DNA of 64,000 nucleotides from Hyphomicrobiaceae bacterium (GTDB lineage Bacteria > Pseudomonadota > Alphaproteobacteria > Rhizobiales > Xanthobacteraceae): the NCBI GenBank assembly GCA_947472885.1, contig CANJBX010000007.1, positions 1-64,000 of the forward strand, read 5' to 3'. The notes beneath the pieces are model-generated. The model was not told where the DNA came from, ran no database searches, and was given only the letters and a program-made list of their open reading frames with translations. The stretch's first letter is position 1. Every line of letters starts with the position of its first letter. Below are positions 1 through 64,000 of the stretch, piece after piece. A program made the position numbers and the translations under genes.

Positions 1-66
1 CGGAATCCGCCCTTCAAGATCGACGTATGAAAACAGCGACCCCGATCTCTCATCCATCCCGCGCAT
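1..66 (-). mobile_element. Transposase, N-terminal fragment (runs off left edge)
   Basis: Reading leftward from an ATG at 66, the frame stays open to the window edge and gives 22 residues beginning MRGMDERSGSLFSYVDLEGR. This opening, with its SLFSYVDLE core, is typical of DDE transposases of the IS5/IS1182-like groups found in rhizobia; the family call rests on pattern memory of that N-terminus only. A purine-rich GGAGGTGAG lies just before the ATG and is a good ribosome site. The element's terminal repeat should lie between about 67 and 142, but I cannot delimit it. The insertion sits directly downstream of the sox genes. Confidence 0.6.
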
Positions 67-142
67 CGCTCACCTCCGTCCTGCGTTAACAAGACGGAAT
101 CACGCTAGCGGGCCCAAGGGAAGACCCTTTTTCAACATCCTG

Positions 143-1414
143 TTAGTGCCTGATGCCCGGCACGCTCATCTTCAGGCCGTCGTTGACCGACGCGAGATAG
201 AGTTCGAGATCGCCATATTCCTTGGCGTCGGGCGGCAGTTCGTCGGCGCGGATATTGACCTGACACCACTGGAACCGCTTGCGGATGTCCCAGACCGATT
301 GCAGGCTGGTGCGCCACGTCGGGAAGTGATCGTACTGGCCCTTCTGCTCGCCGAGCCACTGGCCGCGAATCCACTTCAGGCCGCCCTTGGCCGGATCGTG
401 GCAATCGAGACAGGCGAAGTTGAGCTGGCCCAGTTTGCGGGCCGTCAGTTCCTTGCCGCGCGCCAGCGCAGCCTTCGCACCGGGGCTTGTCGTATCGACG
501 TGAATGATCTGGCCGTTGGCGATGAATCGCAGGTAGACCGCGAGCGCGGTGTTCTCGTTGCTCTGCATCAGCCAGTCCGCGCCGGTCGTTGCCTTGGCGT
601 GGCGGTAGACGAATTCCTCGACGCTAACCACCTTGTCGAGGCGCGGCTCGAACTTCGGCATCGCGACCGCCCAGGTCTTGAGCGCCGCCGTATTGGCATG
701 ACACGTCGCGCAGGATGAACCGCTCGGCCCGTTGACCTTCCAGAGGTCCTGCGCACGCTCGACCGCCCACATGCCCGGGTTCTGCAGATCGTCAAGGTTG
801 TCACGGGTTTCGATTGGCGCCGGGCGCTTGGTCGGATCGTCCAGCACGGCGCGGAACTTGGCCGGGGCCTTCAGCGTCTTGAGGAACACGACCATGTCGT
901 TGATTTCCTGTTCGTTGAACAGGCCATGGGTGCCCCACGGCGGCATCACCGTCTCAGGGTTATAAACGCGCGCATCGGACACATAATTGACGAGCCATTC
1001 GTCCTCGCGGCCGGCATTGCCAATTTCCGAGAGGTCAGGACCGACATTACCCGGCAGATCGGCGTTGCCCGCCTGACCCATGACGTGACACGCCAGGCAA
1101 GATCCGCCGCGCGTGCGGTCGGCAACGAGCTTTGCGCCATTGGCTGCATCACCCGTGACCGGGCCGGTGAGCTTCCTGACTTCCTTCGGTGCCGGCGGCG
1201 ACGCAAGCTTCGCCAGCGTATTGAACTTGGACATGTCGCGCTGCGGCCAGTCGGAATAGCGCTTCCACGGCGCAACCGAAGCAGCGCCCTGAAGATACAG
1301 CGGCGCTTCCTTCCTGGCCTGCGCGGGTGCCTCGCCAGAAAACACGGTCGCAATTGCAATCGCGCCTGCGAAAGCTGCGGTAACACCAACAGAAGCCAGA
1401 ATGCTGCGCTTCAT
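143..1414 (-). CDS. soxXA: Fused SoxX-SoxA c-type cytochrome (thiosulfate oxidation)
   Basis: A 423-residue exported cytochrome that appears to fuse SoxX and SoxA. After a signal peptide (about residues 1-32), the N-terminal SoxX-like domain has one heme site (CLACH, 106-110) and a Met ligand candidate in VMPPWG (Met157). The C-terminal SoxA-like domain has two further heme sites (CATCH 235-239, CLDCH 335-339) and the catalytic-cysteine region RFQWCQVNIRA (Cys384). In the Sox pathway SoxXA oxidatively couples thiosulfate to the SoxY cysteine. SoxX and SoxA are normally separate genes. There is no cysteine between the first and second SoxA heme motifs, where diheme SoxA usually has a heme ligand. 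It is the last gene of soxW-Y-Z-XA, 30 bp after soxZ. Confidence 0.85.
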   Translation of the reverse strand: MKRSILASVGVTAAFAGAIAIATVFSGEAPAQARKEAPLYLQGAASVAPWKRYSDWPQRDMSKFNTLAKLASPPAPKEVRKLTGPVTGDAANGAKLVADRTRGGSCLACHVMGQAGNADLPGNVGPDLSEIGNAGREDEWLVNYVSDARVYNPETVMPPWGTHGLFNEQEINDMVVFLKTLKAPAKFRAVLDDPTKRPAPIETRDNLDDLQNPGMWAVERAQDLWKVNGPSGSSCATCHANTAALKTWAVAMPKFEPRLDKVVSVEEFVYRHAKATTGADWLMQSNENTALAVYLRFIANGQIIHVDTTSPGAKAALARGKELTARKLGQLNFACLDCHDPAKGGLKWIRGQWLGEQKGQYDHFPTWRTSLQSVWDIRKRFQWCQVNIRADELPPDAKEYGDLELYLASVNDGLKMSVPGIRH

Positions 1415-1444
1415 CGCGAATTCTCCCTCACCAACCCGCGTGAC

Positions 1445-1768
1445 TTAAACAACGGTGATTTTTTCTTCCGTCGTCGTGACGGTACCGTCGTCTTCCACCC
1501 AGGTGAACTTGAACGTGCCGCTCTCATCGACCTTGGCGTTGAACTGGATGTACGGGTTCGCCGCAACCGCCGGCTCGATATCGGCGGAGAACACCGGCTT
1601 GCCGTTAAACTCGCAGGTGAACTTGTTGATGATCTTGCGCGGAATGATGTTGCCGGCAGCGTCCTTGCGAAGACCCGTCTCCATGACGTGCGACAGCAGC
1701 GTCTTGAGTTCAATGATCTCGCCCTTCTTGGCTTCCTTCGGCACTTTGAGGCGTGGTTTTTCGGCCAT
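1445..1768 (-). CDS. soxZ: Sulfur-oxidation carrier subunit SoxZ
   Basis: A 107-residue beta-sandwich protein without a signal peptide; it partners SoxY and is normally exported piggyback with it by the Tat system. Typical SoxZ features include the LLSHVMETG segment near residue 25, the FTCEFNGKPVF strand and an aromatic-rich C-terminal half ending in KITVV. SoxYZ carries the sulfur substrate covalently through the Sox cycle. It lies 49 bp downstream of soxY and 30 bp upstream of the soxXA fusion in the same orientation. About half-length similarity to the second soxZ (47152-47472) is obvious by eye (LISHVME / LLSHVME, IIPR). Confidence 0.93.
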   Translation of the reverse strand: MAEKPRLKVPKEAKKGEIIELKTLLSHVMETGLRKDAAGNIIPRKIINKFTCEFNGKPVFSADIEPAVAANPYIQFNAKVDESGTFKFTWVEDDGTVTTTEEKITVV

Positions 1769-1817
1769 GATCGTCTCCTGAAATTTCGTTTCGGTCTGGA
1801 CTGCGGACGATCGGCGG

Positions 1818-2273
1818 TCAGCCGCCGCAGCCGCCGATCGTCACCTTGACCTGCTTGCGGTCGGTGAAGAATTTTCCGTCATTGGTCTTCGCCACGACGA
1901 TGATGTTTTGCGTGGTTTGCAAACGAATGCGCGTCGCGGCCGTCGCCTTGCCAGAGAGCGGTGTCAGGTGGAACGTCGCAACGCCGGGACGCGGATTGCC
2001 GTCGGCGACGACCAGAATGTCGCTGATATAGTTGTCGGCCGTCATCGGGCTTTCGACCACAACGGACAGCGGTACGGTGTTGCCGTTCTCGGCGATCTCC
2101 GAGAGATCGATGGAAATCTTGCCCTTGTCCATCGCCTTGCCGCCGGTGAACTTGGCAATCTCGGCGTCGGTTTCAGCAGGGGTTGCGAATGAAGGGCTGA
2201 TGTCGCCAATCGTGATTACAGCGATGGCGCCAGATCCCAGCGCGAGCGCCTGCCGGCGCGTAATCGTTTGCAT
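1818..2273 (-). CDS. soxY: Sulfur carrier protein SoxY (canonical GGCGG arm)
   Basis: A 151-residue SoxY. The N-terminus has a Tat signal (TRRQALAL, then a hydrophobic stretch to about residue 30). The C-terminus ends exactly in GGCGG (147-151), the flexible arm whose Cys149 carries the sulfur intermediate through SoxXA, SoxB and SoxCD. The order soxW-soxY-soxZ-soxXA on one strand indicates an operon. No soxB or soxCD is present in the window; they may lie beyond the left edge. Compare the second SoxY at 46685-47152, whose arm is different. Confidence 0.95.
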   Translation of the reverse strand: MQTITRRQALALGSGAIAVITIGDISPSFATPAETDAEIAKFTGGKAMDKGKISIDLSEIAENGNTVPLSVVVESPMTADNYISDILVVADGNPRPGVATFHLTPLSGKATAATRIRLQTTQNIIVVAKTNDGKFFTDRKQVKVTIGGCGG

Positions 2274-2406
2274 CTGAATAGGTCCCTAAGGTTGCAGTGC
2301 GAAAAGCCTGCCGGACAGATATCGCAAGCCCGGCAACAGGTTACAACCGGTCCAGATAAATGAGAATAAGGCTTTCGTCGGCCTCCTTAAAAGCAGCAAA
2401 TTCTTC

Positions 2407-3003
2407 CTAGCTGCGGCCAATTGCGAGAAAATCCCGGAACGTCTTGGCTCCATTGGGCTTTTGCGCGACGAACTTGAACACGTCGAGGAAGTCGTCAGGC
2501 CGCAGGTAGCCCGGAATACGGATCACCTCGCGCTCCTGCGGCTTCATGGCCTTGAGGCCCTCAAGGGACGGTGGAAAGAACTGGATGGTCGGCGTGAACT
2601 TGACGCCGTATTTGGCCGCCAGCAGCTTCTCGGTCAGTTCCTCGCCGTCGAAATCCTTGACCTTGCGCGAACCGATGATGTTCAGCGGCAGGATTTCGAA
2701 ATGCTCCTGCACGAACTTCGAAATATCCGGCCGGGCGAAATTGACGTAGTGGGTTTCCTTGCAATACGGGCAGCCCTTCAGCTCCCATATCACGGCAAAA
2801 CGCTTGTTGTTCTTGCGCGCGGCCTCGAGATCGTCGGGCAGTTCGAGGAAACTCTCGATGAACCAGCTTTCGCGGTAATAACCGTCCTCGGTCATGACCG
2901 GCTCGGCGCGCGCGGGCATAATGCCGCCCACCATGCCGGACAGCGCCAGCGCACCGCCACCGAGCAGCAAGTCCCGCCGCGATTCGTGAAATTTCCCAGC
3001 CAT
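2407..3003 (-). CDS. soxW: SoxW-like periplasmic thioredoxin
   Basis: A 198-residue thioredoxin-fold protein with a twin-arginine signal (SRRDLL at 8-13, hydrophobic to about residue 33) and a CPYC redox motif (Cys78, Cys81) after IWELKG. A cis-proline region (KFTPTIQFF) follows, as in thioredoxins. SoxW proteins keep Sox cysteines reduced in the periplasm, usually working with a SoxV/CcdA-type membrane donor, which is not visible here. It is the first gene of the minus-strand sox operon, 133 bp upstream of soxY, and is divergent from the gene at 3093. Confidence 0.85.
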   Translation of the reverse strand: MAGKFHESRRDLLLGGGALALSGMVGGIMPARAEPVMTEDGYYRESWFIESFLELPDDLEAARKNNKRFAVIWELKGCPYCKETHYVNFARPDISKFVQEHFEILPLNIIGSRKVKDFDGEELTEKLLAAKYGVKFTPTIQFFPPSLEGLKAMKPQEREVIRIPGYLRPDDFLDVFKFVAQKPNGAKTFRDFLAIGRS

Positions 3004-3092
3004 GACAGCCTGCGCCTTGCGGCCCTTGGTTAAGCTCGCCGCCAGCTATACGCTGGCAGTACCTTATTTAGTGTCAAAATCGGGTGATATCC

Positions 3093-3869
3093 ATGCCGCC
3101 AAGGCCGCCCTGCCGCGCTTTTGCCCCGGTCACGACCCTGTGTGTGGCGCTTGTCCTTTTGCTCACCTTGGCCCAGACGCCCAGCTGGGCCGACGACCTT
3201 TCCGACTTCAACGCCGCCATCGAAAAGGTCGCCAGCCATAACCGGGTTGCCATCGGCTACCTGCGCACCGACAACGCGGACCTTGCCGACGTCGAGATCG
3301 GACGCCTGAAAACCGCGTGGACCGACGTAGTCATCCGTTTCAGCACCCGGCCACCGCAGGCCATGCAAGACAATCCGCGTTACCAGCAAACCCTGGCCGG
3401 CGTGCAAAAGAGCATCAACGACGCCGCCGTGCTGATGAACACCAGCAAGACCAGCGCCAACATGATCGGGCCGCCACACAACGACCTCGCCCGCAACTCA
3501 TTGCAGGCGATCCGCGAACAACTCAGCACGTTGCGCAAGGCGAGCAAGATCACCGTGCTGGCCGATTGCGTCCTGGACGCCAACGCAGCCTTCGCGTCAT
3601 TCTTCACGTTCGAATACACGGCGCCGGATTTCAGCAAGCCCGATGTTCCGAACCGCGCCAACGCGCTCGGCGCGATCATCAAGCGCTGTGACGAGATCGC
3701 CGAACCCGCCGTGCGCGCAAATCCGGAGTTCCGCCGCCTGATCGACGGCACGATGAATGCGCTGTCGTTCGTGCCCAAGCTGATGGAAACGCGCGACCGC
3801 GACATGCTGCAGCGGATCATCGGCGAGATGCGCGCATTCGATAACCTGCTGAGCTTTCGCTTCGGCTAG
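3093..3869 (+). CDS. Exported helical protein of unknown function
   Basis: A 258-residue protein that I do not recognise. It opens with a clear signal peptide: basic start, then a leucine-rich stretch (CVALVLLLTLAQ) and a likely cleavage after SWA near residue 32. The mature part looks all-helical with many Asp/Arg pairs and no known motif; single cysteines occur in LADCVLDA and IKRCDEIA. The ATG at 3093 is preferred over an in-frame GTG three codons earlier. It is divergent from soxW with an 89-bp shared upstream region, so co-regulation with sox is possible but unproven. Its stop overlaps the convergent recJ stop by 4 bp. Confidence 0.75.
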   Translation: MPPRPPCRAFAPVTTLCVALVLLLTLAQTPSWADDLSDFNAAIEKVASHNRVAIGYLRTDNADLADVEIGRLKTAWTDVVIRFSTRPPQAMQDNPRYQQTLAGVQKSINDAAVLMNTSKTSANMIGPPHNDLARNSLQAIREQLSTLRKASKITVLADCVLDANAAFASFFTFEYTAPDFSKPDVPNRANALGAIIKRCDEIAEPAVRANPEFRRLIDGTMNALSFVPKLMETRDRDMLQRIIGEMRAFDNLLSFRFG

Positions 3870-5698
3870 CTGGTTTGCGGTTCCGCCACATCCGAAATAC
3901 GGAACTGCACACGCTCGGCGCCCTGCCAGCGGTCCACCGTCAAGGTGCCTGCGACGTGCAGCGCGCGGCCACGGCCGGCGAACAATGCTTCACCGAGCTT
4001 GTGGCCAACCGCACGGAACGCAATCGCGTTGAGGAATGCGCCGCTGCCCGCCTTCAGCCGCACGCGCACATGGGCCTGTCCGACTTCCTCGGCGTAAGCA
4101 ATCGTATGCGACGGCAATGCCAGCACCGGCTCCGAGTTGCCGGCGCCGAATGGCCCCGCCCGCGCGATCATGTTGCACAGTTCAAGCGTCGCCCCTTGCG
4201 CCGACACCGCGCCGTCGATGCGCAAGGCCTCGTCGCGCCGCGCCTTCTCCACCGCCTCGCCCAGTTGTTCTTCCAGAAACGCGCGAAACGGCGCGAGCGC
4301 GTTCTTGCGTACAGTGACGCCGGCAGCCATGGCGTGACCGCCGCCCTTCACCAACAGGCCTTCGGCAACGGCGGCGCGCACCGCCTTGCCAAGATCGACG
4401 CCGGCAATGGAACGGCCCGAGCCCGTGCCGAACTCCCCCGGCTCCAGCGCAATTGCAAATGCCGGACGGCCATAACGCTCTTTCAATCGCGCAGCGACCA
4501 GCCCGACCACGCCGGGATGCCAGCCTTCTGCCGCGGTCACGACGACTGCGCCCTTTTCCTGCAAGCCGAGCGCAGCCATCGCCTCGGCTTCGGCCTGCGC
4601 CACCGTTGCCTGCTCGATAACGCGGCGTTCGTGGTTGAGGCGGTCGAGTTCAGCCGCGATGCGGCCTGCCTCGGTCGGGTCGTCTTCGAGCAGCAGCCGC
4701 GCGCCCAGATCCGCCTGCCCAATGCGTCCGCCTGCGTTGATGCGCGGACCCAGCAGAAAGCCGAGATGCCAGGGCTCCGGCGGTCCCGATAGCCGCGCTA
4801 CGTCCATCAGCGCCGTGAGGCCGACATGATTTCGCGTGCGCAGCGCCAGCATGCCCTTGGCGACAAACGCCCGGTTCAGCCCACGCAGCGGCACGACATC
4901 GGCCACCGTACCGAGCGCGACGACCTGCAGCGCGTCCAGCAAATCCGGTTCGGCTCGCGTATTCCAGAATCCACGACGGCGCAGTTCGCGATTGATCGCA
5001 ACCAGCGTCATGAACGCCAGTCCGCACGCCGCCAGATGACCGAGCTTGGAAAGATCGTCCTGCCGGTTGGGATTGACCAGCGCGGTGACAGCGGGAAGTT
5101 TCTCGTCGGCCTGATGGTGATCGATCACGATAACTTCGAGGCCGAGCTTCACCGCCTCCGCCAAGGTGTCGATGCTGGTGGTGCCGCAATCGACCGTGAC
5201 CAGCAGCGTTGCACCCCGCTCCGACAACGAGCGGATCGCGTCAATGTTCGGCCCGTAGCCCTCGAAGATACGATCCGGAATATGCACCAGCGGATCGAGG
5301 CCGCACTGGCGCAGGAACCGCGCCAGCAAGGCGCTCGACGTCGCGCCATCGACGTCATAGTCGCCGAAGATCGCAATCTGCTCGTTGCGCTCGACGGCGT
5401 CGGCGATCCGCAGCGCCGCCGCTTCCATGTCGGTGAGCACATAAGGATCCGGCATCAATCGCTTCAAGCTTGGATCGAGGAAATCCTCGATTCCGTCGAG
5501 CGCGATGCCACGTCCGGCGATGATGCGCGCCAGGAGGTCCGGTAATTCGTTGCGCTGCATGATGGTGGCGGCGACCGTGCGGCCGCGCTCGTCGAGCCGA
5601 TCGCGCCAGGCACGGCCGGTGGCCGACCGCTCGACGCCCAGGAAGAAGTCCTGCGACGACACGAGCGAAGCGGTTGAATTTTGTCCGGCGGAATTCAT
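3866..5698 (-). CDS. recJ: Single-strand DNA 5'-3' exonuclease RecJ
   Basis: A 610-residue RecJ, close to the family's usual length. The DHH phosphoesterase core is complete: FGDYDVDG (111-118), VTVDCGT (about 168), VIDHH (191-195), GTVADVVPL and GPRINAGGR. The DHHA1 domain carries GGGHAMAAG in the C-terminal half, followed by an OB-like region. RecJ degrades 5'-ended single strands in recombination and mismatch repair. It is the last gene of a minus-strand run starting at the aminotransferase; the glpX-recJ neighbourhood is common in alphaproteobacteria. Its stop overlaps that of the convergent gene at 3093-3869. Confidence 0.95.
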   Translation of the reverse strand: MNSAGQNSTASLVSSQDFFLGVERSATGRAWRDRLDERGRTVAATIMQRNELPDLLARIIAGRGIALDGIEDFLDPSLKRLMPDPYVLTDMEAAALRIADAVERNEQIAIFGDYDVDGATSSALLARFLRQCGLDPLVHIPDRIFEGYGPNIDAIRSLSERGATLLVTVDCGTTSIDTLAEAVKLGLEVIVIDHHQADEKLPAVTALVNPNRQDDLSKLGHLAACGLAFMTLVAINRELRRRGFWNTRAEPDLLDALQVVALGTVADVVPLRGLNRAFVAKGMLALRTRNHVGLTALMDVARLSGPPEPWHLGFLLGPRINAGGRIGQADLGARLLLEDDPTEAGRIAAELDRLNHERRVIEQATVAQAEAEAMAALGLQEKGAVVVTAAEGWHPGVVGLVAARLKERYGRPAFAIALEPGEFGTGSGRSIAGVDLGKAVRAAVAEGLLVKGGGHAMAAGVTVRKNALAPFRAFLEEQLGEAVEKARRDEALRIDGAVSAQGATLELCNMIARAGPFGAGNSEPVLALPSHTIAYAEEVGQAHVRVRLKAGSGAFLNAIAFRAVGHKLGEALFAGRGRALHVAGTLTVDRWQGAERVQFRISDVAEPQTS

Positions 5699-5732
5699 GA
5701 CCGCCAGTTTCGCATTATTCCGACGCGCAAAG

Positions 5733-6185
5733 TCAGAAGATTTTGCGGTACTGGATAAACCCGGAGCGTTCGGCCACCTTGTCGTAGAGGCCCCGCGCCA
5801 CGGTGTTTTCTTCCCGCGTCAGCCAGTGGACGCGATTGGCGCCCTGCTCGCGCGCTGCCGTTTCCACCGCCGCGATCAGTGCCTCGCCGATGCCCAGCCC
5901 GCGGGTGCCTTCCGCCACGAACAGGTCCTGCAGGTAACAGTAGTCGCCCGCGGTCCAGAACGTGCGGTGAAACAGGTAGTGCGTGATGCCAAGGAGCTTG
6001 CCATCCACGTAGGCGCCAAGCGCAAACATCGGCTCCGCCGGATCGTGGATACGCGACCAGATCAGGTCGGTCACGTCCATCGCCTGCGTGGCATGATAGA
6101 ACGTGAGGTAGCCGCGCCACAGCGGCTCCCAGCCGGCGCGCTCATCCACGCCGACCGGGCGGATGACAAGGTCGCTGTTCGCCAT
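5733..6185 (-). CDS. GNAT-family N-acetyltransferase
   Basis: A 150-residue GNAT protein. Motif A for acetyl-CoA binding is seen as LFVAEGTRGLGIGEALI (roughly 89-105), and a VHWLTREENTVARGLYDKV segment near the C-terminus corresponds to the usual second CoA-contacting region with N and Y residues. The substrate cannot be told from the sequence. It lies 34 bp upstream of recJ and 22 bp downstream of the dienelactone hydrolase gene, so it is probably co-transcribed with both. Confidence 0.85.
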   Translation of the reverse strand: MANSDLVIRPVGVDERAGWEPLWRGYLTFYHATQAMDVTDLIWSRIHDPAEPMFALGAYVDGKLLGITHYLFHRTFWTAGDYCYLQDLFVAEGTRGLGIGEALIAAVETAAREQGANRVHWLTREENTVARGLYDKVAERSGFIQYRKIF

Positions 6186-6207
6186 CCCCGCTCAATTCCT
6201 CGCAACG

Positions 6208-6921
6208 CTATGCGAAAGATTCCCTGAAGAAGTCCTGCATCGCGATCCACGAGCGCTTGTCCGCCTTCTCATTGTAGGCGGCGGGGCCCTTGGTGTCCGG
6301 CGGAATATTCCAGTTGGTGAACGAGTGCACGGCATTGCCGTAGGCCACAAGCTGCCAGTCCACCTTGGCGGCGCGCATTTCCTTCTCGAACGCCAGCACC
6401 TCGGTATCCGGCACCACCGGATCGTCGGCGCCGTGCAGCGCCAGCACCTTGCCCTTGATGTTCTTGGCGTGTGAGGCGTCCGGGGTATTCAGGTTAGCGT
6501 GAAAGGCGCAGGTGGCCTGCACGTTCGCGCCGTCGCGCGCGAGTTCGAGAATGGTCGTGCCGCCGAAGCAATAACCGACGGAGCCGATCTTCGTGGTGTC
6601 GGTGCCCGGCGTTTTCATCAGGATCGCGAGCGCAGCCTTGGCGCGCTGGCGCATCAGCGGCCGGTCCTTCTGATACTTGCCGGCTTCCGCCGCGCAGACC
6701 TCCATCGTGGCCGGGCGCACGCCCTTGCCGTAGATGTCGGCGACAAAGGCGTTGTAGCCCAGCTCGGCCAGCATCTCGGCCCGCTTGTTGGAGAACTTCG
6801 AGACGCCCATCCAGTCCGGCACCACCAGGATGCCGGGCCGCTTTGGCCCCTTGTCGTCAAAGACGGCGTAACCTTCGAGTACCGTTGCGCCGTCCTTGTA
6901 TTCAAACGTTTCCGTTTTCAT
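6208..6921 (-). CDS. Dienelactone hydrolase family protein
   Basis: A 237-residue alpha/beta hydrolase of the dienelactone hydrolase family. The Cys-Asp-His triad is visible: nucleophile in VGYCFGG, Asp in HGADDPVVP, His in GNAVHSFTN. LVVPDWMGVS forms the oxyanion-hole region. Family members hydrolyse dienelactone in chloroaromatic breakdown, but most chromosomal copies have unknown substrates. The ATG at 6921 is chosen because it begins the conserved fold; the longer frame upstream would overlap glpX. It lies 52 bp after glpX on the same strand. Confidence 0.87.
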   Translation of the reverse strand: MKTETFEYKDGATVLEGYAVFDDKGPKRPGILVVPDWMGVSKFSNKRAEMLAELGYNAFVADIYGKGVRPATMEVCAAEAGKYQKDRPLMRQRAKAALAILMKTPGTDTTKIGSVGYCFGGTTILELARDGANVQATCAFHANLNTPDASHAKNIKGKVLALHGADDPVVPDTEVLAFEKEMRAAKVDWQLVAYGNAVHSFTNWNIPPDTKGPAAYNEKADKRSWIAMQDFFRESFA

Positions 6922-6973
6922 CAGACGTCTCCCGAATGTTGGCGATCTTGACCGGCGAGCGCCGGCTGCGTCG

Positions 6974-7972
6974 TTACAACTGGAATTTGTCCAGCTGGCG
7001 ATGTTCGGCGCGGATCCAGCGCACCGTGCCGGTGGTGGAGCGCATGATAACGGTTTCCGTCTCGATGATCTTGTCGCGGAAGCGCACACCCTTGAGCATC
7101 GAGCCGGTGGTGACGCCGGTCGCTGCAAACAGGCAATCGCCGCGTACCATTTCTTCCATCAGGTATTTCTTGCGCGGATCGAGCACGCCCATCTTCTTGG
7201 CGCGTTCGCGCTTTTCCTCGGTGTCGAGGATCAGGCGGCCCTGAATCTGCCCGCCAATGCAGCGCAGCGCGGCTGCCGCCAGCACGCCTTCCGGCGCGCC
7301 GCCGATGCCGATGTAGATGTCGATGCCGGTCGCGTCAGGATCGGCGACATTGATGACGCCAACCACGTCGCCGTCGGTGATGAGGCTGACCGACGCGCCA
7401 GTCTTGCGCACGGCAGCGATCAGTTCGGCGTGACGCGGGCGGTCCATGATGAGCGCCGTGATTTCGTTCGGCTTGACGCCCTTCGCCTTGGCCAGCGCGT
7501 GAATGTTGTCCGCCGGCGACGCATCGAGATCGACAAGGCCCTTCTTGTAGCCGGGGCCAATGGCGATCTTGTCCATGTAGACATCAGGTGCATTGAGCAG
7601 CGTGCCGCCCTGCGCCATTGCCATGGTGGCAATCGAGCCCGGCATGTTCTTGGCGCACAAGGTCGTGCCTTCGAGCGGATCCACCGCAATATCGACCTTC
7701 GGGCCGTTCTTGTTGCCGACGCTCTCGCCGATGAACAGCATCGGCGCTTCGTCGCGCTCGCCCTCGCCGATCACGACGGTGCCGTCAATCGGCAGTTTGT
7801 TGAGTTCGCGCCGCATGGCATCGACCGCCGCCTGATCGGCATCCATTTCGTTGCCATGGCCGCGCAACCGCGCAGCCGATACCGCTGCGCGTTCGGTGAC
7901 GCGCACGATTTCCATCGACAGGATGCGTTCCAGAACCTGGTCGGCCTGAACAGTGATCGAAGACGACGACAT
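6974..7972 (-). CDS. glpX: Class II fructose-1,6-bisphosphatase
   Basis: A 332-residue GlpX-type enzyme that hydrolyses fructose 1,6-bisphosphate to fructose 6-phosphate in gluconeogenesis. Metal and phosphate site motifs are clear: GEGERDE (69-75) and DPLEGTT (98-104). In some autotrophs GlpX also serves the Calvin cycle, but nothing here indicates that. It sits 42 bp after hom in the aminotransferase-hom-glpX operon, a conserved alphaproteobacterial order. Confidence 0.95.
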   Translation of the reverse strand: MSSSSITVQADQVLERILSMEIVRVTERAAVSAARLRGHGNEMDADQAAVDAMRRELNKLPIDGTVVIGEGERDEAPMLFIGESVGNKNGPKVDIAVDPLEGTTLCAKNMPGSIATMAMAQGGTLLNAPDVYMDKIAIGPGYKKGLVDLDASPADNIHALAKAKGVKPNEITALIMDRPRHAELIAAVRKTGASVSLITDGDVVGVINVADPDATGIDIYIGIGGAPEGVLAAAALRCIGGQIQGRLILDTEEKRERAKKMGVLDPRKKYLMEEMVRGDCLFAATGVTTGSMLKGVRFRDKIIETETVIMRSTTGTVRWIRAEHRQLDKFQL

Positions 7973-8014
7973 AGCTTCCCCTTATTGCCGGCCAGCGCCG
8001 GCTATCTTCCCGGT

Positions 8015-9337
8015 CTAGTTCTTTTCGATGCGGATGACCTGCGGATGACCCGCAATAACACCCTGTTTCTTGATGGCCTTCAATGCACGGCGCACCGCAT
8101 CTTCGGTGGTGGCATAGGTAATAAGGATAACCGGCGCGGGCTTGGCCGGGCTTTTCGGATCGTCACCGCCGTGCGGCGCAGCATCCGAATGGCGCTGCAC
8201 AATGGATTCCAGCGAGATTTTTTGCGCTGCAAGATGCTTGGTGATGGTCGCGAAGGTGCCGGGCCGGTCCACCGCCAGCAGGCGAATGTAGTATCCACCC
8301 TCGTGGCGCTGCATCGGCGCCTTCTTGCTGACAACGAGTTTGGCCGTCGGACGGCCGAACGGCGCTGTCCGCACGCCACGCGCGATGTCGCCGATGTCGG
8401 CCACAACCGAAGCGGCCGTCGCCGCGCCGCCTGCGCCGGGACCAACGAGCGTGATCGGGTTAATGCCATGGGCGTCAATCGACAGCGCGTTGGTCACGCC
8501 CATCACCTGCGCGATGGCGGAATCCTTCGGCACCATGGTCGGGTGCACGCGCTGCTCGATGCCCTTGGCGGTGCGCATCGCAACGCCGAGCAGCTTCACG
8601 CGATAGCCCAGTTCATCCGCCGCCTCGAGGTCTTCCGGCGACAGCGATGAAATGCCCTCGACATTGATCGCACGCTCATCGACGCGAATGCCAAAAGCCA
8701 GGCTCGCGACAATGGCGAGCTTCTGTGCGGTGTCGTAACCTTCGATGTCGAAGGTCGGGTCGGCCTCGGCGTAACCCAGCCGCTGCGCGTCCTTGAGCAG
8801 CACGTCGAACGGCAGCTTCTCGCGCTCCATGCGCGTCAGGATGTAATTGCAGGTACCGTTGAGAATGCCATAGACGCGTGCGAACGAATTGCCAGCCATG
8901 CCTTCGCGCAGGGTTTTGACAATCGGAATAACGCCGCCGACCGCAGCCTCGAAATTCAGCGCGACCTTGTTTTTCTCGGCAAGCGCCGCCAGCGCGAGAC
9001 CGTGCTTGGCGAGCAGCGCCTTGTTGGCGGTGACGACTGACTTGCCATTGGCGAGCGCCGTTTCAATCGCGGCCTTCGCCGGATCGCCGTCGCCGCCCAT
9101 CAGTTCGACGAATACGTCGATCTCGGGATCGGCCGCGAGTTTCTTCGCATTATCGACCCAGCGGATCCTGTCGAGGTCCGGGCCGCGCTTCTTGCGCTTG
9201 CGCGCCGTTGCGGCGACGACCTCGATCTTGCGGCCGCAGCGCACCCCCAGCACGGCACACTGCTGCGCGATCAGACGCACAACCGATGCGCCGACCGTGC
9301 CGAGACCGGCGATACCGACTTTCAGGGAGGCAACCAC
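8015..9337 (-). CDS. hom: Homoserine dehydrogenase
   Basis: A 440-residue monofunctional homoserine dehydrogenase, which reduces aspartate semialdehyde to homoserine for threonine and methionine synthesis. It has the N-terminal NAD(P) fold (GIAGLGTVG near residue 9), the signature ILNGTCNYIL, and a C-terminal ACT domain (VDRPGTFATITKHL) for feedback control, probably by threonine. The start is set at a GTG at 9337 with an upstream AAGG, because the protein homology begins there; the longer frame overlaps the preceding aminotransferase gene. It starts 25 bp after that gene. Confidence 0.93.
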   Translation of the reverse strand: MVASLKVGIAGLGTVGASVVRLIAQQCAVLGVRCGRKIEVVAATARKRKKRGPDLDRIRWVDNAKKLAADPEIDVFVELMGGDGDPAKAAIETALANGKSVVTANKALLAKHGLALAALAEKNKVALNFEAAVGGVIPIVKTLREGMAGNSFARVYGILNGTCNYILTRMEREKLPFDVLLKDAQRLGYAEADPTFDIEGYDTAQKLAIVASLAFGIRVDERAINVEGISSLSPEDLEAADELGYRVKLLGVAMRTAKGIEQRVHPTMVPKDSAIAQVMGVTNALSIDAHGINPITLVGPGAGGAATAASVVADIGDIARGVRTAPFGRPTAKLVVSKKAPMQRHEGGYYIRLLAVDRPGTFATITKHLAAQKISLESIVQRHSDAAPHGGDDPKSPAKPAPVILITYATTEDAVRRALKAIKKQGVIAGHPQVIRIEKN

Positions 9338-9362
9338 GGGAAAAACCTTGAGAAAACGCGCC

Positions 9363-10589
9363 CTAGCGGCGCGAGGCCAACGGAACGACGTTGTGCAGCT
9401 TTTCCGGCGCGGTTTCAAGGAAACGCCGGATATTACGGGCTGCCTGACGGATACGCTGCTCGTTCTCCACAAGCGCGATACGCACAAAGCCCTCGCCGCG
9501 CTCGCCAAAGCCGGTTCCCGGCGAAACCGCGACCTCGGCCTTCTCGACCAGCAGCTTGGCAAACTCGACGCTGCCCAGTTCCCGGAACGGCTCCGGAATC
9601 GGCGACCAGGCAAACATCGAGGCGCTCGGTGACGGCACTTCCCAGCCGGCGCGGCTGAAACTGTCGATCAGCACATCGCGGCGCTTGGTATAAATCTCGC
9701 GCATTTCCCTGATGCAATCTTCCGGACCGTTGAGCGCCGCGGCCGCAGCAACCTGCACCGGCGTGAACGCGCCGTAGTCGAGATAGGACTTCACGCGCGT
9801 CAGCGCCGAGATGATGCGTTCGTTGCCGACGGCAAAGCCCATGCGCCAGCCGGCCATCGAATAGGTCTTCGACATCGAGGTGAACTCGACGGTGACATCG
9901 ATTGCGCCCGGCACCTGCAGCACCGACGGCGGCGGGTTGTTGTCGAAATAGACTTCGGCGTAAGCGAGATCGGACAGGATGTAGATGCCGTGTTTCTTCG
10001 CGAAGGCCACGAGGTCCTTGTAGAAATCGAGGTCCGCGGTGAACGCCGTCGGGTTCGACGGATAGCAGACAACGACGGCAATCGGTTTCGGGATCGAGTG
10101 CGTGATCGCGCGCTCGAGGGTCACGAAGAAATCCGGCGTCGGTTCCGACGGCACCGAGCGGATGACACCGCCCGCCATCAGGAAGCCGAAGGCATGGATC
10201 GGATAGCTCGGGTCCGGCACCAGCACGACATCGCCCGGCGCGGTGATCGCCTGCGCGACGTTGGCGAAGCCTTCCTTGGAGCCGAGCGTCGCCACGATCT
10301 GGGTATCGGGATTGAGCTTCACGCCAAAGCGGCGATCATAATACGCAGCCTGGGCGCGGCGCAGGCCGACAATGCCCTTGGAGGCCGAATAGCGATCAAC
10401 GCGCGGCTTGGTCAGCGTTTCTTTCAGCTTCTCGACGACGTGCGGCGGGGCCGGCAGGTCCGGGTTACCCATACCGAGATCGATGATGTCGACGCCTGCA
10501 TTGCGCGCCACGGCCTTGGCCTTGTTGACCGTCTCGAAGACGTAGGGCGGCAGGCGGCGAATGCGGTAAAAGTCTTCCATCTCGGTCAT
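9363..10589 (-). CDS. PLP-dependent class I/II aminotransferase
   Basis: A 408-residue fold-type I aminotransferase. The PLP lysine is Lys241 in SMSKTYSMAGWRMG; other family marks are DLGMGNPD (37-44), VCYPSNPT (174-181) and SDLAY (206-210). It most resembles the alanine/LL-diaminopimelate-type aminotransferases (AlaC-like) that precede hom in alphaproteobacteria. The linkage to homoserine dehydrogenase suggests a role in aspartate-family or alanine metabolism, but the substrate is not determined. It is the first gene of the operon that runs through hom, glpX and on toward recJ. Confidence 0.88.
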   Translation of the reverse strand: MTEMEDFYRIRRLPPYVFETVNKAKAVARNAGVDIIDLGMGNPDLPAPPHVVEKLKETLTKPRVDRYSASKGIVGLRRAQAAYYDRRFGVKLNPDTQIVATLGSKEGFANVAQAITAPGDVVLVPDPSYPIHAFGFLMAGGVIRSVPSEPTPDFFVTLERAITHSIPKPIAVVVCYPSNPTAFTADLDFYKDLVAFAKKHGIYILSDLAYAEVYFDNNPPPSVLQVPGAIDVTVEFTSMSKTYSMAGWRMGFAVGNERIISALTRVKSYLDYGAFTPVQVAAAAALNGPEDCIREMREIYTKRRDVLIDSFSRAGWEVPSPSASMFAWSPIPEPFRELGSVEFAKLLVEKAEVAVSPGTGFGERGEGFVRIALVENEQRIRQAARNIRRFLETAPEKLHNVVPLASRR

Positions 10590-10775
10590 TCCAGATTACC
10601 CAGGGTTTTTGGCAGTCAGCCGGCCAGCGCATGTCCCGCGCGGCGAATGAGTGATTTGCGCAATATGTACCATGGTTTGCGGGGTGCCCGTAAGCGCAAG
10701 ATCGGCCGATTTTGAGGCGAAGCCTTAACCCGGAAGCCCCAAAAAGCCAGTTTTCGCGGTGATCCTGCCGCCCGG

Positions 10776-11117
10776 CTATTTGCCGTCCACCGGCACCCCG
10801 GCCTGCCGTTTGGCGCGGTCGCGGGCGAAGGAGATTTCGGCCTCGGCGGCTTTCACCTGTTCCGCGGTCATGACCGGGGTGGCGCGCGGCGGCGGCATGT
10901 CATGCACCGCCGGGTAGACCCCTTCGCTGACCGGGCGGGCCGGCGTATCCCCCGGCAGGCCGCCCATCGACACCGGCAGATTGGACAAGGTCGAGCCATT
11001 CGGCCCGCTGGAGCAGCCGGCGACGACAAGCGACAGCAGCACCGCACCGGCTGCGGCCAGCCGCGCGGCGCTCATCCGCCGGCGCTGCGATGGTTGTGCG
11101 GCCGGAAGGCGCATCAC
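10776..11117 (-). CDS. Small lipoprotein of unknown function
   Basis: A 113-residue protein with a basic N-terminus, a hydrophobic stretch and a lipobox (LVVAGC, Cys near residue 35), so it is likely lipid-anchored. The mature part is proline-rich with no known domain and ends with a charged helix ([21 protein letters not shown]). A second in-frame start (MSAARLAA, 15 codons in) also gives a good signal peptide. It is divergent from phaC. Confidence 0.7.
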
Positions 11118-11166
11118 CTTGTCCCAATTCCCTGTGAGGCTGAATTACACATGTATCCGCAAAGAC

Positions 11167-11194
11167 TTGTACCGGGTTCGCCTTGGGATAATAC
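11167..11194 (+). promoter_or_regulatory. Candidate housekeeping promoter for phaC
   Basis: TTGTAC (11167-11172) and TAATAC (11189-11194) are separated by 16 bp and lie about 75 bp before the phaC start. Both hexamers are close to the sigma-70 consensus. Pattern reading only. Confidence 0.4.
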
Positions 11195-11268
11195 CTTCAA
11201 ACTGTGCTAGTAATATGTGTCGAAACGAAGATGATATCCTCGCCGCAACGCCACGAACGGTTAATGCC

Positions 11269-13260
11269 ATGCCGCCGCAAAAGCCGTTCGATCCCGACAA
11301 GCCGGCCAAGCCGAAAACGAAACGCCGCGCGCGCGTGACGGCTACCCTGCCGGTCGCGCCAAAGGCCCCTGCACCCGTCGAAGCGCCCCTGCGGAAAACC
11401 CCTCCTGCCGGGCCTACTCCGGTCGGATTAAAGCCCGCGCTGACGACGCCGGAGGTCAAGCCAGACTCTGCGAAGCCAATTACGAGTGTTGACGTCGAAC
11501 TGTTCGCCAAGAACTTCGCGCGCATCATCGAGGGCGGCGGCAAGGCGCTGGCCGCCTACATGAAGCCGCGCGAGGAAGGCCGGATCGCCGATCAACGCTC
11601 CGAGGAAGTCACCGACGTCGTCAAGACCCTCGGCCATGTCATCGAATACTGGATGGCGGACCCGCAGCGCGCCTTCGAACTGCAATCGAAGCTCGGCAAG
11701 TCCTATCTCGAACTCTGGGCCTCGACGGCCAAGCGCCTCGCCGGCGAGGAAGTCACCGCCGTCGCCGCGCCCGACCCCAGGGACAAACGCTTCAGCGATC
11801 CGGAGTGGTCGTCCAACCAGTTCTTCGATTTTCTCAAGCAGGCGTACCTGCTCACGGCCCGCTGGGCGAGCCACATGGCCGAAGGCGCGGATGGCCTCGA
11901 TGCACATACGCGCCACAAGGCCGAGTTCTACGTCAGGCAGATCGCCAACGCGCTGTCGCCATCAAACTTCGTGCTGACCAACCCGGAACTGCTGCGCGTC
12001 ACGCTGGAGTCGAACGCCGAAAACCTCCTGCAGGGGATGCAGAATCTCGCCGAGGACATCGAGGCCGGCGGCGGAAACTTGAAAATTCGTCAGTCCGACT
12101 CCTCGAAATTCGAGGTCGGAAAAAATCTCGCGCTGTCGCCCGGCAAGATCGTATTCCAGAACGACCTGATCCAGCTCATTCAATATTCGCCGACCACCGC
12201 CAAGGCACTGAAAGTCCCGCTGCTGATCGTGCCGCCGTGGATCAACAAATACTACGTGCTCGATCTCACGCCGGATAAATCCTTCATCAAGTGGTGCGTC
12301 GATCAGGGCCTCACGGTGTTCTGCATCTCCTGGGTCAACCCGGATGCAAAACTCGCCGGCAAGGGCTTCGACGACTACATGCGCGAAGGCCCGCTCGCGG
12401 CCTTCGACGCCATCGAACAGGCAACCGGCGAGAAGGAAGTCCACGCGCTCGGCTATTGCGTCGGCGGCACGCTGCTCTCCGTCACGCTCGCCTACATGGC
12501 GGCGTCCGGCATGACCTCGCGGGTGAAGTCAGCCACGCTGCTGACCACGCAGGTGGACTTCACCCACGCGGGCGACCTCAAAGTTTTCGCTGCCGACGAA
12601 GAACAGATTTCGATGGTCGAACGGCAGATGGCCGAGACCGGATATCTCGCCGGCAGCAAGATGGCGTCGGCGTTCAACCTGTTGCGCTCCAACGACCTGA
12701 TCTGGCCTTACGTCATCGGGAACTATCTCAAGGGCAAGGCGCCCTTTCCGTTCGACATGCTGTTCTGGAATTCCGATGCGACGCGGATGCCGGCGGCGAA
12801 CCATTCGTTCTACCTGCGCGGCTGCTATCTCGAAAACCGGCTGTCGCGCGGCACCATGACGATTGCCAACAAGCAGCTCGATCTCAGGAAAATCAAACTG
12901 CCGATCTACAATCTCGCGGCGCGCGAGGACCATATCGCGCCGGCGCGTTCGGCGTATCTCGGTTCCTCATTGTTCGGCGGGCCGGTGCGCTTCGTGCTGG
13001 CGGGTTCCGGCCACATGGCGGGCGTCGTCAATCACCCCGACAAGAAAAAGTACCAGCACTGGACCGGCGGCGCACCGCAAGGCGACAACCTCGATGCCTG
13101 GATCGCCAGGGCGACGGAGCATCCGGGTTCCTGGTGGCCGGACTGGGTGAACTGGCTGCGCGGTCACGATGGAACCGAAGTCGAAGCGCGCACACCCGGC
13201 AGCGGCAAACTCAAGGCCATTGAGGATGCGCCCGGCAGTTACGTGAAAGTGCAGAGCTGA
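11269..13260 (+). CDS. phaC: Class I poly(3-hydroxyalkanoate) synthase
   Basis: A 663-residue PHA synthase that polymerises hydroxyacyl-CoA into storage polyester. The lipase-like box GYCVGG contains the nucleophile Cys397; Asp554 (REDHIAP) and His582 (GSGHMAG) complete the triad. The N-terminal PhaC domain begins near residue 85. Ahead of it lies an extension of roughly 80 residues rich in Lys, Pro and Ala, unusually long for class I enzymes. The ATG at 11269 is chosen; an in-frame ATG at 11215 would add 18 residues. No phaP, phaR or phaAB genes adjoin it. Confidence 0.93.
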
Positions 13261-13296
13261 AGTTGTGATTTTCGAATCGGAGCAACGAATAACGTT

Positions 13297-13391
13297 CGTC
13301 ATGCCCGCGAATGCGGGCATCCACGCCTTGCTTCCTTCGCGAGCATTCAGAAAGCAAGGCGTGGATGGCCGGGACAAGCCCGGCCATGACG
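13297..13391. repeat. Compound palindromic intergenic repeat (CGTCATG...CATGACG)
   Basis: The element starts CGTCATG and ends CATGACG. Inside are two small end hairpins (CCCGCGAATGCGGG and GCCGGGACAAGCCCGGC) and a 13-bp arm pair (CCACGCCTTGCTT with its complement). The whole can fold into a cruciform with side loops. The element at 35642-35744 has the same architecture. It lies in the phaC-MAPEG gap. Confidence 0.85.
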
Positions 13392-13435
13392 ACGTAGAGT
13401 AACGCAATTATTTGGAAACGCTTTTGGAGGCCACC

Positions 13436-13834
13436 ATGTCCCGCGAAGTTTTCTGGCTCGTCTGCACCGTGATCCTCACCGGCATCCTGTGGATTCCCTA
13501 CACGCTCGACCGCATCAAGGTGCGCGGCGTGATGGGCGCAATGGACAATCCAAAGCCCGGCGACAAGCCCCAGTCGCCGTGGGCGATGCGGCTTTACTTC
13601 GCGCACACCAATGCCGTCGAGAACCTCGTGCTGTTCGCGCCGCTGGTGCTGATCCTCGACTCGTATCAAATCTCGACGCCGGTGACGGCCGCGGCCTGCG
13701 CCACCTATTTCTGGGCACGGCTCGCGCATGTCATCATCTACGCGATGGGCATCAAGGTGCTGCGCACACTCGCCTGGACCGTGAGCTTCATTGCGCTGAT
13801 CGTGCTGGTGCTGGCGGTCTTCGGGAAGGTGTGA
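13436..13834 (+). CDS. MAPEG-family membrane protein
   Basis: A 132-residue integral membrane protein with four predicted hydrophobic segments (about 5-22, 55-75, 80-100, 110-130). The motif RLYFAHTNAVENLVLFAPL, with the conserved Asn-Ala-x-Glu-Asn core, is characteristic of the MAPEG superfamily (eicosanoid/glutathione-related membrane enzymes); the substrate is unknown in bacteria. The ATG at 13436 is preferred because of a strong GGAGG ribosome site 8 bp upstream. Confidence 0.85.
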   Translation: MSREVFWLVCTVILTGILWIPYTLDRIKVRGVMGAMDNPKPGDKPQSPWAMRLYFAHTNAVENLVLFAPLVLILDSYQISTPVTAAACATYFWARLAHVIIYAMGIKVLRTLAWTVSFIALIVLVLAVFGKV

Positions 13835-13847
13835 GGTTTTCGCTTTA

Positions 13848-13929
13848 TAGGGCGGATTAGCGAAGCGTAATCCGCCATCGACGGCAACAAAAACTCATGG
13901 CGGATTACGCCTTCGGCTAATCCGCCCTA
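13848..13929. repeat. Inverted repeat TAGGGCGGATTAG...CTAATCCGCCCTA
   Basis: The perfect 13-bp terminal arms are followed inward by further complementary sequence around GCGTAATCCGCC/GGCGGATTACGC. This is a known style of dispersed palindrome in rhizobial genomes. It sits between the convergent MAPEG and argC genes, where it could also serve as a transcript end. Confidence 0.85.
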
Positions 13930-13943
13930 CGGTGCTAACTCCG

Positions 13944-13987
13944 CCCTCATCCTGAGGAGCGCGTAGCGCGTCTCGAAGGACGAGGCC
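13944..13987. repeat. Short palindrome CCTCATCCTGAGG...GGACGAGG
   Basis: The arms CCTCaTCCT and AGGAcGAGG flank a GCGCGTAGCGCGTC core; this is another dispersed rhizobial intergenic palindrome. It lies 14 bp beyond the previous repeat and 30 bp from the argC stop. Confidence 0.75.
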
Positions 13988-14016
13988 GGGTTAGACCGCC
14001 GCTTACGCAAGCACCC

Positions 14017-15093
14017 TTACGGAAACAGCGCGATCTGCTCGAGTCCCATCGTTTCCGGCCAGCCCATCATCAGGTTGGCGTTCTGCACGGCCTGACCCGC
14101 CGCGCCCTTCACGAGGTTATCGAGCGCCGAGCCGAGGATCATGCGGCCCGGAATGCGGTCCTTCGCAACACCGATGAAGGTCATGTTGGAACCCTTCACA
14201 TGCCGCGTGTGGGGCATTTCCCCAAACGGCAGAACGTGAACGAACGGCTCCTTCGCGTAGGACTTTAAAAGCTCCGCATGAAGATCTTCAGCCGAGAAGT
14301 TTTGGGCCGAGGATTTCTGGCTCCGCACATAAATCGTCGAGAGAATGCCCCGGTTCATCGGGACGAGATGCGGTGTGAAGCTCACGGTCACATTGCGCCC
14401 CGCGGCCCGCGTGAATTCCTGATCGAGTTCCGCCATGTGCCGGTGATGGCCGACGCCGTAGGCGTTGAAGCCTTCGGACACTTCCGAAAACAGCATGGCT
14501 TCCTTGGCGGAGCGCCCTGCCCCGGTCATGCCGGACTTGGCATCTACCACGATCTCGTCGGGGTCGATCATCTTCGCCCTCAAGAGCGGAATAAGCGGCA
14601 ACTGCGCGCAGGTCGTGTAGCAGCCGGGGTTGGCGACCAGCCGCGCCTTTTTGATTTGCTCGCGGTAGATTTCCGACATGCCATAGACCGCTTCGGGCTG
14701 AAGCTCCGGTGCGTGATGCTCGTGGCCGTACCACTTCGCGTAGGCCGCCGTATCCGCCAGCCGGAAGTCCGCCGACAGATCGACGATCTTCGTCTTGGGC
14801 GACTTGGCGATGAGGTCCTTGATGACCTTCTGCGTCGTTGCGTGCGGCAGCGCGCAGAAAATCAGGTCAAAGGATTCCTTCGCCCAGTCGAGCGATTCAA
14901 TCGCGACAAGCTGCGGCAGATCGAACGGCGAGAACTGCGGGAACACGTCGCGCATCTGTGCGCCGGCGCGCCGGTCGGCGGTCAGCGTGGCGAGCGTGAC
15001 ATTCGGATGGCGCAGCAAGAGCCGCACGCTTTCCGATCCGGTGTAACCGGAGGCGCCGAGGATCGCGACTTTGGCTTTCCTGGATGTGGTCAT
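14017..15093 (-). CDS. argC: N-acetyl-gamma-glutamyl-phosphate reductase
   Basis: A 358-residue ArgC, which reduces N-acetylglutamyl phosphate to the semialdehyde in arginine synthesis. The Rossmann motif GASGYTGSE (13-21), active-site Cys158 in NPGCYTT, and the C-terminal region HTRHVKGSN are all present. The ATG at 15093 begins the conserved fold; a longer open frame upstream overlaps the preceding PaiB-like gene and is not expected to be used. It starts 4 bp after that gene's stop, so the two are co-transcribed. Confidence 0.94.
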   Translation of the reverse strand: MTTSRKAKVAILGASGYTGSESVRLLLRHPNVTLATLTADRRAGAQMRDVFPQFSPFDLPQLVAIESLDWAKESFDLIFCALPHATTQKVIKDLIAKSPKTKIVDLSADFRLADTAAYAKWYGHEHHAPELQPEAVYGMSEIYREQIKKARLVANPGCYTTCAQLPLIPLLRAKMIDPDEIVVDAKSGMTGAGRSAKEAMLFSEVSEGFNAYGVGHHRHMAELDQEFTRAAGRNVTVSFTPHLVPMNRGILSTIYVRSQKSSAQNFSAEDLHAELLKSYAKEPFVHVLPFGEMPHTRHVKGSNMTFIGVAKDRIPGRMILGSALDNLVKGAAGQAVQNANLMMGWPETMGLEQIALFP

Positions 15094-15097
15094 GTGC

Positions 15098-15760
15098 CTA
15101 TTCCTTCGCTGCGTTTTCATACGACAGATGTGACCGCAACGCGACCATGCGCGCGGCAATTTGTTGGGCGTTCTGGTCGTCCTGCTGGCGCAGTTGCGCC
15201 ACCACGGCCAGATGATCGGCGTCGGATTTCGGCTGGTTGAATTTGGCCGAGCCTTCGACCGTCTCGATTTCCATCTCGATCCCGGCGATGGCCTGCAGCA
15301 GCATTTCCTGACGCCCGGCCGAGACACGGTCCAGCGTCCAGGGGGCTCCACTTTGGTCTGCACTTTCGCCGGCCTCGAAATGTGCGCTCAAAGCATCGAG
15401 GTGCGTGCGCAATTCGGTCTTCGTCATCGCCCGCACGCGTCCGGTGAGATGGACGGATTCATAGAGCCATGTCGGCACCTGATCCGGGCTGGCGTACCAG
15501 ACCGGCGAGACATAGGCATCGGCGCCCGCGACGGCGAGCAGCCATGTGCCGCCACCCGCGGCGAGCGCCGCCAGCGGATTGCCGCGCGCCACATGAAACT
15601 GCGCGCGCGGCGTGCCGTCGGCGGCATAGGTCAGGTTGAATGGCAGCGAGGACGCCAGCGGACGCGACCCGTCATGCCCGACCACGGTGCCGAAGCCGCG
15701 CGCGGACGCGAACGCCAGACACGCGGCGCGGTCGATCTTGAAAGCGGACGGAACATACAT
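15098..15760 (-). CDS. PaiB-like FMN-binding protein
   Basis: A 220-residue protein of the PaiB/FMN-binding split-barrel family (opening MYVPSAFKIDRAACLAF, then a PVWYASPDQVPTWLYESVHL segment typical of the family). In Bacillus, PaiB is linked to negative regulation of sporulation and degradative genes; in proteobacteria the role is uncharacterised and may be flavin-related rather than DNA binding. It is transcribed with argC (4-bp gap). The ATG at 15760 is the family start. Confidence 0.85.
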   Translation of the reverse strand: MYVPSAFKIDRAACLAFASARGFGTVVGHDGSRPLASSLPFNLTYAADGTPRAQFHVARGNPLAALAAGGGTWLLAVAGADAYVSPVWYASPDQVPTWLYESVHLTGRVRAMTKTELRTHLDALSAHFEAGESADQSGAPWTLDRVSAGRQEMLLQAIAGIEMEIETVEGSAKFNQPKSDADHLAVVAQLRQQDDQNAQQIAARMVALRSHLSYENAAKE

Positions 15761-15987
15761 CGCAGACCTCCGGGTGATGGAGCCGTCGAAGATGCACGTT
15801 GGCTTGGAAATCAGGAAGGTTCCGTGCCGCGGAGCATCTCCGGCGGCACGAACGACGATCAGTAAAGATCGGCCGTCGCGCGCGCCGGGGTGGTACGGCG
15901 GCGTGCTGCGGCGCGGATTGCAAGGGTGCAAATCGTCTTCATGGGCGGCGATATAGGCCGGGAGGCATGTTTCGTCAACAGCCGCCG

Positions 15988-16542
15988 TCAAAACACCCGG
16001 TGCAGCCACTCGGACGCCATCGTCCACACCTGCATCCCGACATCGCCGAGCTTCAGCAGCACCGCGCACCACACAAAGGCCGACGCGAAGTTGGCGAGCT
16101 GGAAATGCCAGTACGGCATCTCGAAAATCCCGGCGACCAGCGGCACCGAGGCGCGCAGCGGCCCGAAGAACCGCCCGATGAAGATCGCGTAGATGCCCCA
16201 CTTCTCCACGAAGGCGTGTCCGCGCGGCAGCAGATCGGGATAGCGCGACAGCGGCCACACATGCGCGATGGGCTGCTTGTAGCGGTCGCCAAGCCAGTAC
16301 GAGAGCCAGTCGCCGAGCGCCGCCCCGATCGCGCCCGCGATCCACACCGGAATGAAATCAATCGCGCCCGCCGAGATCAGCGCACCCATGGCGACCAGCA
16401 CGCCCCACGACGGCAGCAGCAGCGAGATGAACGCCAGCGATTCCCCGAACGCCAGCGCGCCGACAATAAACGGCGCCCAGAGCTGATGCGCTTTCACAAA
16501 ATCGACGGTGGACTGGACAAGGCCCGCGAAGAAACTTTCCAT
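15988..16542 (-). CDS. DedA-family membrane protein
   Basis: A 184-residue DedA protein, predicted lipid-flippase-like or proton-dependent transporter fold. It has the GESLAFISLLLPSW, GAAIGAALGDWLSYWLG and FIGRFFGPLRASVPLVAG segments that contain the conserved acidic and arginine residues of the family, with several membrane segments and re-entrant loops. It lies 228 bp upstream of the PaiB-like gene and is divergent from parE. Confidence 0.9.
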   Translation of the reverse strand: MESFFAGLVQSTVDFVKAHQLWAPFIVGALAFGESLAFISLLLPSWGVLVAMGALISAGAIDFIPVWIAGAIGAALGDWLSYWLGDRYKQPIAHVWPLSRYPDLLPRGHAFVEKWGIYAIFIGRFFGPLRASVPLVAGIFEMPYWHFQLANFASAFVWCAVLLKLGDVGMQVWTMASEWLHRVF

Positions 16543-16786
16543 CAGACTTCATCCACTCCGGAACCCGGAAAGCGGTTTCCCGGCTTCCAAACCACGCTGC
16601 GCGTCACCAATGACGGACCTCGTCTTAATTTAGTGCCGGTTTGAAGGCAAAGCCGAACCCGCTTGCCCACCCCCTCGCCACCCCCGAATAACCACCGGCA
16701 TGGCATATTCGCTCAACTGATTCGCCGTTCCGCGACGAATGGCCCCAACCCGATACCCGGCTCTACTTCACGTTAGGCAATACGAC

Positions 16787-18850
16787 ATGGCTAAAGCAAA
16801 ACCGGCTTCCAAACGCTCCGAACCCGACCTGTTCGCAGGCGCGGCCCCCAAAGCCGCCGCCCGCGCTGCTGCCAAGCCCGCGCGCGCGGCCTCATCGGGT
16901 GGCGGCGCCGAAGGCGGCTACACGGCCAAGCACATCGAGGTGCTGGAAGGCCTTGAGCCGGTCCGCCGCCGCCCCGGCATGTATATCGGCGGCACCGACG
17001 AGAAGGCGCTGCATCACCTGTTCGCCGAAGTGATCGACAACTCGATGGACGAGGCGCTAGCCGGTCACGCGACCTTCATCGAGGTCGAGATGCGCGCCGA
17101 CGGTTTCATGTCGATCACCGACAACGGCCGCGGCATCCCCGTCGATCCGCACCCGAAATTTCCGAAAAAGTCCGCGCTCGAAATCATCATGTGCACGCTG
17201 CACGCCGGCGGCAAGTTCGATAGCGAAGTCTACGAGACCTCCGGCGGCCTGCACGGCGTCGGCGTTTCGGTCGTGAATGCGCTATCGGAAAAACTCGAAG
17301 TCGAAGTCGCGCGCCAGGGCCAGCTCTACAAACAGACATTCTCGCGCGGCAAGCCCAAGGGCGGCCTCGAAAAGCTCGGCAAGGTCAACAACCGCCGCGG
17401 CACCACCATCCGCTTCAAGCCGGACGGCGAAATCTTCGGCGCCAAGGCGAAGTTCGATCCGCAGCGCATCTTCAAGATGGCGCGCGCCAAGGCCTACCTG
17501 TTCGGCGGCGTCGAGATCCGCTGGAGCGTCGACAAGGAACTCATCGCCGGCACCGACGTGCCGATCGAGGCCACGTTCCATTTCGCCGACGGCCTCAAGG
17601 ATTTCGTCGCGCGTGAAACCGAGGGCCAGACGCTGGTGGTGCCGGACATCTTCACCGGCAGGCAGGGCAAGCCCGGCACCAAGGGCGCGGTCGAATGGGC
17701 GGTCGCCTGGGCGGCCGACGCCGACGGGTTCGTGTCGTCCTATTGCAACACCGTACCGACGCCCGATGGCGGCACGCACGAGACAGGGCTTCGCTCCGCG
17801 CTGCTGCGCGGCCTCAAGGATCACGCTGAACGCGCCAATCAGGGCAAGGCCGCCGCCGCCATCACCTCGGACGACGTCATGACCGGCACCTCCGCGATGG
17901 TGTCGGTATTCATCCGCGAACCGGAATTCCAGGGCCAGACCAAAGATCGTCTCGCCACCGCCGAAGCAGCCAAGATCGTCGATAATGCGGTCAAGGACCA
18001 GTTCGACCACTGGCTCGCCGGCAATCCGCAGGCCGCCAACAAGCTCCTCGAGTTCGTCATCGAGCACGCCAACGAGCGCATTCGCCGCCGCCAGGAAAAG
18101 GAAGTCTCGCGCAAGACTGCGGTGCGCAAGCTGCGCCTGCCCGGCAAGCTCGCCGACTGCACCAACACCGCCTCGCAGGGTTCGGAAATCTTCATCGTCG
18201 AGGGCGACTCGGCCGGCGGCAGCGCCAAGCAGGCGCGCGACCGCAAATCGCAAGCCATTCTCCCGTTGCGCGGAAAAATCCTCAACGTCGCTTCCGCGAC
18301 CAAGGACAAGCTCGCGCAGAACCAGCAGCTATCGGATTTGATCCAGGCGCTCGGCTGCAACACCGGCGCGAACTACCGCTCCGACGATCTGCGCTACGAA
18401 AAGGTCATCGTGATGTGCGACGCCGACGTGGACGGCGCGCATATCGCCTCCCTGCTAATCACGTTCTTCTACCGCCAGATGCCCAAGCTGATCGACGAGG
18501 GCCATCTCTATCTCGCGGTGCCGCCGCTCTATCGCCTGTCGCACGGCGGCAGGATTTTTTATGCGCGCAACGACAAGCACAAGGACGAGCTGCTCAAGGC
18601 CGAATTCCGCGCCAATGCAAATGTTGAGGTCTCGCGCTTCAAAGGCCTCGGCGAGATGATGGCCGCGCAGCTCAAGGAAACCACCATGGACCCCAGAAAG
18701 CGCACGCTGTTGCGCGTGACCCTGGCGGATGCCGACCGCGCGGCGGCGGCGAGCGCGGTCGAGCGGCTGATGGGCAACAAGGCCGAGACGCGGTTCGAGT
18801 TTATTACCGAGCGCGCGGAGTTTGCGAGCGAGGAATTGCTGGACGTTTAG
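16787..18850 (+). CDS. parE: DNA topoisomerase IV subunit B
   Basis: A 687-residue type IIA topoisomerase ATPase subunit; with ParC it decatenates daughter chromosomes. GHKL ATPase motifs are present ([36 protein letters not shown]), and so are TOPRIM motifs ([16 protein letters not shown]). The sequence [19 protein letters not shown] and the following [14 protein letters not shown] favour ParE over GyrB. An Ala/Lys-rich tail of about 45 residues precedes the ATPase domain. The ATG at 16787 is chosen over an upstream in-frame ATG at 16739 because the sequence after it (MAKAKPA) is the usual opening. Confidence 0.93.
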
Positions 18851-19024
18851 GCGTCAAACCACGGCTGGATCGCAAATAGCCGCTTTGTTCAAATGAGCAG
18901 CACACCGGCAAGGTTACTGAAATCCTAATACGATGGATAGAACTCGCATTTCAGCGTGCCCAATCTTTTAACAAGCCCCCGCTATGACTCATAAGGGGAC
19001 TTGTTTGTTTTTTGGGGACGACGA

Positions 19025-20551
19025 ATGCTTGCTGGACATATTCCGCCGCGACCGCGCACCTATTCCACGCGCCTGGCCGTGATCGGACTTGCAGTCACGA
19101 TTGGCTTTTCGGTCATTTGCGGGGTCACCCTCACGGACATGGGCAAGCGGGACTATGAGCTGGCCCGACGATCCGCAGCCAATGTGGTTGCAACCATCAG
19201 CGCGGACATTGCGCGAAATCTCGAACTCTACGATCTGTCGCTGCAAGCCGCCGTCGATGGAATGAAGCTGCCTGAAATTTCACAGGTCCCGCCTGCGATC
19301 CGGCAGATGATATTGTTCGATCGCGCCGCAACAGCGAAGCATCTCGGATCGATCCGCGTTCTCGATCAAAATGGAATTGCGATCCTGGATTCCCGTGTGC
19401 TCGAGGCTGAAGCAATCGATCACTCAAAGCGCGACTACTTTCAGGTCCACGTACAGAATGCCGGCCTCGGATCGTATGTGAGCAAGCCATGGGTATCGAA
19501 CCATGGCGAGTATCTCATCGGCATCAGCCGCCGGATGTCCGATACTGACGGCTCGTTCCTTGGCGTTGTCGTCGGCACGCTGCGGCTTTCCTATTTTCAT
19601 AGCCTGTTCAAGAACGTGGATCTCCATGAGGGCGACGCACTGACCCTTACCCATGCAAGTGGTGTAATGCTGATGCGCATACCGTTCGACATCGACCTCA
19701 TCGGACGCGACATGAGCAATGCCGAACTCTTCGGGCAAATGGTAAGCCCCGCCAGCAGTTCATTCGAAGCGCTCGCCGGTATCGACCACGTGAAGCGCCT
19801 CTATGTTCACCAACCCATCGGTACGCGCCCTTTGATGCTGAACTACGGTCTTTGGGTTGACGGTATCTACGAAGGCTGGCGACAGGAAGCGTGGCGCGTA
19901 GGGGCGATGATCCTCTTGTTGTGCGGAACGAACCTTGCGCTGATTGTCTTTTTGGCGCGGGCGCTCAAACGCGGCGCCATGGCTAAACATGAGTTGGCCG
20001 TGACCGCGACAACCGACGGCCTGACAGGCCTTTGCAACCGGCGCCGGTTTGATGAAATTTTCGATCAGGAATGGCGGCGGGCACAGCGGGCGCAACTCCC
20101 TCTCGCCGTACTCATGATCGATGCCGACCAGTTCAAGTCGTATAATGATCGTTTCGGCCATCAGGCGGGAGATGCCGCGCTGGCCGCCATTGCCAGTTGC
20201 ATCGCACAGGCAACCCGGCGTAGCGGCGATCTTGCCGCGCGCTATGGCGGCGAGGAATTTGTCGTGCTGCTGCCGGGAAAGACACCTGAGCAGGCTTACG
20301 AGGTTGCGGAGCATATCCGGGCAAACGTCATAGCCTTGCGCGCGCAGCAGCTAGCCCGCCCGGATAGTACGCCAACAATCAGTCTGGGCGTTGCATCGAT
20401 GATTCCGCAACAGGGATTGCAACTGACGGACCTGCTCAAGGCCGCAGACAACGCCCTGTATGAAGCCAAGAATAAAGGGCGCAATCGCACGGAGCTTTCG
20501 CTGGAATTGCATCCGGGCGCCGTTCCGGAAAACAAGTTGGCCGCGGCCTGA
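19025..20551 (+). CDS. Membrane diguanylate cyclase with periplasmic sensor domain
   Basis: A 508-residue protein. A first membrane helix (about 18-36), a periplasmic region of about 240 residues resembling a double Cache sensor, and a second helix (GAMILLLCGTNLALIVFLA) precede a GGDEF domain. The active site is GGEEF (408-412), and an RxxD inhibitory site (RSGD, 399-402) lies nine residues ahead, so product inhibition by c-di-GMP is expected. It makes c-di-GMP in response to an unknown external signal. The ATG at 19025 follows a GGGGA ribosome site; a TTG eight codons earlier is less likely. Confidence 0.92.
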   Translation: MLAGHIPPRPRTYSTRLAVIGLAVTIGFSVICGVTLTDMGKRDYELARRSAANVVATISADIARNLELYDLSLQAAVDGMKLPEISQVPPAIRQMILFDRAATAKHLGSIRVLDQNGIAILDSRVLEAEAIDHSKRDYFQVHVQNAGLGSYVSKPWVSNHGEYLIGISRRMSDTDGSFLGVVVGTLRLSYFHSLFKNVDLHEGDALTLTHASGVMLMRIPFDIDLIGRDMSNAELFGQMVSPASSSFEALAGIDHVKRLYVHQPIGTRPLMLNYGLWVDGIYEGWRQEAWRVGAMILLLCGTNLALIVFLARALKRGAMAKHELAVTATTDGLTGLCNRRRFDEIFDQEWRRAQRAQLPLAVLMIDADQFKSYNDRFGHQAGDAALAAIASCIAQATRRSGDLAARYGGEEFVVLLPGKTPEQAYEVAEHIRANVIALRAQQLARPDSTPTISLGVASMIPQQGLQLTDLLKAADNALYEAKNKGRNRTELSLELHPGAVPENKLAAA

Positions 20552-20737
20552 GGACAGCCGCGGCTAACGCCGCGCGCAGGCAATGACCTTGGTGCCCAGG
20601 CGCCTGACATCGCCATGCGCTGCGGTGACATGCCCCGATGGCGGCGGCCATCCCCACCTTGCCCGGCTGAATATGGCCAGCACAGTATCGTGCGCCGCCG
20701 CGGACCATGACGGCCACCAGCCGTGATAGGCTGGGCC

Positions 20738-22108
20738 ATGACTGAAGTCGCGCCCGCGCAACCGGCCACACATCCCACCCTCTTCGGCCATCCGCGCGGC
20801 CTCACCTTCCTGTTCCTCACCGAGATGTGGGAGCGCTTTTCTTACTACGGAATGCGCGCGCTGCTTGTCCTCTACATGGTCAAGTACCTGTTCCTCCCCG
20901 AACATGCGCAAAACGTCATCGGCTACGCGCAGCTCAAGGCCGGATTTGAATTCCTGTTTGGGCCGCTCGGCGTGCAGCCGCTCGCCTCGCAGGTTTATGG
21001 CTTCTACACCGGCCTCGTCTATCTGACGCCGGTGTTCGGCGGCATGCTGGCCGACCGCGTATTCGGCCAGCGCCGCATGGTGATCGCCGGCGCGCTGCTG
21101 ATGGCGCTCGGCCATTTCATGATGGCATTCGAGAGCCTGATGCTGTTCGCGCTGCTGGTTCTCATTCTCGGCAACGGCGCGTTCAAGCCGAACATCTCGA
21201 CGCAAGTCGGCAGCCTCTATCCACCCGGCGACCCGCGCCGCGACCGCGCGTTCTCGATCTTCTATGTCGGCGTCAACCTCGGCGCATTCTTCGCGCCGCT
21301 GGTCTGCGGCACGCTCGGTAGCGTCTATGGCTGGCACTATGGCTTCGGCGCTGCCGGCATCGGCATGCTGGTCGGTCTTGGGATCTATCTCTACGCCGCA
21401 CCGATGCTGCCAGAGGAAGCCCGCGCGAAACGCGCGAACGCCTCATCGCCCCTCACCGGCAGCGAGCGCCGAAGCGTCGTCGCACTGGCGATTTTGTTTT
21501 TGCCGGTGACGCTGTTCTGGGCGACCTACGAGCAGCAGGGCAACACGATTGCGCTGTGGGCGTCCGACCACACCGACCGCATGATCGACCTCGGCTTCTG
21601 GCGTGGCGAAATTCCCGCCGAATGGTTCCAGTCGTTCAACCCGTTCATGATCTTCGCCTTCACGCCCTTCATCGTCGCACTATGGGCGTGGCAGGCCGCG
21701 CGCGGACGCGAGCCTTCCAGCATTACGAAAATGGCATTCGGATGTTTCGGCGTTGCGGCCGCGAACCTCATCCTGGTCGCGGCGGCGCTGTCGTCGAGCG
21801 GGCGCAATGCAAGCTGGCTGTGGCTTGTGCCCTACTTCGCCGTCATCACCATCGGCGAACTTTATCTTTCGCCAACCAGCCTTTCGCTGGTGAGCAAGAT
21901 CGCGCCGGCGCGCCTGCTGTCGATGCTGATGGGCGTATGGCTGGCGACGAGCTTCATCGGCAATTTCGTGTCCGGCTGGCTCGGCAGCTTCTGGACCGCA
22001 ATGGACAAACCCGTCTTCTTCCTGATGATCGCCGGCGTGGCGGGAGCGGCTGGCGCCGTTATTCTGGCACTCAGCCGCCCGCTCAGGGACGCCACGGTGG
22101 AGCGGTAG
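20738..22108 (+). CDS. POT-family proton-coupled peptide transporter
   Basis: A 456-residue major-facilitator protein of the POT/PTR2 family, importing di- and tripeptides with protons. The ExxERFxYYG proton-coupling motif is visible (EMWERFSYYG near residue 30), as are GGMLADRVFGQRR and the PTR signature FYVGVNLGAFFAPL. About 12 to 14 hydrophobic segments fit. The ATG at 20738 directly begins the conserved N-terminus. The 3' end overlaps the convergent TPR gene by 26 bp. Confidence 0.92.
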   Translation: MTEVAPAQPATHPTLFGHPRGLTFLFLTEMWERFSYYGMRALLVLYMVKYLFLPEHAQNVIGYAQLKAGFEFLFGPLGVQPLASQVYGFYTGLVYLTPVFGGMLADRVFGQRRMVIAGALLMALGHFMMAFESLMLFALLVLILGNGAFKPNISTQVGSLYPPGDPRRDRAFSIFYVGVNLGAFFAPLVCGTLGSVYGWHYGFGAAGIGMLVGLGIYLYAAPMLPEEARAKRANASSPLTGSERRSVVALAILFLPVTLFWATYEQQGNTIALWASDHTDRMIDLGFWRGEIPAEWFQSFNPFMIFAFTPFIVALWAWQAARGREPSSITKMAFGCFGVAAANLILVAAALSSSGRNASWLWLVPYFAVITIGELYLSPTSLSLVSKIAPARLLSMLMGVWLATSFIGNFVSGWLGSFWTAMDKPVFFLMIAGVAGAAGAVILALSRPLRDATVER

Positions 22109-23018
22109 AACTCGTCGAGCGAAGGCTGCCGTTCTGCGCCATCTGGGTGCGCAGCCGGTTGAGACTGGAGCGCACTTCACGGTTATCGGGTTCGGCGACT
22201 AGCGCATTCTGGAAGTCGGTCAGCGCGAGATTGCGCTTGCCCTGGCGCTCATAGGCGTAGCCGCGCCACAGCAGCACGTTCGATGCATCCGGCGTGATTT
22301 CGAGCGCGCGCGACAGCGACTGCGCCGCCGTGCCGAAATCGGCATTCATCAAACTAATGTAGCCGCGGCCGGTGAACGCAAAGAAGCGATCCTTGGCATC
22401 CGTAAGGCCAAGCGTCAGCGCGCGGTTGTAATCCGGCAAGGCCTCGTCGAACTTCTTGAGCCGCACCAGCGCCTCGGCGCGCGCTACCAGCAGCTTGGCG
22501 TCCCTCGGCGCGAGCCTGACGGCTTCGTTGTAGAATTTCGTGGCATTGGTGAAATCGCCCGCCGCGACGAGCGCACGCGCGGCGCCATAAGGGAACATCG
22601 GATCGTTCGGCACTTCGCGGCGGCCCTTCACGAAATCGTCGAGGGCTTCCGAAATGCGCTGCTGGCGGATGTAGAAATAGCCACGGTCGGCAAGCGCCTT
22701 CGGCTCGAATGGCTCGACGGCGAGCGCCGCCGAAAGATCGGCCTCCGCGCGGTCCAGCATGTTGATCTGCTCGAACAGCGCCGCGCGCTTCTTGAGGATC
22801 AACCGCACACCTTCCGGCGTATCGCGCGTGAGACCCATGGCCTCGCCGTAACTGCCCAGAGCAATGTCAAACCGCTTTTCGGATTCGGCCTTCTGCGCGT
22901 CGATGATTTTCTGCTGCAGCACTTCGGAGAGATTGGCAGCGCGCACAGGCACCGACAGCACAGCTATCGCGGCAAGCGCGATAAATCCGAAGCGATAGAT
23001 ATTGGCAAACGACGTCAT
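22083..23018 (-). CDS. Exported TPR-repeat protein
   Basis: A 311-residue protein with a signal peptide (hydrophobic FGFIALAAIAVLSV, cleavage near AANLS) followed by about six tetratricopeptide-like repeats, seen as recurring Ala-Leu-x-Asp-Phe/Tyr and ALxxxP steps. It is probably a periplasmic scaffold; no catalytic domain is seen. The ATG at 23018 is preferred over an in-frame upstream start because it begins the signal peptide. The neighbouring gene on the same strand is a glycosyltransferase, 135 bp upstream. Confidence 0.85.
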   Translation of the reverse strand: MTSFANIYRFGFIALAAIAVLSVPVRAANLSEVLQQKIIDAQKAESEKRFDIALGSYGEAMGLTRDTPEGVRLILKKRAALFEQINMLDRAEADLSAALAVEPFEPKALADRGYFYIRQQRISEALDDFVKGRREVPNDPMFPYGAARALVAAGDFTNATKFYNEAVRLAPRDAKLLVARAEALVRLKKFDEALPDYNRALTLGLTDAKDRFFAFTGRGYISLMNADFGTAAQSLSRALEITPDASNVLLWRGYAYERQGKRNLALTDFQNALVAEPDNREVRSSLNRLRTQMAQNGSLRSTSSTAPPWRP

Positions 23019-23153
23019 TGCATTCCCAGGCACGTGCTGACCGCGCAGCATAGGACCATAAAAACCTGAGAGGTTTGTTGGCACCGCCGTGTGCATTCGA
23101 CGTGTATTCGAGACAGATTTTCCGCGCCTTTTCGGGTGCGCGTTAACCCGCCG

Positions 23154-24335
23154 CTAAGCCTGCGGAACGGTGCGCTTTCGCGACAGGATTTTGACCTGCT
23201 GGGGGCCGCGCACCTCATAGGTGATGCCCGACCACGTCGTGCGGCGCATGAACAGCGCCGACCAGCCGCACAGTGCGGAGAACAACATGCCGACCGGCGA
23301 GATCAGCCAGTCGACCATGAAGTAGCGCAGGTTTTCCGCGATGCCATCCCTGCCCCACAGCCGATAGACCAGCAGCGCGCGGCCGAACGTGCGCAGGATC
23401 GACAGCCCCAGCGCGAGGTACAGGATCGCCACCGCGTCGGAATCAAGCATCAGAGCACCGCCGAGCGTCAGCACCCAGCCGAGCGCACCGAACCCCATGG
23501 CGAGGATCGTCGCGCCATAGGCCGCCGGCATGTGGACGCGGATCAGCATGTACCAGCGGCGCGCCTCGGCGATGACATCGCCGAAGCCGCCGGTGTGGAT
23601 CGCCGTGCGCAGCAGCAGTTCGCGTGGCACCTTGATGCGGCTGCCGTTGCGGACGGCAATGTTGGTAAGCTGCAGGTCGTCGCTCAGCACGCCGCGCCAG
23701 TTGGCTTTCATGTCGAGTGTGCTGAAGTGATCCTGCGACAGCGCGCTTGAGCCGCCCCATGCGCCATTGAACATCGACAATCGAGGAATGGTCGCGACCG
23801 ACGCCGACAGCGAGGTCAGCATGTAGCTCGCCAGCTTGCCGTCCTTGACGATCAGCCACGGGAAGCCCGTCACAATGTCGGCCTTGCCCTCGACGAGCGG
23901 CGCGACGAGCCTGCGCAGCCAGTCCGGCTCCGGCCAGATGTCGGCATCGCACAGGACGATGATTTCATCCTCGCGCCGCAGATGTGATACGGCCGCAATC
24001 AGGTTGGTGGTCTTCTGGCCTTCGTCGACGCCGTCGCCGGCGATTACCAGTTCGACCCGGCCGGAGTATTTCGCGCGGTAGGCTTCAATCGCCGGCACGG
24101 CGGCGTCAGTCGCGGATTCGACCGCGAAGATAAAACGGAAGACCGGGTAGTCCTGCGCGAACAGCTTGACGAGGCACTCGTCGAATTCCGGGTCGCGGCC
24201 CTTCACGGCCATGACGACCACCACCGGCGGCGTTGCGCTCGCCCGCGCCGCGCCGCCAAGCCCGATGCTGAATCCCCACACCAAGGCAGCCCCGGCAGCC
24301 TGGGTGCAGAGCCAAAGGATGAGGAAGGTGGTCAT
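23154..24335 (-). CDS. Membrane glycosyltransferase, ceramide-glucosyltransferase-like
   Basis: A 393-residue family-2/21-like glycosyltransferase. It has an N-terminal membrane segment, nucleotide-sugar region VVVVMAVKGRDPEFDECL, the metal-binding DADIW, the acceptor-site SDDLQL, and the processive-type EARRWYMLIR (equivalent to QxxRW), then three or four C-terminal membrane helices. This domain order matches enzymes that glycosylate lipid acceptors, such as ceramide glucosyltransferase. The actual lipid is unknown. Confidence 0.82.
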   Translation of the reverse strand: MTTFLILWLCTQAAGAALVWGFSIGLGGAARASATPPVVVVMAVKGRDPEFDECLVKLFAQDYPVFRFIFAVESATDAAVPAIEAYRAKYSGRVELVIAGDGVDEGQKTTNLIAAVSHLRREDEIIVLCDADIWPEPDWLRRLVAPLVEGKADIVTGFPWLIVKDGKLASYMLTSLSASVATIPRLSMFNGAWGGSSALSQDHFSTLDMKANWRGVLSDDLQLTNIAVRNGSRIKVPRELLLRTAIHTGGFGDVIAEARRWYMLIRVHMPAAYGATILAMGFGALGWVLTLGGALMLDSDAVAILYLALGLSILRTFGRALLVYRLWGRDGIAENLRYFMVDWLISPVGMLFSALCGWSALFMRRTTWSGITYEVRGPQQVKILSRKRTVPQA

Positions 24336-24773
24336 GGAATTCCGCTGAAGTGACAGGTCGATGTTTAGCCGTAGCGCCCGGCCCTGCGCAATCCGCGCGG
24401 GAGGTCCTCACCCGATGTTTTGCGGGGCCGTCTGCATGGCCGTTTTGCAGGCAGACCCGAGCCGGCCGCCAAACCGCCGGTTTTGCCCGCTCCGCCAGGC
24501 AAAATACCGCCCTGAAAGCCCCGCCGGACGGCCAAAAACCACCGCAAACGATTAACTTATCGCACCGCAAACCATTGACTTTGGGCGCTTCGATACTATG
24601 TTCCCGGCAACGGTTCGACGAAGATTCGACCGCTCCAAATTCCGCGCACATCCGATGGTTTTCATCATTCGGTTAGTTTGGCACCAGCGCGGCCAGAGGC
24701 CCGCGGTCTCCCAGAAGCGCACTTTCGATCAAAGTGCATTTCATACAAAAGCGCACTTTTGCATCGAGGAATA
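24336..24773. other. Divergent intergenic region, glycosyltransferase / rhlE
   Basis: This 438-bp gap has no convincing gene. The right-hand 60 bp is the rhlE leader with repeated GCACTTT elements (listed separately). The remainder is GC-rich with stretches such as CCGCCAAACCGCCGG but no clear site. Confidence 0.6.
24715..24762 (+). promoter_or_regulatory. rhlE leader with two competing hairpin arms
   Basis: AAGCGCACTTT occurs twice (24715-24725 and 24749-24759). Between the copies is AAAGTGC (24731-24737), which can pair perfectly with GCACTTT of either copy, giving two mutually exclusive stems. The second copy ends 14 bp before the rhlE ATG, next to the GAGGA ribosome site. This could be an RNA switch or a protein operator. 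Confidence 0.4.
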
Positions 24774-26309
24774 ATGTCGTTTTCCAATCTCGGCTTGTCC
24801 GAAAAAGTTATCGCCGCTGTTAATGCAGCGGGTTACACCACCCCCACCCCCATCCAGGAACAGGCCATCCCGCACGTACTCGCGCGGCGCGATGTCCTCG
24901 GCATCGCCCAGACCGGCACCGGCAAGACCGCGGCCTTCGTGCTGCCGATGCTGACCCAGCTCGAAAAGGGCCGTGCCCGCGCCCGCATGCCGCGCACGCT
25001 CATCCTTGAGCCGACGCGCGAACTGGCTTCGCAGGTCGAAGAGAATTTCACCCGCTACGGCGCCAAGCACAAACTCAACGTTGCCCTCATCATCGGCGGC
25101 GTGTCGTTCGACAATCAGGATGCCAAGCTGATGAAGGGCGTCGATGTCCTGATCGCCACGCCGGGCCGCCTGCTCGATCACCACGAGCGCGGACGCCTCC
25201 TCCTCACCGGCGTCGAACTGCTGGTGATCGACGAAGCCGACCGCATGCTGGACATGGGCTTCATCCCGGACATCGAGCGCATCTGCAAGCTGGTGCCGTT
25301 CACCCGCCAGACGCTGTTCTTTACGGCCACCATGCCGACCGAAATCCGCCGCGTCACCGAACAGTTCCTGCACAATCCGGTGAGGGTCGAAGTCTCGAAG
25401 CCCGCCACCGCCGCCACCACCATCACCCAGCTGCTCGTCAAATCCGGCCGCGAGCCCCATGACAAGCGCGATACGCTGCGCCGCCTCATCCGCTCCGCCG
25501 AAGGCCTCAAGAACGGCATCGTGTTCTGCAATCGCAAAATCGAAGTCGCCGCCGTCTATCGCTCGCTCAAGAAACACGGTTTCTCGGTCGGCGAACTGCA
25601 CGGCGACATGAGCCAGCCGGATCGCACCGCGACGCTCGACGGTTTCCGCAAGAACGAAATCACCTTGCTGGTCGCCTCCGACGTTGCCGCCCGCGGCCTC
25701 GATATTCCCGACGTCAGCCACGTCTATAACTTCGACGTTCCCCACCACGCCGACGACTACATCCACCGCATTGGCCGCACCGGCCGCGCCGGCCGCAGCG
25801 GCGCCGCCTTCACCATCGTCACCCCTGCCGACAGCAAATCCGTTGCTGCCATCGAGCAACTGACGGGGATGCAAATCCCGTGGGCCACCGACCTGCCCGC
25901 CAGCGAAGCCCCCGCCGGCGATGAAGCCGCGGTTGCCGAAAACGGCGGCGAACAGCATTCCCGTTCTTCACGCAACGCGCATCGTGGCGAAGGCCGCGGC
26001 GAGCGCGGCGGACGTTCCCGCCCGGTACGCGGACGCGAACGCAACCGTGGTGAACGCAACAGTGCCGGGAGAAATGCCGGCGAGCCTCAGTCACAGGGCG
26101 ATCAACCGTCTCAGCCAGCCGAAAGACAGCATACTGAGCGTCCGCAGGCCCCGCCGCCTCGCGAGCAGCAGCCCACGGTAGCTGCGAACAACAAGCATGC
26201 GCGCAACGATGCTCCCCGCCAGCCCCGCCGCCAGCCGGAAACCGAGGTTGACCAGGACGTGTCGCACCTGCCCGCGTTCCTGCTGCGGCCGGTGTCGATC
26301 AAGGCGTAA
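24774..26309 (+). CDS. rhlE: DEAD-box RNA helicase RhlE
   Basis: A 511-residue ATP-dependent RNA helicase. Core motifs are complete: Q-motif (TPTPIQEQAIP), AQTGTGKT, PTRELASQ, DEAD, TATMP, ARGLDIPDV and HRIGRTGRAGRSG. After about residue 370 there is a low-complexity arginine, glycine and glutamine-rich tail, usual for RhlE and likely RNA-binding. Such helicases act in RNA turnover, ribosome maturation and cold adaptation. The ATG at 24774 is preceded by GAGGA. Confidence 0.94.
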   Translation: MSFSNLGLSEKVIAAVNAAGYTTPTPIQEQAIPHVLARRDVLGIAQTGTGKTAAFVLPMLTQLEKGRARARMPRTLILEPTRELASQVEENFTRYGAKHKLNVALIIGGVSFDNQDAKLMKGVDVLIATPGRLLDHHERGRLLLTGVELLVIDEADRMLDMGFIPDIERICKLVPFTRQTLFFTATMPTEIRRVTEQFLHNPVRVEVSKPATAATTITQLLVKSGREPHDKRDTLRRLIRSAEGLKNGIVFCNRKIEVAAVYRSLKKHGFSVGELHGDMSQPDRTATLDGFRKNEITLLVASDVAARGLDIPDVSHVYNFDVPHHADDYIHRIGRTGRAGRSGAAFTIVTPADSKSVAAIEQLTGMQIPWATDLPASEAPAGDEAAVAENGGEQHSRSSRNAHRGEGRGERGGRSRPVRGRERNRGERNSAGRNAGEPQSQGDQPSQPAERQHTERPQAPPPREQQPTVAANNKHARNDAPRQPRRQPETEVDQDVSHLPAFLLRPVSIKA

Positions 26310-26347
26310 CCATCTTTTGTCCGGTTTTTCCGGACAACCTGAAGCTG

Positions 26348-26374
26348 CAGGCTGCGCGCGAAAGGCGCAGCCTG
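26348..26374. terminator. Hairpin after rhlE
   Basis: CAGGCTGCGC pairs perfectly over 10 bp with GCGCAGCCTG around a GCGAAAG loop, followed on the plus strand by AATTTGTTTG. A weaker stem, TTGTCCGG/CCGGACAA with a T5 loop, lies just before it at 26317-26337. Together they probably end the rhlE transcript. Confidence 0.6.
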
Positions 26375-26386
26375 AATTTGTTTGAG

Positions 26387-26581
26387 CTATGCGCCGTGCG
26401 CACGCGCCAGCGTGTTTGCAAAATCAATCAACGGCTTGCCGATGTCCGCCGCGCTATTACCGCACGCGGTGAAAATGATTTGCGCAAGGCGGCTGCATGA
26501 AAGCCGCGACCCGCTCTGATCGAAAGCCGCATCAACACGCCGGAAATGGCGCGCATTTACCTGACATTTATTCGCAATAAC
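26387..26581 (-). pseudogene. Orphan reading-frame remnant without a start codon
   Basis: In the 342-bp gap between rhlE and the next gene, the minus strand holds 64 sense codons bounded by TAG stops at 26582-26584 and 26387-26389. The C-terminal part is protein-like (RLAQIIFTACGNSAADIGKP, then LIDFANTLARAHGA) and its codon choice looks coding. No usable start codon is present, so it may be the end of a decayed gene. I do not recognise the family. Confidence 0.35.
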
Positions 26582-26651
26582 CTATATTTGCGTCGCGACT
26601 CATTCAGTCGGACCGGCTCCGCTTTCGGCAATGACCTAGAACGGGTACTTC

Positions 26652-27719
26652 ATGAAACATCCGGCAAATGACCCGGAGGCCACATTCGCGTTTGCCGAGG
26701 TTGCCCTCCAGCAGATCAAGGCGCTGAAGCAATCGGCGCATCCGCGCAATTATGAAGTCTGGTATCACTACGCCAGCGGGCGTCACCCGACCGTCAACCA
26801 GCTCATCAATGAAATGATGGAAACCAACGGCGCGCTGTCGCAAAGCGACGTCGATGGCATCTACGACAAATACTTTTCTCCCACGCGTCAGGCTGACCGC
26901 GTCGACTCCGCGACCTCCCAGTTCATGGCGCAGGTCGACATGGTGATGAACATGATCGGCCAGGCGTCCGGCGCCGCGACCCGGCACTCCGAAAGCCTCG
27001 CCACCATGACCGACAAGCTCGGCAAGGTGACCGGCGGCGACGGGCTGCGCGCCATTGTAGAGAGCCTGGCGAAAACCGCCAAGAACATGGAAGAGAGCAA
27101 TCGCGCGCTCGAGACCAACCTCAAGAACTCGAAGCAGGAAATCACCGAGCTGCACGCCAATCTCGAAGCCGTGCGCCACGAAAGCCTGACCGATCCCTTG
27201 ACCGCGCTTGCCAACCGCAAGTGTTTCGACGGCGTGTTCGCCAACGCCATCGCGCAGGCCAATGCCTCGACCGAACATCTGTCGCTGCTCCTGTGCGACA
27301 TCGACCACTTCAAGACCTTCAATGATACCTTCGGCCATCTGATCGGCGATCAGGTGCTGCGCCTTGTTGCGCTGTCGCTCAAGGACAACGTCAAGGGCGC
27401 AGACCTTGCCGCGCGTTACGGCGGCGAGGAATTCGCGGTGATCCTGCCGGATACATCACTGCGTCAGGCGACCACCGTTGCCGAACATATCCGCCGCGCC
27501 GTCATGGGCCGCGAGTTGATGAAGCGCTCGACCGGCGAAAACCTTGGCCGTGTCACGATGTCGATTGGCGTCGCGACGCTGCACCCCGGCAACACCTCGG
27601 CAACATTGATTGAGCGGGCCGACACCTGCCTCTATGCAGCGAATCGCAACGGCCGTAACCGGGTGATCTGCGAAGTCGACCCCGAAGTCGCGCCACTGAC
27701 CAAGACCAGCGCGGCGTAG
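26652..27719 (+). CDS. Cytoplasmic diguanylate cyclase
   Basis: A 355-residue protein with no membrane segments. The first 100 residues (AEVALQQIKALKQSAHPRNY, then EVWYHYASG) form a helical domain recurrent in alphaproteobacterial cyclases, then a coiled-coil linker (about 110-170) and a GGDEF domain. The catalytic motif is GGEEF (257-261). The inhibitory-site position reads KGAD instead of RxxD, so feedback inhibition may be weak or absent. The start is 12 bp after an AACGGG-type weak ribosome site. Confidence 0.92.
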   Translation: MKHPANDPEATFAFAEVALQQIKALKQSAHPRNYEVWYHYASGRHPTVNQLINEMMETNGALSQSDVDGIYDKYFSPTRQADRVDSATSQFMAQVDMVMNMIGQASGAATRHSESLATMTDKLGKVTGGDGLRAIVESLAKTAKNMEESNRALETNLKNSKQEITELHANLEAVRHESLTDPLTALANRKCFDGVFANAIAQANASTEHLSLLLCDIDHFKTFNDTFGHLIGDQVLRLVALSLKDNVKGADLAARYGGEEFAVILPDTSLRQATTVAEHIRRAVMGRELMKRSTGENLGRVTMSIGVATLHPGNTSATLIERADTCLYAANRNGRNRVICEVDPEVAPLTKTSAA

Positions 27720-27734
27720 TCCGCCACATAACAC

Positions 27735-27889
27735 TCTCGTGTCCCGGACGAGCGCGTAAAGCGCGCGAAGATCCGGGACCCAGAGCTACACCCGTGCATT
27801 TCATGTTGCGCTTCGCAATTTTTGCGCTGGGTCCCGGATCTCATTCCGCTCGGGCAAGCGCCCTCGCTCCATTCGTCCGGGACACGAGA
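27735..27889. repeat. 155-bp nested palindrome (TCTCGTGTCCCGGACG...)
   Basis: The ends are TCTCGTGTCCCGGACG and its exact complement. Inside, GATCCGGGACCCA pairs with TGGGTCCCGGATC, so the element folds as a long interrupted hairpin. It lies just after the diguanylate cyclase stop and is another dispersed rhizobial-type repeat. Confidence 0.85.
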
Positions 27890-27980
27890 CCTGTACCCGC
27901 GCACCATTCGCTTCATGCAAACCTTCGGAACATCGCGGACGCGCAGCCGTTGCCTCTCCAGTCAACGTCTGGAGGACAGC

Positions 27981-28163
27981 ATGAGTACGAGAAAAGCACC
28001 AAAGCGGCACGACGCCGGCAGTAAGGCCAACGAAACCGACGATGGCCTGAACGCGAGCGATGAATCCATTCGCCACGGCGCGGAAGATATCCCGACCGGC
28101 GCGAACGAGCGGCGCAAGGACATTCCGGTGTTCGACCGCGCGGACACGCCGCCCAAGGTCTAG
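27981..28163 (+). CDS. Small hydrophilic protein of unknown function
   Basis: A 60-residue, highly charged protein (MSTRKAPKRHDAGSKANETD at the start; RRKDIPVFDRADTPPKV at the end), likely disordered. It is preceded by a strong GGAGG ribosome site 6 bp before the ATG and followed by a near-perfect terminator hairpin, which supports it being real despite its size. I do not recognise the family. Confidence 0.65.
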   Translation: MSTRKAPKRHDAGSKANETDDGLNASDESIRHGAEDIPTGANERRKDIPVFDRADTPPKV

Positions 28164-28200
28164 AGCTGCGCCGCAAAAGCAGATGGTCTTTCAAAGCATT

Positions 28201-28235
28201 TCGCCCGCCTGCTGGCATGACCAGCAGGCGGGCGA
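28201..28235. terminator. Perfect 15-bp hairpin between convergent small genes
   Basis: TCGCCCGCCTGCTGG and CCAGCAGGCGGGCGA pair perfectly around CATGA, followed by TGTATTTT on the plus strand. It serves the plus-strand gene ending at 28163 and possibly the minus-strand gene ending at 28263. Confidence 0.8.
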
Positions 28236-28262
28236 TGTATTTTCAGCTTGTGCCGGGGCTCT

Positions 28263-28427
28263 CTAAATTCGTCCCATCAGGACAAGGATCAGGAGCACCA
28301 CGATGATGAGGCCAAGTCCGCCACCGCCGTAGTAGCCGGTGCCGTAGAACCGACCGCCACCCAACCCCGAGAACCCGCCCAGCAGGGCGATGACAAGAAT
28401 AATCAGAATAATTGTGCCAAGACTCAT
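28263..28427 (-). CDS. DUF3309-type small membrane protein
   Basis: A 54-residue protein with two hydrophobic segments (LGTIILIILVIALLGG and LGLIIVVLLILVLMG) joined by a glycine and tyrosine-rich loop (GGGRFYGTGYYGGGG). This layout matches the DUF3309 family of tiny membrane proteins of unknown function, common in Hyphomicrobiales. The ATG at 28427 opens the hydrophobic segment at once. Confidence 0.85.
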   Translation of the reverse strand: MSLGTIILIILVIALLGGFSGLGGGRFYGTGYYGGGGLGLIIVVLLILVLMGRI

Positions 28428-28498
28428 AGGCGTTTTCCTTCTTGTTCGGCTGTTCCGCCGCCTGTCAATTCGCGAAACGGTAATGGGTTCCCTGAATC

Positions 28499-28527
28499 AA
28501 AAAACCCGGCCGCTCAAGGGGGCCGGG
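28499..28527 (-). terminator. Rho-independent terminator, minus strand
   Basis: Read on the minus strand, CCCGGCC and GGCCGGG form a 7-bp GC stem with a 9-base loop followed directly by six Ts. It ends the transcript of the small gene at 28593-28781. Confidence 0.8.
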
Positions 28528-28592
28528 CTTCGAGGACGAGCTACTCCAGCCGCCGCCGGGACGCTTTTCTGAACAGCGTGGGGACGAAGCCG

Positions 28593-28781
28593 TTACTTCC
28601 TGGCCGCCGATTTCGAGATTACCGCGCCAACCCGGTCCTTCACTTTCTGGTCAAAGAACGGATCGTCCATGTCATGCGGCGCATCGGCGGCAGGATCATG
28701 GACGATGACTTCCGGCGCCGGCTTGCGCTTGAGCCTCGCCAGCGCCGACAACAGGTGGTTGAGGGTTTCCGGGATATCCAT
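28593..28781 (-). CDS. Small protein of unknown function
   Basis: A 62-residue hydrophilic protein (opens MDIPETLNHLLSALARLKRK; ends DRVGAVISKSAARK). The good terminator 65 bp downstream on the same strand and a terminator-like hairpin upstream (28836-28878) suggest an independent transcription unit. The ribosome site is poor. No family recognised. Confidence 0.55.
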   Translation of the reverse strand: MDIPETLNHLLSALARLKRKPAPEVIVHDPAADAPHDMDDPFFDQKVKDRVGAVISKSAARK

Positions 28782-28835
28782 GGGGACATCAACCGGCGAG
28801 AGGCCGATTAGGTTCCGTCAGCTTTCAGACATCTT

Positions 28836-28878
28836 GCCACCGTCCCGCCCGGCGCAAAGCACCGGGCGGGACGGTGGC
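28836..28878. terminator. 17-bp perfect hairpin after the TRAP binding-protein gene
   Basis: GCCACCGTCCCGCCCGG and its exact complement enclose a 9-base loop, 8 bp beyond the stop of the gene at 28886. There is no T run, so it may stabilise the 3' end rather than terminate by itself. Confidence 0.6.
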
Positions 28879-28885
28879 CAGCTAA

Positions 28886-29926
28886 CTACGACCCCGCCTT
28901 GTACTTGGCGATGATCTCCTTGAACTCCGCCAGCGCCTTGTCGCCATCTACATTCTTTTTCTTGACGTTGCCCATCCACTCCCCAACCAGCGGCGCGGCG
29001 GCGTCTTTCCATTCCTTGCGCTGCGCGTCGGTCAGACGATAAACCTCATGGTCAGGCAATGCTTTGATCTTGGCGATGCCGCCATGCTCGAAATCCGACC
29101 AGGGACCGGCAAACTTCGCGGCCCATTCGGTCGAACAGTGATCGTCGATGACTTTCTTCTGCGCCGCCGACATCTGGTTGTACTTGTCCTTGTTCATCAC
29201 ATTGACGAACGGCGTCGCGTAAAGCCCCTCTTCCATGTGGTACTTCGTGACCTTGTCGATGCCAAACAGCATGATCGAACCCCACGGGAAGGTCACGCCT
29301 TCCGCAACGCCCTTCTCGATGATGTCACGCACCTGCGGCGCGGAGCCCTGCACGTTGGTGCCGCCGAGCTTGGTGATGAAGCTCGCCATCATGGCGTGTG
29401 CAGGGCGGATCTTCATGCCCTTCACATCGCCCGGCACCACAATCTTCTTGTCCCTGGTGTGGAAGTCGCCCGGATCGTGGATGAAGGCGAAGCACATCTT
29501 CACGTCGCTCATCTCGGCTGGCGCGTACTTGCGATACCACTCGTCTAGCGCGGGCGTGCCGTTCTTGTTCGACAGCAGGAACGGCAGCGCACCGGCGTCG
29601 ATCACGGGGAAGCGGCCGGGCTGGTAGCCGGGGCTGACGTAGGTGATGTCGGCGATGCCGTCACGCGCCATGTCGTAATGATCGAACGCCTTGCCGAGTT
29701 GCTCGGCCGGATAGATGGTGAATTTCAGGGTGCCGTTCGACGCCTTGGTCATCGAGGCCGACCACTCCTCGAACGCCTTTTGCAGCGGATGCGTCGTCGG
29801 CGACCATGTGCCGATCTTGAGGTCGAAGGTCTTGTCTTGCGCACGCGCAGGCGCGGCGCCGATCAGCGCGGCAAGCCCCGCCGCCGCCAGCAGGCCAAGC
29901 GCAGTTTTGGATGTGGCAAATCGCAT
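28886..29926 (-). CDS. dctP: TRAP transporter periplasmic solute-binding protein
   Basis: A 346-residue DctP/TakP-type binding protein with a signal peptide (cleavage near APARA, about residue 29). Typical family segments are FEEWSASMTKAS, the VVPGDVKGMKIRPAHAMM ligand-binding region with its conserved arginine, and ETVWG-like VTFPWGS. It should bind a carboxylate or sulfonate-type ligand for a sodium-driven TRAP permease, but the dctQ and dctM genes are not adjacent. The ligand is unknown. Confidence 0.88.
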   Translation of the reverse strand: MRFATSKTALGLLAAAGLAALIGAAPARAQDKTFDLKIGTWSPTTHPLQKAFEEWSASMTKASNGTLKFTIYPAEQLGKAFDHYDMARDGIADITYVSPGYQPGRFPVIDAGALPFLLSNKNGTPALDEWYRKYAPAEMSDVKMCFAFIHDPGDFHTRDKKIVVPGDVKGMKIRPAHAMMASFITKLGGTNVQGSAPQVRDIIEKGVAEGVTFPWGSIMLFGIDKVTKYHMEEGLYATPFVNVMNKDKYNQMSAAQKKVIDDHCSTEWAAKFAGPWSDFEHGGIAKIKALPDHEVYRLTDAQRKEWKDAAAPLVGEWMGNVKKKNVDGDKALAEFKEIIAKYKAGS

Positions 29927-30042
29927 GAACGTCTCCCGTGTGATGTTCGATTCCAGCTGGCTACTCCGGCCGGATCGAACTTGGCGATATTCTGCGCCGG
30001 GAAGTTGCCGTTGCGAAGCCCGGCTGCGGATAATCGGGCCAA

Positions 30043-30519
30043 TTACCGCGAAGCTGCGACGTTGCGCCGCCGTACGCGCATGGTGGGCTTTTTGCCTGCA
30101 AGAGCGGCCTTGCGTGCGGGCTTTTTCGCGGGCCGCTTTGCCGGCGCTTTGGGCTGCGCCTTCACGCGCGGCCTGGGTTTGGGCTTGGCGGCCTTTTTGC
30201 GCCGCGCCACGTCGAGCGCACGCTGCGCAAAACGCGCCGCTTCATCCGGATCGTCATAGAGCCGTTCGGGCATCCGCCAGAACGGCGTCGCCTCCGGGTC
30301 GCGGCGGCGCATCTTTTTGGCGTAAGGATAGACGAACGGCTTTGAGCCTTCGTCCTTGAACTCCGGGATCGTCTCCGGGTCGATGCGCAGATAAACGACG
30401 CCCTCGAATACGATGGCGAAGGTCAGCCCGTCCGCAATAACGCCGGCGCCGCCGAACATGCGGCGCACTTCGACCGGGCGGAATTGCGAGAACAGTTCGC
30501 GGATGTGATCGGGGTCCAT
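30043..30519 (-). CDS. TfoX N-terminal-domain protein with basic tail
   Basis: A 158-residue protein. Residues 1-100 form a TfoX/Sxy N-terminal domain (RRMFGGAGVIADGLTFAIV and PFWRMPERLYDDPDEAARF are typical). TfoX regulates competence in gammaproteobacteria; in this lineage its role is unknown. The last 50 residues are a Lys-Ala-Pro-Arg tail like those of histone-like DNA-binding proteins. It lies 39 bp downstream of sufA on the same strand, so it may be read from the suf transcript. Confidence 0.87.
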   Translation of the reverse strand: MDPDHIRELFSQFRPVEVRRMFGGAGVIADGLTFAIVFEGVVYLRIDPETIPEFKDEGSKPFVYPYAKKMRRRDPEATPFWRMPERLYDDPDEAARFAQRALDVARRKKAAKPKPRPRVKAQPKAPAKRPAKKPARKAALAGKKPTMRVRRRNVAASR

Positions 30520-30558
30520 TGGACGTGCCCCCGCGGTGCCTAGTGCGCGTGCAAAACC

Positions 30559-30954
30559 TTAATGGGCATGATCGTGCGCAGGCTCGCCAGCCGGCGTTAT
30601 CGCGACCGAGGTGCCGCAGCCGCAGGCCGAAGTCTGGTTCGGATTGTTGAACACGAAACCTGACGTGAGCTTGTCGACCTTGAAATCCATCTCGGTGCCC
30701 AAGAGGAACAATACGGCCTTGGGATCGATCAGCAGCTTGACGCCCTTGTCCTCGACCACCTCATCGGTGGCGTTGACGGCATCGGCGTATTCCATGGTGT
30801 ATTCCATGCCGGCGCAGCCGCCGTTCTTGACGCCGACGCGCACGCCCGCGACCGGGCGTTCGGCCTTGGCCAGAATGCCGCGAATATGCTCGGCGGCGTT
30901 CTCGGTGAGACGCATCACCTGCGGGCGCGGACGCGGCTTGATCGGCGTATTCAT
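30559..30954 (-). CDS. sufA: A-type iron-sulfur carrier protein
   Basis: A 131-residue HesB/IscA-type protein with the three conserved cluster-binding cysteines: Cys47 (NGGCAGM), Cys111 and Cys113 (ACGCG). It carries Fe-S clusters from the SufBCD scaffold to target proteins. It is the last suf gene, 127 bp after sufT. A His-rich C-terminus (AHDHAH) extends beyond the normal end. Confidence 0.92.
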   Translation of the reverse strand: MNTPIKPRPRPQVMRLTENAAEHIRGILAKAERPVAGVRVGVKNGGCAGMEYTMEYADAVNATDEVVEDKGVKLLIDPKAVLFLLGTEMDFKVDKLTSGFVFNNPNQTSACGCGTSVAITPAGEPAHDHAH

Positions 30955-31081
30955 TTCAGTCTCCCCGGGTTCAAGACCCAGAATCCGAATTGAACGGTAC
31001 AGCTAAAATAACAACGATTCCTGTAAATTGAAGGTCGTCCGCGCGCACCCGGCGCAGGGTCGATCCCCGATTTGCAGACGA

Positions 31082-31498
31082 TTACCACATATTCAGAACG
31101 ACTCTGGCCTCGTCGGTCATGCGGCTGGGGTCCCACGGCGGGTCCCAGACCACCGAAACCTTGACCGGACCGACGCCGGCAACGCTCGCTACCGCGTTTT
31201 CGACCATGATCGGCAGTTCCTGCGCCGACGGACAATTCGGCGTCGTCAGGGTCATGTCCACGCTCACGGCGCGGTCGTCGGCGATGTCGATCTTGTAGAT
31301 CAGGCCCAGCTCGTAGATATCCGCCGGGATTTCCGGGTCATAGACGGTCTTGAGCGCGCCGACGATGTCGTCGGTGAGCTTGGACAGTTCCTCGCTCGTC
31401 GGCGCGGTCGCGGGTGCGGCGACGGCAGCAACCGGCGTTTCCGCTACAGGCGCGGCATTCGGATCCTTGATTTCGTTGTTGTCAGAATTCTGGGTCAT
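31082..31498 (-). CDS. sufT: SufT-type iron-sulfur assembly factor
   Basis: A 138-residue MIP18/DUF59-family protein. After an Ala-Pro-rich leader of about 35 residues comes the conserved domain with YDPEIPADIYELGLIY and TTPNCPSA, which holds the family's conserved cysteine. Such proteins aid Fe-S cluster maturation. Its ATG overlaps the sufS stop (ATGA), indicating translational coupling. Confidence 0.9.
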   Translation of the reverse strand: MTQNSDNNEIKDPNAAPVAETPVAAVAAPATAPTSEELSKLTDDIVGALKTVYDPEIPADIYELGLIYKIDIADDRAVSVDMTLTTPNCPSAQELPIMVENAVASVAGVGPVKVSVVWDPPWDPSRMTDEARVVLNMW

Positions 31499-32733
31499 GC
31501 GAACACACTCTGCGCTTTGATGAGGGCCGCCACGAGGGCATCGACTTCCTCGCGGGTATTATACATCGCAAAAGACGCCCGGCATGTGGCGGTGACGCCA
31601 TACCGCGCCAGCAGCGGCATGTTGCAATGGGTGCCGGCCCGGACGGCGACGCCTGCCTGGTCGATCAGGGTCGCGATATCGTGCGGATGCGCGCCTTTCA
31701 TCTCGAAGGAGACAATCGGCCCCTTGTTTTTGGCATTGCCGAAAATCCGGATCGCATTCATTTCGCCCAGCCGCTCATGGGCGTAGCGCACCAGGTCATG
31801 CTCATGGGCGCGGATATTCGCCTTGCCGATGCTGTTGATATAGTCGATGGCGGCACCCAGCCCCGCCGCCTGCACGATCGGCGGCGTACCGGCCTCGAAC
31901 CGATGCGGCGGCTCGCCGTAGGTCACGCGGTCTTCCGAGACTTCGCGGATCATCTCGCCGCCGCCATTGAATGGCCGCATGGCGGAGAGCCGCTCATATT
32001 TGCCATATAGCGCGCCGATGCCGGTCGGCCCATAAATCTTGTGCCCGGTACAGACATAGAAATCGCAATCAATATCCTGCACATCCACATCAAGATGCAC
32101 CGCGCCCTGCGAGCCGTCGATCAGCACCGGAATGCCGCGCGCCTTGCATAGCGCAACCGCTTCCTTCACCGGCACGACCGTGCCGAGCGCATTCGACATG
32201 TGCGTCAACGCGACCATCTTGGTCTTCGGCGTCAGCAGCTTTTCGAATTCCTCCAGCAGGAAATTGCCTTCGTTGTCGATGGGCGCCCACTTGATGACCG
32301 CGCCATGGCGCTCGCGCAGGAAATGCCACGGCACGATGTTGGAATGGTGCTCCATGATCGACAGCACGATCTCGTCGCCGGCCGCCTTGATCTGGTCGCG
32401 CCCGAACGTATAGGCCACGAGGTTGATCGCCTCGGTGGCGTTGCGCGTGAAGATGATTTCTTCCGGACGTTTTGCGCCAAGGAACGCCCGCACCTTCTCG
32501 CGTCCGCCCTCGTAGGCTTCCGTCGCCGCATTGGCGAGGTAATGCAGCCCGCGGTGCACGTTGGCGTATTCGCTCGTATAGGCCTGCTGGATACGGTCGA
32601 GTACCACTTGCGGCTTATGCGCCGACGCCGCGTTGTCGAGATAGACGAGCGGCTTGCCATAGACCTGCATGGCGAGGATCGGGAAATCCTTGCGGATGCG
32701 CGCGACGTCGTAGGTTGAGGTTTTCTGGTCCAT
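31495..32733 (-). CDS. sufS: Group II cysteine desulfurase SufS
   Basis: A 412-residue PLP enzyme that removes sulfur from cysteine for Fe-S cluster building. The PLP lysine is in TGHKIYGPTGIG and the active-site cysteine in RAGTHCNMPLL, both typical of SufS. The ATG at 32733 is chosen because GGAG lies nine bases upstream; an in-frame GTG at 32748 would add five residues. A SufE or SufU partner gene is not visible. The gene is separated from sufD by a 206-bp gap containing a palindromic repeat. Confidence 0.94.
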   Translation of the reverse strand: MDQKTSTYDVARIRKDFPILAMQVYGKPLVYLDNAASAHKPQVVLDRIQQAYTSEYANVHRGLHYLANAATEAYEGGREKVRAFLGAKRPEEIIFTRNATEAINLVAYTFGRDQIKAAGDEIVLSIMEHHSNIVPWHFLRERHGAVIKWAPIDNEGNFLLEEFEKLLTPKTKMVALTHMSNALGTVVPVKEAVALCKARGIPVLIDGSQGAVHLDVDVQDIDCDFYVCTGHKIYGPTGIGALYGKYERLSAMRPFNGGGEMIREVSEDRVTYGEPPHRFEAGTPPIVQAAGLGAAIDYINSIGKANIRAHEHDLVRYAHERLGEMNAIRIFGNAKNKGPIVSFEMKGAHPHDIATLIDQAGVAVRAGTHCNMPLLARYGVTATCRASFAMYNTREEVDALVAALIKAQSVFA

Positions 32734-32762
32734 CACAAAACGCTCCACGCAAACGGTCTCTC

Positions 32763-32912
32763 ACTCCCTCTCCCCGCAAAGCCCGTTGAAGACGGGCGTG
32801 AACGCCCTTTCGCTGGGGAGAGGGTTGGGGTGAGGGGCAACTTTCCTTGCAGAAAGCCCCTCACCCGGCGCGGAAGACGCGCCGACCTCTCCCCGTAAAC
32901 GGGGAGAGGTGA
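32763..32912. repeat. Palindromic repeat of CTCTCCCC type inside suf operon
   Basis: Alternating arms CCCTCTCCCC / GGGGAGAGGG and CCCCTCACCC / GGGGTGAGGGG enclose CCCGTTGAAGACGGG and CGGCGCGGAAGACGCGCCG hairpins. It occupies the sufD-sufS gap and is related in style to 35092-35224. Confidence 0.85.
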
Positions 32913-32938
32913 AGCAAGAAACGTCGCCACTAAATTCA

Positions 32939-34276
32939 TCACACCCGCGCCCCCAGCCACCGCACCGTCGCGAACATCAGCGCATCGCGCAGGCCGTCGT
33001 GCGCAATCGTCTCGATGGCATCGCCGACGAACGACTGGATCAGCAAAGCCTCCGCCTCATGCTCGGGAATGCCGCGCGCCATCAGGTAGAATTTCAAATT
33101 CTCGTCCAACGCGCCCGCCGTCGCGCCATGGCCGCATTGCACATCGTCGGCAAAGATTTCCAGTTCGGGCTTGCTGTCGGCTTCGGCGTCATCCGACAAC
33201 AGCAGCGCCCGCGTCATCATGCGCGCATCGGTCTTCTGGGCATTCTGGCGCACCACGATCTTGCCCTGGAACACGTTGCGGCTCTCATCATCCAGCACCG
33301 CCTTGAACACTTCGCGGCTGGTGCAGCCGCCGACGGCGTGATCCAGCACCAGCGTCGTATCGGCATGTTGCGTGCCGCGCTGAAGCGAAGCGCCCGCCAG
33401 CATCACGTTGGCGTTCTTGCCGCTGCAGGTCACGAACAGCTGGTTGCGCGTCACCGCGCTGCCGATATTGAAAATGAAGTCGCGAAGCTGCGCTCCCTCG
33501 CCGACATCGGCGATCAGGGTCGCGATATGCAGCGCCCTGGCGCCCTCAGCCCCGACCTTGACGCGATTTACTTCGGCGCGATCGCCGACCACGAGGTTGA
33601 GCGCCGTGCTGACCTGATAATCGACGTCATCCGCGCCTTCGTGACTTTCGACCAGCGTCACCTTTGCGCCGGCCTCGACGATCATCTGCGAGCGGGTAAA
33701 CGTCGCGGTGGCGGCACTGCCTGAGTGCGAGAACACCAGATGGATCGGCTTGTCGACCACGGTGCCTTTGGCAATGCGGATCACCGCGCCGTCGGTCATC
33801 ATCGCGGTGTTGAGCGCGAGCGCGGCGTCGTCGCCACCGGCCTGCGGGGCTTCCGGCGGCGCGAAAGCCGAGCCGGCATCGTTACGCGCCAGCATGTCGG
33901 CGAGCGATACCATCGTAACACCGGCGAGAAAATCCACCGCGTCCGAGAGTTCCGGCACGAAAGCGCCATCGGCGAATACCAGCCGGTGCATTGGCACGCC
34001 CGACACCAGTCCGCCGGAATGCTTGGCGCGGTCTTTCGCTGCCGCGTCCGGCGGCGCGGCGAGCGGCTTGGCGTCGCGCATCAGCACGCGCAGGTCGGTA
34101 TGTTTCCATTCCTCGATGCGGCGGTGCGGCAGGCCACGGCGCTCGAACAGCTTGAATGCCTGCTCGCGTTCGCCCGCGGTCTGCGGGCCGCCCGGCAGCC
34201 GCGACTTGCTCGCGGCGAAATTCGCCGCCAGCGCGCTCTCGGCCGCCGTCTTGATCTGTTTGACTTCGGCGTTCAT
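32939..34276 (-). CDS. sufD: SufD scaffold subunit
   Basis: A 445-residue SufD, partner of SufB and SufC in the Fe-S scaffold. It shows the right-handed beta-helix core, the family segment FKAVLDDESRNVFQGKIVV, and GHGATAGALDENLKFYLMAR near the C-terminus with the conserved His. It starts 3 bp after sufC ends. Confidence 0.92.
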   Translation of the reverse strand: MNAEVKQIKTAAESALAANFAASKSRLPGGPQTAGEREQAFKLFERRGLPHRRIEEWKHTDLRVLMRDAKPLAAPPDAAAKDRAKHSGGLVSGVPMHRLVFADGAFVPELSDAVDFLAGVTMVSLADMLARNDAGSAFAPPEAPQAGGDDAALALNTAMMTDGAVIRIAKGTVVDKPIHLVFSHSGSAATATFTRSQMIVEAGAKVTLVESHEGADDVDYQVSTALNLVVGDRAEVNRVKVGAEGARALHIATLIADVGEGAQLRDFIFNIGSAVTRNQLFVTCSGKNANVMLAGASLQRGTQHADTTLVLDHAVGGCTSREVFKAVLDDESRNVFQGKIVVRQNAQKTDARMMTRALLLSDDAEADSKPELEIFADDVQCGHGATAGALDENLKFYLMARGIPEHEAEALLIQSFVGDAIETIAHDGLRDALMFATVRWLGARV

Positions 34277-34279
34277 GCG

Positions 34280-35035
34280 TTACGCCGCCTCGTCCTGGAA
34301 TGCCGCATAGCCATTGGCTTCGAGTTCGAGCGCCAGTTCCTTGCCGCCGGTCTTGGCGATGCGGCCCTTGGCCAGCACATGGACAATATCCGGCACGATG
34401 TAGTCGAGCAGCCGCTGATAATGCGTGATGACGACGAAGCCGCGCTCCGGCGAACGCAACTGATTGACGCCTTCGGCGACAATCTTGAGCGCGTCGATGT
34501 CGAGGCCTGAATCCGTTTCGTCCAGCACGCAGAGCTTGGGCTCGAGGAGCGCCATCTGCAGCACTTCGTTGCGCTTCTTCTCGCCGCCGGAAAATCCGAC
34601 ATTGACCGGACGGCGCAGCATTTCCTGCGCGATGCCGAGCTTGGCTGCGCCATCGCGCACGCGCTTCATGAAATCGGGCGTCGTCAGTTCCGGTTCGCCG
34701 CGCTTCTTGCGCTGCGAATTGAGCGCCGTGCGCAAGAACGTCATGGTCGCAACGCCGGGAATTTCGAGCGGATACTGGAAAGCGAGGAACACACCCATGG
34801 CGGCGCGCTCGTCGGCGGGCAACTCCAGCAGGTTCTTGCCCTCGAACAGCACTTCGCCGCCGGTGACTTCGTAACCGGCCTTGCCCGAAAGGACGTGCGC
34901 CAGCGTCGACTTGCCCGCGCCGTTCGGCCCCATGATGGCGTGAACCTCGCCCTTGTTCACGGTGAGGTTGAGGCCATTGAGAATCTGGCGGCTATCGACC
35001 ACGACCGACAGATTTTTGATTTCAAGCATTGCCAC
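34280..35035 (-). CDS. sufC: SufC ATPase
   Basis: A 251-residue ABC-type ATPase that powers the SufBCD scaffold. Walker A (GPNGAGKST near residue 37), the SufC-type signature [15 protein letters not shown], Walker B ([12 protein letters not shown]) and the switch His ([13 protein letters not shown]) are all present. It precedes sufD with a 3-bp gap. Upstream it is separated from the small gene at 35267-35620 by a palindromic repeat. Confidence 0.95.
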
Positions 35036-35091
35036 GACTTAATCCTTCAACTTTCTATCTCTACACACGCCTCCGCCCATGCAGGCGGTCA

Positions 35092-35224
35092 TACCCTCTC
35101 CCCTTGAGGGAGAGAGTCGCGAGCGTAAGCGAGCGGGGTGAGGGGTAAAACTCACGGAACATACCCCTCACCCGGCTCGCTCACTTCGTTCGCTCACCAC
35201 CCTCTCCCTCAAGGGGAGAGGGTA
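35092..35224. repeat. Palindromic repeat TACCCTCTCCCCTTGAGGG... inside suf operon
   Basis: The arms TACCCTCTCCCCTTGAGGG and CCCTCAAGGGGAGAGGGTA are exact complements at the ends. A second pair, CTCGCTCACTTCGTTCGCTCACC and GCGAGCGTAAGCGAGCGGGGTGAG, lies inside. The element sits upstream of sufC. Confidence 0.88.
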
Positions 35225-35266
35225 AACTGAATTCGCCGCTCCACCGGCTTTCGACCGCAACAGCAG

Positions 35267-35620
35267 TTACAAACTAAAATGCGAAATGATCTCCGAGATC
35301 AGGTCGCTCTTCCTTGCCTGCTCATCGCCCGCCGCAAACCGCCCGAGCGACTTGCCGCCGACGTCGATTTCACCCTGTTCGCCGACCACGATCAGCAAGC
35401 CTTCCGAAAACTGTCCTTCGCCCGGCCGTTCCAGCACGAGACGCAAGCCATCGAACGCCGCCTCGATCCCGTACTCCTGAAGCTTCCGGGAAGGCTTGAT
35501 GTCCTTCTCGTAAAACGTCTTCAAAAATTGCGCCGCCGCTTCGACGCGGCGCTTGCGCGCGGCTTCCTCGCGCGAACGCTTGGTCTCAATGGCACTCAAT
35601 GCGCGGTCGAAGTCGGACAT
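35267..35620 (-). CDS. Unknown small protein encoded within the suf operon
   Basis: A 117-residue soluble protein that I do not recognise. The first half is a charged helix (ETKRSREEAARKRRVEAAAQ, then FLKTFYEKDIKPS), and the second half alternates strands (GLRLVLERPGEGQFSEGLLIV, then GEIDVGGKSLGRF). No cysteines, so it is not itself a cluster scaffold. It lies between sufB and sufC and is flanked on both sides by palindromic repeats. The ATG at 35620 is chosen because further upstream sequence belongs to the repeat. It could be a Suf accessory factor or an unrelated insertion. Confidence 0.75.
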   Translation of the reverse strand: MSDFDRALSAIETKRSREEAARKRRVEAAAQFLKTFYEKDIKPSRKLQEYGIEAAFDGLRLVLERPGEGQFSEGLLIVVGEQGEIDVGGKSLGRFAAGDEQARKSDLISEIISHFSL

Positions 35621-35641
35621 TCCACTCTCAACTCTTTCCTT

Positions 35642-35744
35642 CGTCATGACCGGACTTGTTCCGGCCATCCCGATCAGGTGAGCAACCTGCCCGCCTGATC
35701 GAGATCACCGGGACGAGCGCCTCCGGCGCGGCCCGGTGATGACG
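35642..35744. repeat. Compound palindromic repeat (CGTCATG...GATGACG), copy 2
   Basis: It has the same build as 13297-13391: CGTCAT ends, two end hairpins (GACCGGACTTGTTCCGGCC and CACCGGGACG...GCCCGGTG), and a middle arm pair (CGATCAGG...CCTGATCG). It lies between sufB and the small unknown gene. Confidence 0.82.
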
Positions 35745-35753
35745 ACAAACTGA

Positions 35754-37274
<1,521 letters not shown>

Positions 37275-37373
37275 TTTAATCTCCGCTGCGGTTTCAAGGA
37301 CCGCGGGTAGGATGTGTGTTCAAGTCGCCGAGGAAGGCGCGTTCAAAGTCTTTCAAACGATGGGTTGGAGTTG

Positions 37374-38552
37374 TTACGCGGCAATGCCGCGCCTCTCCTT
37401 AGATAAGGTCGCGACGTGCCGGCTCCAAGCCGCCAGGAAAGATTCGATTTCGGCCCGCGTGGTCGTGGGGCCGGTACTCAGGCGGATGGCGCAAGCGCCG
37501 AGTTCGTCGCTGACGCCCATGGCCTTGAGGACATGCGAGGCGGACACTTTGCCCGACGAACAGGCTGAGCCCGATGATACCGCGAAGCCCGCGAGGTCCA
37601 TGGCAATCAGCGCGGTTTCCGCCTTCACGCCCGGCACGGCGAACAGCGACGTGTTGGGAAGCCGCGCATCGGCGCTTTCGCCGAACACAACAGTACGTTC
37701 GTCGATCGCGCGCAGACTGGCTTCGAAGTAATCGCGAAGCCCGGCGAGATTTTGCCCGTAGGAAGCAAGGTTGGCTCGCGCAGCCACAGCCGCCGCGCCA
37801 AAGCCCGCAATGCCGGTGACATTCTCGGTGCCGCCGCGCGTGCCGCGTTCCTGCCCGCCGCCATTGAAGATCGCATTCACGGTCAGGCTTTCGCGCGCCT
37901 TGATGAGCGCGCCAACGCCCTTCGGCCCGCCGATCTTGTGCGCCGTGATCGTCAGAAGGTCTGCGCCAAGCGCGCCGATATCGCAGGGAATTTTTCCGGC
38001 CGACTGCACCGCATCGACGTGCAGCAATCCGCCCGCCGCATGGACAATGGCGGCGGCTTCCGCGACCGGCGGCACGACCCCGGTCTCGTTGTTGGCATGC
38101 ATCAGCGAAACCAGGAATCCGGCGCCGGATTTTCCGTATTCCGAAACCCTGGCCTCTAATTCCGCTAAATCCGCCTTGCCCGACGGCTGGCAAGCAAGCG
38201 TAACAACCTGCGAGGCGTTAAACCGCCCTGCCAGGCCGACAGATGGGTGTTCCAGCGCGCTGCAGAGCAATGTCTCGCGGGTCCGTGTGTCCTTGCCATC
38301 GGTCACATGCGGCGTCAGCGCCAGCACATTGGCCTCGGTGCCACCGGAGGTAAAAATGACGTTCCTGGCCTGCGCCCCGACCAGCGCGGCGACGGTTTCG
38401 CGTGCATTTTCAACGAGCTTGCGCGCCGAGCGGCCCTCGCCATGGACCGATGACGGGTTCCCCGCCACGTCCATCGCCGCCAGCATGGCCGCGCGGGCGT
38501 CCTCGCCCAGCGGCGCGGTGGCATTCCAGTCGAGGTAAACCCGCGCACTCAT
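37374..38552 (-). CDS. IscS/NifS-type (group I) cysteine desulfurase
   Basis: A 392-residue PLP enzyme. The fold opens with VYLDWNATAPL; the PLP lysine is in TAHKIGGPKG and the mobile-loop cysteine in SSGSACSSGK, the group I pattern that distinguishes it from SufS. It heads the suf operon, so this operon encodes two different desulfurases. The ATG at 38552 starts the conserved fold; an upstream in-frame extension is not expected. Tandem iron-control boxes lie about 105 to 140 bp upstream. Confidence 0.9.
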   Translation of the reverse strand: MSARVYLDWNATAPLGEDARAAMLAAMDVAGNPSSVHGEGRSARKLVENARETVAALVGAQARNVIFTSGGTEANVLALTPHVTDGKDTRTRETLLCSALEHPSVGLAGRFNASQVVTLACQPSGKADLAELEARVSEYGKSGAGFLVSLMHANNETGVVPPVAEAAAIVHAAGGLLHVDAVQSAGKIPCDIGALGADLLTITAHKIGGPKGVGALIKARESLTVNAIFNGGGQERGTRGGTENVTGIAGFGAAAVAARANLASYGQNLAGLRDYFEASLRAIDERTVVFGESADARLPNTSLFAVPGVKAETALIAMDLAGFAVSSGSACSSGKVSASHVLKAMGVSDELGACAIRLSTGPTTTRAEIESFLAAWSRHVATLSKERRGIAA

Positions 38553-38657
38553 TAATTCTACCCAGTCACAGAGCCAGCCGAAGCCACTTAAAACACTTGC
38601 TTTTTGACGTGCCACTCGTGTTAGAAAACCCGCCGCACCGTTTCACAGCAACACAGT

Positions 38658-38672
38658 TTAGAATGCTTCTAA
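38658..38672. promoter_or_regulatory. Iron-control element (Irr box), perfect
   Basis: TTAGAATGCTTCTAA is an exact match to the TTAGAA-N3-TTCTAA inverted repeat known as the ICE motif bound by the haem-responsive regulator Irr in rhizobia. It sits upstream of the suf operon. Binding is inferred, not shown. Confidence 0.65.
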
Positions 38673-38676
38673 GTCA

Positions 38677-38691
38677 TTGGAATTATTCTAA
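38677..38691. promoter_or_regulatory. Second iron-control element, one mismatch
   Basis: TTGGAATTATTCTAA differs from the ICE inverted repeat at one position (G for A). Its centre is 19 bp from the first box, about two helical turns, which suits paired binding. Confidence 0.5.
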
Positions 38692-38797
38692 AAAGAACTA
38701 CAATCCCCAACCGGCCGCGTCAAGCGCACGCGTAAACGGTTTAAGCGCAACCACTTAGCGCCATCATTGAGCGCGGTTCAGCCGCCGAGAGGTTCAC

Positions 38798-39487
38798 ATG
38801 CCCGAGATCATTTTCACTGGATCCGCCGGACGGATCGAGGGCCGATTCCATCCCGCCAAGACCCGCAATGCGCCGATTGCCATCATTTTGCATCCGCACC
38901 CGCAGTTCGGCGGCACGATGCACCACCAGATCATCTACCAGCTCTATTATGCCTTTGCGGCCCGCAACTTCGCCGTGATGCGCTTCAACTTCCGCGGCGT
39001 CGGACGGAGCCAGGGCTCGTTCGACCATGGTACCGGCGAGTTGTCGGATGCAGCTTCCGCCCTCGACTGGGCCCAGAGCATCAATCCCGAGGCCCGTTCA
39101 TGCTGGATCGCCGGGTTTTCGTTCGGCGCCTGGATCGGCATGCAGCTCCTGATGCGCCGCCCCGAAATCGAAGGCTTCATCTCGATTGCGCCGCCCGCGA
39201 ACCTCTACGACTTCACGTTCCTTGCGCCCTGCCCGTCGTCCGGACTCATCATCCATGGCGACAAGGACGCGGTCGTGCCGCAGAAGGACGTCAACGCGCT
39301 GGTCGACAAGCTCAAGACGCAAAAGGGCATCGTGATCGACCATCAGGTGCTGCCCGGCGCCAACCACTTCTTCGACGGCAAGGTCGAACCGCTGATCACC
39401 AACGTCGGGGCCTATCTCGACAAGCGCCTCGCCGCGGGTGCCACCGTCAAGCCGGAACCGCGCGGACGCCGCACCGGCGCGGGCTGA
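38798..39487 (+). CDS. Alpha/beta hydrolase
   Basis: A 229-residue hydrolase with the serine-type fold seen in the family that includes CocE/NonD-like hydrolases. It has the segment HPHPQFGGTMHHQII, the nucleophile elbow AGFSFGAWIGMQ, the Asp in HGDKDAVVP, and the His in PGANHFFDGKVE. Substrate unknown. This gene is often found divergent from the suf operon in Hyphomicrobiales. It is preceded by a GAGAGG ribosome site. Because it shares the intergenic region with suf, the Irr boxes might affect it too. Confidence 0.9.
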   Translation: MPEIIFTGSAGRIEGRFHPAKTRNAPIAIILHPHPQFGGTMHHQIIYQLYYAFAARNFAVMRFNFRGVGRSQGSFDHGTGELSDAASALDWAQSINPEARSCWIAGFSFGAWIGMQLLMRRPEIEGFISIAPPANLYDFTFLAPCPSSGLIIHGDKDAVVPQKDVNALVDKLKTQKGIVIDHQVLPGANHFFDGKVEPLITNVGAYLDKRLAAGATVKPEPRGRRTGAG

Positions 39488-39524
39488 GCGCAATAACATT
39501 GAACTGAACGATAGGAACGCCACG

Positions 39525-40529
39525 ATGGATGCGTTTCGTTCCGGCATTGCATTTTGCTTTGGCAGGGCCGCGCTCAAGCTCGGCGCGTCCGGCCTGCTCG
39601 CTGCTACACTTTTAATGGGTGCAGCGGCGGAACCCTACCCGACCCAGACGATCAAGATCATCGTGCCGTTTCCAGCCGGCGGCCTGAACGACACGGTCGC
39701 GCGGCTGGTCGCACCTTATCTTGAGCAGGCGCTCGGCAAGCCGGTCATCATCGACAACCGCGGCGGCGCGAGCGGCAGTATCGGCACCAAGGCCGTCGTC
39801 GCGGCGGCACCTGACGGTTACACCCTGCTGATGGTGGCATCGAGCCACACGATTGTGCCCGCCACCAACAACACGCTGCCTTACGACACCGTGAATGATC
39901 TCGCAGCCATCGCGATGGTGTCGCGCAATCCGCTGATGTTTGTCGTTGGCAACCAGACGCCGGCCAAGACCCTCCTGGAATTCGTCGCGCTCGCCAAAGC
40001 CGCGCCCGGCAAGTTCAATTTCGCGAGCGTCGGTCCTGCGAGCCAGGGGCATCTCGTGACGGAGCTGTTCGAGCAACGCGCCGGCATCCTGATGCAGCAC
40101 ATTCCCTATCGTGGCGGCGCGCCTGCGGTCACGTCACTGCTGACGGGTGAAACCCAATTCGCCGTGCTGTCGCCGCAGGTTTCGCTGCCACAGATCGAAG
40201 CACGCGCCATGAAGGCCGTTGCAGTCGGCAGCCTCACGCGCGACCCGCAATTCCCGGAAATTCCAACCGTCGCCGAGTCAGGCTATCCGGGTTTTGAGGC
40301 CATCCAGTGGGTCGGCCTGCTCGCGCCCGCCGGAACGTCGCGCGAAATCGTCGATCAGCTCAATTTCGAGATCAACCGCGCCATCCGCGAACCTGAACTG
40401 ATCGCCAAGTTCGCCCAGCAAGGCATGTCGCCAGCGGGCGGCACACCTACAGCATTTCAAAAGACCATCGAAACCGAAGTGAAGCTGTGGATCGACATTG
40501 CGCAGAAGGCTAACATCAAGGTGCCGTGA
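39525..40529 (+). CDS. Bug/TctC-family periplasmic binding protein
   Basis: A 334-residue binding protein of the tripartite tricarboxylate transporter family. It has a signal peptide (cleavage near residue 37) and the family motifs IIVPFPAGGLND, VIIDNRGGASG and HIPYRGGAPAV. No tctA or tctB genes are near, as is usual for Bug proteins, so the ligand is unknown. Start at 39525 follows AGGAACG. It lies 41 bp upstream of a second copy of the same family. Confidence 0.9.
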   Translation: MDAFRSGIAFCFGRAALKLGASGLLAATLLMGAAAEPYPTQTIKIIVPFPAGGLNDTVARLVAPYLEQALGKPVIIDNRGGASGSIGTKAVVAAAPDGYTLLMVASSHTIVPATNNTLPYDTVNDLAAIAMVSRNPLMFVVGNQTPAKTLLEFVALAKAAPGKFNFASVGPASQGHLVTELFEQRAGILMQHIPYRGGAPAVTSLLTGETQFAVLSPQVSLPQIEARAMKAVAVGSLTRDPQFPEIPTVAESGYPGFEAIQWVGLLAPAGTSREIVDQLNFEINRAIREPELIAKFAQQGMSPAGGTPTAFQKTIETEVKLWIDIAQKANIKVP

Positions 40530-40570
40530 ATTGCCGCCATGAGTGGCGACACGGCAGAAGGAAACGCCTT

Positions 40571-41560
40571 GTGACCAGCAAAGTCCTCAACCGCGTATCG
40601 CAAGCCGCAGTTTGTATCGCACTTGCACTCACAACCTCGCCTGTGTCGGCGCAGAACTATCCAAATCGCAACATTACGCTCGTCGTGCCTTACGCCGCCG
40701 GCGGCGGGCTTGACGTATTCGCGCGTGTCATCGCGCCCCGTCTCGCGGAACGGCTCGGAAAATCTATCGTCATCGAGAACAAGCCCGGCGGCGGCACCGT
40801 GATCGGCGCACGCTACGTCGCCAAGGCCGAACCGGATGGCTACACATTGATGCTCGGCACCTCGACGCCGCTTGCCTTCGCCGTCAGCCTGCACAAGAAT
40901 CTGGGCTACGATCCAGCGAAGGATTTTGCGCCGATTGCGCTCGTGGCCAACGCGCCGTTCGTGCTGGTGGTCAATCCCAGGCTGCCGGTGAAGAACGTCA
41001 GCGATCTCGTGAGGCTCGCGGCATCAACAAAAGACCAGCTTTCCTACGGTTCCGCGGGTCCCGGCTCGCCGCAACACCTGAGCATGGAATTGCTCAAGTC
41101 CATGACCGGCATGAAACTCGTACACGTGCCCTACAAGGGCGATGTGATGGCGATCAACGATCTTATCGCCGGCCATATTCCGATGCAATTCGCCGAAGCC
41201 ACGCCCGCGCTGCCGCTGATCGAGGCGGGCAAGGTGCGCGCCATCGGTTTCTCGTCACAGTTCCGCAATCCGCAGGCGCCCGATATTCCGACGTTGTCCG
41301 AGAACGGCGCACCCGGCTTCGATCTCGTGTCCTGGCAGATGATCGTCGCGCCGGCAGGCACGCCGCCGGCCATCGTCGAACGGTTGCACAAGGAGATCAA
41401 AGCCGTCATCGCGCTTCCCGAAGTGAAGGCCGATTACGCCAAGACCGGACGCATTTCCGTCGATTATCTTTCCGTCGATCAGCTTAAAGCATTCCTCCAG
41501 ACCGAGATCGGCCGGCTGGGCAAGGTCGTCCAGCAGGCCGGCATCGCAAAATCTGAATAG
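40571..41560 (+). CDS. Bug/TctC-family periplasmic binding protein
   Basis: A 329-residue protein with a signal peptide ending after VSA and family motifs VVPYAAGGGLDVFARV, IVIENKPGGG and HVPYKGDVMAIN. The GTG at 40571 is preferred because of the AGAAGGA ribosome site just before it; an in-frame upstream GTG at 40526 overlaps the previous gene. Its stop abuts that of the convergent monooxygenase gene. It probably binds an aromatic or other carboxylate, judging from the monooxygenase next to it, but this is inference. Confidence 0.88.
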   Translation: MTSKVLNRVSQAAVCIALALTTSPVSAQNYPNRNITLVVPYAAGGGLDVFARVIAPRLAERLGKSIVIENKPGGGTVIGARYVAKAEPDGYTLMLGTSTPLAFAVSLHKNLGYDPAKDFAPIALVANAPFVLVVNPRLPVKNVSDLVRLAASTKDQLSYGSAGPGSPQHLSMELLKSMTGMKLVHVPYKGDVMAINDLIAGHIPMQFAEATPALPLIEAGKVRAIGFSSQFRNPQAPDIPTLSENGAPGFDLVSWQMIVAPAGTPPAIVERLHKEIKAVIALPEVKADYAKTGRISVDYLSVDQLKAFLQTEIGRLGKVVQQAGIAKSE

Positions 41561-43144
41561 CTAAAGGCCGACGACCTTTCGCATCAGCGCATTGGTATCA
41601 TCCGGCGCCGTATCGCCAGTCCAGACCACATACTGATCGGCCCGCACGAGGACCATGCGCGCCTCATAGGCCATGCGCTTCTCCTTATAAGTGTCGCGGA
41701 TGACCTTGAACGGCACGCCCAAATCCGCTGCCACCCTTTCAAACGCACTCACCGTGCGCTCGGGCGCATCGAACGCCAGCAGCGTGAAGCCGCCACCCAA
41801 TTGCTCGAATACATCAGCGCCGGTTGAAAGCACCTGCGGCGTCAGATGATGGCCCGCGCGCGCCTTGAACATGTGGGTGCCGTGCGCGCTGCACACGCCG
41901 CCCGGCGGCCCGTCGATGACAGATGAGCCCTCGTAGTTTGGCTCGTAGCTCTTGGCGCGCGTGCCGACATCGGTCTCGCGGGCGTTCCAGGCTGTCTCGA
42001 ACCCGGGCTTGTCGGTCGCGGGATTGTAGCGCGCGAGGAATTCGCCATCGGTCGTAATGCGCGCGGCGATGAAATCCTCCGCGGTTTCCTTGAAGATCGG
42101 CCTGCGCTCTTCGCTGTAGGATTCGACGAGCTTGTCGCCACCCCAGCCTTGCAGCTTCGCAGCGAGCTTCCAGCCGAGGTTGGCGACGTCCTCCAGGCCA
42201 TTGTTCAGTCCATAGCCACCATAGGGCGGATGACTGTGCGCAGCATCGCCCGCAATCAGCACACGGCCAACCTGATACTTGTCTGCCACTGCCACGCGCA
42301 GATCCCAGAACCCGACGTGATCGAACTCGGCGGCGAACCTGAAGCCAGCAACCTGCTCCAGCAGCCCGTGGAAATCGAAATTCTCCCGGGTGGAGTTTCC
42401 CGGCACCGGCGAATGGAAAAAGAAGCCCTCACCGACGTCGATCCGTCCGAAGAACTGCCAATAGCCCTTGTAGTCCGGGTGCATGACGCGATAGGTCGAG
42501 CGCTCGGGAAACATCTTGAGTTTCTCGTGCAGTTCCTTCGAGCGGAACACGACCAGCGCCATCATCTGGTCGAAATCGGTGCCGCCACGGTCGATCCCGA
42601 CAGTGTTGCGCACCAGCGAGTGCCCGCCGTCACAGCCGACCAGATAGTCGCAATCGAAAGCGCCGCGGCCCGGACCTTTTTCCTCCGCAATCTCCACATG
42701 CACGCCATCGGCGTTCTGTGCGATGGATTTCGCCGACCAGCCGAGCCGGATATCGACATTTTTCAATGTCGCCAGTCTTTTGCGAAGCACGGCCTCCGTC
42801 TGGTACTGCGGTAGCCGCTCATTGGCCTGCGAATAAAAGTCGCGCACGAGTTCACGGCCCGCCGGCGCCTGCCAGTACCCGCTGCTCAGGCTGCCATAGG
42901 CGGTAAGCTCCCCGATGGGATAGCCCTTGGGCATCAGGCGCGCCGCACGCAGTTCGTCCGCGAGGCCCCAGAAGTAAAAATGCTCCAGCGTACGCTGGGT
43001 AAGGTTCTGCCCTTTGGGGATTTTCGACAATCCGGGGCGGGTTTCCACCAGCGCACAGGAAATGCCGCGCATGCCGAGGTCCAGCGCCAGCGCGACCCCC
43101 ACCGGGCCACCGCCGACGATGCCGACCTGATATCTGTTGTTCAA
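41561..43144 (-). CDS. FAD-dependent aromatic monooxygenase
   Basis: A 527-residue class A flavoprotein hydroxylase of the PheA/TfdB/MhpA type. It has GxGxxG (VGIVGGGPVGVALALDL, residues 8-24), the second FAD motif GRVLIAGDAAHSHPPYGGYGLNNGLEDVANLGWKL (seen in part as AGDAAHSHPP) and the DG-motif YLVGCDGGHSLVR. A C-terminal thioredoxin-like domain follows. It hydroxylates a phenolic or hydroxy-acid substrate with NAD(P)H; the specific substrate is unknown. It is divergent from the ior-sox cluster. Confidence 0.88.
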   Translation of the reverse strand: MNNRYQVGIVGGGPVGVALALDLGMRGISCALVETRPGLSKIPKGQNLTQRTLEHFYFWGLADELRAARLMPKGYPIGELTAYGSLSSGYWQAPAGRELVRDFYSQANERLPQYQTEAVLRKRLATLKNVDIRLGWSAKSIAQNADGVHVEIAEEKGPGRGAFDCDYLVGCDGGHSLVRNTVGIDRGGTDFDQMMALVVFRSKELHEKLKMFPERSTYRVMHPDYKGYWQFFGRIDVGEGFFFHSPVPGNSTRENFDFHGLLEQVAGFRFAAEFDHVGFWDLRVAVADKYQVGRVLIAGDAAHSHPPYGGYGLNNGLEDVANLGWKLAAKLQGWGGDKLVESYSEERRPIFKETAEDFIAARITTDGEFLARYNPATDKPGFETAWNARETDVGTRAKSYEPNYEGSSVIDGPPGGVCSAHGTHMFKARAGHHLTPQVLSTGADVFEQLGGGFTLLAFDAPERTVSAFERVAADLGVPFKVIRDTYKEKRMAYEARMVLVRADQYVVWTGDTAPDDTNALMRKVVGL

Positions 43145-43471
43145 CGTTGCTTCTCCTCAGGCCGCGCCGTTACCGCGCAAGCCTGTGTTCCTTCCAGGTC
43201 GCGTCCCGTGGGCAATCTGTCCGCCACAATGGGCCGGGTCCAGCGGCAGAGCCCCGCCTTCACCGCCTGAACGCCATGCATGGAAACACTTGCCGAATCC
43301 ATCCGCCCTGATTGGTTATAACCAGTTCCGCGGCGCAACCGCGGTGCGGCATGCGGCTCACGTTCCTGTGAAACTTGCAGGCGATTCTGCCGGAAGCCTT
43401 CCCGGACTCGCGCCAATCAGTTTAGTATCGTTCCAATTCTAAAAAGTACAAATGCCAAGGGGAGAAAAAGC
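43145..43471. other. Divergent region between monooxygenase and ior-sox cluster
   Basis: This 327-bp region has no convincing gene. The iorA-side part contains CAGTTTAGTATCGTTCCAATT, then CTAAAAAGTACAAATG (from 43418), which looks like the Irr-box region upstream of suf, and an AAGGGGA ribosome site for iorA. Confidence 0.55.
43422..43436. promoter_or_regulatory. Weak iron-control-like element before iorA
   Basis: TTAGTATCGTTCCAA matches the ICE inverted repeat with two mismatches. The flanks (CAGTT before, ATTCTAAAAAG after) also resemble the suf promoter. This could be coincidence in an AT-rich promoter. Confidence 0.25.
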
Positions 43472-43921
43472 ATGGTCAAGCTCAACATCAATGGGAAAAC
43501 CCAGGACGTGGACGTCGATCCATCGACGCCGCTGTTGTGGGCGCTGCGCGAGAACGCGGGCCTAACCGGCACCAAATATGGCTGCGGCATTGCGCAATGC
43601 GGCGCCTGCACGGTTCACATCGATGGCCGCGCCGCCCGCTCCTGCTCCGTTCCGGTCAGTTCCGCCATGGGCAAGCAGATCACCACGATTGAAGGTCTCG
43701 CGGTCAACGGCAAGCTTCACCCCGTGCAGCAGGTCTGGCTCGACAAGGACGTTCCCCAGTGCGGCTACTGTCAGAGCGGCATGATGATGGCGGTCGCGGC
43801 GCTGCTGAAGCAGAAGCCAAAGCCGACCGATGCCGACATCGACAAGGCGATCACCAATATCTGCAGGTGCGGAACCTACTCGCGGGTGCGTGAAGGCATC
43901 CACGCTGCGGCCAAGGCATAA
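43472..43921 (+). CDS. iorA: [2Fe-2S] subunit of molybdenum hydroxylase, IorA-like
   Basis: A 149-residue small subunit of the xanthine oxidase family, closest in form to isoquinoline 1-oxidoreductase alpha. The first cluster is bound by Cys38, Cys43, Cys46 and Cys58 ([16 protein letters not shown], then RSC). The second is bound by Cys97, Cys100, Cys131 and Cys133 ([18 protein letters not shown]). It passes electrons from the molybdenum centre to an outside acceptor. No signal peptide, so it is likely exported piggyback with the Tat-dependent large subunit, 11 bp downstream. Confidence 0.92.
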
Positions 43922-43932
43922 GGAGCAGCATC

Positions 43933-46140
43933 ATGAATTACATGCCAAAGATGGATCGCCGCTCGTTCCTCGTCACGTCCGCCGCTGCGGGCCTGGCGCT
44001 TGGGTTCAACATTCCTGACAACGCCGAAGCCGCAGGCATGCAGACCGGAATGTCTGCACAACTGCCGGCGCAGATGCCGGTAGCGCCCGAGATCAACGCC
44101 TGGGTCGTCATCAATCCTGACGATACAGTCGTGATCCGCATCGCCCGCGTCGACATGGGCCAGGGCACCCTCACCGGCCTTGCCCAGCTTGTCGCCGAAG
44201 AACTCGAATGCGACTGGTCCAAGGTGACGTGGGATTACCCGACGCCCGGCCTCAACCTGTCACGCAAGCGCATCTGGCAAAATTACCAGACCGCTGGCAG
44301 CCAGGGCATCCGGCAGTCGCAGAAGTACGTCCGCGAAGGCGGCGCTGCTGCGCGCATGATGCTCATTCAGGCCGCGGCGAATGAATGGAAGGTGCCGGTC
44401 GGCGAATGCACCGTCGATAAGGGTGTCATCACCCACACCGCATCGAAGCGCACGACGACCTACGGCAAGGTAGCCGCGGCCGCTGCGAAGCTCAACGCTC
44501 CCGCCGAACCGAAGCTCAAGGATCCGAAGGACTGGAAGATCGCCGGCAAGCCGGTGAAGCGTCTTGATACCGCCGACAAGATCACCGGCAAGCAGATCTA
44601 CGGCATCGACATCAAGCTGCCGGGCATGCTCAACGCCGCGATCCGCCAGAGCCCCGTGATCGGCAACAAGATCAAGAGCTTTGATGCTGCCGCCGTCGAG
44701 AAGATGCCGGGTGTCAAGAAGGTCGTGCAGGTCGGTGACGACGCCGCCGCCGTGGTGGCCGACACCTGGTATCACGCCAAGACCGCGATCGAGGCGCTGC
44801 CGATCGTCTGGGAAGAGACCGCCAGCAACAAGGTCTCGAGCGAGACGATTGCGGCGGTGCTGAAGGAAGGCCTCACCGCAGACACGAAGTTCGTCGGCAA
44901 CAAGCAGGGCGACGCCCTCGCCGAACTTGGCAAAGCGGCGAAAAAGATCGAGGCGGTCTACGGCTATCCCTACCAGAACCACGCGCCCATGGAGCCGATG
45001 AACTGCACGGCACTGTGGACCGCGGACAAGTGTGAGGTCTGGTCGCCGTCGCAAAACGCGGAAACCTCGCTCGCAGTTTGCGCCGCGGCATCGGGTCTGC
45101 CGGTGGCGCAATGCGAGTCCTATCGTATGTCGCTCGGCGGCGGCTTCGGCCGGCGCGCCTCCTCGCACGACTTCGTGCAGCAGGCCGTGCTGATCGCCAA
45201 GCAGATGCCGGGCACGCCGATCAAGCTGATCTGGTCGCGCGAAGAGGACATGCTGCGTGGCCGCTTCCACCCGATCTCGCAGGCCAAGCTGACCGGCGGG
45301 CTCGACGACAAGGGCAACCTGACGTCGCTGCACATGCGCATATCGTCGCAGTCGATTGTTGCGAACCTTATCCCGCAGCTCTTGAAGGACGGCATGGACT
45401 CGTTCGTGTTCCAGGGACTCAATCCCGGCGGCACCGAAGGCGCGTTCGGCTACGACATTCCGAACCTGCTGATCGACCACTCGATGCGCAATCCGCACAT
45501 CACGCCGGGCTTCTGGCGTGGCGTGAACAACAACCAGAACGCCATCTATCTCGAATGCTTCATGGACGAACTGGCGAATGCCGCCGGTCAGGATCCGCTG
45601 GAGTTCCGCCGCAAGCTGATGGCGAAGTTCCCGAAGCATCTCGGCACGCTCAATGCCGTCGCTGAGAAAATCGGCTGGGGCACCAAGCCGCCGGAAGGCG
45701 TGTTCCGCGGCATCGCCCAGCACATGGGCTATGGCAGCTACGTCGCGGCGGCTTCCGAAGTCTCGGTCAGCAAGAGCGGCGCGCTGAAGATTCATCGCAT
45801 CGTCGCAGCGACCAACTGCGGCCACGCGGTTAATCCACAGCAGATCCAGTACCAGATCGAGGGCTCCTTCGTGTACGGGCTTTCCGCCCTGCTCTACGGC
45901 GAATGCACTGTCGCCGGCGGCAAGATCGAGCAGGAGAACTTCGACACTTATAACGTGATGCGCATGGACGAAATGCCGGTGGTCGAATCCATCATCATGC
46001 CGTCCAACGACTTCTGGGGTGGTGTCGGCGAACCGACGATCTTCGTCGCCGCCCCCTCGGTGCTGAACGCCATCTTCGCGGCGACCGGCAAGCGCATTCG
46101 CACGTTCCCGCTCAAGAACCACGACCTGCGCTCGGCGTGA
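43933..46140 (+). CDS. iorB: Molybdopterin subunit of molybdenum hydroxylase, IorB-like
   Basis: A 735-residue exported molybdenum hydroxylase subunit without FAD. It starts with a twin-arginine signal (MDRRSFLVTSAAAGLALGF). Cofactor motifs include SLGGGFGRR (middle) and the catalytic glutamate Glu700 in GVGEP. The layout resembles isoquinoline 1-oxidoreductase beta and related aldehyde/heterocycle hydroxylases; substrate is not known. Its electron acceptor could be the cytochromes of the sox genes that follow 44 bp downstream. Confidence 0.9.
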   Translation: MNYMPKMDRRSFLVTSAAAGLALGFNIPDNAEAAGMQTGMSAQLPAQMPVAPEINAWVVINPDDTVVIRIARVDMGQGTLTGLAQLVAEELECDWSKVTWDYPTPGLNLSRKRIWQNYQTAGSQGIRQSQKYVREGGAAARMMLIQAAANEWKVPVGECTVDKGVITHTASKRTTTYGKVAAAAAKLNAPAEPKLKDPKDWKIAGKPVKRLDTADKITGKQIYGIDIKLPGMLNAAIRQSPVIGNKIKSFDAAAVEKMPGVKKVVQVGDDAAAVVADTWYHAKTAIEALPIVWEETASNKVSSETIAAVLKEGLTADTKFVGNKQGDALAELGKAAKKIEAVYGYPYQNHAPMEPMNCTALWTADKCEVWSPSQNAETSLAVCAAASGLPVAQCESYRMSLGGGFGRRASSHDFVQQAVLIAKQMPGTPIKLIWSREEDMLRGRFHPISQAKLTGGLDDKGNLTSLHMRISSQSIVANLIPQLLKDGMDSFVFQGLNPGGTEGAFGYDIPNLLIDHSMRNPHITPGFWRGVNNNQNAIYLECFMDELANAAGQDPLEFRRKLMAKFPKHLGTLNAVAEKIGWGTKPPEGVFRGIAQHMGYGSYVAAASEVSVSKSGALKIHRIVAATNCGHAVNPQQIQYQIEGSFVYGLSALLYGECTVAGGKIEQENFDTYNVMRMDEMPVVESIIMPSNDFWGGVGEPTIFVAAPSVLNAIFAATGKRIRTFPLKNHDLRSA

Positions 46141-46184
46141 TATGATTTGGGGCGGCGCTTGATCCCGCCGCCCCGGATACCCGA

Positions 46185-46688
46185 ATGAACCGCACCCCGT
46201 CAGGCTTACGCTCGCATTCACAAAAGCCGGCGGGCACGCTCGTACCAGGTTTGGTGGCGTTGCTCGCTTCGCTTGCGGCGGCACAGGCACAGGACCGTGT
46301 GAAGCCCTATGCAGTTGTCCGCGAGGCTATCCCCTTGTCGCTCACCGGAAAGCCGGGCGATCCGGCACGCGGGCGCGCCATCGTCGCCAACCGGCAGGTC
46401 GGGCTTTGTCTTCTGTGCCACTCGGCAAGCATTATCCCGGAGGAGCAATTCCAAGGCGACCTCGCCCCGGACCTTGCGGGCGCCGGCTCGCGCTGGAAAA
46501 TCGGGGAATTGCGCCTGCGTATTGTCGATGCCGGCCGCTTCAATGCCAACACAATCATGCCGGCCTATTACAAGACCGGCGGACTGACACGGGTGGGTTC
46601 AAGCTTTGCCGGTAAACCGATATTGTCGGCAGAACAGATTGAAGACGTGGTCGCCTATCTCGCGACCCTGCGCGAAGTGAAGAAATGA
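46185..46688 (+). CDS. soxX: SoxX-type monoheme cytochrome c
   Basis: A 167-residue exported cytochrome. It has a signal peptide (cleavage near AQAQD, residue 36), one heme site CLLCH (75-79) and a Met ligand candidate Met125 in IMPAYYKTGG, the SoxX pattern. With SoxA it forms the SoxXA complex. The stop overlaps the next gene's ATG (ATGA), so translation is coupled to soxY. It follows iorB by 44 bp in the same direction. Confidence 0.92.
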   Translation: MNRTPSGLRSHSQKPAGTLVPGLVALLASLAAAQAQDRVKPYAVVREAIPLSLTGKPGDPARGRAIVANRQVGLCLLCHSASIIPEEQFQGDLAPDLAGAGSRWKIGELRLRIVDAGRFNANTIMPAYYKTGGLTRVGSSFAGKPILSAEQIEDVVAYLATLREVKK

Positions 46689-47152
46689 CGGACATCAACA
46701 CGACACGACGCGAATTGCTGATCGGGGCTGGCGCGAGCGGCGCTACGATGCTGTTCGCCGTTCGACCCGCCGGCGCGACACCAGAAGCGATGAAGACTGC
46801 GATCCGCAAGGTGATCGGCGAGGCAAAAGTCAGCACCGGCAGGATCAAGCTCGATATTCCCCCGCTGGTCGAGAACGGCAATACGGTCGCAATGTCGCTC
46901 ACGGTCGAAAGCCCGATGACGGCAAAGGATTATGTGAAGGGCGTCCATATCTTCAACGAGCGCAACCCGCAGCCGAACGTCGTGACGTTCCATCTCGGCC
47001 CGCGCGCTGGCAAGGCTGACATCTCCGCGCGTATCCGCCTCTCCGACTCGCAAAACGTGATCGGCATTGCGGAAATGAGCGACGGCTCGTTCTGGTCGCA
47101 TGAGATCAGCGTAATCGTGACACTGGCCGCCTGTCTGGAAGGCACCAACTGA
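46685..47152 (+). CDS. soxY: SoxY-like carrier with altered C-terminal arm
   Basis: A 155-residue SoxY-like protein with a Tat signal (TTRRELLIGAG). The fold segments (LVENGNTVAMSLTVESPMTA, RNPQPNVVTFHLGP) match SoxY closely. However, the last residues are TLAACLEGTN (Cys150), not the GGCGG arm that normally carries sulfur. The cysteine stays in place but its flexible glycines are lost, and five residues follow it. The gene overlaps both neighbours (ATGA with soxX, 1 bp with soxZ). Confidence 0.88.
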   Translation: MTDINTTRRELLIGAGASGATMLFAVRPAGATPEAMKTAIRKVIGEAKVSTGRIKLDIPPLVENGNTVAMSLTVESPMTAKDYVKGVHIFNERNPQPNVVTFHLGPRAGKADISARIRLSDSQNVIGIAEMSDGSFWSHEISVIVTLAACLEGTN

Positions 47153-47472
47153 TGGCCCGCGTCCTCATCAACGTTCCTGCTACGGCGAAGCGCGGCAGCG
47201 TCATCCAGATCAAGACGCTGATCTCGCATGTCATGGAGCCGGGATTCCGCCCCGGTCCCGACGGCAAGATCATTCCGCGCGACATCATTACCCTGATGAC
47301 GTGCAAATATAATGGCGAGGAAGTTTTCCGCGCTGACATGTTCCCGGCCGTCGCCGCCAATCCGTTCGTTACGTTCCACACCATCGCGACGGAAAGCGGA
47401 AAGCTGGAATTCGCATGGACCGGCGACAATGGTTTCACCGAAACCGCTTCGGCAAACATCACCGTCGAATGA
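47152..47472 (+). CDS. soxZ: SoxZ-like carrier partner
   Basis: A 106-residue SoxZ homologue (LISHVMEPGFRPG, IIPRDIITLMTCKYNGEEVF), close to that at 1445-1768. It is expected to pair with the SoxY-like protein upstream and be exported with it. The ATG overlaps the soxY stop by one base (TGATG), showing tight coupling. Confidence 0.93.
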   Translation: MARVLINVPATAKRGSVIQIKTLISHVMEPGFRPGPDGKIIPRDIITLMTCKYNGEEVFRADMFPAVAANPFVTFHTIATESGKLEFAWTGDNGFTETASANITVE

Positions 47473-47482
47473 GCATGGCCGA

Positions 47483-48301
47483 ATGACCGCGGCCCGGCGT
47501 ATCTTTCACATCCTGCATGCCGCCTCCCTGCCTGCCTGCGCGGCAGCGATCTGCATTCTCTCGCTTGCCGCAGCGCCGTTGCGTGCCGGCGACATCCCGC
47601 TGAACCAGCGGCAATCCGGCTACGACACCATGGGCCGCGACACCCGCGCCATGCAGGACGACGACACCGCCAATCCGGCGACCCTGTGGCTGCTCGACGG
47701 CGAAGCACTGTGGAGCAAAAAGGAAGGTGCAGCGGGCAAGGCCTGCGCCGATTGCCACACCGACGCGGCAACTTCCATGAAAGGCGTCGCGGCGCGCTAT
47801 CCGGCGTTCAATACGAAACAGAACAAGCCGCTCGACATCGAAGGTCGCATCAACAATTGCCGCACCGAGCACCAGCAGGCGCAGCCGTTGCCGTTCGAAA
47901 ACAAGGACCTACTGGCGCTGACGGCCTATGTCGCACGGCAGTCGCGCGGCATGGCAATCGCGCCGCCACCGGAGAACATGCAGCCTGTGGTCGATCAAGG
48001 CCGCGCCATCTTCGAGAAGCGGCAAGGCCAGCTCAATCTTTCCTGCGCGCAGTGCCATGACGACAACTGGGGCCGCAAGCTCGCAGGCAGCGCCATTCCG
48101 CAGGGCCATCCGAACGGCTATCCGCTTTACCGGCTGGAGTGGCAATCGGTCGGCTCGCTGCAACGGCGGCTGCGCAACTGTCTCATCGGCATGCGCGCGG
48201 AGGGTTATGCGCTTGGTTCGCCGGAATATGTCGCGCTGGAAGCATTCCTGATGTGGCGCGCACGCGGCATGAAAATGGAATCGCCGGCGGTCCGGCCGTA
48301 A
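47483..48301 (+). CDS. soxA: SoxA-type diheme cytochrome c
   Basis: A 272-residue exported cytochrome (signal to about residue 35). Two heme sites: CADCH (88-92) and CAQCH (188-192). Cys126 (NNCRTEH) is a candidate heme ligand, and Cys233 (RRLRNCLIGMRAE) the persulfide-forming active-site cysteine, with the C-terminal YALGSPEYVALEAFLMWRAR typical of SoxA. It starts 10 bp after soxZ. It completes the ior-soxXYZA unit; no soxB or soxCD follows, as the next gene is anmK on the other strand. Confidence 0.93.
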   Translation: MTAARRIFHILHAASLPACAAAICILSLAAAPLRAGDIPLNQRQSGYDTMGRDTRAMQDDDTANPATLWLLDGEALWSKKEGAAGKACADCHTDAATSMKGVAARYPAFNTKQNKPLDIEGRINNCRTEHQQAQPLPFENKDLLALTAYVARQSRGMAIAPPPENMQPVVDQGRAIFEKRQGQLNLSCAQCHDDNWGRKLAGSAIPQGHPNGYPLYRLEWQSVGSLQRRLRNCLIGMRAEGYALGSPEYVALEAFLMWRARGMKMESPAVRP

Positions 48302-48302
48302 C

Positions 48303-49448
48303 TCACGCAGAAACAGCGCGCGTCTTGTCCTGAAGTCCCGACTTCGCCAGCTGCCCGCCCGCCATCGCCTGCTTCACGCCCGTCGTCGTCGGGAACGTGA
48401 TCGGTAAACCGTCAAGCGTGCGAACCGCGAGATAGGCGAAAGCCTGCGCCTCAAGCGCGTCGGCAGACCAGCCGACCGCATCGGCGGTTTCAACCATCGC
48501 CGGGGCGAGCTTCGCAGCGAGAAAATTCACCAATGTCTTGTTGCGCGCGCCGCCACCGGCGACGATCCAGCGCGCCGGCGGACGCGGGAGGTGCCGCACC
48601 ACGCGCGCGACGGACGCGGCAGTGAGCATCGCCAGGGTCGCGCAACCGTCCGTCACCGACATTTCCGGCAATGACAGGCTGGCGTGCGCGAAGGCATTGC
48701 GGTCGAGTGATTTCGGCGGCGGCTGGTCGAAAAACTTGTCCTGCAGCACACGCGCAACGAAGACCTCGTTGACCGTGCCACGCGCGGCCATCGCGCCGCC
48801 GTCATCGAATGCCTGTCCCGTGCGGGCACGCAGGAAGTCGTCAATCAGCGCATTGCCCGGTCCGGTGTCGCAGGCGATTGGCGGATGCTCACCATCGCAA
48901 TAGGTGACGTTGGCAACGCCCCCGACGTTGAGTACCGCGACCGGCTGCGGGCCTTTCAGCGCCGTCACCAGCGCGCAATGATAGATCGGCACCAGCGGCG
49001 CGCCCTGCCCGCCGCTGGCGACATCGTCGCCACGGAAATCAAACGCGACCGGCAGGCCAAGGCGCTGCGCCAGCGCATCCGCATCGCCGATCTGCACCGT
49101 GAGTTTCATCTGCGGCCGGTGCAGCACGGTCTGGCCATGGAAGCCAACGACGGCGATGCCGGCACGGTCGATATTGTTGCCAGCAAGGAATTTCTCGATT
49201 GTCTCGGCGTGCGTGCGCGTCACCAGCGCTTCGGCTTCGGCCAGAATGCCCGGCCGCGCGGTACGGCCCGTCAGCGCCACCGCCTCCTGCAACGCCTGCC
49301 GCAGCACGGCGCGTTCCGTATCGCTGTAGGCGCGATAGCCCGATGGGCCGAACGCCGAAATATGATGGCCATCGGTCTCGATCAGGGCGACATCGACGCC
49401 ATCGAGCGACGTGCCGCTCATCATGCCGATTGCCTTGACCCGTGCCAT
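48303..49448 (-). CDS. anmK: Anhydro-N-acetylmuramic acid kinase
   Basis: A 381-residue sugar kinase that phosphorylates 1,6-anhydro-MurNAc from cell-wall recycling. Characteristic motifs: GMMSGTSLDGVDVALIE (7-23), GFHGQTVLHRP, ACDTGPGNALIDDF and IVAGGGARNKTLV. Its stop lies 2 bp from the end of soxA on the other strand; no functional tie to sox is implied. Confidence 0.95.
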   Translation of the reverse strand: MARVKAIGMMSGTSLDGVDVALIETDGHHISAFGPSGYRAYSDTERAVLRQALQEAVALTGRTARPGILAEAEALVTRTHAETIEKFLAGNNIDRAGIAVVGFHGQTVLHRPQMKLTVQIGDADALAQRLGLPVAFDFRGDDVASGGQGAPLVPIYHCALVTALKGPQPVAVLNVGGVANVTYCDGEHPPIACDTGPGNALIDDFLRARTGQAFDDGGAMAARGTVNEVFVARVLQDKFFDQPPPKSLDRNAFAHASLSLPEMSVTDGCATLAMLTAASVARVVRHLPRPPARWIVAGGGARNKTLVNFLAAKLAPAMVETADAVGWSADALEAQAFAYLAVRTLDGLPITFPTTTGVKQAMAGGQLAKSGLQDKTRAVSA

Positions 49449-49609
49449 TCCAGCCCCCGCCGATCCGCCGCCCGGAGGCGTAGCAAATCACCCTTTCTCT
49501 TTAGTTGAGAGTGGGTTTGGACGCAAAAAAGGCATGCTATCTTGCTGAACGGCCCTTGTTGAATCCCGCGCCGGACCTGATACACCCACCCCCGGCGAGA
49601 GTATTGGAC

Positions 49610-50869
49610 ATGAGCAAATATAAATCGGCCTTCCTGCGCGTTCTTGACGAACGCGGGTTCATTAACCAGATCTCGGAACCCGAGGCGCTGGACGAACTTG
49701 CTAATAATTCATGCATTACCGCCTATATCGGTTTTGACTGCACGGCGGCCTCGCTGCACGTCGGCTCGCTCCTGCCGATCATGATGCTGCACTGGATGCA
49801 GCAGACCGGACACCGGCCGATTGCCCTGATGGGCGGCGGCACCACCCGCGTCGGCGACCCTTCCGGCAAGGACGAGAGCCGCAGGATCCTGACCGAGGAC
49901 GACATCAATTCGAACCTCAGGGGCATCCGCGCAATCTTCTCGAAGTTCCTGACCTTTGACGGCGGCACCGCCGGCAAGGACGCCATCATGGCGAACAACG
50001 CCGACTGGCTGAACAGCCTCAACTACATCGATTTCCTGCGCGATGTCGGCAAGCACTTCTCGGTCAATCGCATGCTGTCGATGGACAGCGTCAAGATGCG
50101 CATCGACCGCCAGCAGGAACTGTCGTTCCTCGAATTCAACTACATGATCCTGCAGGCTTACGACTTCGTCGAACTCAACAAGCGCACCGGCTGCGTGTTG
50201 CAGATGGGCGGCTCGGATCAGTGGGGCAATATCGTCAGCGGCATTGATCTCGGCCGCCGCATGAATGGCGCACAACTGTTTGCGCTGACCTCTCCCCTCA
50301 TCACGACGTCTTCGGGCGCCAAGATGGGCAAGACCGCCGCCGGCGCGGTGTGGCTCGACGCCACCATGGTCAGTCCCTATGAATACTGGCAGTTCTGGCG
50401 CAACACCGAGGACGGCGACGTCGAACGCTTCCTCAAGTATTTCACCGTGATGCCGCTCGCCGAGATCGCGCGGCTTGCTGCGCTGAAGGGTCAGGAAATC
50501 AACGAGGCCAAGAAGATTCTCGCGACCGAAGCGACAGCCCTGGTGCACGGCCGCGAGGCCGCACAGCAGGCCGAAGAAACCGCGCGCAAGACCTTCGAGG
50601 AAGGCGCGCTGGCCGAGCAGCTCCCGACCGCCGAGTTCCCGCGCGACAACCTCGAAGTCGGCTACGGCGTGCTGGCGGCGGCGGTCAAAGCCGGGTTCGC
50701 ATTCTCGACCGGCGAAGCGCGCCGTCACATCCAGGGCGGCGGCCTCAAGGTCAACGATACGACCGTGACCGACGAGAAGATGAAACTGACCCTGAGCGAC
50801 CTCACGCCCGAAGGCGTCATCAAGCTCTCGCTTGGCCGCAAGCGTCACGTCCTGATGAAGCCGGTCTGA
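49610..50869 (+). CDS. tyrS: Tyrosyl-tRNA synthetase
   Basis: A 419-residue class I synthetase that charges tRNA-Tyr. The HIGH-type motif is [10 protein letters not shown], the KMSKS-type loop is [12 protein letters not shown], and tyrosine-specific [12 protein letters not shown] is present. A C-terminal S4 RNA-binding domain ([18 protein letters not shown]) completes it. The ATG at 49610 is used since family homology begins at MSKYKSAF. It is divergent from anmK and convergent with the AsmA-like gene, whose stop is adjacent. Confidence 0.95.
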
Positions 50870-53800
50870 TTAACGCGCGGGATCGTTGCGCGGGCTGGCG
50901 CCCGGCTCGCGTTGCGGTGGCCGCGGGTCAAGCCTGCGCTGCTCATAGGTGCGCTGGTCAGCCGCCATCGGCTCGCCCTGGTTGCCCTGAAACTCGAAGA
51001 ACTTGCGGAACAGGCCCGGCGCCACCGCCGAAATCGGATTGACGCGCAGCACCGAGCGGCCCGGCGGACCGACAACTTCATACGTGATGCCCAGCAGCCC
51101 TTCCTTGTCGCCGCCGAGGAACAGGCCGACGATGGGAATCTGGCCGAACGCATTGTTGAGGCCGTAAAGCGGAATGAACGTGCCGCGCATACGTACATCG
51201 TTCGCCGCGTAGTCGATCTGCCCTTCCATGGTCGCGCCGACAATCGGCCCGCGCACCACACCGTCACGCAGCGCGAGCTTGCCGGGCGTACGCGTGAATT
51301 CCACCCGCATGCGGCTGAACTCGACACCATTCGGCGCGCCGCCCGGCGCACCGGACACCAAGCGGTCGAGCGCCGCTTCACCACGGATCGAGAAGTTCGC
51401 GATGTTGAGGACGCCTTCCTGCGGCGCCTGGTCCATCGTCGGCGGGTCCATGGCAACCCACATCTGGCCACCGACCATTTTCGGATAAGTATCAGTGAAG
51501 CGGAACAGCGCACCGGCGTCATTGGTCTCGATGTAGACGACTTGCTTGCCGCCCTGCCTGCCGCGCAAATCGCTGAGGATCGGCGTATCGACGCCAATCT
51601 TGCCGTTGAGCGAAAGATTGCGGATCACACCCCCGCGGCGCAGCACCTTGAGATCGACACCGCGGATTGCTTCACCGTTGAAGCCGACCACCGCGCCAAG
51701 CTTGATATCGAGATCGAGGTCGGCGAGCCCCTTCGATTTCGGATCGCGCGCCGGACCCCCGACGGAAGCTTTCACGAAGCCGCGGCCATCGAGCACTTCG
51801 CCGCGCAGCGCCACCTTGATCAAACCATCGGGCGCGCGGTCTGCACGCAGCGAAGCCTTGTCGCCTTCGGACAAATTGAAGGACGGCAGGTTCGCGGAAA
51901 CAAGGTCGCCATTGGCATCGACCTCGACGGTTCCCTTGACCTGCGTGCCGCTGCCTTCGACCGTGATGTCTTCGAGGCGCGTGGATTTGGGGCGGCCGAC
52001 ATAGGTGAAGACCGCGCGTGTCGCCTTGCCCGCGGGCTTTACCCAGCCCGGCATCAGGTTTTCGATCTTCGCCTGCGTGAGATCGGCATCGACCGAGAAG
52101 CGGCTGTCCTGATCCGCGCCGCTGGCGACCTTACCCACGAGGCGCACCGTAATGGGGCCAGTCACGCCATTGAGATCGTAGCCGAGCCTCGTGCGCGCGG
52201 CGTCATCGAGCGTCGCCTGCAGCCGGAACTGCGCGTCGGCGTCGTCACGCTGCTTGCGATAATCGACGGTCGCGGGCGTGCCGCCGATGCGGACGTCGCC
52301 CCTGACCTGATAGCCCTGGTTGTTGGCCGTGATGCGCAACGTCTGCGCTTCGACCTTTTGCGACATCACGAACTTGTCGACGGCGAAGTTCGTCACGTCC
52401 GTGGTGATGTTGTAGGTGGTGACACCGCGCGGTGCGTCGGGATCGAGCGTGAACGCCAGTTGCGCCTGTGCGGTGACAGTGCCGCGGCTGGTCGCGGGAT
52501 CGAGCGGCGTGCCGGAGAATTCACGCAGGCGCTCACTCGCCAGTAATTCGGCAGCCGCAGGCACAGGTCCATCGACACGCAGGCGCACACGGGCCGGCGG
52601 CTTCTTGATCCAGGTATCCGGTACTTCAAACAGCCCGTCGGTAATGGTCAGCTTGCGGCCCGAGGGCATTTCGACCGTGCCGCGGCCCAGCGCCACGGTC
52701 GCCGTGCGGCCGGTGATGCGCGTGACGAAATCGGCGTCGCGAATAGCGGGCAAGCCATCGAGCGCCGTAACCGTGCCGCCGCTGGTGACAACTTCAATCG
52801 AAAGGCCATCTTCCGGCGTCGGCGGTCCGCCCATCTGAAGCGTCGGCAGCGGCGCATTCACGGCAAGCTCGACGCGGTCGATGTTGCCCGCCACGAAATG
52901 CTGCTGGACCCATTCGCGCACGGGCGGATTGACGAGCGCGGGCCACAACAGCTTGAACGCCGTAACCGACATGTTCTGCGCTGCAAGCCCGATGGCGAGC
53001 CGCGGGTCGTCGCCGGAGAAGTCGAGGTTGCCGGACAGCGCAAGGCCAATGTTCTTGCCGGCGATGTCGCCATGCTCGAAGTCGATGCGTTGGCGCGCCG
53101 GATCCCACTTGCCGCGAATAGCGATGCGGTTGAGCGTGATGTGGTCGTCGACCGCCACATCCGGCGGCGCGATCACGATGGACCCGCCCGAAAGCGCGAG
53201 CGGCCATATACCGCCCTGCTCGCGTGGCGCCTGCGCATAGGCGGCGAGCGTGATGCGGGTCGAACCCGACACAATCTGGAACGGCAGCGTCAGGGTGCGC
53301 CGCGTGGGGTCCCACTCAAGCGTGGCCTCGGCACGGTCGATGGTGATGCGGCTCTTTTCATCGCCGTTTTCACCGATTACGCCGGGTCCAATGATGATCC
53401 GGCCACCCGCTGAGACTGGCGTGCCATCCTGCTGGATCTCGGCACGCACCGCGGCTGAAAACGGAATATCTGCGTCGAACTGCCCGTCACCGACGCGCAG
53501 GGCCAGCAGCACATCGCGCAGCGCGATCTTGCGCGCCTCGATGCTGATGCCACGCCTCCCCTCGCCCAGCGACTTGACGCCTGCAAGCAACAGCCACGGC
53601 CGTTCAATCTGTTCCGAACCAACCGTGAAGACAACTTCGCTGGCCTGCGGCCGCGTCAGACCCACGCTGATGTTCTCGAACACCGAGCGCTGGCCGTTGC
53701 GCTGGTCGTCGATGACGATGCGGCCGTTCTTCAAGCCGATTTCATTGAGATCGTAACCGTCGAGGCCAAGCGCGCTCAGGCTGTCGATCCATGCCAGCAG

Positions 53801-54577
53801 CGCAGCAAAATTCTTCGGCGCTTCGCGAAGGAATGTCTTGGATACCGGATGCGACAACACGGCCGAGGAAGTCGCGGGGGTTGACGGCGTATCCTTCGCC
53901 GCAGCGGCGGCGGCTTCATTGGCGAGTAGCGTGAGCTGGCCATCGGTGCCGATGCGTACCGACACTTCCGCACCGACAAGACTCAGGCTTTCGGCGCGCG
54001 GCGAACCCGAGAAAAGACTTGCGTGGGAAAGCCCCACTTCGGCGCGCGGTGCACTGGCGACGATCTTGCCGTCGGGCTCACGCACCACAATGTCGCGGAT
54101 ACGGACTGCCGTGCGGCCTTTCTCGTCGCGTTCGAGAATGGTGCCGCCGATCTCGACCTTGTGGCGCGTTCCGAAGTTCTGCTCGATGGCCGAGGTGATC
54201 CATGGTGTCGCAATGTCGAGCGAAATCGGACCGGACGACAACCGCCACCATAGGACGCCAAAGCCGACGGCGCCGACAACGGCCAGACCGGCCAGCGCGA
54301 TAGCCGCTCTTCGCAGGTGTGGCCCCAGCACGCCCAGGCGGCGCAGATGCCGCAGGTGACGCAGCGCGTGCAGATAGGGAATGCTGTTGAGGGCAAGCAA
54401 GGCGCGCGAGAAAAAGCCGAAGTCGTAAGTCCGCCGGGATCGCTTGGGCGGCGTCACAGGCTCCTTGGCTGGCGCCGGCTTCTCTGCCTGCCCGTTATGC
54501 GCGCGCTTGTGCTCATCGAGGCTCTGTTCGAGCCCGCGCAGCGCGGCCAGCATCGGATTGGCGTCGTTGGCTGCCAT
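50870..54577 (-). CDS. Giant AsmA/YhdP-like protein (DUF3971 type)
   Basis: A 1235-residue envelope protein with one N-terminal membrane helix (about residues 85-110), then a long run of beta-rich repeats and a C-terminal AsmA-like region (VRMRGTFIPLYGLNNAFGQI, IPIVGLFLGGDKEGLLGITY). YhdP/AsmA-type proteins form hydrophobic grooves thought to carry phospholipids to the outer membrane. The N-terminal 80 residues are cytoplasmic, rich in Pro and Lys. It stands alone, with the peroxiredoxin divergent from it. Confidence 0.87.
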   Translation of the reverse strand: MAANDANPMLAALRGLEQSLDEHKRAHNGQAEKPAPAKEPVTPPKRSRRTYDFGFFSRALLALNSIPYLHALRHLRHLRRLGVLGPHLRRAAIALAGLAVVGAVGFGVLWWRLSSGPISLDIATPWITSAIEQNFGTRHKVEIGGTILERDEKGRTAVRIRDIVVREPDGKIVASAPRAEVGLSHASLFSGSPRAESLSLVGAEVSVRIGTDGQLTLLANEAAAAAAKDTPSTPATSSAVLSHPVSKTFLREAPKNFAALLAWIDSLSALGLDGYDLNEIGLKNGRIVIDDQRNGQRSVFENISVGLTRPQASEVVFTVGSEQIERPWLLLAGVKSLGEGRRGISIEARKIALRDVLLALRVGDGQFDADIPFSAAVRAEIQQDGTPVSAGGRIIIGPGVIGENGDEKSRITIDRAEATLEWDPTRRTLTLPFQIVSGSTRITLAAYAQAPREQGGIWPLALSGGSIVIAPPDVAVDDHITLNRIAIRGKWDPARQRIDFEHGDIAGKNIGLALSGNLDFSGDDPRLAIGLAAQNMSVTAFKLLWPALVNPPVREWVQQHFVAGNIDRVELAVNAPLPTLQMGGPPTPEDGLSIEVVTSGGTVTALDGLPAIRDADFVTRITGRTATVALGRGTVEMPSGRKLTITDGLFEVPDTWIKKPPARVRLRVDGPVPAAAELLASERLREFSGTPLDPATSRGTVTAQAQLAFTLDPDAPRGVTTYNITTDVTNFAVDKFVMSQKVEAQTLRITANNQGYQVRGDVRIGGTPATVDYRKQRDDADAQFRLQATLDDAARTRLGYDLNGVTGPITVRLVGKVASGADQDSRFSVDADLTQAKIENLMPGWVKPAGKATRAVFTYVGRPKSTRLEDITVEGSGTQVKGTVEVDANGDLVSANLPSFNLSEGDKASLRADRAPDGLIKVALRGEVLDGRGFVKASVGGPARDPKSKGLADLDLDIKLGAVVGFNGEAIRGVDLKVLRRGGVIRNLSLNGKIGVDTPILSDLRGRQGGKQVVYIETNDAGALFRFTDTYPKMVGGQMWVAMDPPTMDQAPQEGVLNIANFSIRGEAALDRLVSGAPGGAPNGVEFSRMRVEFTRTPGKLALRDGVVRGPIVGATMEGQIDYAANDVRMRGTFIPLYGLNNAFGQIPIVGLFLGGDKEGLLGITYEVVGPPGRSVLRVNPISAVAPGLFRKFFEFQGNQGEPMAADQRTYEQRRLDPRPPQREPGASPRNDPAR

Positions 54578-54809
54578 TACGGCCGGACGTCCCCTTTACG
54601 CCAATCCGCTGGCGCGTAACGACATGTGCGCCACTTGCGATGTCCCGAAAGCAAAGACTTGTTGAGACTGGTGCACCGGCCGGATTCTACGCGCAAAAGC
54701 CCTACGTAACCGCAAACACAAATCTTCGGCCTCGCACATGCCTTCCCGGCTTGAGCATGTCGCCCCAAACCACCAGAATGACCGCGCGAAAACGACGAAA
54801 GGAAGGCAT

Positions 54810-55295
54810 ATGCCTGCAAAACCGGCCCCTGACACCCTGACAGTGGGAGCCAAGGCTCCCGGCTTCAAACTCCCGGCCGACGATGGCGGTATGGTTTCAC
54901 TGGCTGATTTCAAAGGAAAGAAGCTGGCTATCTACTTTTATCCTCGGGCCGACACCCCCGGATGTACCAAAGAATCCATTGATTTCTCAAAGCATAAATC
55001 GGCCTTCTCCCGCGCCAATACGGCCATCCTCGGGGTGTCGGCGGACCCGGTCAAAGCCCAGAGTAAATTCAAGCAGAAACACGACCTCAATATCCCGCCC
55101 GGCTCCGACGAAACCACTGAAATGCTGGCGGCCTATGGGGCCTGGGGCGAGAAGTCACTGTATGGGCGGAAGTTCATGGGGGTGATCCGTTCCACCGTCC
55201 TGATCGGAGAAGACGGTCGAATCGCACAGGTCTGGCCAAAGGTGAAGGTCGAAGGCCATGCCGAGGAAGTGCTGGCAGCGGCCAAGGCACTCTAA
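54810..55295 (+). CDS. bcp: Bcp-type thioredoxin-dependent peroxiredoxin
   Basis: A 161-residue peroxiredoxin that reduces hydroperoxides. Peroxidatic Cys52 is in the TPGCTKES motif; there is no second cysteine, so it is of the 1-Cys kind and must use an outside thiol. Start at 54810 follows an AAGGAAG ribosome site. It is divergent from the AsmA-like gene. Confidence 0.93.
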   Translation: MPAKPAPDTLTVGAKAPGFKLPADDGGMVSLADFKGKKLAIYFYPRADTPGCTKESIDFSKHKSAFSRANTAILGVSADPVKAQSKFKQKHDLNIPPGSDETTEMLAAYGAWGEKSLYGRKFMGVIRSTVLIGEDGRIAQVWPKVKVEGHAEEVLAAAKAL

Positions 55296-55444
55296 CCGGA
55301 CGCCGTGAGTCCCGACCCGGCCGACACCGATTCCATTTCAAGAAATATTAACTACATCTGGCTCTAATCGAGGGCCTGAAAGTTGGCGCGCCAGACCGGC
55401 GGCCGATGCATTTGCATTGGCACATCGGCGGCGCGGGAGCGTCG

Positions 55445-56731
55445 ATGTCGTATCCTGCTGCTGCCCACCATCATCCCGGCGACCGCTACGCCCATCGCGA
55501 AGCGGCGCGTGTGCAGCCGCGCACGGCTGCGCCGCAACAGCGTATTGCCGCAGGCGACTACACACTGGTTCACCGCGGCAAGCTCGTCCGCGCGGGGCCA
55601 GTTGCGTTCTGGACCCTCGTCGGCACGCTGGTCATCATGGCCGGCTGGACGATGGTGACGGTGACGTACTTCGCGTTTCAGGACGACGTGTTGACACGGC
55701 TGATCGCGCGTCAGGCCGAGATGCAATACGCCTACGAAGACCGCATCGCGGACATGCGTACGCAAGTCGATCGCGTCACCAGCCGTCAAATGCTCGACCA
55801 GGAACAGGTCGAGCAGAAACTCGATCAGATTTCAAAACGCCAGGCGATGCTGGAATCCCGCGCCAACGCACTCGGCAACCTCGCCGGCGATCCCGGCGTT
55901 ACCGGCTCGGTCAAGCCGAACGGACGCGATCAGCGCAAACCGTCTCCCATCGGCGACGGCGCAAGCCTTGAGCCGCGCGGCTTCTCGGCTATCGTTGCCC
56001 GCTTCACCGGACGCGCACCCGCCGGCGGCATGAATGGCTCGCTCGCCAGACTTCAGGACTCGATCGAACGCGTTGAGACCAAGCAATCGAACTCGCTGGC
56101 GAACATCGAGGAAAGCTACAGCTCCAAGGCGCGGCGCATTCGCAGCGTTCTCGCCGAAGTCGGCGTCGGTCCCGGCAAGGCGCCGGCCGACGCGGTCGGC
56201 GGACCTTATGTTCCGGTCAAGATGCCCATCGACAACAATGCTTTCGAGAAGCAGTTGCGCCGCATCAGCACCGCGAAGTCTTATGTCGAGCAACTCAACA
56301 AGACCGTGACCGCCGTTCCGCTGCGCCAGCCGCTGCCGGGCGAACTCGATCAAAGCTCCGGCTTCGGCGTGCGTGCCGACCCGTTCCTGCGCCGTCCGGC
56401 CATGCATACCGGCCTCGATTTCCGCGGCGATGTTGGTGACCCGGTGCGCGCGACGGCCTCGGGCACCGTCGCAACCGCTGGCTGGAATGGCGGCTACGGC
56501 AAGATGGTCGAGATCGAGCACGCCAATGGGCTCGCGACACGCTACGGCCACTTGTCCTCGATTGAAGTGCGCGAAGGCCAGACCATCAGGCCTGGCCAGA
56601 TCATCGGACGCATCGGCTCGACCGGACGTTCCACCGGCCCGCATCTCCACTACGAGACACGGGTCGAAGGCGATGCGGTCGATCCGACCAGATTTCTGCG
56701 CGCGGGCGCCAAGCTTGGGCTGATGCAGTAA
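55445..56731 (+). CDS. M23-family peptidoglycan endopeptidase, membrane-anchored
   Basis: A 428-residue protein: cytoplasmic start (about 50 residues), one membrane helix (FWTLVGTLVIMAGWTMVTVTY), a coiled-coil region, and a C-terminal LytM/M23 domain. Zinc ligands His321 and Asp325 (HTGLD) and His402 within HLH (400-402) are intact, so it is probably catalytically active in cell-wall cutting or division. The ATG at 55445 follows GGGAG; an upstream in-frame ATG at 55406 is also possible. Confidence 0.9.
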   Translation: MSYPAAAHHHPGDRYAHREAARVQPRTAAPQQRIAAGDYTLVHRGKLVRAGPVAFWTLVGTLVIMAGWTMVTVTYFAFQDDVLTRLIARQAEMQYAYEDRIADMRTQVDRVTSRQMLDQEQVEQKLDQISKRQAMLESRANALGNLAGDPGVTGSVKPNGRDQRKPSPIGDGASLEPRGFSAIVARFTGRAPAGGMNGSLARLQDSIERVETKQSNSLANIEESYSSKARRIRSVLAEVGVGPGKAPADAVGGPYVPVKMPIDNNAFEKQLRRISTAKSYVEQLNKTVTAVPLRQPLPGELDQSSGFGVRADPFLRRPAMHTGLDFRGDVGDPVRATASGTVATAGWNGGYGKMVEIEHANGLATRYGHLSSIEVREGQTIRPGQIIGRIGSTGRSTGPHLHYETRVEGDAVDPTRFLRAGAKLGLMQ

Positions 56732-56740
56732 ACCGGCGCT

Positions 56741-57706
56741 TCAATCCACCTTCGCGCCAGACGCCTTCACGACCTTCGCCCATTTCTCGGTTTCGGCCTC
56801 GTTGATCTTGCCGAATTCTTCCGCCGTACCGGGCATCGGAATGCCGCCAAGCTCCGTGAGCTTCGCCAGCATCTTCTCGTCCTTGAGCGCGGCGTTGATT
56901 TCCTTGTTCAGCTTCTCGATCACTTCCTTGGGTGTGCCCTTGGGTACGCCAACGCCAAACCAGGCGCTGCCTTCATAGCCCTTCACCGTCTCACCGACCG
57001 TCGGAACATCCGGCAGCGCCTTGGAGCGAACCTCGGTCGTGACACCGAGCGGCCGCAGCTTGCCGGCGCGGATATGCTCGATCGACGACGGCATGTTGTC
57101 GAACATCACCTGCACCTGCCCGCCCAGCATGTCCGTCAGGGCCGGCGCCGACCCGCGATAGGGCACGTGGATCAGATCGACCCCTGCCATCAGCTTGAAA
57201 AGTTCGCCAGACAGATGGATCGACGTGCCGTTGCCGGACGATGCCATGTTGATCTTGCCGGGATTGGCCTTGGCGTAGGTGATGAACTCCGCGACGGTCT
57301 TCACCGGCACGCTCGGATGGACTTCCATCACGTTTGGCACGCGGATGAATCCGGCGACCGGCATGATGTCACGCAGGAAGTTGAACTTGAGATTCTGATA
57401 GAGCGTGGCGTTGATCGCGTTCGCCGGGTTGACCAGTAAAAGCGTATAGCCGTCGGCCGGTGAATTCACGACCGCCTCGGTGCCGATGTTGTTGCCCGCG
57501 CCCGGACGGTTCTCGATCACGAACTGCTGGCCGAGACGATCCTGCAACCATTGCCCGAAGATACGCGCGAGAATGTCGGTCGATCCGCCGGCGGGATAGC
57601 CGACGATCCATTTTACGGGCCGGTTCGGATAATCGTCGGCGCGCGCGGTCAACGACAGCGAAACCAGTGCAGCCAAGCCAAAAGCAATAACGCCTGCGCG
57701 CCTCAT
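56741..57706 (-). CDS. Bug/TctC-family periplasmic binding protein
   Basis: A 321-residue binding protein with a signal peptide (cleavage after ARA) and family motifs WIVGYPAGGSTDILARI, FVIENRPGAG and HVPYRGSAPALTDML. The ATG at 57706 follows a strong GGGAGG. It is the third Bug protein in the window, again without permease genes. Ligand unknown. Confidence 0.9.
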   Translation of the reverse strand: MRRAGVIAFGLAALVSLSLTARADDYPNRPVKWIVGYPAGGSTDILARIFGQWLQDRLGQQFVIENRPGAGNNIGTEAVVNSPADGYTLLLVNPANAINATLYQNLKFNFLRDIMPVAGFIRVPNVMEVHPSVPVKTVAEFITYAKANPGKINMASSGNGTSIHLSGELFKLMAGVDLIHVPYRGSAPALTDMLGGQVQVMFDNMPSSIEHIRAGKLRPLGVTTEVRSKALPDVPTVGETVKGYEGSAWFGVGVPKGTPKEVIEKLNKEINAALKDEKMLAKLTELGGIPMPGTAEEFGKINEAETEKWAKVVKASGAKVD

Positions 57707-58011
57707 AACGACCTCCCCTGAGATGCCGGTGACTTTGCGCCCCGGCGTTATTGCAGCCATCTTAAATGGGCTTGGGCAAAGCTGTCATCGCCAAAAAGCA
57801 CGCAATAACGCCCGGAAATGCGGCTCTCAGCCCAAAGTCCTGGGATTTTGCGGAGTTGGGGCCGATGTCAGGTCAATTCGTGTAAATACCACTTTATTGA
57901 TCATCGCCGGACGTTATATCTCCCTTAAATTGTACGCCCTAGGCTGCCGGTTCGGAGGCGATCCAGAGGGCAGTCGGAGTGGCGTCGGCAGCGTTCGAGT
58001 TTTGGGGAAAT
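57707..58011. other. Divergent intergenic region, no feature recognised
   Basis: This 305-bp gap separates the Bug gene from the GGDEF-EAL gene. It has an AT-rich portion around 57885-57930 suited to promoters, but I see no clear box or small gene. Confidence 0.5.
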
Positions 58012-60663
58012 ATGCGCCAGTGGGCGCGCGTCGCGCTAAACGCCACGACCTGTCTTGCCCTCGCCATGATCGCCCTGCTGTGGGTATTCACGGCGTTTCA
58101 TATCAAAACCGAACACGACAAAACCGTCGATGAAGCCGCGCATAACGCAGAGAATCTCGCGCGCGTGTTCGAAGAACACATCATCCGCTCGATCAAGGGC
58201 GTCGATCGCGCGCTGCTGCTGATCCGCGACTGCTACACGCAAGATGCCAGCCCCGCCCAGTTGAAAAACTGGTACGAAAGCATCAGCCGCCTGCCCGACA
58301 TCCGCATGCATCTGTCGATCATCGGCGCTGACGGCTATTTCAAATCCACCAGCCTCGGCTCGGAATACAACAGCCTCAATTTCAGCGACCGCGACTACTT
58401 CAAGGCCCACATCAACAACCCCAACGACACGCTGTTCATCGGGGAACCGCTGCTCGGCCGCGCGACCGGCAAATGGTCGATTGTGATCTCGCGCCGGATC
58501 AACGGCCCTAACGGCGAATTCGCCGGCGTATCGGCGGCCTCAATCGACCCGTATCAACTGGCGCAATTCTACGAAACAATCGACATCGGCAAGCTCGGCT
58601 TCATTTCGCTGATCGGCCTCGACGGCAAGCTGCGCGCGCGCGGCGGCATGGATGCCAACATGCTGGGGCGGACCATCGTCAATCTGTCGTTGCTGTCCCT
58701 CATCAAGGAAAAGCCGGCGGGCAATTACTGGGGCCTTACCTACGATGGCGGCAATCGCCTCATCACCTATCGCGCGGTGAAGGACTACCCGCTCATCGTC
58801 ACCGTTGCGCTCGCCGAGGACGAGGTCTTCGCCACCCATTGGCACAACTCACGCAACTATCACCTGTTGGCGGCTGGCCTCACCCTGCTGATCCTGGGTG
58901 TCGTCGTGCTGGGCATTCGCCATCACGCCCGCCTGCAGCGCGCCCGCACGGCGCTGGCCGCCAGCGACATCGAAGCGCATAAAAAATCCCGCGAACTCGA
59001 AGTCACGCTGGATAACATGCAGCACGGCATCATGATGGTCGATGCCGATAATAACGTCGCCGTCATCAACAAACGCGCGATAGCGCTACTTGATCTTCCC
59101 GAGGACGTTGCCCGCACGCGGCCGAAACACTCCGACATCATCGACTTTCAGCGCAGGCGCGGCGAATTCGGCGACCCGGACGCAAAGGACGACGCGATTT
59201 CGCGCGAAGTGTTCACGCACGTCATGCGCACCCGCGAACCGTCGGTTTTCGAGCACCAGCGCCCCAATGGCGTAACATTGAAGGTCACCAGCGTGCCGCT
59301 CGCCGAGGGCGGTCTGGTGCGCGTGTTCGCGGACGTTACCGAACGCAAGCGTAACGAGGCGCAGGTCGCTTACATGATCCGCCACGATATCCTGACCGGG
59401 CTCGCCAACCGCGTGATGCTGCATGAGCGGATGATGGATGCCGCCGGGCGGCTGCGGCACCATCAGGTTGCATTCGCCGTACTCGGTCTCGACCTCGACC
59501 GTTTCAAGGCTGTGAACGATACGCTTGGACATCCGATTGGCGACAAGCTGCTGCAGCAGATTGCCAGACGTCTCGAAGCCAGCGTCCGCGACATCGACGT
59601 CGTCGCGCGGTTTGGCGGCGACGAATTCACCATCCTTGTGAGCAACCAGGGCCGGTCCGACGACCTGAATGCGTTGGCCGCGAGGCTCATCGAGCAGGTC
59701 AGCGCGCCTTACACGATTGACGGCCATAACATCAATGTCGGCACCAGCATCGCCATCGCACCGGAAGACGGCACCGATCCCGACCTGTTGCTCAAGAACG
59801 CCGATCTCGCGCTCTACAAGGCCAAGTCCGAAGGCCGCAATTGCTTCCGCTACTTCGAAACGGCAATGGACGCAGACATGCAGTTCCGCCGGCTTGTTGA
59901 AATGGAACTGCGCAACGCCATCAAGAACAACGAGCTGGTGCTGCACTATCAGCCGGTCATCGACATCTCGAACAACCGCATCATCGGTGGCGAGGCGCTG
60001 ATCCGGTGGAACCATCCGACGCGTGGCCTTGTCTATCCTGGCGACTTCATCAGCCTCGCCGAGGAAACCGGCCTGATCGGCGCTATAGGCGACTGGGTAC
60101 TACGCACCGCCTGCAAGGAAGCCGCGCACTGGGCGCCCCATACGAAGATCGCCGTCAATGTATCGGCGGCGCAATTCAAACGGCCGGACCTGATCGGCGT
60201 CATCGCGCAGGCGCTGGAACTGTCAGGATTGCCGCCGCACCGGCTGGAACTCGAAATCACCGAGTCCGTGCTGCTGCAAGGCGACGACGATCACCTCTCG
60301 ACGCTGGAGCTGCTGTCGCAGCTCGGCATTCGCATCGCGCTCGACGATTTCGGCACCGGCTACTCGTCGTTCTCGTACCTGCGCAAGTTCAAGTTCGACA
60401 CGATCAAGATCGACCGTTCGTTCGTGAATGAACTGCCGGAGTGCGCGGACTGCGGCGCGATCATCACCGCCATTGCCGGACTTGCGCGCAGCATGGGCGT
60501 TTCGACAACCGCGGAAGGCGTCGAAACGCAGCACCAGTTTGAGTGGCTCAAGCTCGCCGGCTGCACGCATGTGCAGGGCTATCTGTTCAGCAAGGCTGTC
60601 GCTCCCATGGAATTCCGGGAGCGCCTTGAGGCTAGCCTGAAGCGCAAAGAGAAAGCGGCCTGA
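58012..60663 (+). CDS. Cache-PAS-GGDEF-EAL c-di-GMP enzyme
   Basis: An 883-residue membrane protein. An N-terminal helix (about 8-25), a periplasmic double-Cache-like sensor, a second helix (LLAAGLTLLILGVVVLGI), a PAS-like domain (about 330-450), then GGDEF (GGDEF 535-539) and EAL (EAL 661-663) domains. Both catalytic motifs look intact, with DDFGTGYSS for EAL metal binding. RDID ahead of GGDEF is a good inhibitory site. It can probably both make and break c-di-GMP. The ATG at 58012 follows GGGGA; an upstream GTG at 57979 is less likely. Confidence 0.93.
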   Translation: MRQWARVALNATTCLALAMIALLWVFTAFHIKTEHDKTVDEAAHNAENLARVFEEHIIRSIKGVDRALLLIRDCYTQDASPAQLKNWYESISRLPDIRMHLSIIGADGYFKSTSLGSEYNSLNFSDRDYFKAHINNPNDTLFIGEPLLGRATGKWSIVISRRINGPNGEFAGVSAASIDPYQLAQFYETIDIGKLGFISLIGLDGKLRARGGMDANMLGRTIVNLSLLSLIKEKPAGNYWGLTYDGGNRLITYRAVKDYPLIVTVALAEDEVFATHWHNSRNYHLLAAGLTLLILGVVVLGIRHHARLQRARTALAASDIEAHKKSRELEVTLDNMQHGIMMVDADNNVAVINKRAIALLDLPEDVARTRPKHSDIIDFQRRRGEFGDPDAKDDAISREVFTHVMRTREPSVFEHQRPNGVTLKVTSVPLAEGGLVRVFADVTERKRNEAQVAYMIRHDILTGLANRVMLHERMMDAAGRLRHHQVAFAVLGLDLDRFKAVNDTLGHPIGDKLLQQIARRLEASVRDIDVVARFGGDEFTILVSNQGRSDDLNALAARLIEQVSAPYTIDGHNINVGTSIAIAPEDGTDPDLLLKNADLALYKAKSEGRNCFRYFETAMDADMQFRRLVEMELRNAIKNNELVLHYQPVIDISNNRIIGGEALIRWNHPTRGLVYPGDFISLAEETGLIGAIGDWVLRTACKEAAHWAPHTKIAVNVSAAQFKRPDLIGVIAQALELSGLPPHRLELEITESVLLQGDDDHLSTLELLSQLGIRIALDDFGTGYSSFSYLRKFKFDTIKIDRSFVNELPECADCGAIITAIAGLARSMGVSTTAEGVETQHQFEWLKLAGCTHVQGYLFSKAVAPMEFRERLEASLKRKEKAA

Positions 60664-60673
60664 CTAACGCAGC

Positions 60674-61805
60674 TCAGTCGACGTCTTCGACCTGCGTCGG
60701 GCCGCCACCGAACGCACGCTGCGCCAGAGTCGCCTCCATGAACTTGTCGAGATCGCCGTCGAGTACGCCACTGGTGTCCGACGTCTGCACGCCGGTCCGC
60801 AGGTCCTTCACCATCTGATATGGCTGCAGCACATACGAGCGGATCTGATGGCCAAAACCGATATCGGTCTTGGCGGCCTGATCGGCAGCGGCTTGCTCTT
60901 CCCGCCGCTTCAATTCGCGTTGATAAAGTTTCGCGCGCAGCAAGTCCCAGGCTATCGCGCGATTGCGGTGCTGCGAACGGTCCTGCTGGCACATCACGAC
61001 GACGCCAGTCGGGATATGTGTCAGGCGGATTGCCGATTCCGTCTTGTTGACGTGCTGACCGCCAGCGCCCTGCGACCGCATGGTATCGACCTTCACGTCG
61101 GCCTCGTTGATGTCGATGACAATGCGGTCATCGACAACCGGATAGACGGTCAATCCGGCAAACGACGTGTGACGGCGCGCATTCGAGTCGAACGGCGAGA
61201 TACGCACCAGCCGGTGCACGCCGGCTTCGGTCTTGAGCCAGCCATAAGCGTTATGGCCCTTGACCTGAATGGTCGCTGACTTGATTCCGGCTTCGTCGCC
61301 GCTGGTCTCTTCAAGATACTCGACCTTGAAGTCATGCTTCTCGGCCCAGCGCGTATACATGCGCAGCAGGATGTTCGCCCAGTCCTGGCTTTCGGTCCCG
61401 CCGGAGCCGGCGTGAACTTCGACATAGGTGTCGCAGGAATCGGCTTCGCCGGAAAGCAGCGCTTCCATTTCGCGCCGGCCGACTTCGGTTTGCACGTTGC
61501 GCAGCGCGTCTTCCGCTTCGGCGACAACGCCCTGATCCTTCTCGGCCTCACCGAGTTCAATCATCCCGATATTGTCTTCGAGATCGCGGTCAACGCGCTC
61601 CAGCGCATTCAGGCTGTCTTCGAGCGAGGTGCGCTCCTGCATCAGGCGCTGGGCCTTCTGCGGATCGTTCCAAAGACCTGCGTCCTCGGCCATCCTGTTG
61701 AGTTCGTTCAGACGCTCGCGCGCTTTCGGTACGTCAAAGATGCCTCCTCAGCAGTCCAATGGACCGCTTGATGTCTTCGACGAGCTTTTCGGTTTCTGCG
61801 CGCAT
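60674..61805 (-). CDS. prfB: Peptide chain release factor 2 with programmed +1 frameshift
   Basis: RF2, which ends translation at UGA and UAA. It has the SPF anticodon-like motif (RISPFDSN) and the GGQ motif (GAGGQHVNK). The gene is read in two frames: 23 codons from the ATG at 61805 (MRAETEKLVEDIKRSIGLLR...) lead to an in-frame UGA at 61734-61736. The slip site CTT TGA C is preceded by AGGAGG, as in the classic RF2 self-regulating frameshift; after +1 the frame continues DVPKARERL and into the main part. Low RF2 promotes the frameshift, so synthesis is autoregulated. Confidence 0.95.
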
Positions 61806-61875
61806 AATGAGTGTCCGTTATGGCCCCGGATGTAACGGCTCAGGCGCGTCAGCGCAACCGCCCGGCCTACTTTTG

Positions 61876-64000
61876 CTAGTAAAGCCCGTTGCCGCTGCGA
61901 ACGGCCCGGTCCACGTCGGGGCTGACCGCCACCGGCGAACCGTCGGCGTTCATCACGCCGATGATCGAGTTGCTGTCCGGCGGCGCGGTACCCGGCTTGA
62001 ACGCCTCAAGAATGGCCGGGCCACCGGACGAGGCCCGCATGCCGCTCTTGGGATCGATACGAATGAGCTTGATGCCCGGCGGCACGCGGAACGGAACCGC
62101 AGGACGATCCGCGAGCGCAACCTTGAGGAAGTCGCGCACGATGGGAGCCGCCAGCGCGCCGCCCGTCGCTCTTCCGCCAATCGAACGCGGCTTATCGTAG
62201 CCGAGATAAACACCGACTGCGACTTCCGGCGTGAACCCAATGAACCAGACGTCCTTTACGTCGTTGGTCGTGCCGGTCTTGCCGGCGACCGGCTTGCCGA
62301 CGTCACGCAGCGCGGTGCCAGTGCCGCGCTGAACTGCGCCTTCCATCATCGAGGTGATCTGGTAGGCCGTCATCGGATCGAGCACCTGCTCGCGGCGGTC
62401 GATCACCGCAGGCTCCGCCTGGCTCGCCCATTTCTCGGCATCGCAGCCGCGGCACTCGCGCTGGTCCTGCTTGAAGATGGTGCGGCCGTAACGGTCCTGC
62501 ACGCGGTCGATCAACGTCGCCGTGACCCGCTTGCCACCATTGGCGAACATCGAATACGCGGTCGTCATCCGCATGACCGTCGTCTCGCCGGCGCCCAGCG
62601 AGTAGGACAGGAAGTTCGGCAAATTGTCGTAGACGCCAAAGCGCCGCGCATACTCGCCGATCAGCGGCATGCCGATGTCCTGCGCAAGCCGCACGGTCAT
62701 GACGTTACGCGAATGCTCGATGCCGAATCGCAGGGTCTGCGGGCCGTAGAATTTGCCGGCCTCGTAGTTTTCCGGCCGCCACGGCGGTTGCCCCGCGCCC
62801 TGATCGATTTCAATCGGCGCGTCGATCACGACCGTTGAAGGCGTGTATCCGTTGTCGAGCGCCGCCGAATAGACCAGCGGCTTGAACGACGAACCCGGCT
62901 GGCGCATCGCCTGCGTCGCGCGGTCGAACTGGCTCTGATCGAACGAGAACCCACCGACAATGGCCTGCACGCGGCCAGTGTTGGGCTCCATCACCACCAT
63001 GGCGCCGGAAATTTCCGGCACCTGCCGCATGCGGAACTGCACTGTATCATTTGGGGCCAGCGGCTGGACATAGACAACGTCGCCGGCGTTCAGGACCTGA
63101 CTGACCTTGGTGATGCCGCCCCTCGGCGCTGCGCCCGCCGCGGGCTTCGCCCATTTGATCCCATCGACCGGCACATTGCCGATCTGACGCTCGCGCACGA
63201 CCGCACCACCCGGCTCGCGTGCCGGCTGGAACCCGATACGCGCCGACTGGTCGTTGACATCGAGCACGACCGCGAGCCGCCACGGCGATATGTCGGAGAG
63301 TGCGCGCACGTCCGCAAGCTTGACGCCCCAATCGCCGGCCGCGAGATCGAGTTTGGTCACCGGACCACGATAGCCCTGTGCCTCGTCATACCTGATGAGG
63401 CCATTGGTAAATGCCTTGCGCGCCATCGACTGGATTTTCGGATCGAGCGTGGTGCGTACCGACAGGCCGCCCTCGTACAGCTTCTTCTCGCCGTACTTCT
63501 CCAGCACTTCGCGACGGACTTCCTCGGCGAAATATTCGGCGGCGAAAATATGCGCGCCGCGGGTACGCTGCGCGACGACGAGCGGCGTCTTGCGCGCGGC
63601 TTCAGATTCGGCGGCGGTGATGAAGCCATCGTCGCGCATACGTTCGATCACGTAGTTGCGGCGCTCGATGGCGCGTTCGCGGTTACGGAACGGATGCAAT
63701 TCGCTCGGCGCCTTCGGCAGCGCGGCGAGATAGGCCGCCTCCGCAATCGTCAGTTCATGCACCGACTTGTCGAAGTAGAGCAGCGATGCTGCCGCGACGC
63801 CGTAGGCGGAAAAGCCGAGATAGATTTCGTTGAGATAGAGTTCGAGAATCTTCTCTTTCGAATAGGTGCGTTCGATCTTGAGCGACAGCAGCGCTTCCTT
63901 GATCTTGCGCTCGAACGAAACTTCGTTGGTCAAAAGAAAGTTCTTGGCAACCTGCTGGGTGATCGTCGAAGCGCCCTGCGGACGGCGGCTGCTGCCGATG
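61876..64000 (-). CDS. Class A penicillin-binding protein (PBP1A type), 5' end missing
   Basis: At least 707 residues of a bifunctional murein synthase; the first part lies beyond the right edge (the frame is open to position 64000). The visible start includes the glycosyltransferase motif GASTITQQVAKNF, LYLNEIYLG and a transpeptidase domain with SSFK (SxxK catalytic serine) and KTGTTND. It builds glycan strands and cross-links them. The C-terminal stop is at 61876. Confidence 0.95.
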   Translation of the reverse strand, partial: IGSSRRPQGASTITQQVAKNFLLTNEVSFERKIKEALLSLKIERTYSKEKILELYLNEIYLGFSAYGVAAASLLYFDKSVHELTIAEAAYLAALPKAPSELHPFRNRERAIERRNYVIERMRDDGFITAAESEAARKTPLVVAQRTRGAHIFAAEYFAEEVRREVLEKYGEKKLYEGGLSVRTTLDPKIQSMARKAFTNGLIRYDEAQGYRGPVTKLDLAAGDWGVKLADVRALSDISPWRLAVVLDVNDQSARIGFQPAREPGGAVVRERQIGNVPVDGIKWAKPAAGAAPRGGITKVSQVLNAGDVVYVQPLAPNDTVQFRMRQVPEISGAMVVMEPNTGRVQAIVGGFSFDQSQFDRATQAMRQPGSSFKPLVYSAALDNGYTPSTVVIDAPIEIDQGAGQPPWRPENYEAGKFYGPQTLRFGIEHSRNVMTVRLAQDIGMPLIGEYARRFGVYDNLPNFLSYSLGAGETTVMRMTTAYSMFANGGKRVTATLIDRVQDRYGRTIFKQDQRECRGCDAEKWASQAEPAVIDRREQVLDPMTAYQITSMMEGAVQRGTGTALRDVGKPVAGKTGTTNDVKDVWFIGFTPEVAVGVYLGYDKPRSIGGRATGGALAAPIVRDFLKVALADRPAVPFRVPPGIKLIRIDPKSGMRASSGGPAILEAFKPGTAPPDSNSIIGVMNADGSPVAVSPDVDRAVRSGNGLY

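Follow-up and report, generated by a model that had tools for sequence, protein, structure and literature searches.

A predicted exported molybdenum hydroxylase encoded with a variant soxXYZA set lacking soxB in a Hyphomicrobiaceae genome

Genome surveys often take sox genes to indicate thiosulfate oxidation. In the canonical system (SoxXA-SoxYZ-SoxB-SoxCD), SoxCD is a molybdenum enzyme; a passage of PMC5336275 relates it to the sulfite oxidases. The closest described relative of the locus analysed here is the second sox cluster of Starkeya novella, soxX2Y2Z2A2F2 with Snov_1975/1976, in which, according to passages of a 2013 report, soxXYZA without soxB lies beside a xanthine-oxidase-family molybdenum enzyme (PMC3797975). 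The same passages record that the SoxAX and SoxYZ of this cluster were undetected and that its transcripts were very low in three growth conditions, thiosulfate included; one subunit of its flavocytochrome was present at a low level in every condition except glucose, and the cluster is therefore not wholly silent. The authors left the role of second clusters open, having considered a redundant duplicate, and in the literature searched the iorAB-soxXYZA combination was found described only in these passages. A SoxYZ-type carrier also occurs beside a periplasmic dehydrogenase in the quinoprotein-associated system (TIGR04557), where, in the part of PMC12997753 that treats it, a SoxYZ-like carrier consistently accompanies certain quinoprotein dehydrogenases.

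The window, a stretch of 64,000 nucleotides from a Hyphomicrobiaceae bacterium, contains six ORFs, iorA-iorB-soxX-soxY-soxZ-soxA, all on the forward strand at 43472-48301, with junctions in gene order of 11, 44, -4 (ATGA), -1 (TGATG) and 10 bp. The ORF list shows no soxB or soxCD among the six genes, and the cluster has no soxF or fccAB. These coordinates agree with the preliminary description, which had reported co-directional genes with tight or overlapping junctions and a Sox part without soxB and soxCD. Likened by gene content, the block shares with the second cluster of S. novella a soxXYZA set and a xanthine-oxidase-family molybdenum enzyme in one putative operon without soxB or soxCD, but lacks the soxF2/flavocytochrome genes reported there. 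The quinoprotein system differs in its fused SoxYZ and its PQQ enzyme, and the window SoxY scores 59 bits against TIGR04557 (cut-off 140). The earlier claim that the system is undescribed has to be withdrawn, as the S. novella cluster was reported in 2013 (PMC3797975, in part) and the SoxY family is named in NCBIfam. The arrangement and the SoxY family are thus already known; what is new is the existence of module genomes in which no SoxB passes the cut-off and the conservation of the SoxY arm and of one SoxA position. The 44 bp gap between iorB and soxX holds a GC-rich hairpin without a T-run (46145..46178, forward strand; -24.9 kcal/mol, z -4.04), which argues slightly against one transcript for all six genes; the terminator-like site nearest to it in a terminator scan has only 5 pairs (46127-46139). 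Promoter and terminator predictions were about as numerous as expected from shuffled sequence and are uninformative.

The first gene (43472..43921) encodes an IorA-like [2Fe-2S] subunit of 149 aa (Fer2_2 97 bits, Fer2 41 bits) in which no signal peptide was seen by eye, and the second (43933..46140) an IorB-like molybdenum-cofactor subunit of 735 aa (MoCoBD_1/2) with the twin-arginine leader MDRRSFLV. Profile, alignment and structure comparison find two [2Fe-2S] domains, the Mo-cofactor domains and the glutamate of the GxGEP motif, which aligned rows place at Glu700 of GGVGEP (46030-46032); GG[VIA]GEP is kept in 82/82 aligned IorB rows. IorAB is predicted to be a molybdenum hydroxylase of the xanthine oxidase family, IorAB/AlDH branch. 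The best structural match of IorB is 8gy3_C (Z 40.8, rmsd 3.3, 665 residues, 26% identity), from the membrane-bound aldehyde dehydrogenase of Gluconobacter oxydans, and the sequence similarity between the two (252 bits) runs over the full length, including the N-terminal part. The Gluconobacter enzyme carries a haem subunit, whereas the putative cytochrome partners here are SoxX, SoxA or FccA, and the likeness does not imply a common substrate. No FAD domain was matched in any of the six proteins by profile search at E 0.001, and with the leader read by eye the account of an exported hydroxylase without FAD beside c-type cytochromes holds.

The window cluster has in common with canonical Sox the SoxX, SoxY, SoxZ and SoxA families, the arm cysteine and the catalytic haem cysteine. 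SoxX (46185..46688) is a monohaem c-type cytochrome with CLLCH (TIGR04485, 75.1 bits, cut-off 61), SoxZ lies at 47152..47472 (TIGR04490, 86.4 bits, cut-off 76) and the dihaem SoxA at 47483..48301 (TIGR04484, above cut-off), with ATG at 47483 as its start codon and GGC at 47477. The cluster departs from the canonical system in lacking SoxB and SoxCD, in its SoxY arm and in its SoxA active site. SoxY (46685..47152), which has a twin-arginine leader, scores above the cut-off of TIGR04487, 'SoxY-related AACIE arm protein' (211.9 bits, cut-off 172), a named sequence family only, and below that of TIGR04488, the true SoxY (97 bits, cut-off 125). Its arm reads TLAACLE (Cys150, 47132-47134; Glu152, 47138-47140), and xACx(E/D) replaces the canonical GGCGG in 90/92 module loci, bearing out the remark that the carrier's arm is unusual; the arm cysteine itself is present in 92/92.

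The catalytic haem cysteine of SoxA (48179-48181), located by aligning the window protein with 1h31 and 2c1d, is kept in 85/85 module rows, each of at least 180 aa. Together with the invariant SoxY cysteine this indicates that both reactive sites are under constraint. The position 14 residues before it is Glu in the window (48137-48139) and acidic in 84/85 module rows, in contrast to Lys or Ser in 13/13 distinct canonical sequences (8 Lys, 5 Ser; counted by alignment with no motif pattern) and in 3/3 solved wild-type SoxA, 16/16 in total. The difference has a hypergeometric probability of 6e-17, calculated on 15 canonical rows with kinship ignored. Position -14 matches Arg109 of TsdA, which contacts thiosulfate according to part of PMC4423706. 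The altered arm and the acidic residue at a thiosulfate-contact position make thiosulfate an unlikely substrate of the module, as judged from sequence, although the acidic residue may serve protein docking instead of substrate choice.

The neighbourhood recurs. Of 92 loci with this type of SoxY, 87 have a co-directional iorB no more than 8 kb away; the set is 95 loci minus one canonical sox locus (L068) and two without module SoxY (L126, L135), and two of its entries (L011 and L109) are one contig. A set of 72 loci was collected by exact matches to short SoxY peptides from the window and is therefore biased towards close relatives. A survey of 192 alphaproteobacterial genomes, in which SoxY arms were checked mostly among the best 30 matches listed, found the variant SoxY in 18 of the 19 with a close IorB (hypergeometric 2e-24, kinship ignored). 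The module is found across Alpha- and Betaproteobacteria, with plasmid-borne copies in Neorhizobium, Methylobacterium and Roseomonas. In the IorB tree a group of 71 rows (SH-aLRT 100), gathered through SoxY, lies entirely within sox operons: 68 adjoin soxY and three are tandem copies just upstream. The linkage and the co-occurrence rule out a chance neighbourhood and support the earlier proposal that these genes form a functional unit.

SoxB was sought in the genomes of 50 of the 72 loci, picked so that Mesorhizobium, Roseomonas and short MAG contigs would weigh less; it was over cut-off in 31 and nowhere over cut-off in 19. Many of the 50 are MAGs, so absence may reflect incompleteness; 12 of the 19 are named isolate assemblies, and the isolates with no SoxB over cut-off include Chelatococcus caeni and Oceanibaculum pacificum. 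True SoxY was likewise not found over cut-off in the 19, in a search of 32 genomes (9 outside the SoxB test), many of which have further unclassified SoxY-like matches below cut-off. The genome of the window itself does have SoxB, on another contig (C89), and a comparison set of canonical SoxY (GGCGG), SoxZ and a SoxX-SoxA fusion outside the module at 143..2273 on the reverse strand. Tat-leader IorAB is genetically tied to the re-specialised SoxXA and SoxYZ and, in 58/92 loci, to a flavocytochrome c-type FccB, which in one locus (L005) carries FCSD (sulfide dehydrogenase) domains. Genomes without FccB in the cluster have a homologue elsewhere in 21/22 cases (37-62% identity; 60% on contig C32 of the present genome). 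This count covers module genomes only and FccB may be common, so it does not establish that the module depends on an FccB encoded in trans.

We tentatively propose a self-contained periplasmic module in which SoxXA links a thiol other than thiosulfate to SoxYZ, and IorAB oxidises the thiol or its released product. The catalytic haem cysteine of SoxXA would oxidatively join the thiol, probably organic and neutral or cationic, to the arm cysteine of SoxY; IorAB would then oxidise the carbon moiety, whether still attached to SoxY or already released. Its electrons would leave through the [2Fe-2S] clusters, be taken up by a c-type cytochrome (SoxXA, FccA or another) and finally reach an oxidase. 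The sulfur remaining on SoxY would be taken off by FccAB, cluster-encoded or from elsewhere in the genome. SoxB would not be needed, because no sulfonate is formed in this scheme. A more specific version, which we regard as unlikely, has the molybdenum enzyme hydroxylate the carbon adjoining the SoxY-bound sulfur: SoxXA of reversed charge would load a neutral or cationic thiol, giving an aldehyde-like product and a persulfide that passes to FccAB. If true, this version would add a further Sox chemistry, one devoted to organic sulfur, and a molybdenum hydroxylase that acts on a carrier-bound substrate. We know of no xanthine-oxidase-family enzyme that acts on a protein-bound substrate. Three findings set out below also count against the module proposal: a genome with iorAB-soxXA but no SoxY, five loci with iorAB-soxYZ but no SoxXA, and an IorB paralogue without sox neighbours.

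A distinctly less probable reading makes IorAB an ordinary exported oxidiser of aldehydes or heterocycles with SoxXA (or FccA) as its electron acceptor and SoxYZ as a side player. The lack of a FAD domain in all six proteins and the aldehyde dehydrogenase as nearest solved relative of IorB both suit it, as does one complete genome (G114) that keeps iorAB-soxXA with an acidic SoxA and has no SoxY, its best PF13501 match reaching 12.9 bits; the carrier is thus not always needed. A relay, however, requires neither of the invariant cysteines of SoxY and SoxA, nor does it call for a SoxA that departs from the canonical protein at a substrate-contact position. Moreover, five loci have iorAB-soxYZ without adjoining SoxXA (L017, L029, L069, L075 and L059, the last with iorA cut off), which rules out SoxXA as a constant in-cluster partner; SoxA is encoded elsewhere in 6/6 genomes without cluster SoxXA, including one with soxYZ alone (L062). 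SoxXA was missing from the cluster in 5/31 genomes with SoxB and in 0/19 without it over cut-off (p 0.08), so a restriction of its loss to SoxB-bearing genomes is not significant. The preliminary description had offered either an electron sink or a route with its product loaded on SoxYZ: the active-site changes speak for a carrier-bound substrate other than thiosulfate, whereas G114 favours the sink, at least in that genome.

The same five loci, as the smallest SoxY-bearing unit, and the dispensability of SoxB would also fit a maintenance role, in which SoxYZ with SoxXA and FccAB brings sulfane sulfur to the exported molybdenum enzyme and might, for instance, replenish the sulfido ligand there. 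To our knowledge E. coli PaoABC needs no SoxYZ, which counts against this. The present genome encodes an IorB paralogue (contig C16, 60% identity) with neither SoxYZ nor other sox genes beside it and SoxY is missing from G114; we consider the role improbable, even with the precedent of the SoxYZ-like carriers that accompany PQQ/quinoprotein dehydrogenases (PMC12997753, in part). Equally doubtful, in our judgement, is an inorganic variant in which IorAB replaces SoxCD and SoxB in oxidising thiosulfate, sulfide or polysulfide. Enzymes of the xanthine oxidase family oxidise carbon, which speaks against it, as do the SoxB found alongside the module in 31/50 genomes and the acidic residue at the thiosulfate-contact position, a charge argument that touches sulfide and polysulfide less. 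The module does contain Sox and flavocytochrome c parts, and SoxCD, also a molybdenum enzyme, offers a parallel through its kinship with sulfite oxidases (PMC5336275, in part), but the S. novella cluster was very low on thiosulfate in the passages cited (PMC3797975). A functionless redundant duplicate, as weighed by the S. novella authors and suggested by the very low expression in their three growth conditions (PMC3797975, in part), is very improbable for a module with intact catalytic residues that is conserved in Alpha- and Betaproteobacteria, on plasmids and where SoxB was not found.

The window SoxX, SoxZ and SoxA score above the cut-offs of curated models for thiosulfate oxidation, yet the module occurs without SoxB and an acid replaces Lys or Ser in its SoxA; genomes that carry it may be miscalled as thiosulfate oxidisers. 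Module neighbours share no substrate theme beyond amidase: Rhodoplanes-like loci (L007, L010 and, in part, L012) have UbiD/UbiX and an amidase, and Roseomonas loci have an amidase, an NMT1-type transporter and a polysaccharide-deacetylase-like gene.

The six genes iorA, iorB, soxX, soxY, soxZ and soxA lie where the preliminary description had placed them (window 43472-48301), all in one direction and with tight or overlapping junctions, and Pfam and NCBIfam recognise their products as a [2Fe-2S] subunit, a molybdenum-cofactor subunit, SoxX, SoxY, SoxZ and SoxA. The gap between iorB and soxX contains a stable hairpin without a T-run (46145-46178). Canonical sox parts are also present in this genome, namely a GGCGG SoxY, SoxZ and a SoxX-SoxA fusion near the window start, with SoxB on a different contig; the cluster is therefore an additional sox set beside the main one. 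The natural fusion of the canonical set (423 aa, 143-1414, minus strand) has its best plasmid match in Indioceanicola profundi (56.7% over 92%). The system had been proposed as undescribed, which does not hold, since the gene arrangement was printed in 2013 and the SoxY family has already been named. For the spread of the module, its occurrence without SoxB and its paired active-site changes, we found no match in the literature searched, which lay mostly outside subscription papers.

The same neighbourhood was found in other genomes: when one genome per species (84,980 species) was searched with the window SoxY, 72 loci were found, and in nearly all of them iorAB stands upstream of the variant SoxY. 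An fccB-like gene occurs in 44 of the 72 and an fccA-like gene in 32, mostly between iorB and soxX. With a second genome sample and plasmids added to this search, the set comprises 92 variant-SoxY loci; iorB is found on the same strand at no more than 8 kb in 87, soxX and soxA in 86, and fccB in 58. Five loci lack such an iorB: at L025 iorAB adjoins on the opposite strand, L044 and L111 lie at contig ends (iorAB-fccAB terminates another contig in the genome of L111), L062 comes from a MAG with a full module elsewhere (L050), and L119 has iorAB on a separate contig. The module block is carried on three plasmids. L007, L010 and L012 share two further genes: one for an amidase, which overlaps with the end of soxA, and an upstream one for a UbiD-type decarboxylase.

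In an independent sample of 192 alphaproteobacterial genomes, TIGR04487 (the 'AACIE arm' SoxY family) scores over cut-off in 13, and five more have an xAC arm, judged from the arms among the loci listed. An IorB copy of at least 59% identity was found in 19 of the same genomes, in two of them as a partial match at a contig end; these 19 comprise all 18 variant-SoxY genomes plus G114. Outside this count, SoxY also follows a more distant IorB (40-49%) in G131 and G122, a truncated SoxY-like start follows a distant IorB in G227 (by eye), and G112 has a distant IorB (44%) with no SoxY following. In G122 (L168 1351-12703), iorAB occurs twice in tandem, accompanied by soxYZ, a gene for an FGE-sulfatase-domain protein, fccAB and soxXA. 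The IorB tree has one supported group of 71 rows, every one in a sox operon. As the rows were gathered through SoxY, the tree by itself is no proof of exclusivity; the linked label needs five changes over the whole tree, and sox linkage thus reaches beyond this group. SoxB is over cut-off in 31 of 50 module genomes and in none of the other 19. True SoxY exceeds its cut-off in just four of 32 genomes searched, which include all 19 without SoxB over cut-off; all four are SoxB-positive.

The SoxY arm is indeed unusual, as had been claimed. The window protein (arm TLAACLE) falls into TIGR04487 and does not reach the true-SoxY cut-off, and the arm reads xACx(E/D) in 90 of 92 rows, the remaining two ending in Ile or Val; its cysteine is present in all 92. 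In SoxA, the haem-ligating cysteine and the arginines 4 and 16 residues before it are retained in 85/85 rows. Position -14 is Glu in 82, Asp in two and Thr in one (L119, the locus without adjacent iorAB). Canonical SoxA from GGCGG loci has eight Lys and five Ser here (n = 13), and solved SoxA structures two Lys and one Ser (n = 3), with no acid in either set. Judged by the spacing and the Lys/Ser pattern, -14 would be the position of the thiosulfate-contacting Arg109 of TsdA (PMC4423706).

The constraint on both sulfur-reactive cysteines suggests that the Sox part still performs thiol chemistry, and the change of charge at -14 that the partner of the module SoxXA is probably not thiosulfate. 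One report (PMC3797975) describes a like cluster in Starkeya novella as hardly expressed on any of thiosulfate, methanol and glucose, apart from one flavocytochrome subunit at low level, which fits a partner other than thiosulfate. One could instead regard IorAB as an ordinary exported oxidising enzyme, with SoxXA or FccA as its cytochrome acceptor. The best support for this comes from G114, a complete single-contig genome with iorAB-soxX-soxA (L166 10650-11916) and no SoxY match over cut-off in the genome searched. G114 also argues most strongly against the idea that a carrier is always involved. Its SoxA has Glu at -14 too (L146); this change thus accompanies IorAB even without SoxY. On the cysteine constraint, the charge change and the S. 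novella expression together, we favour a module that acts on a thiol-type substrate: SoxXA would conjugate it, IorAB would oxidise it, and FccAB would do the clearing, although we infer the order of steps, substrate and electron path.

Along its full length, the window IorB resembles the large subunit of a membrane aldehyde dehydrogenase from Gluconobacter (252 bits), whereas the other matches listed align only from about residue 190-204. Its predicted structure (m31a6e318bcc7; mean pLDDT 77.7, first 55 residues poorly modelled) superimposes on this subunit with a Z of 40.8 and an rmsd of 3.3 over 665 residues, and the GxGEP glutamate is present in 82/82 rows. A second iorAB of the window genome (L126 7481-10182, contig C16; IorB 60% identical) has no sox alongside, its neighbours being phytanoyl-CoA-dioxygenase-like and TRAP genes (labels by eye). 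Elsewhere in this genome (L130 9660-10949, contig C32), a lone FccB-like gene is divergent from a molybdenum-hydroxylase large-subunit gene and from genes that resemble, by eye, ring-hydroxylating dioxygenases.
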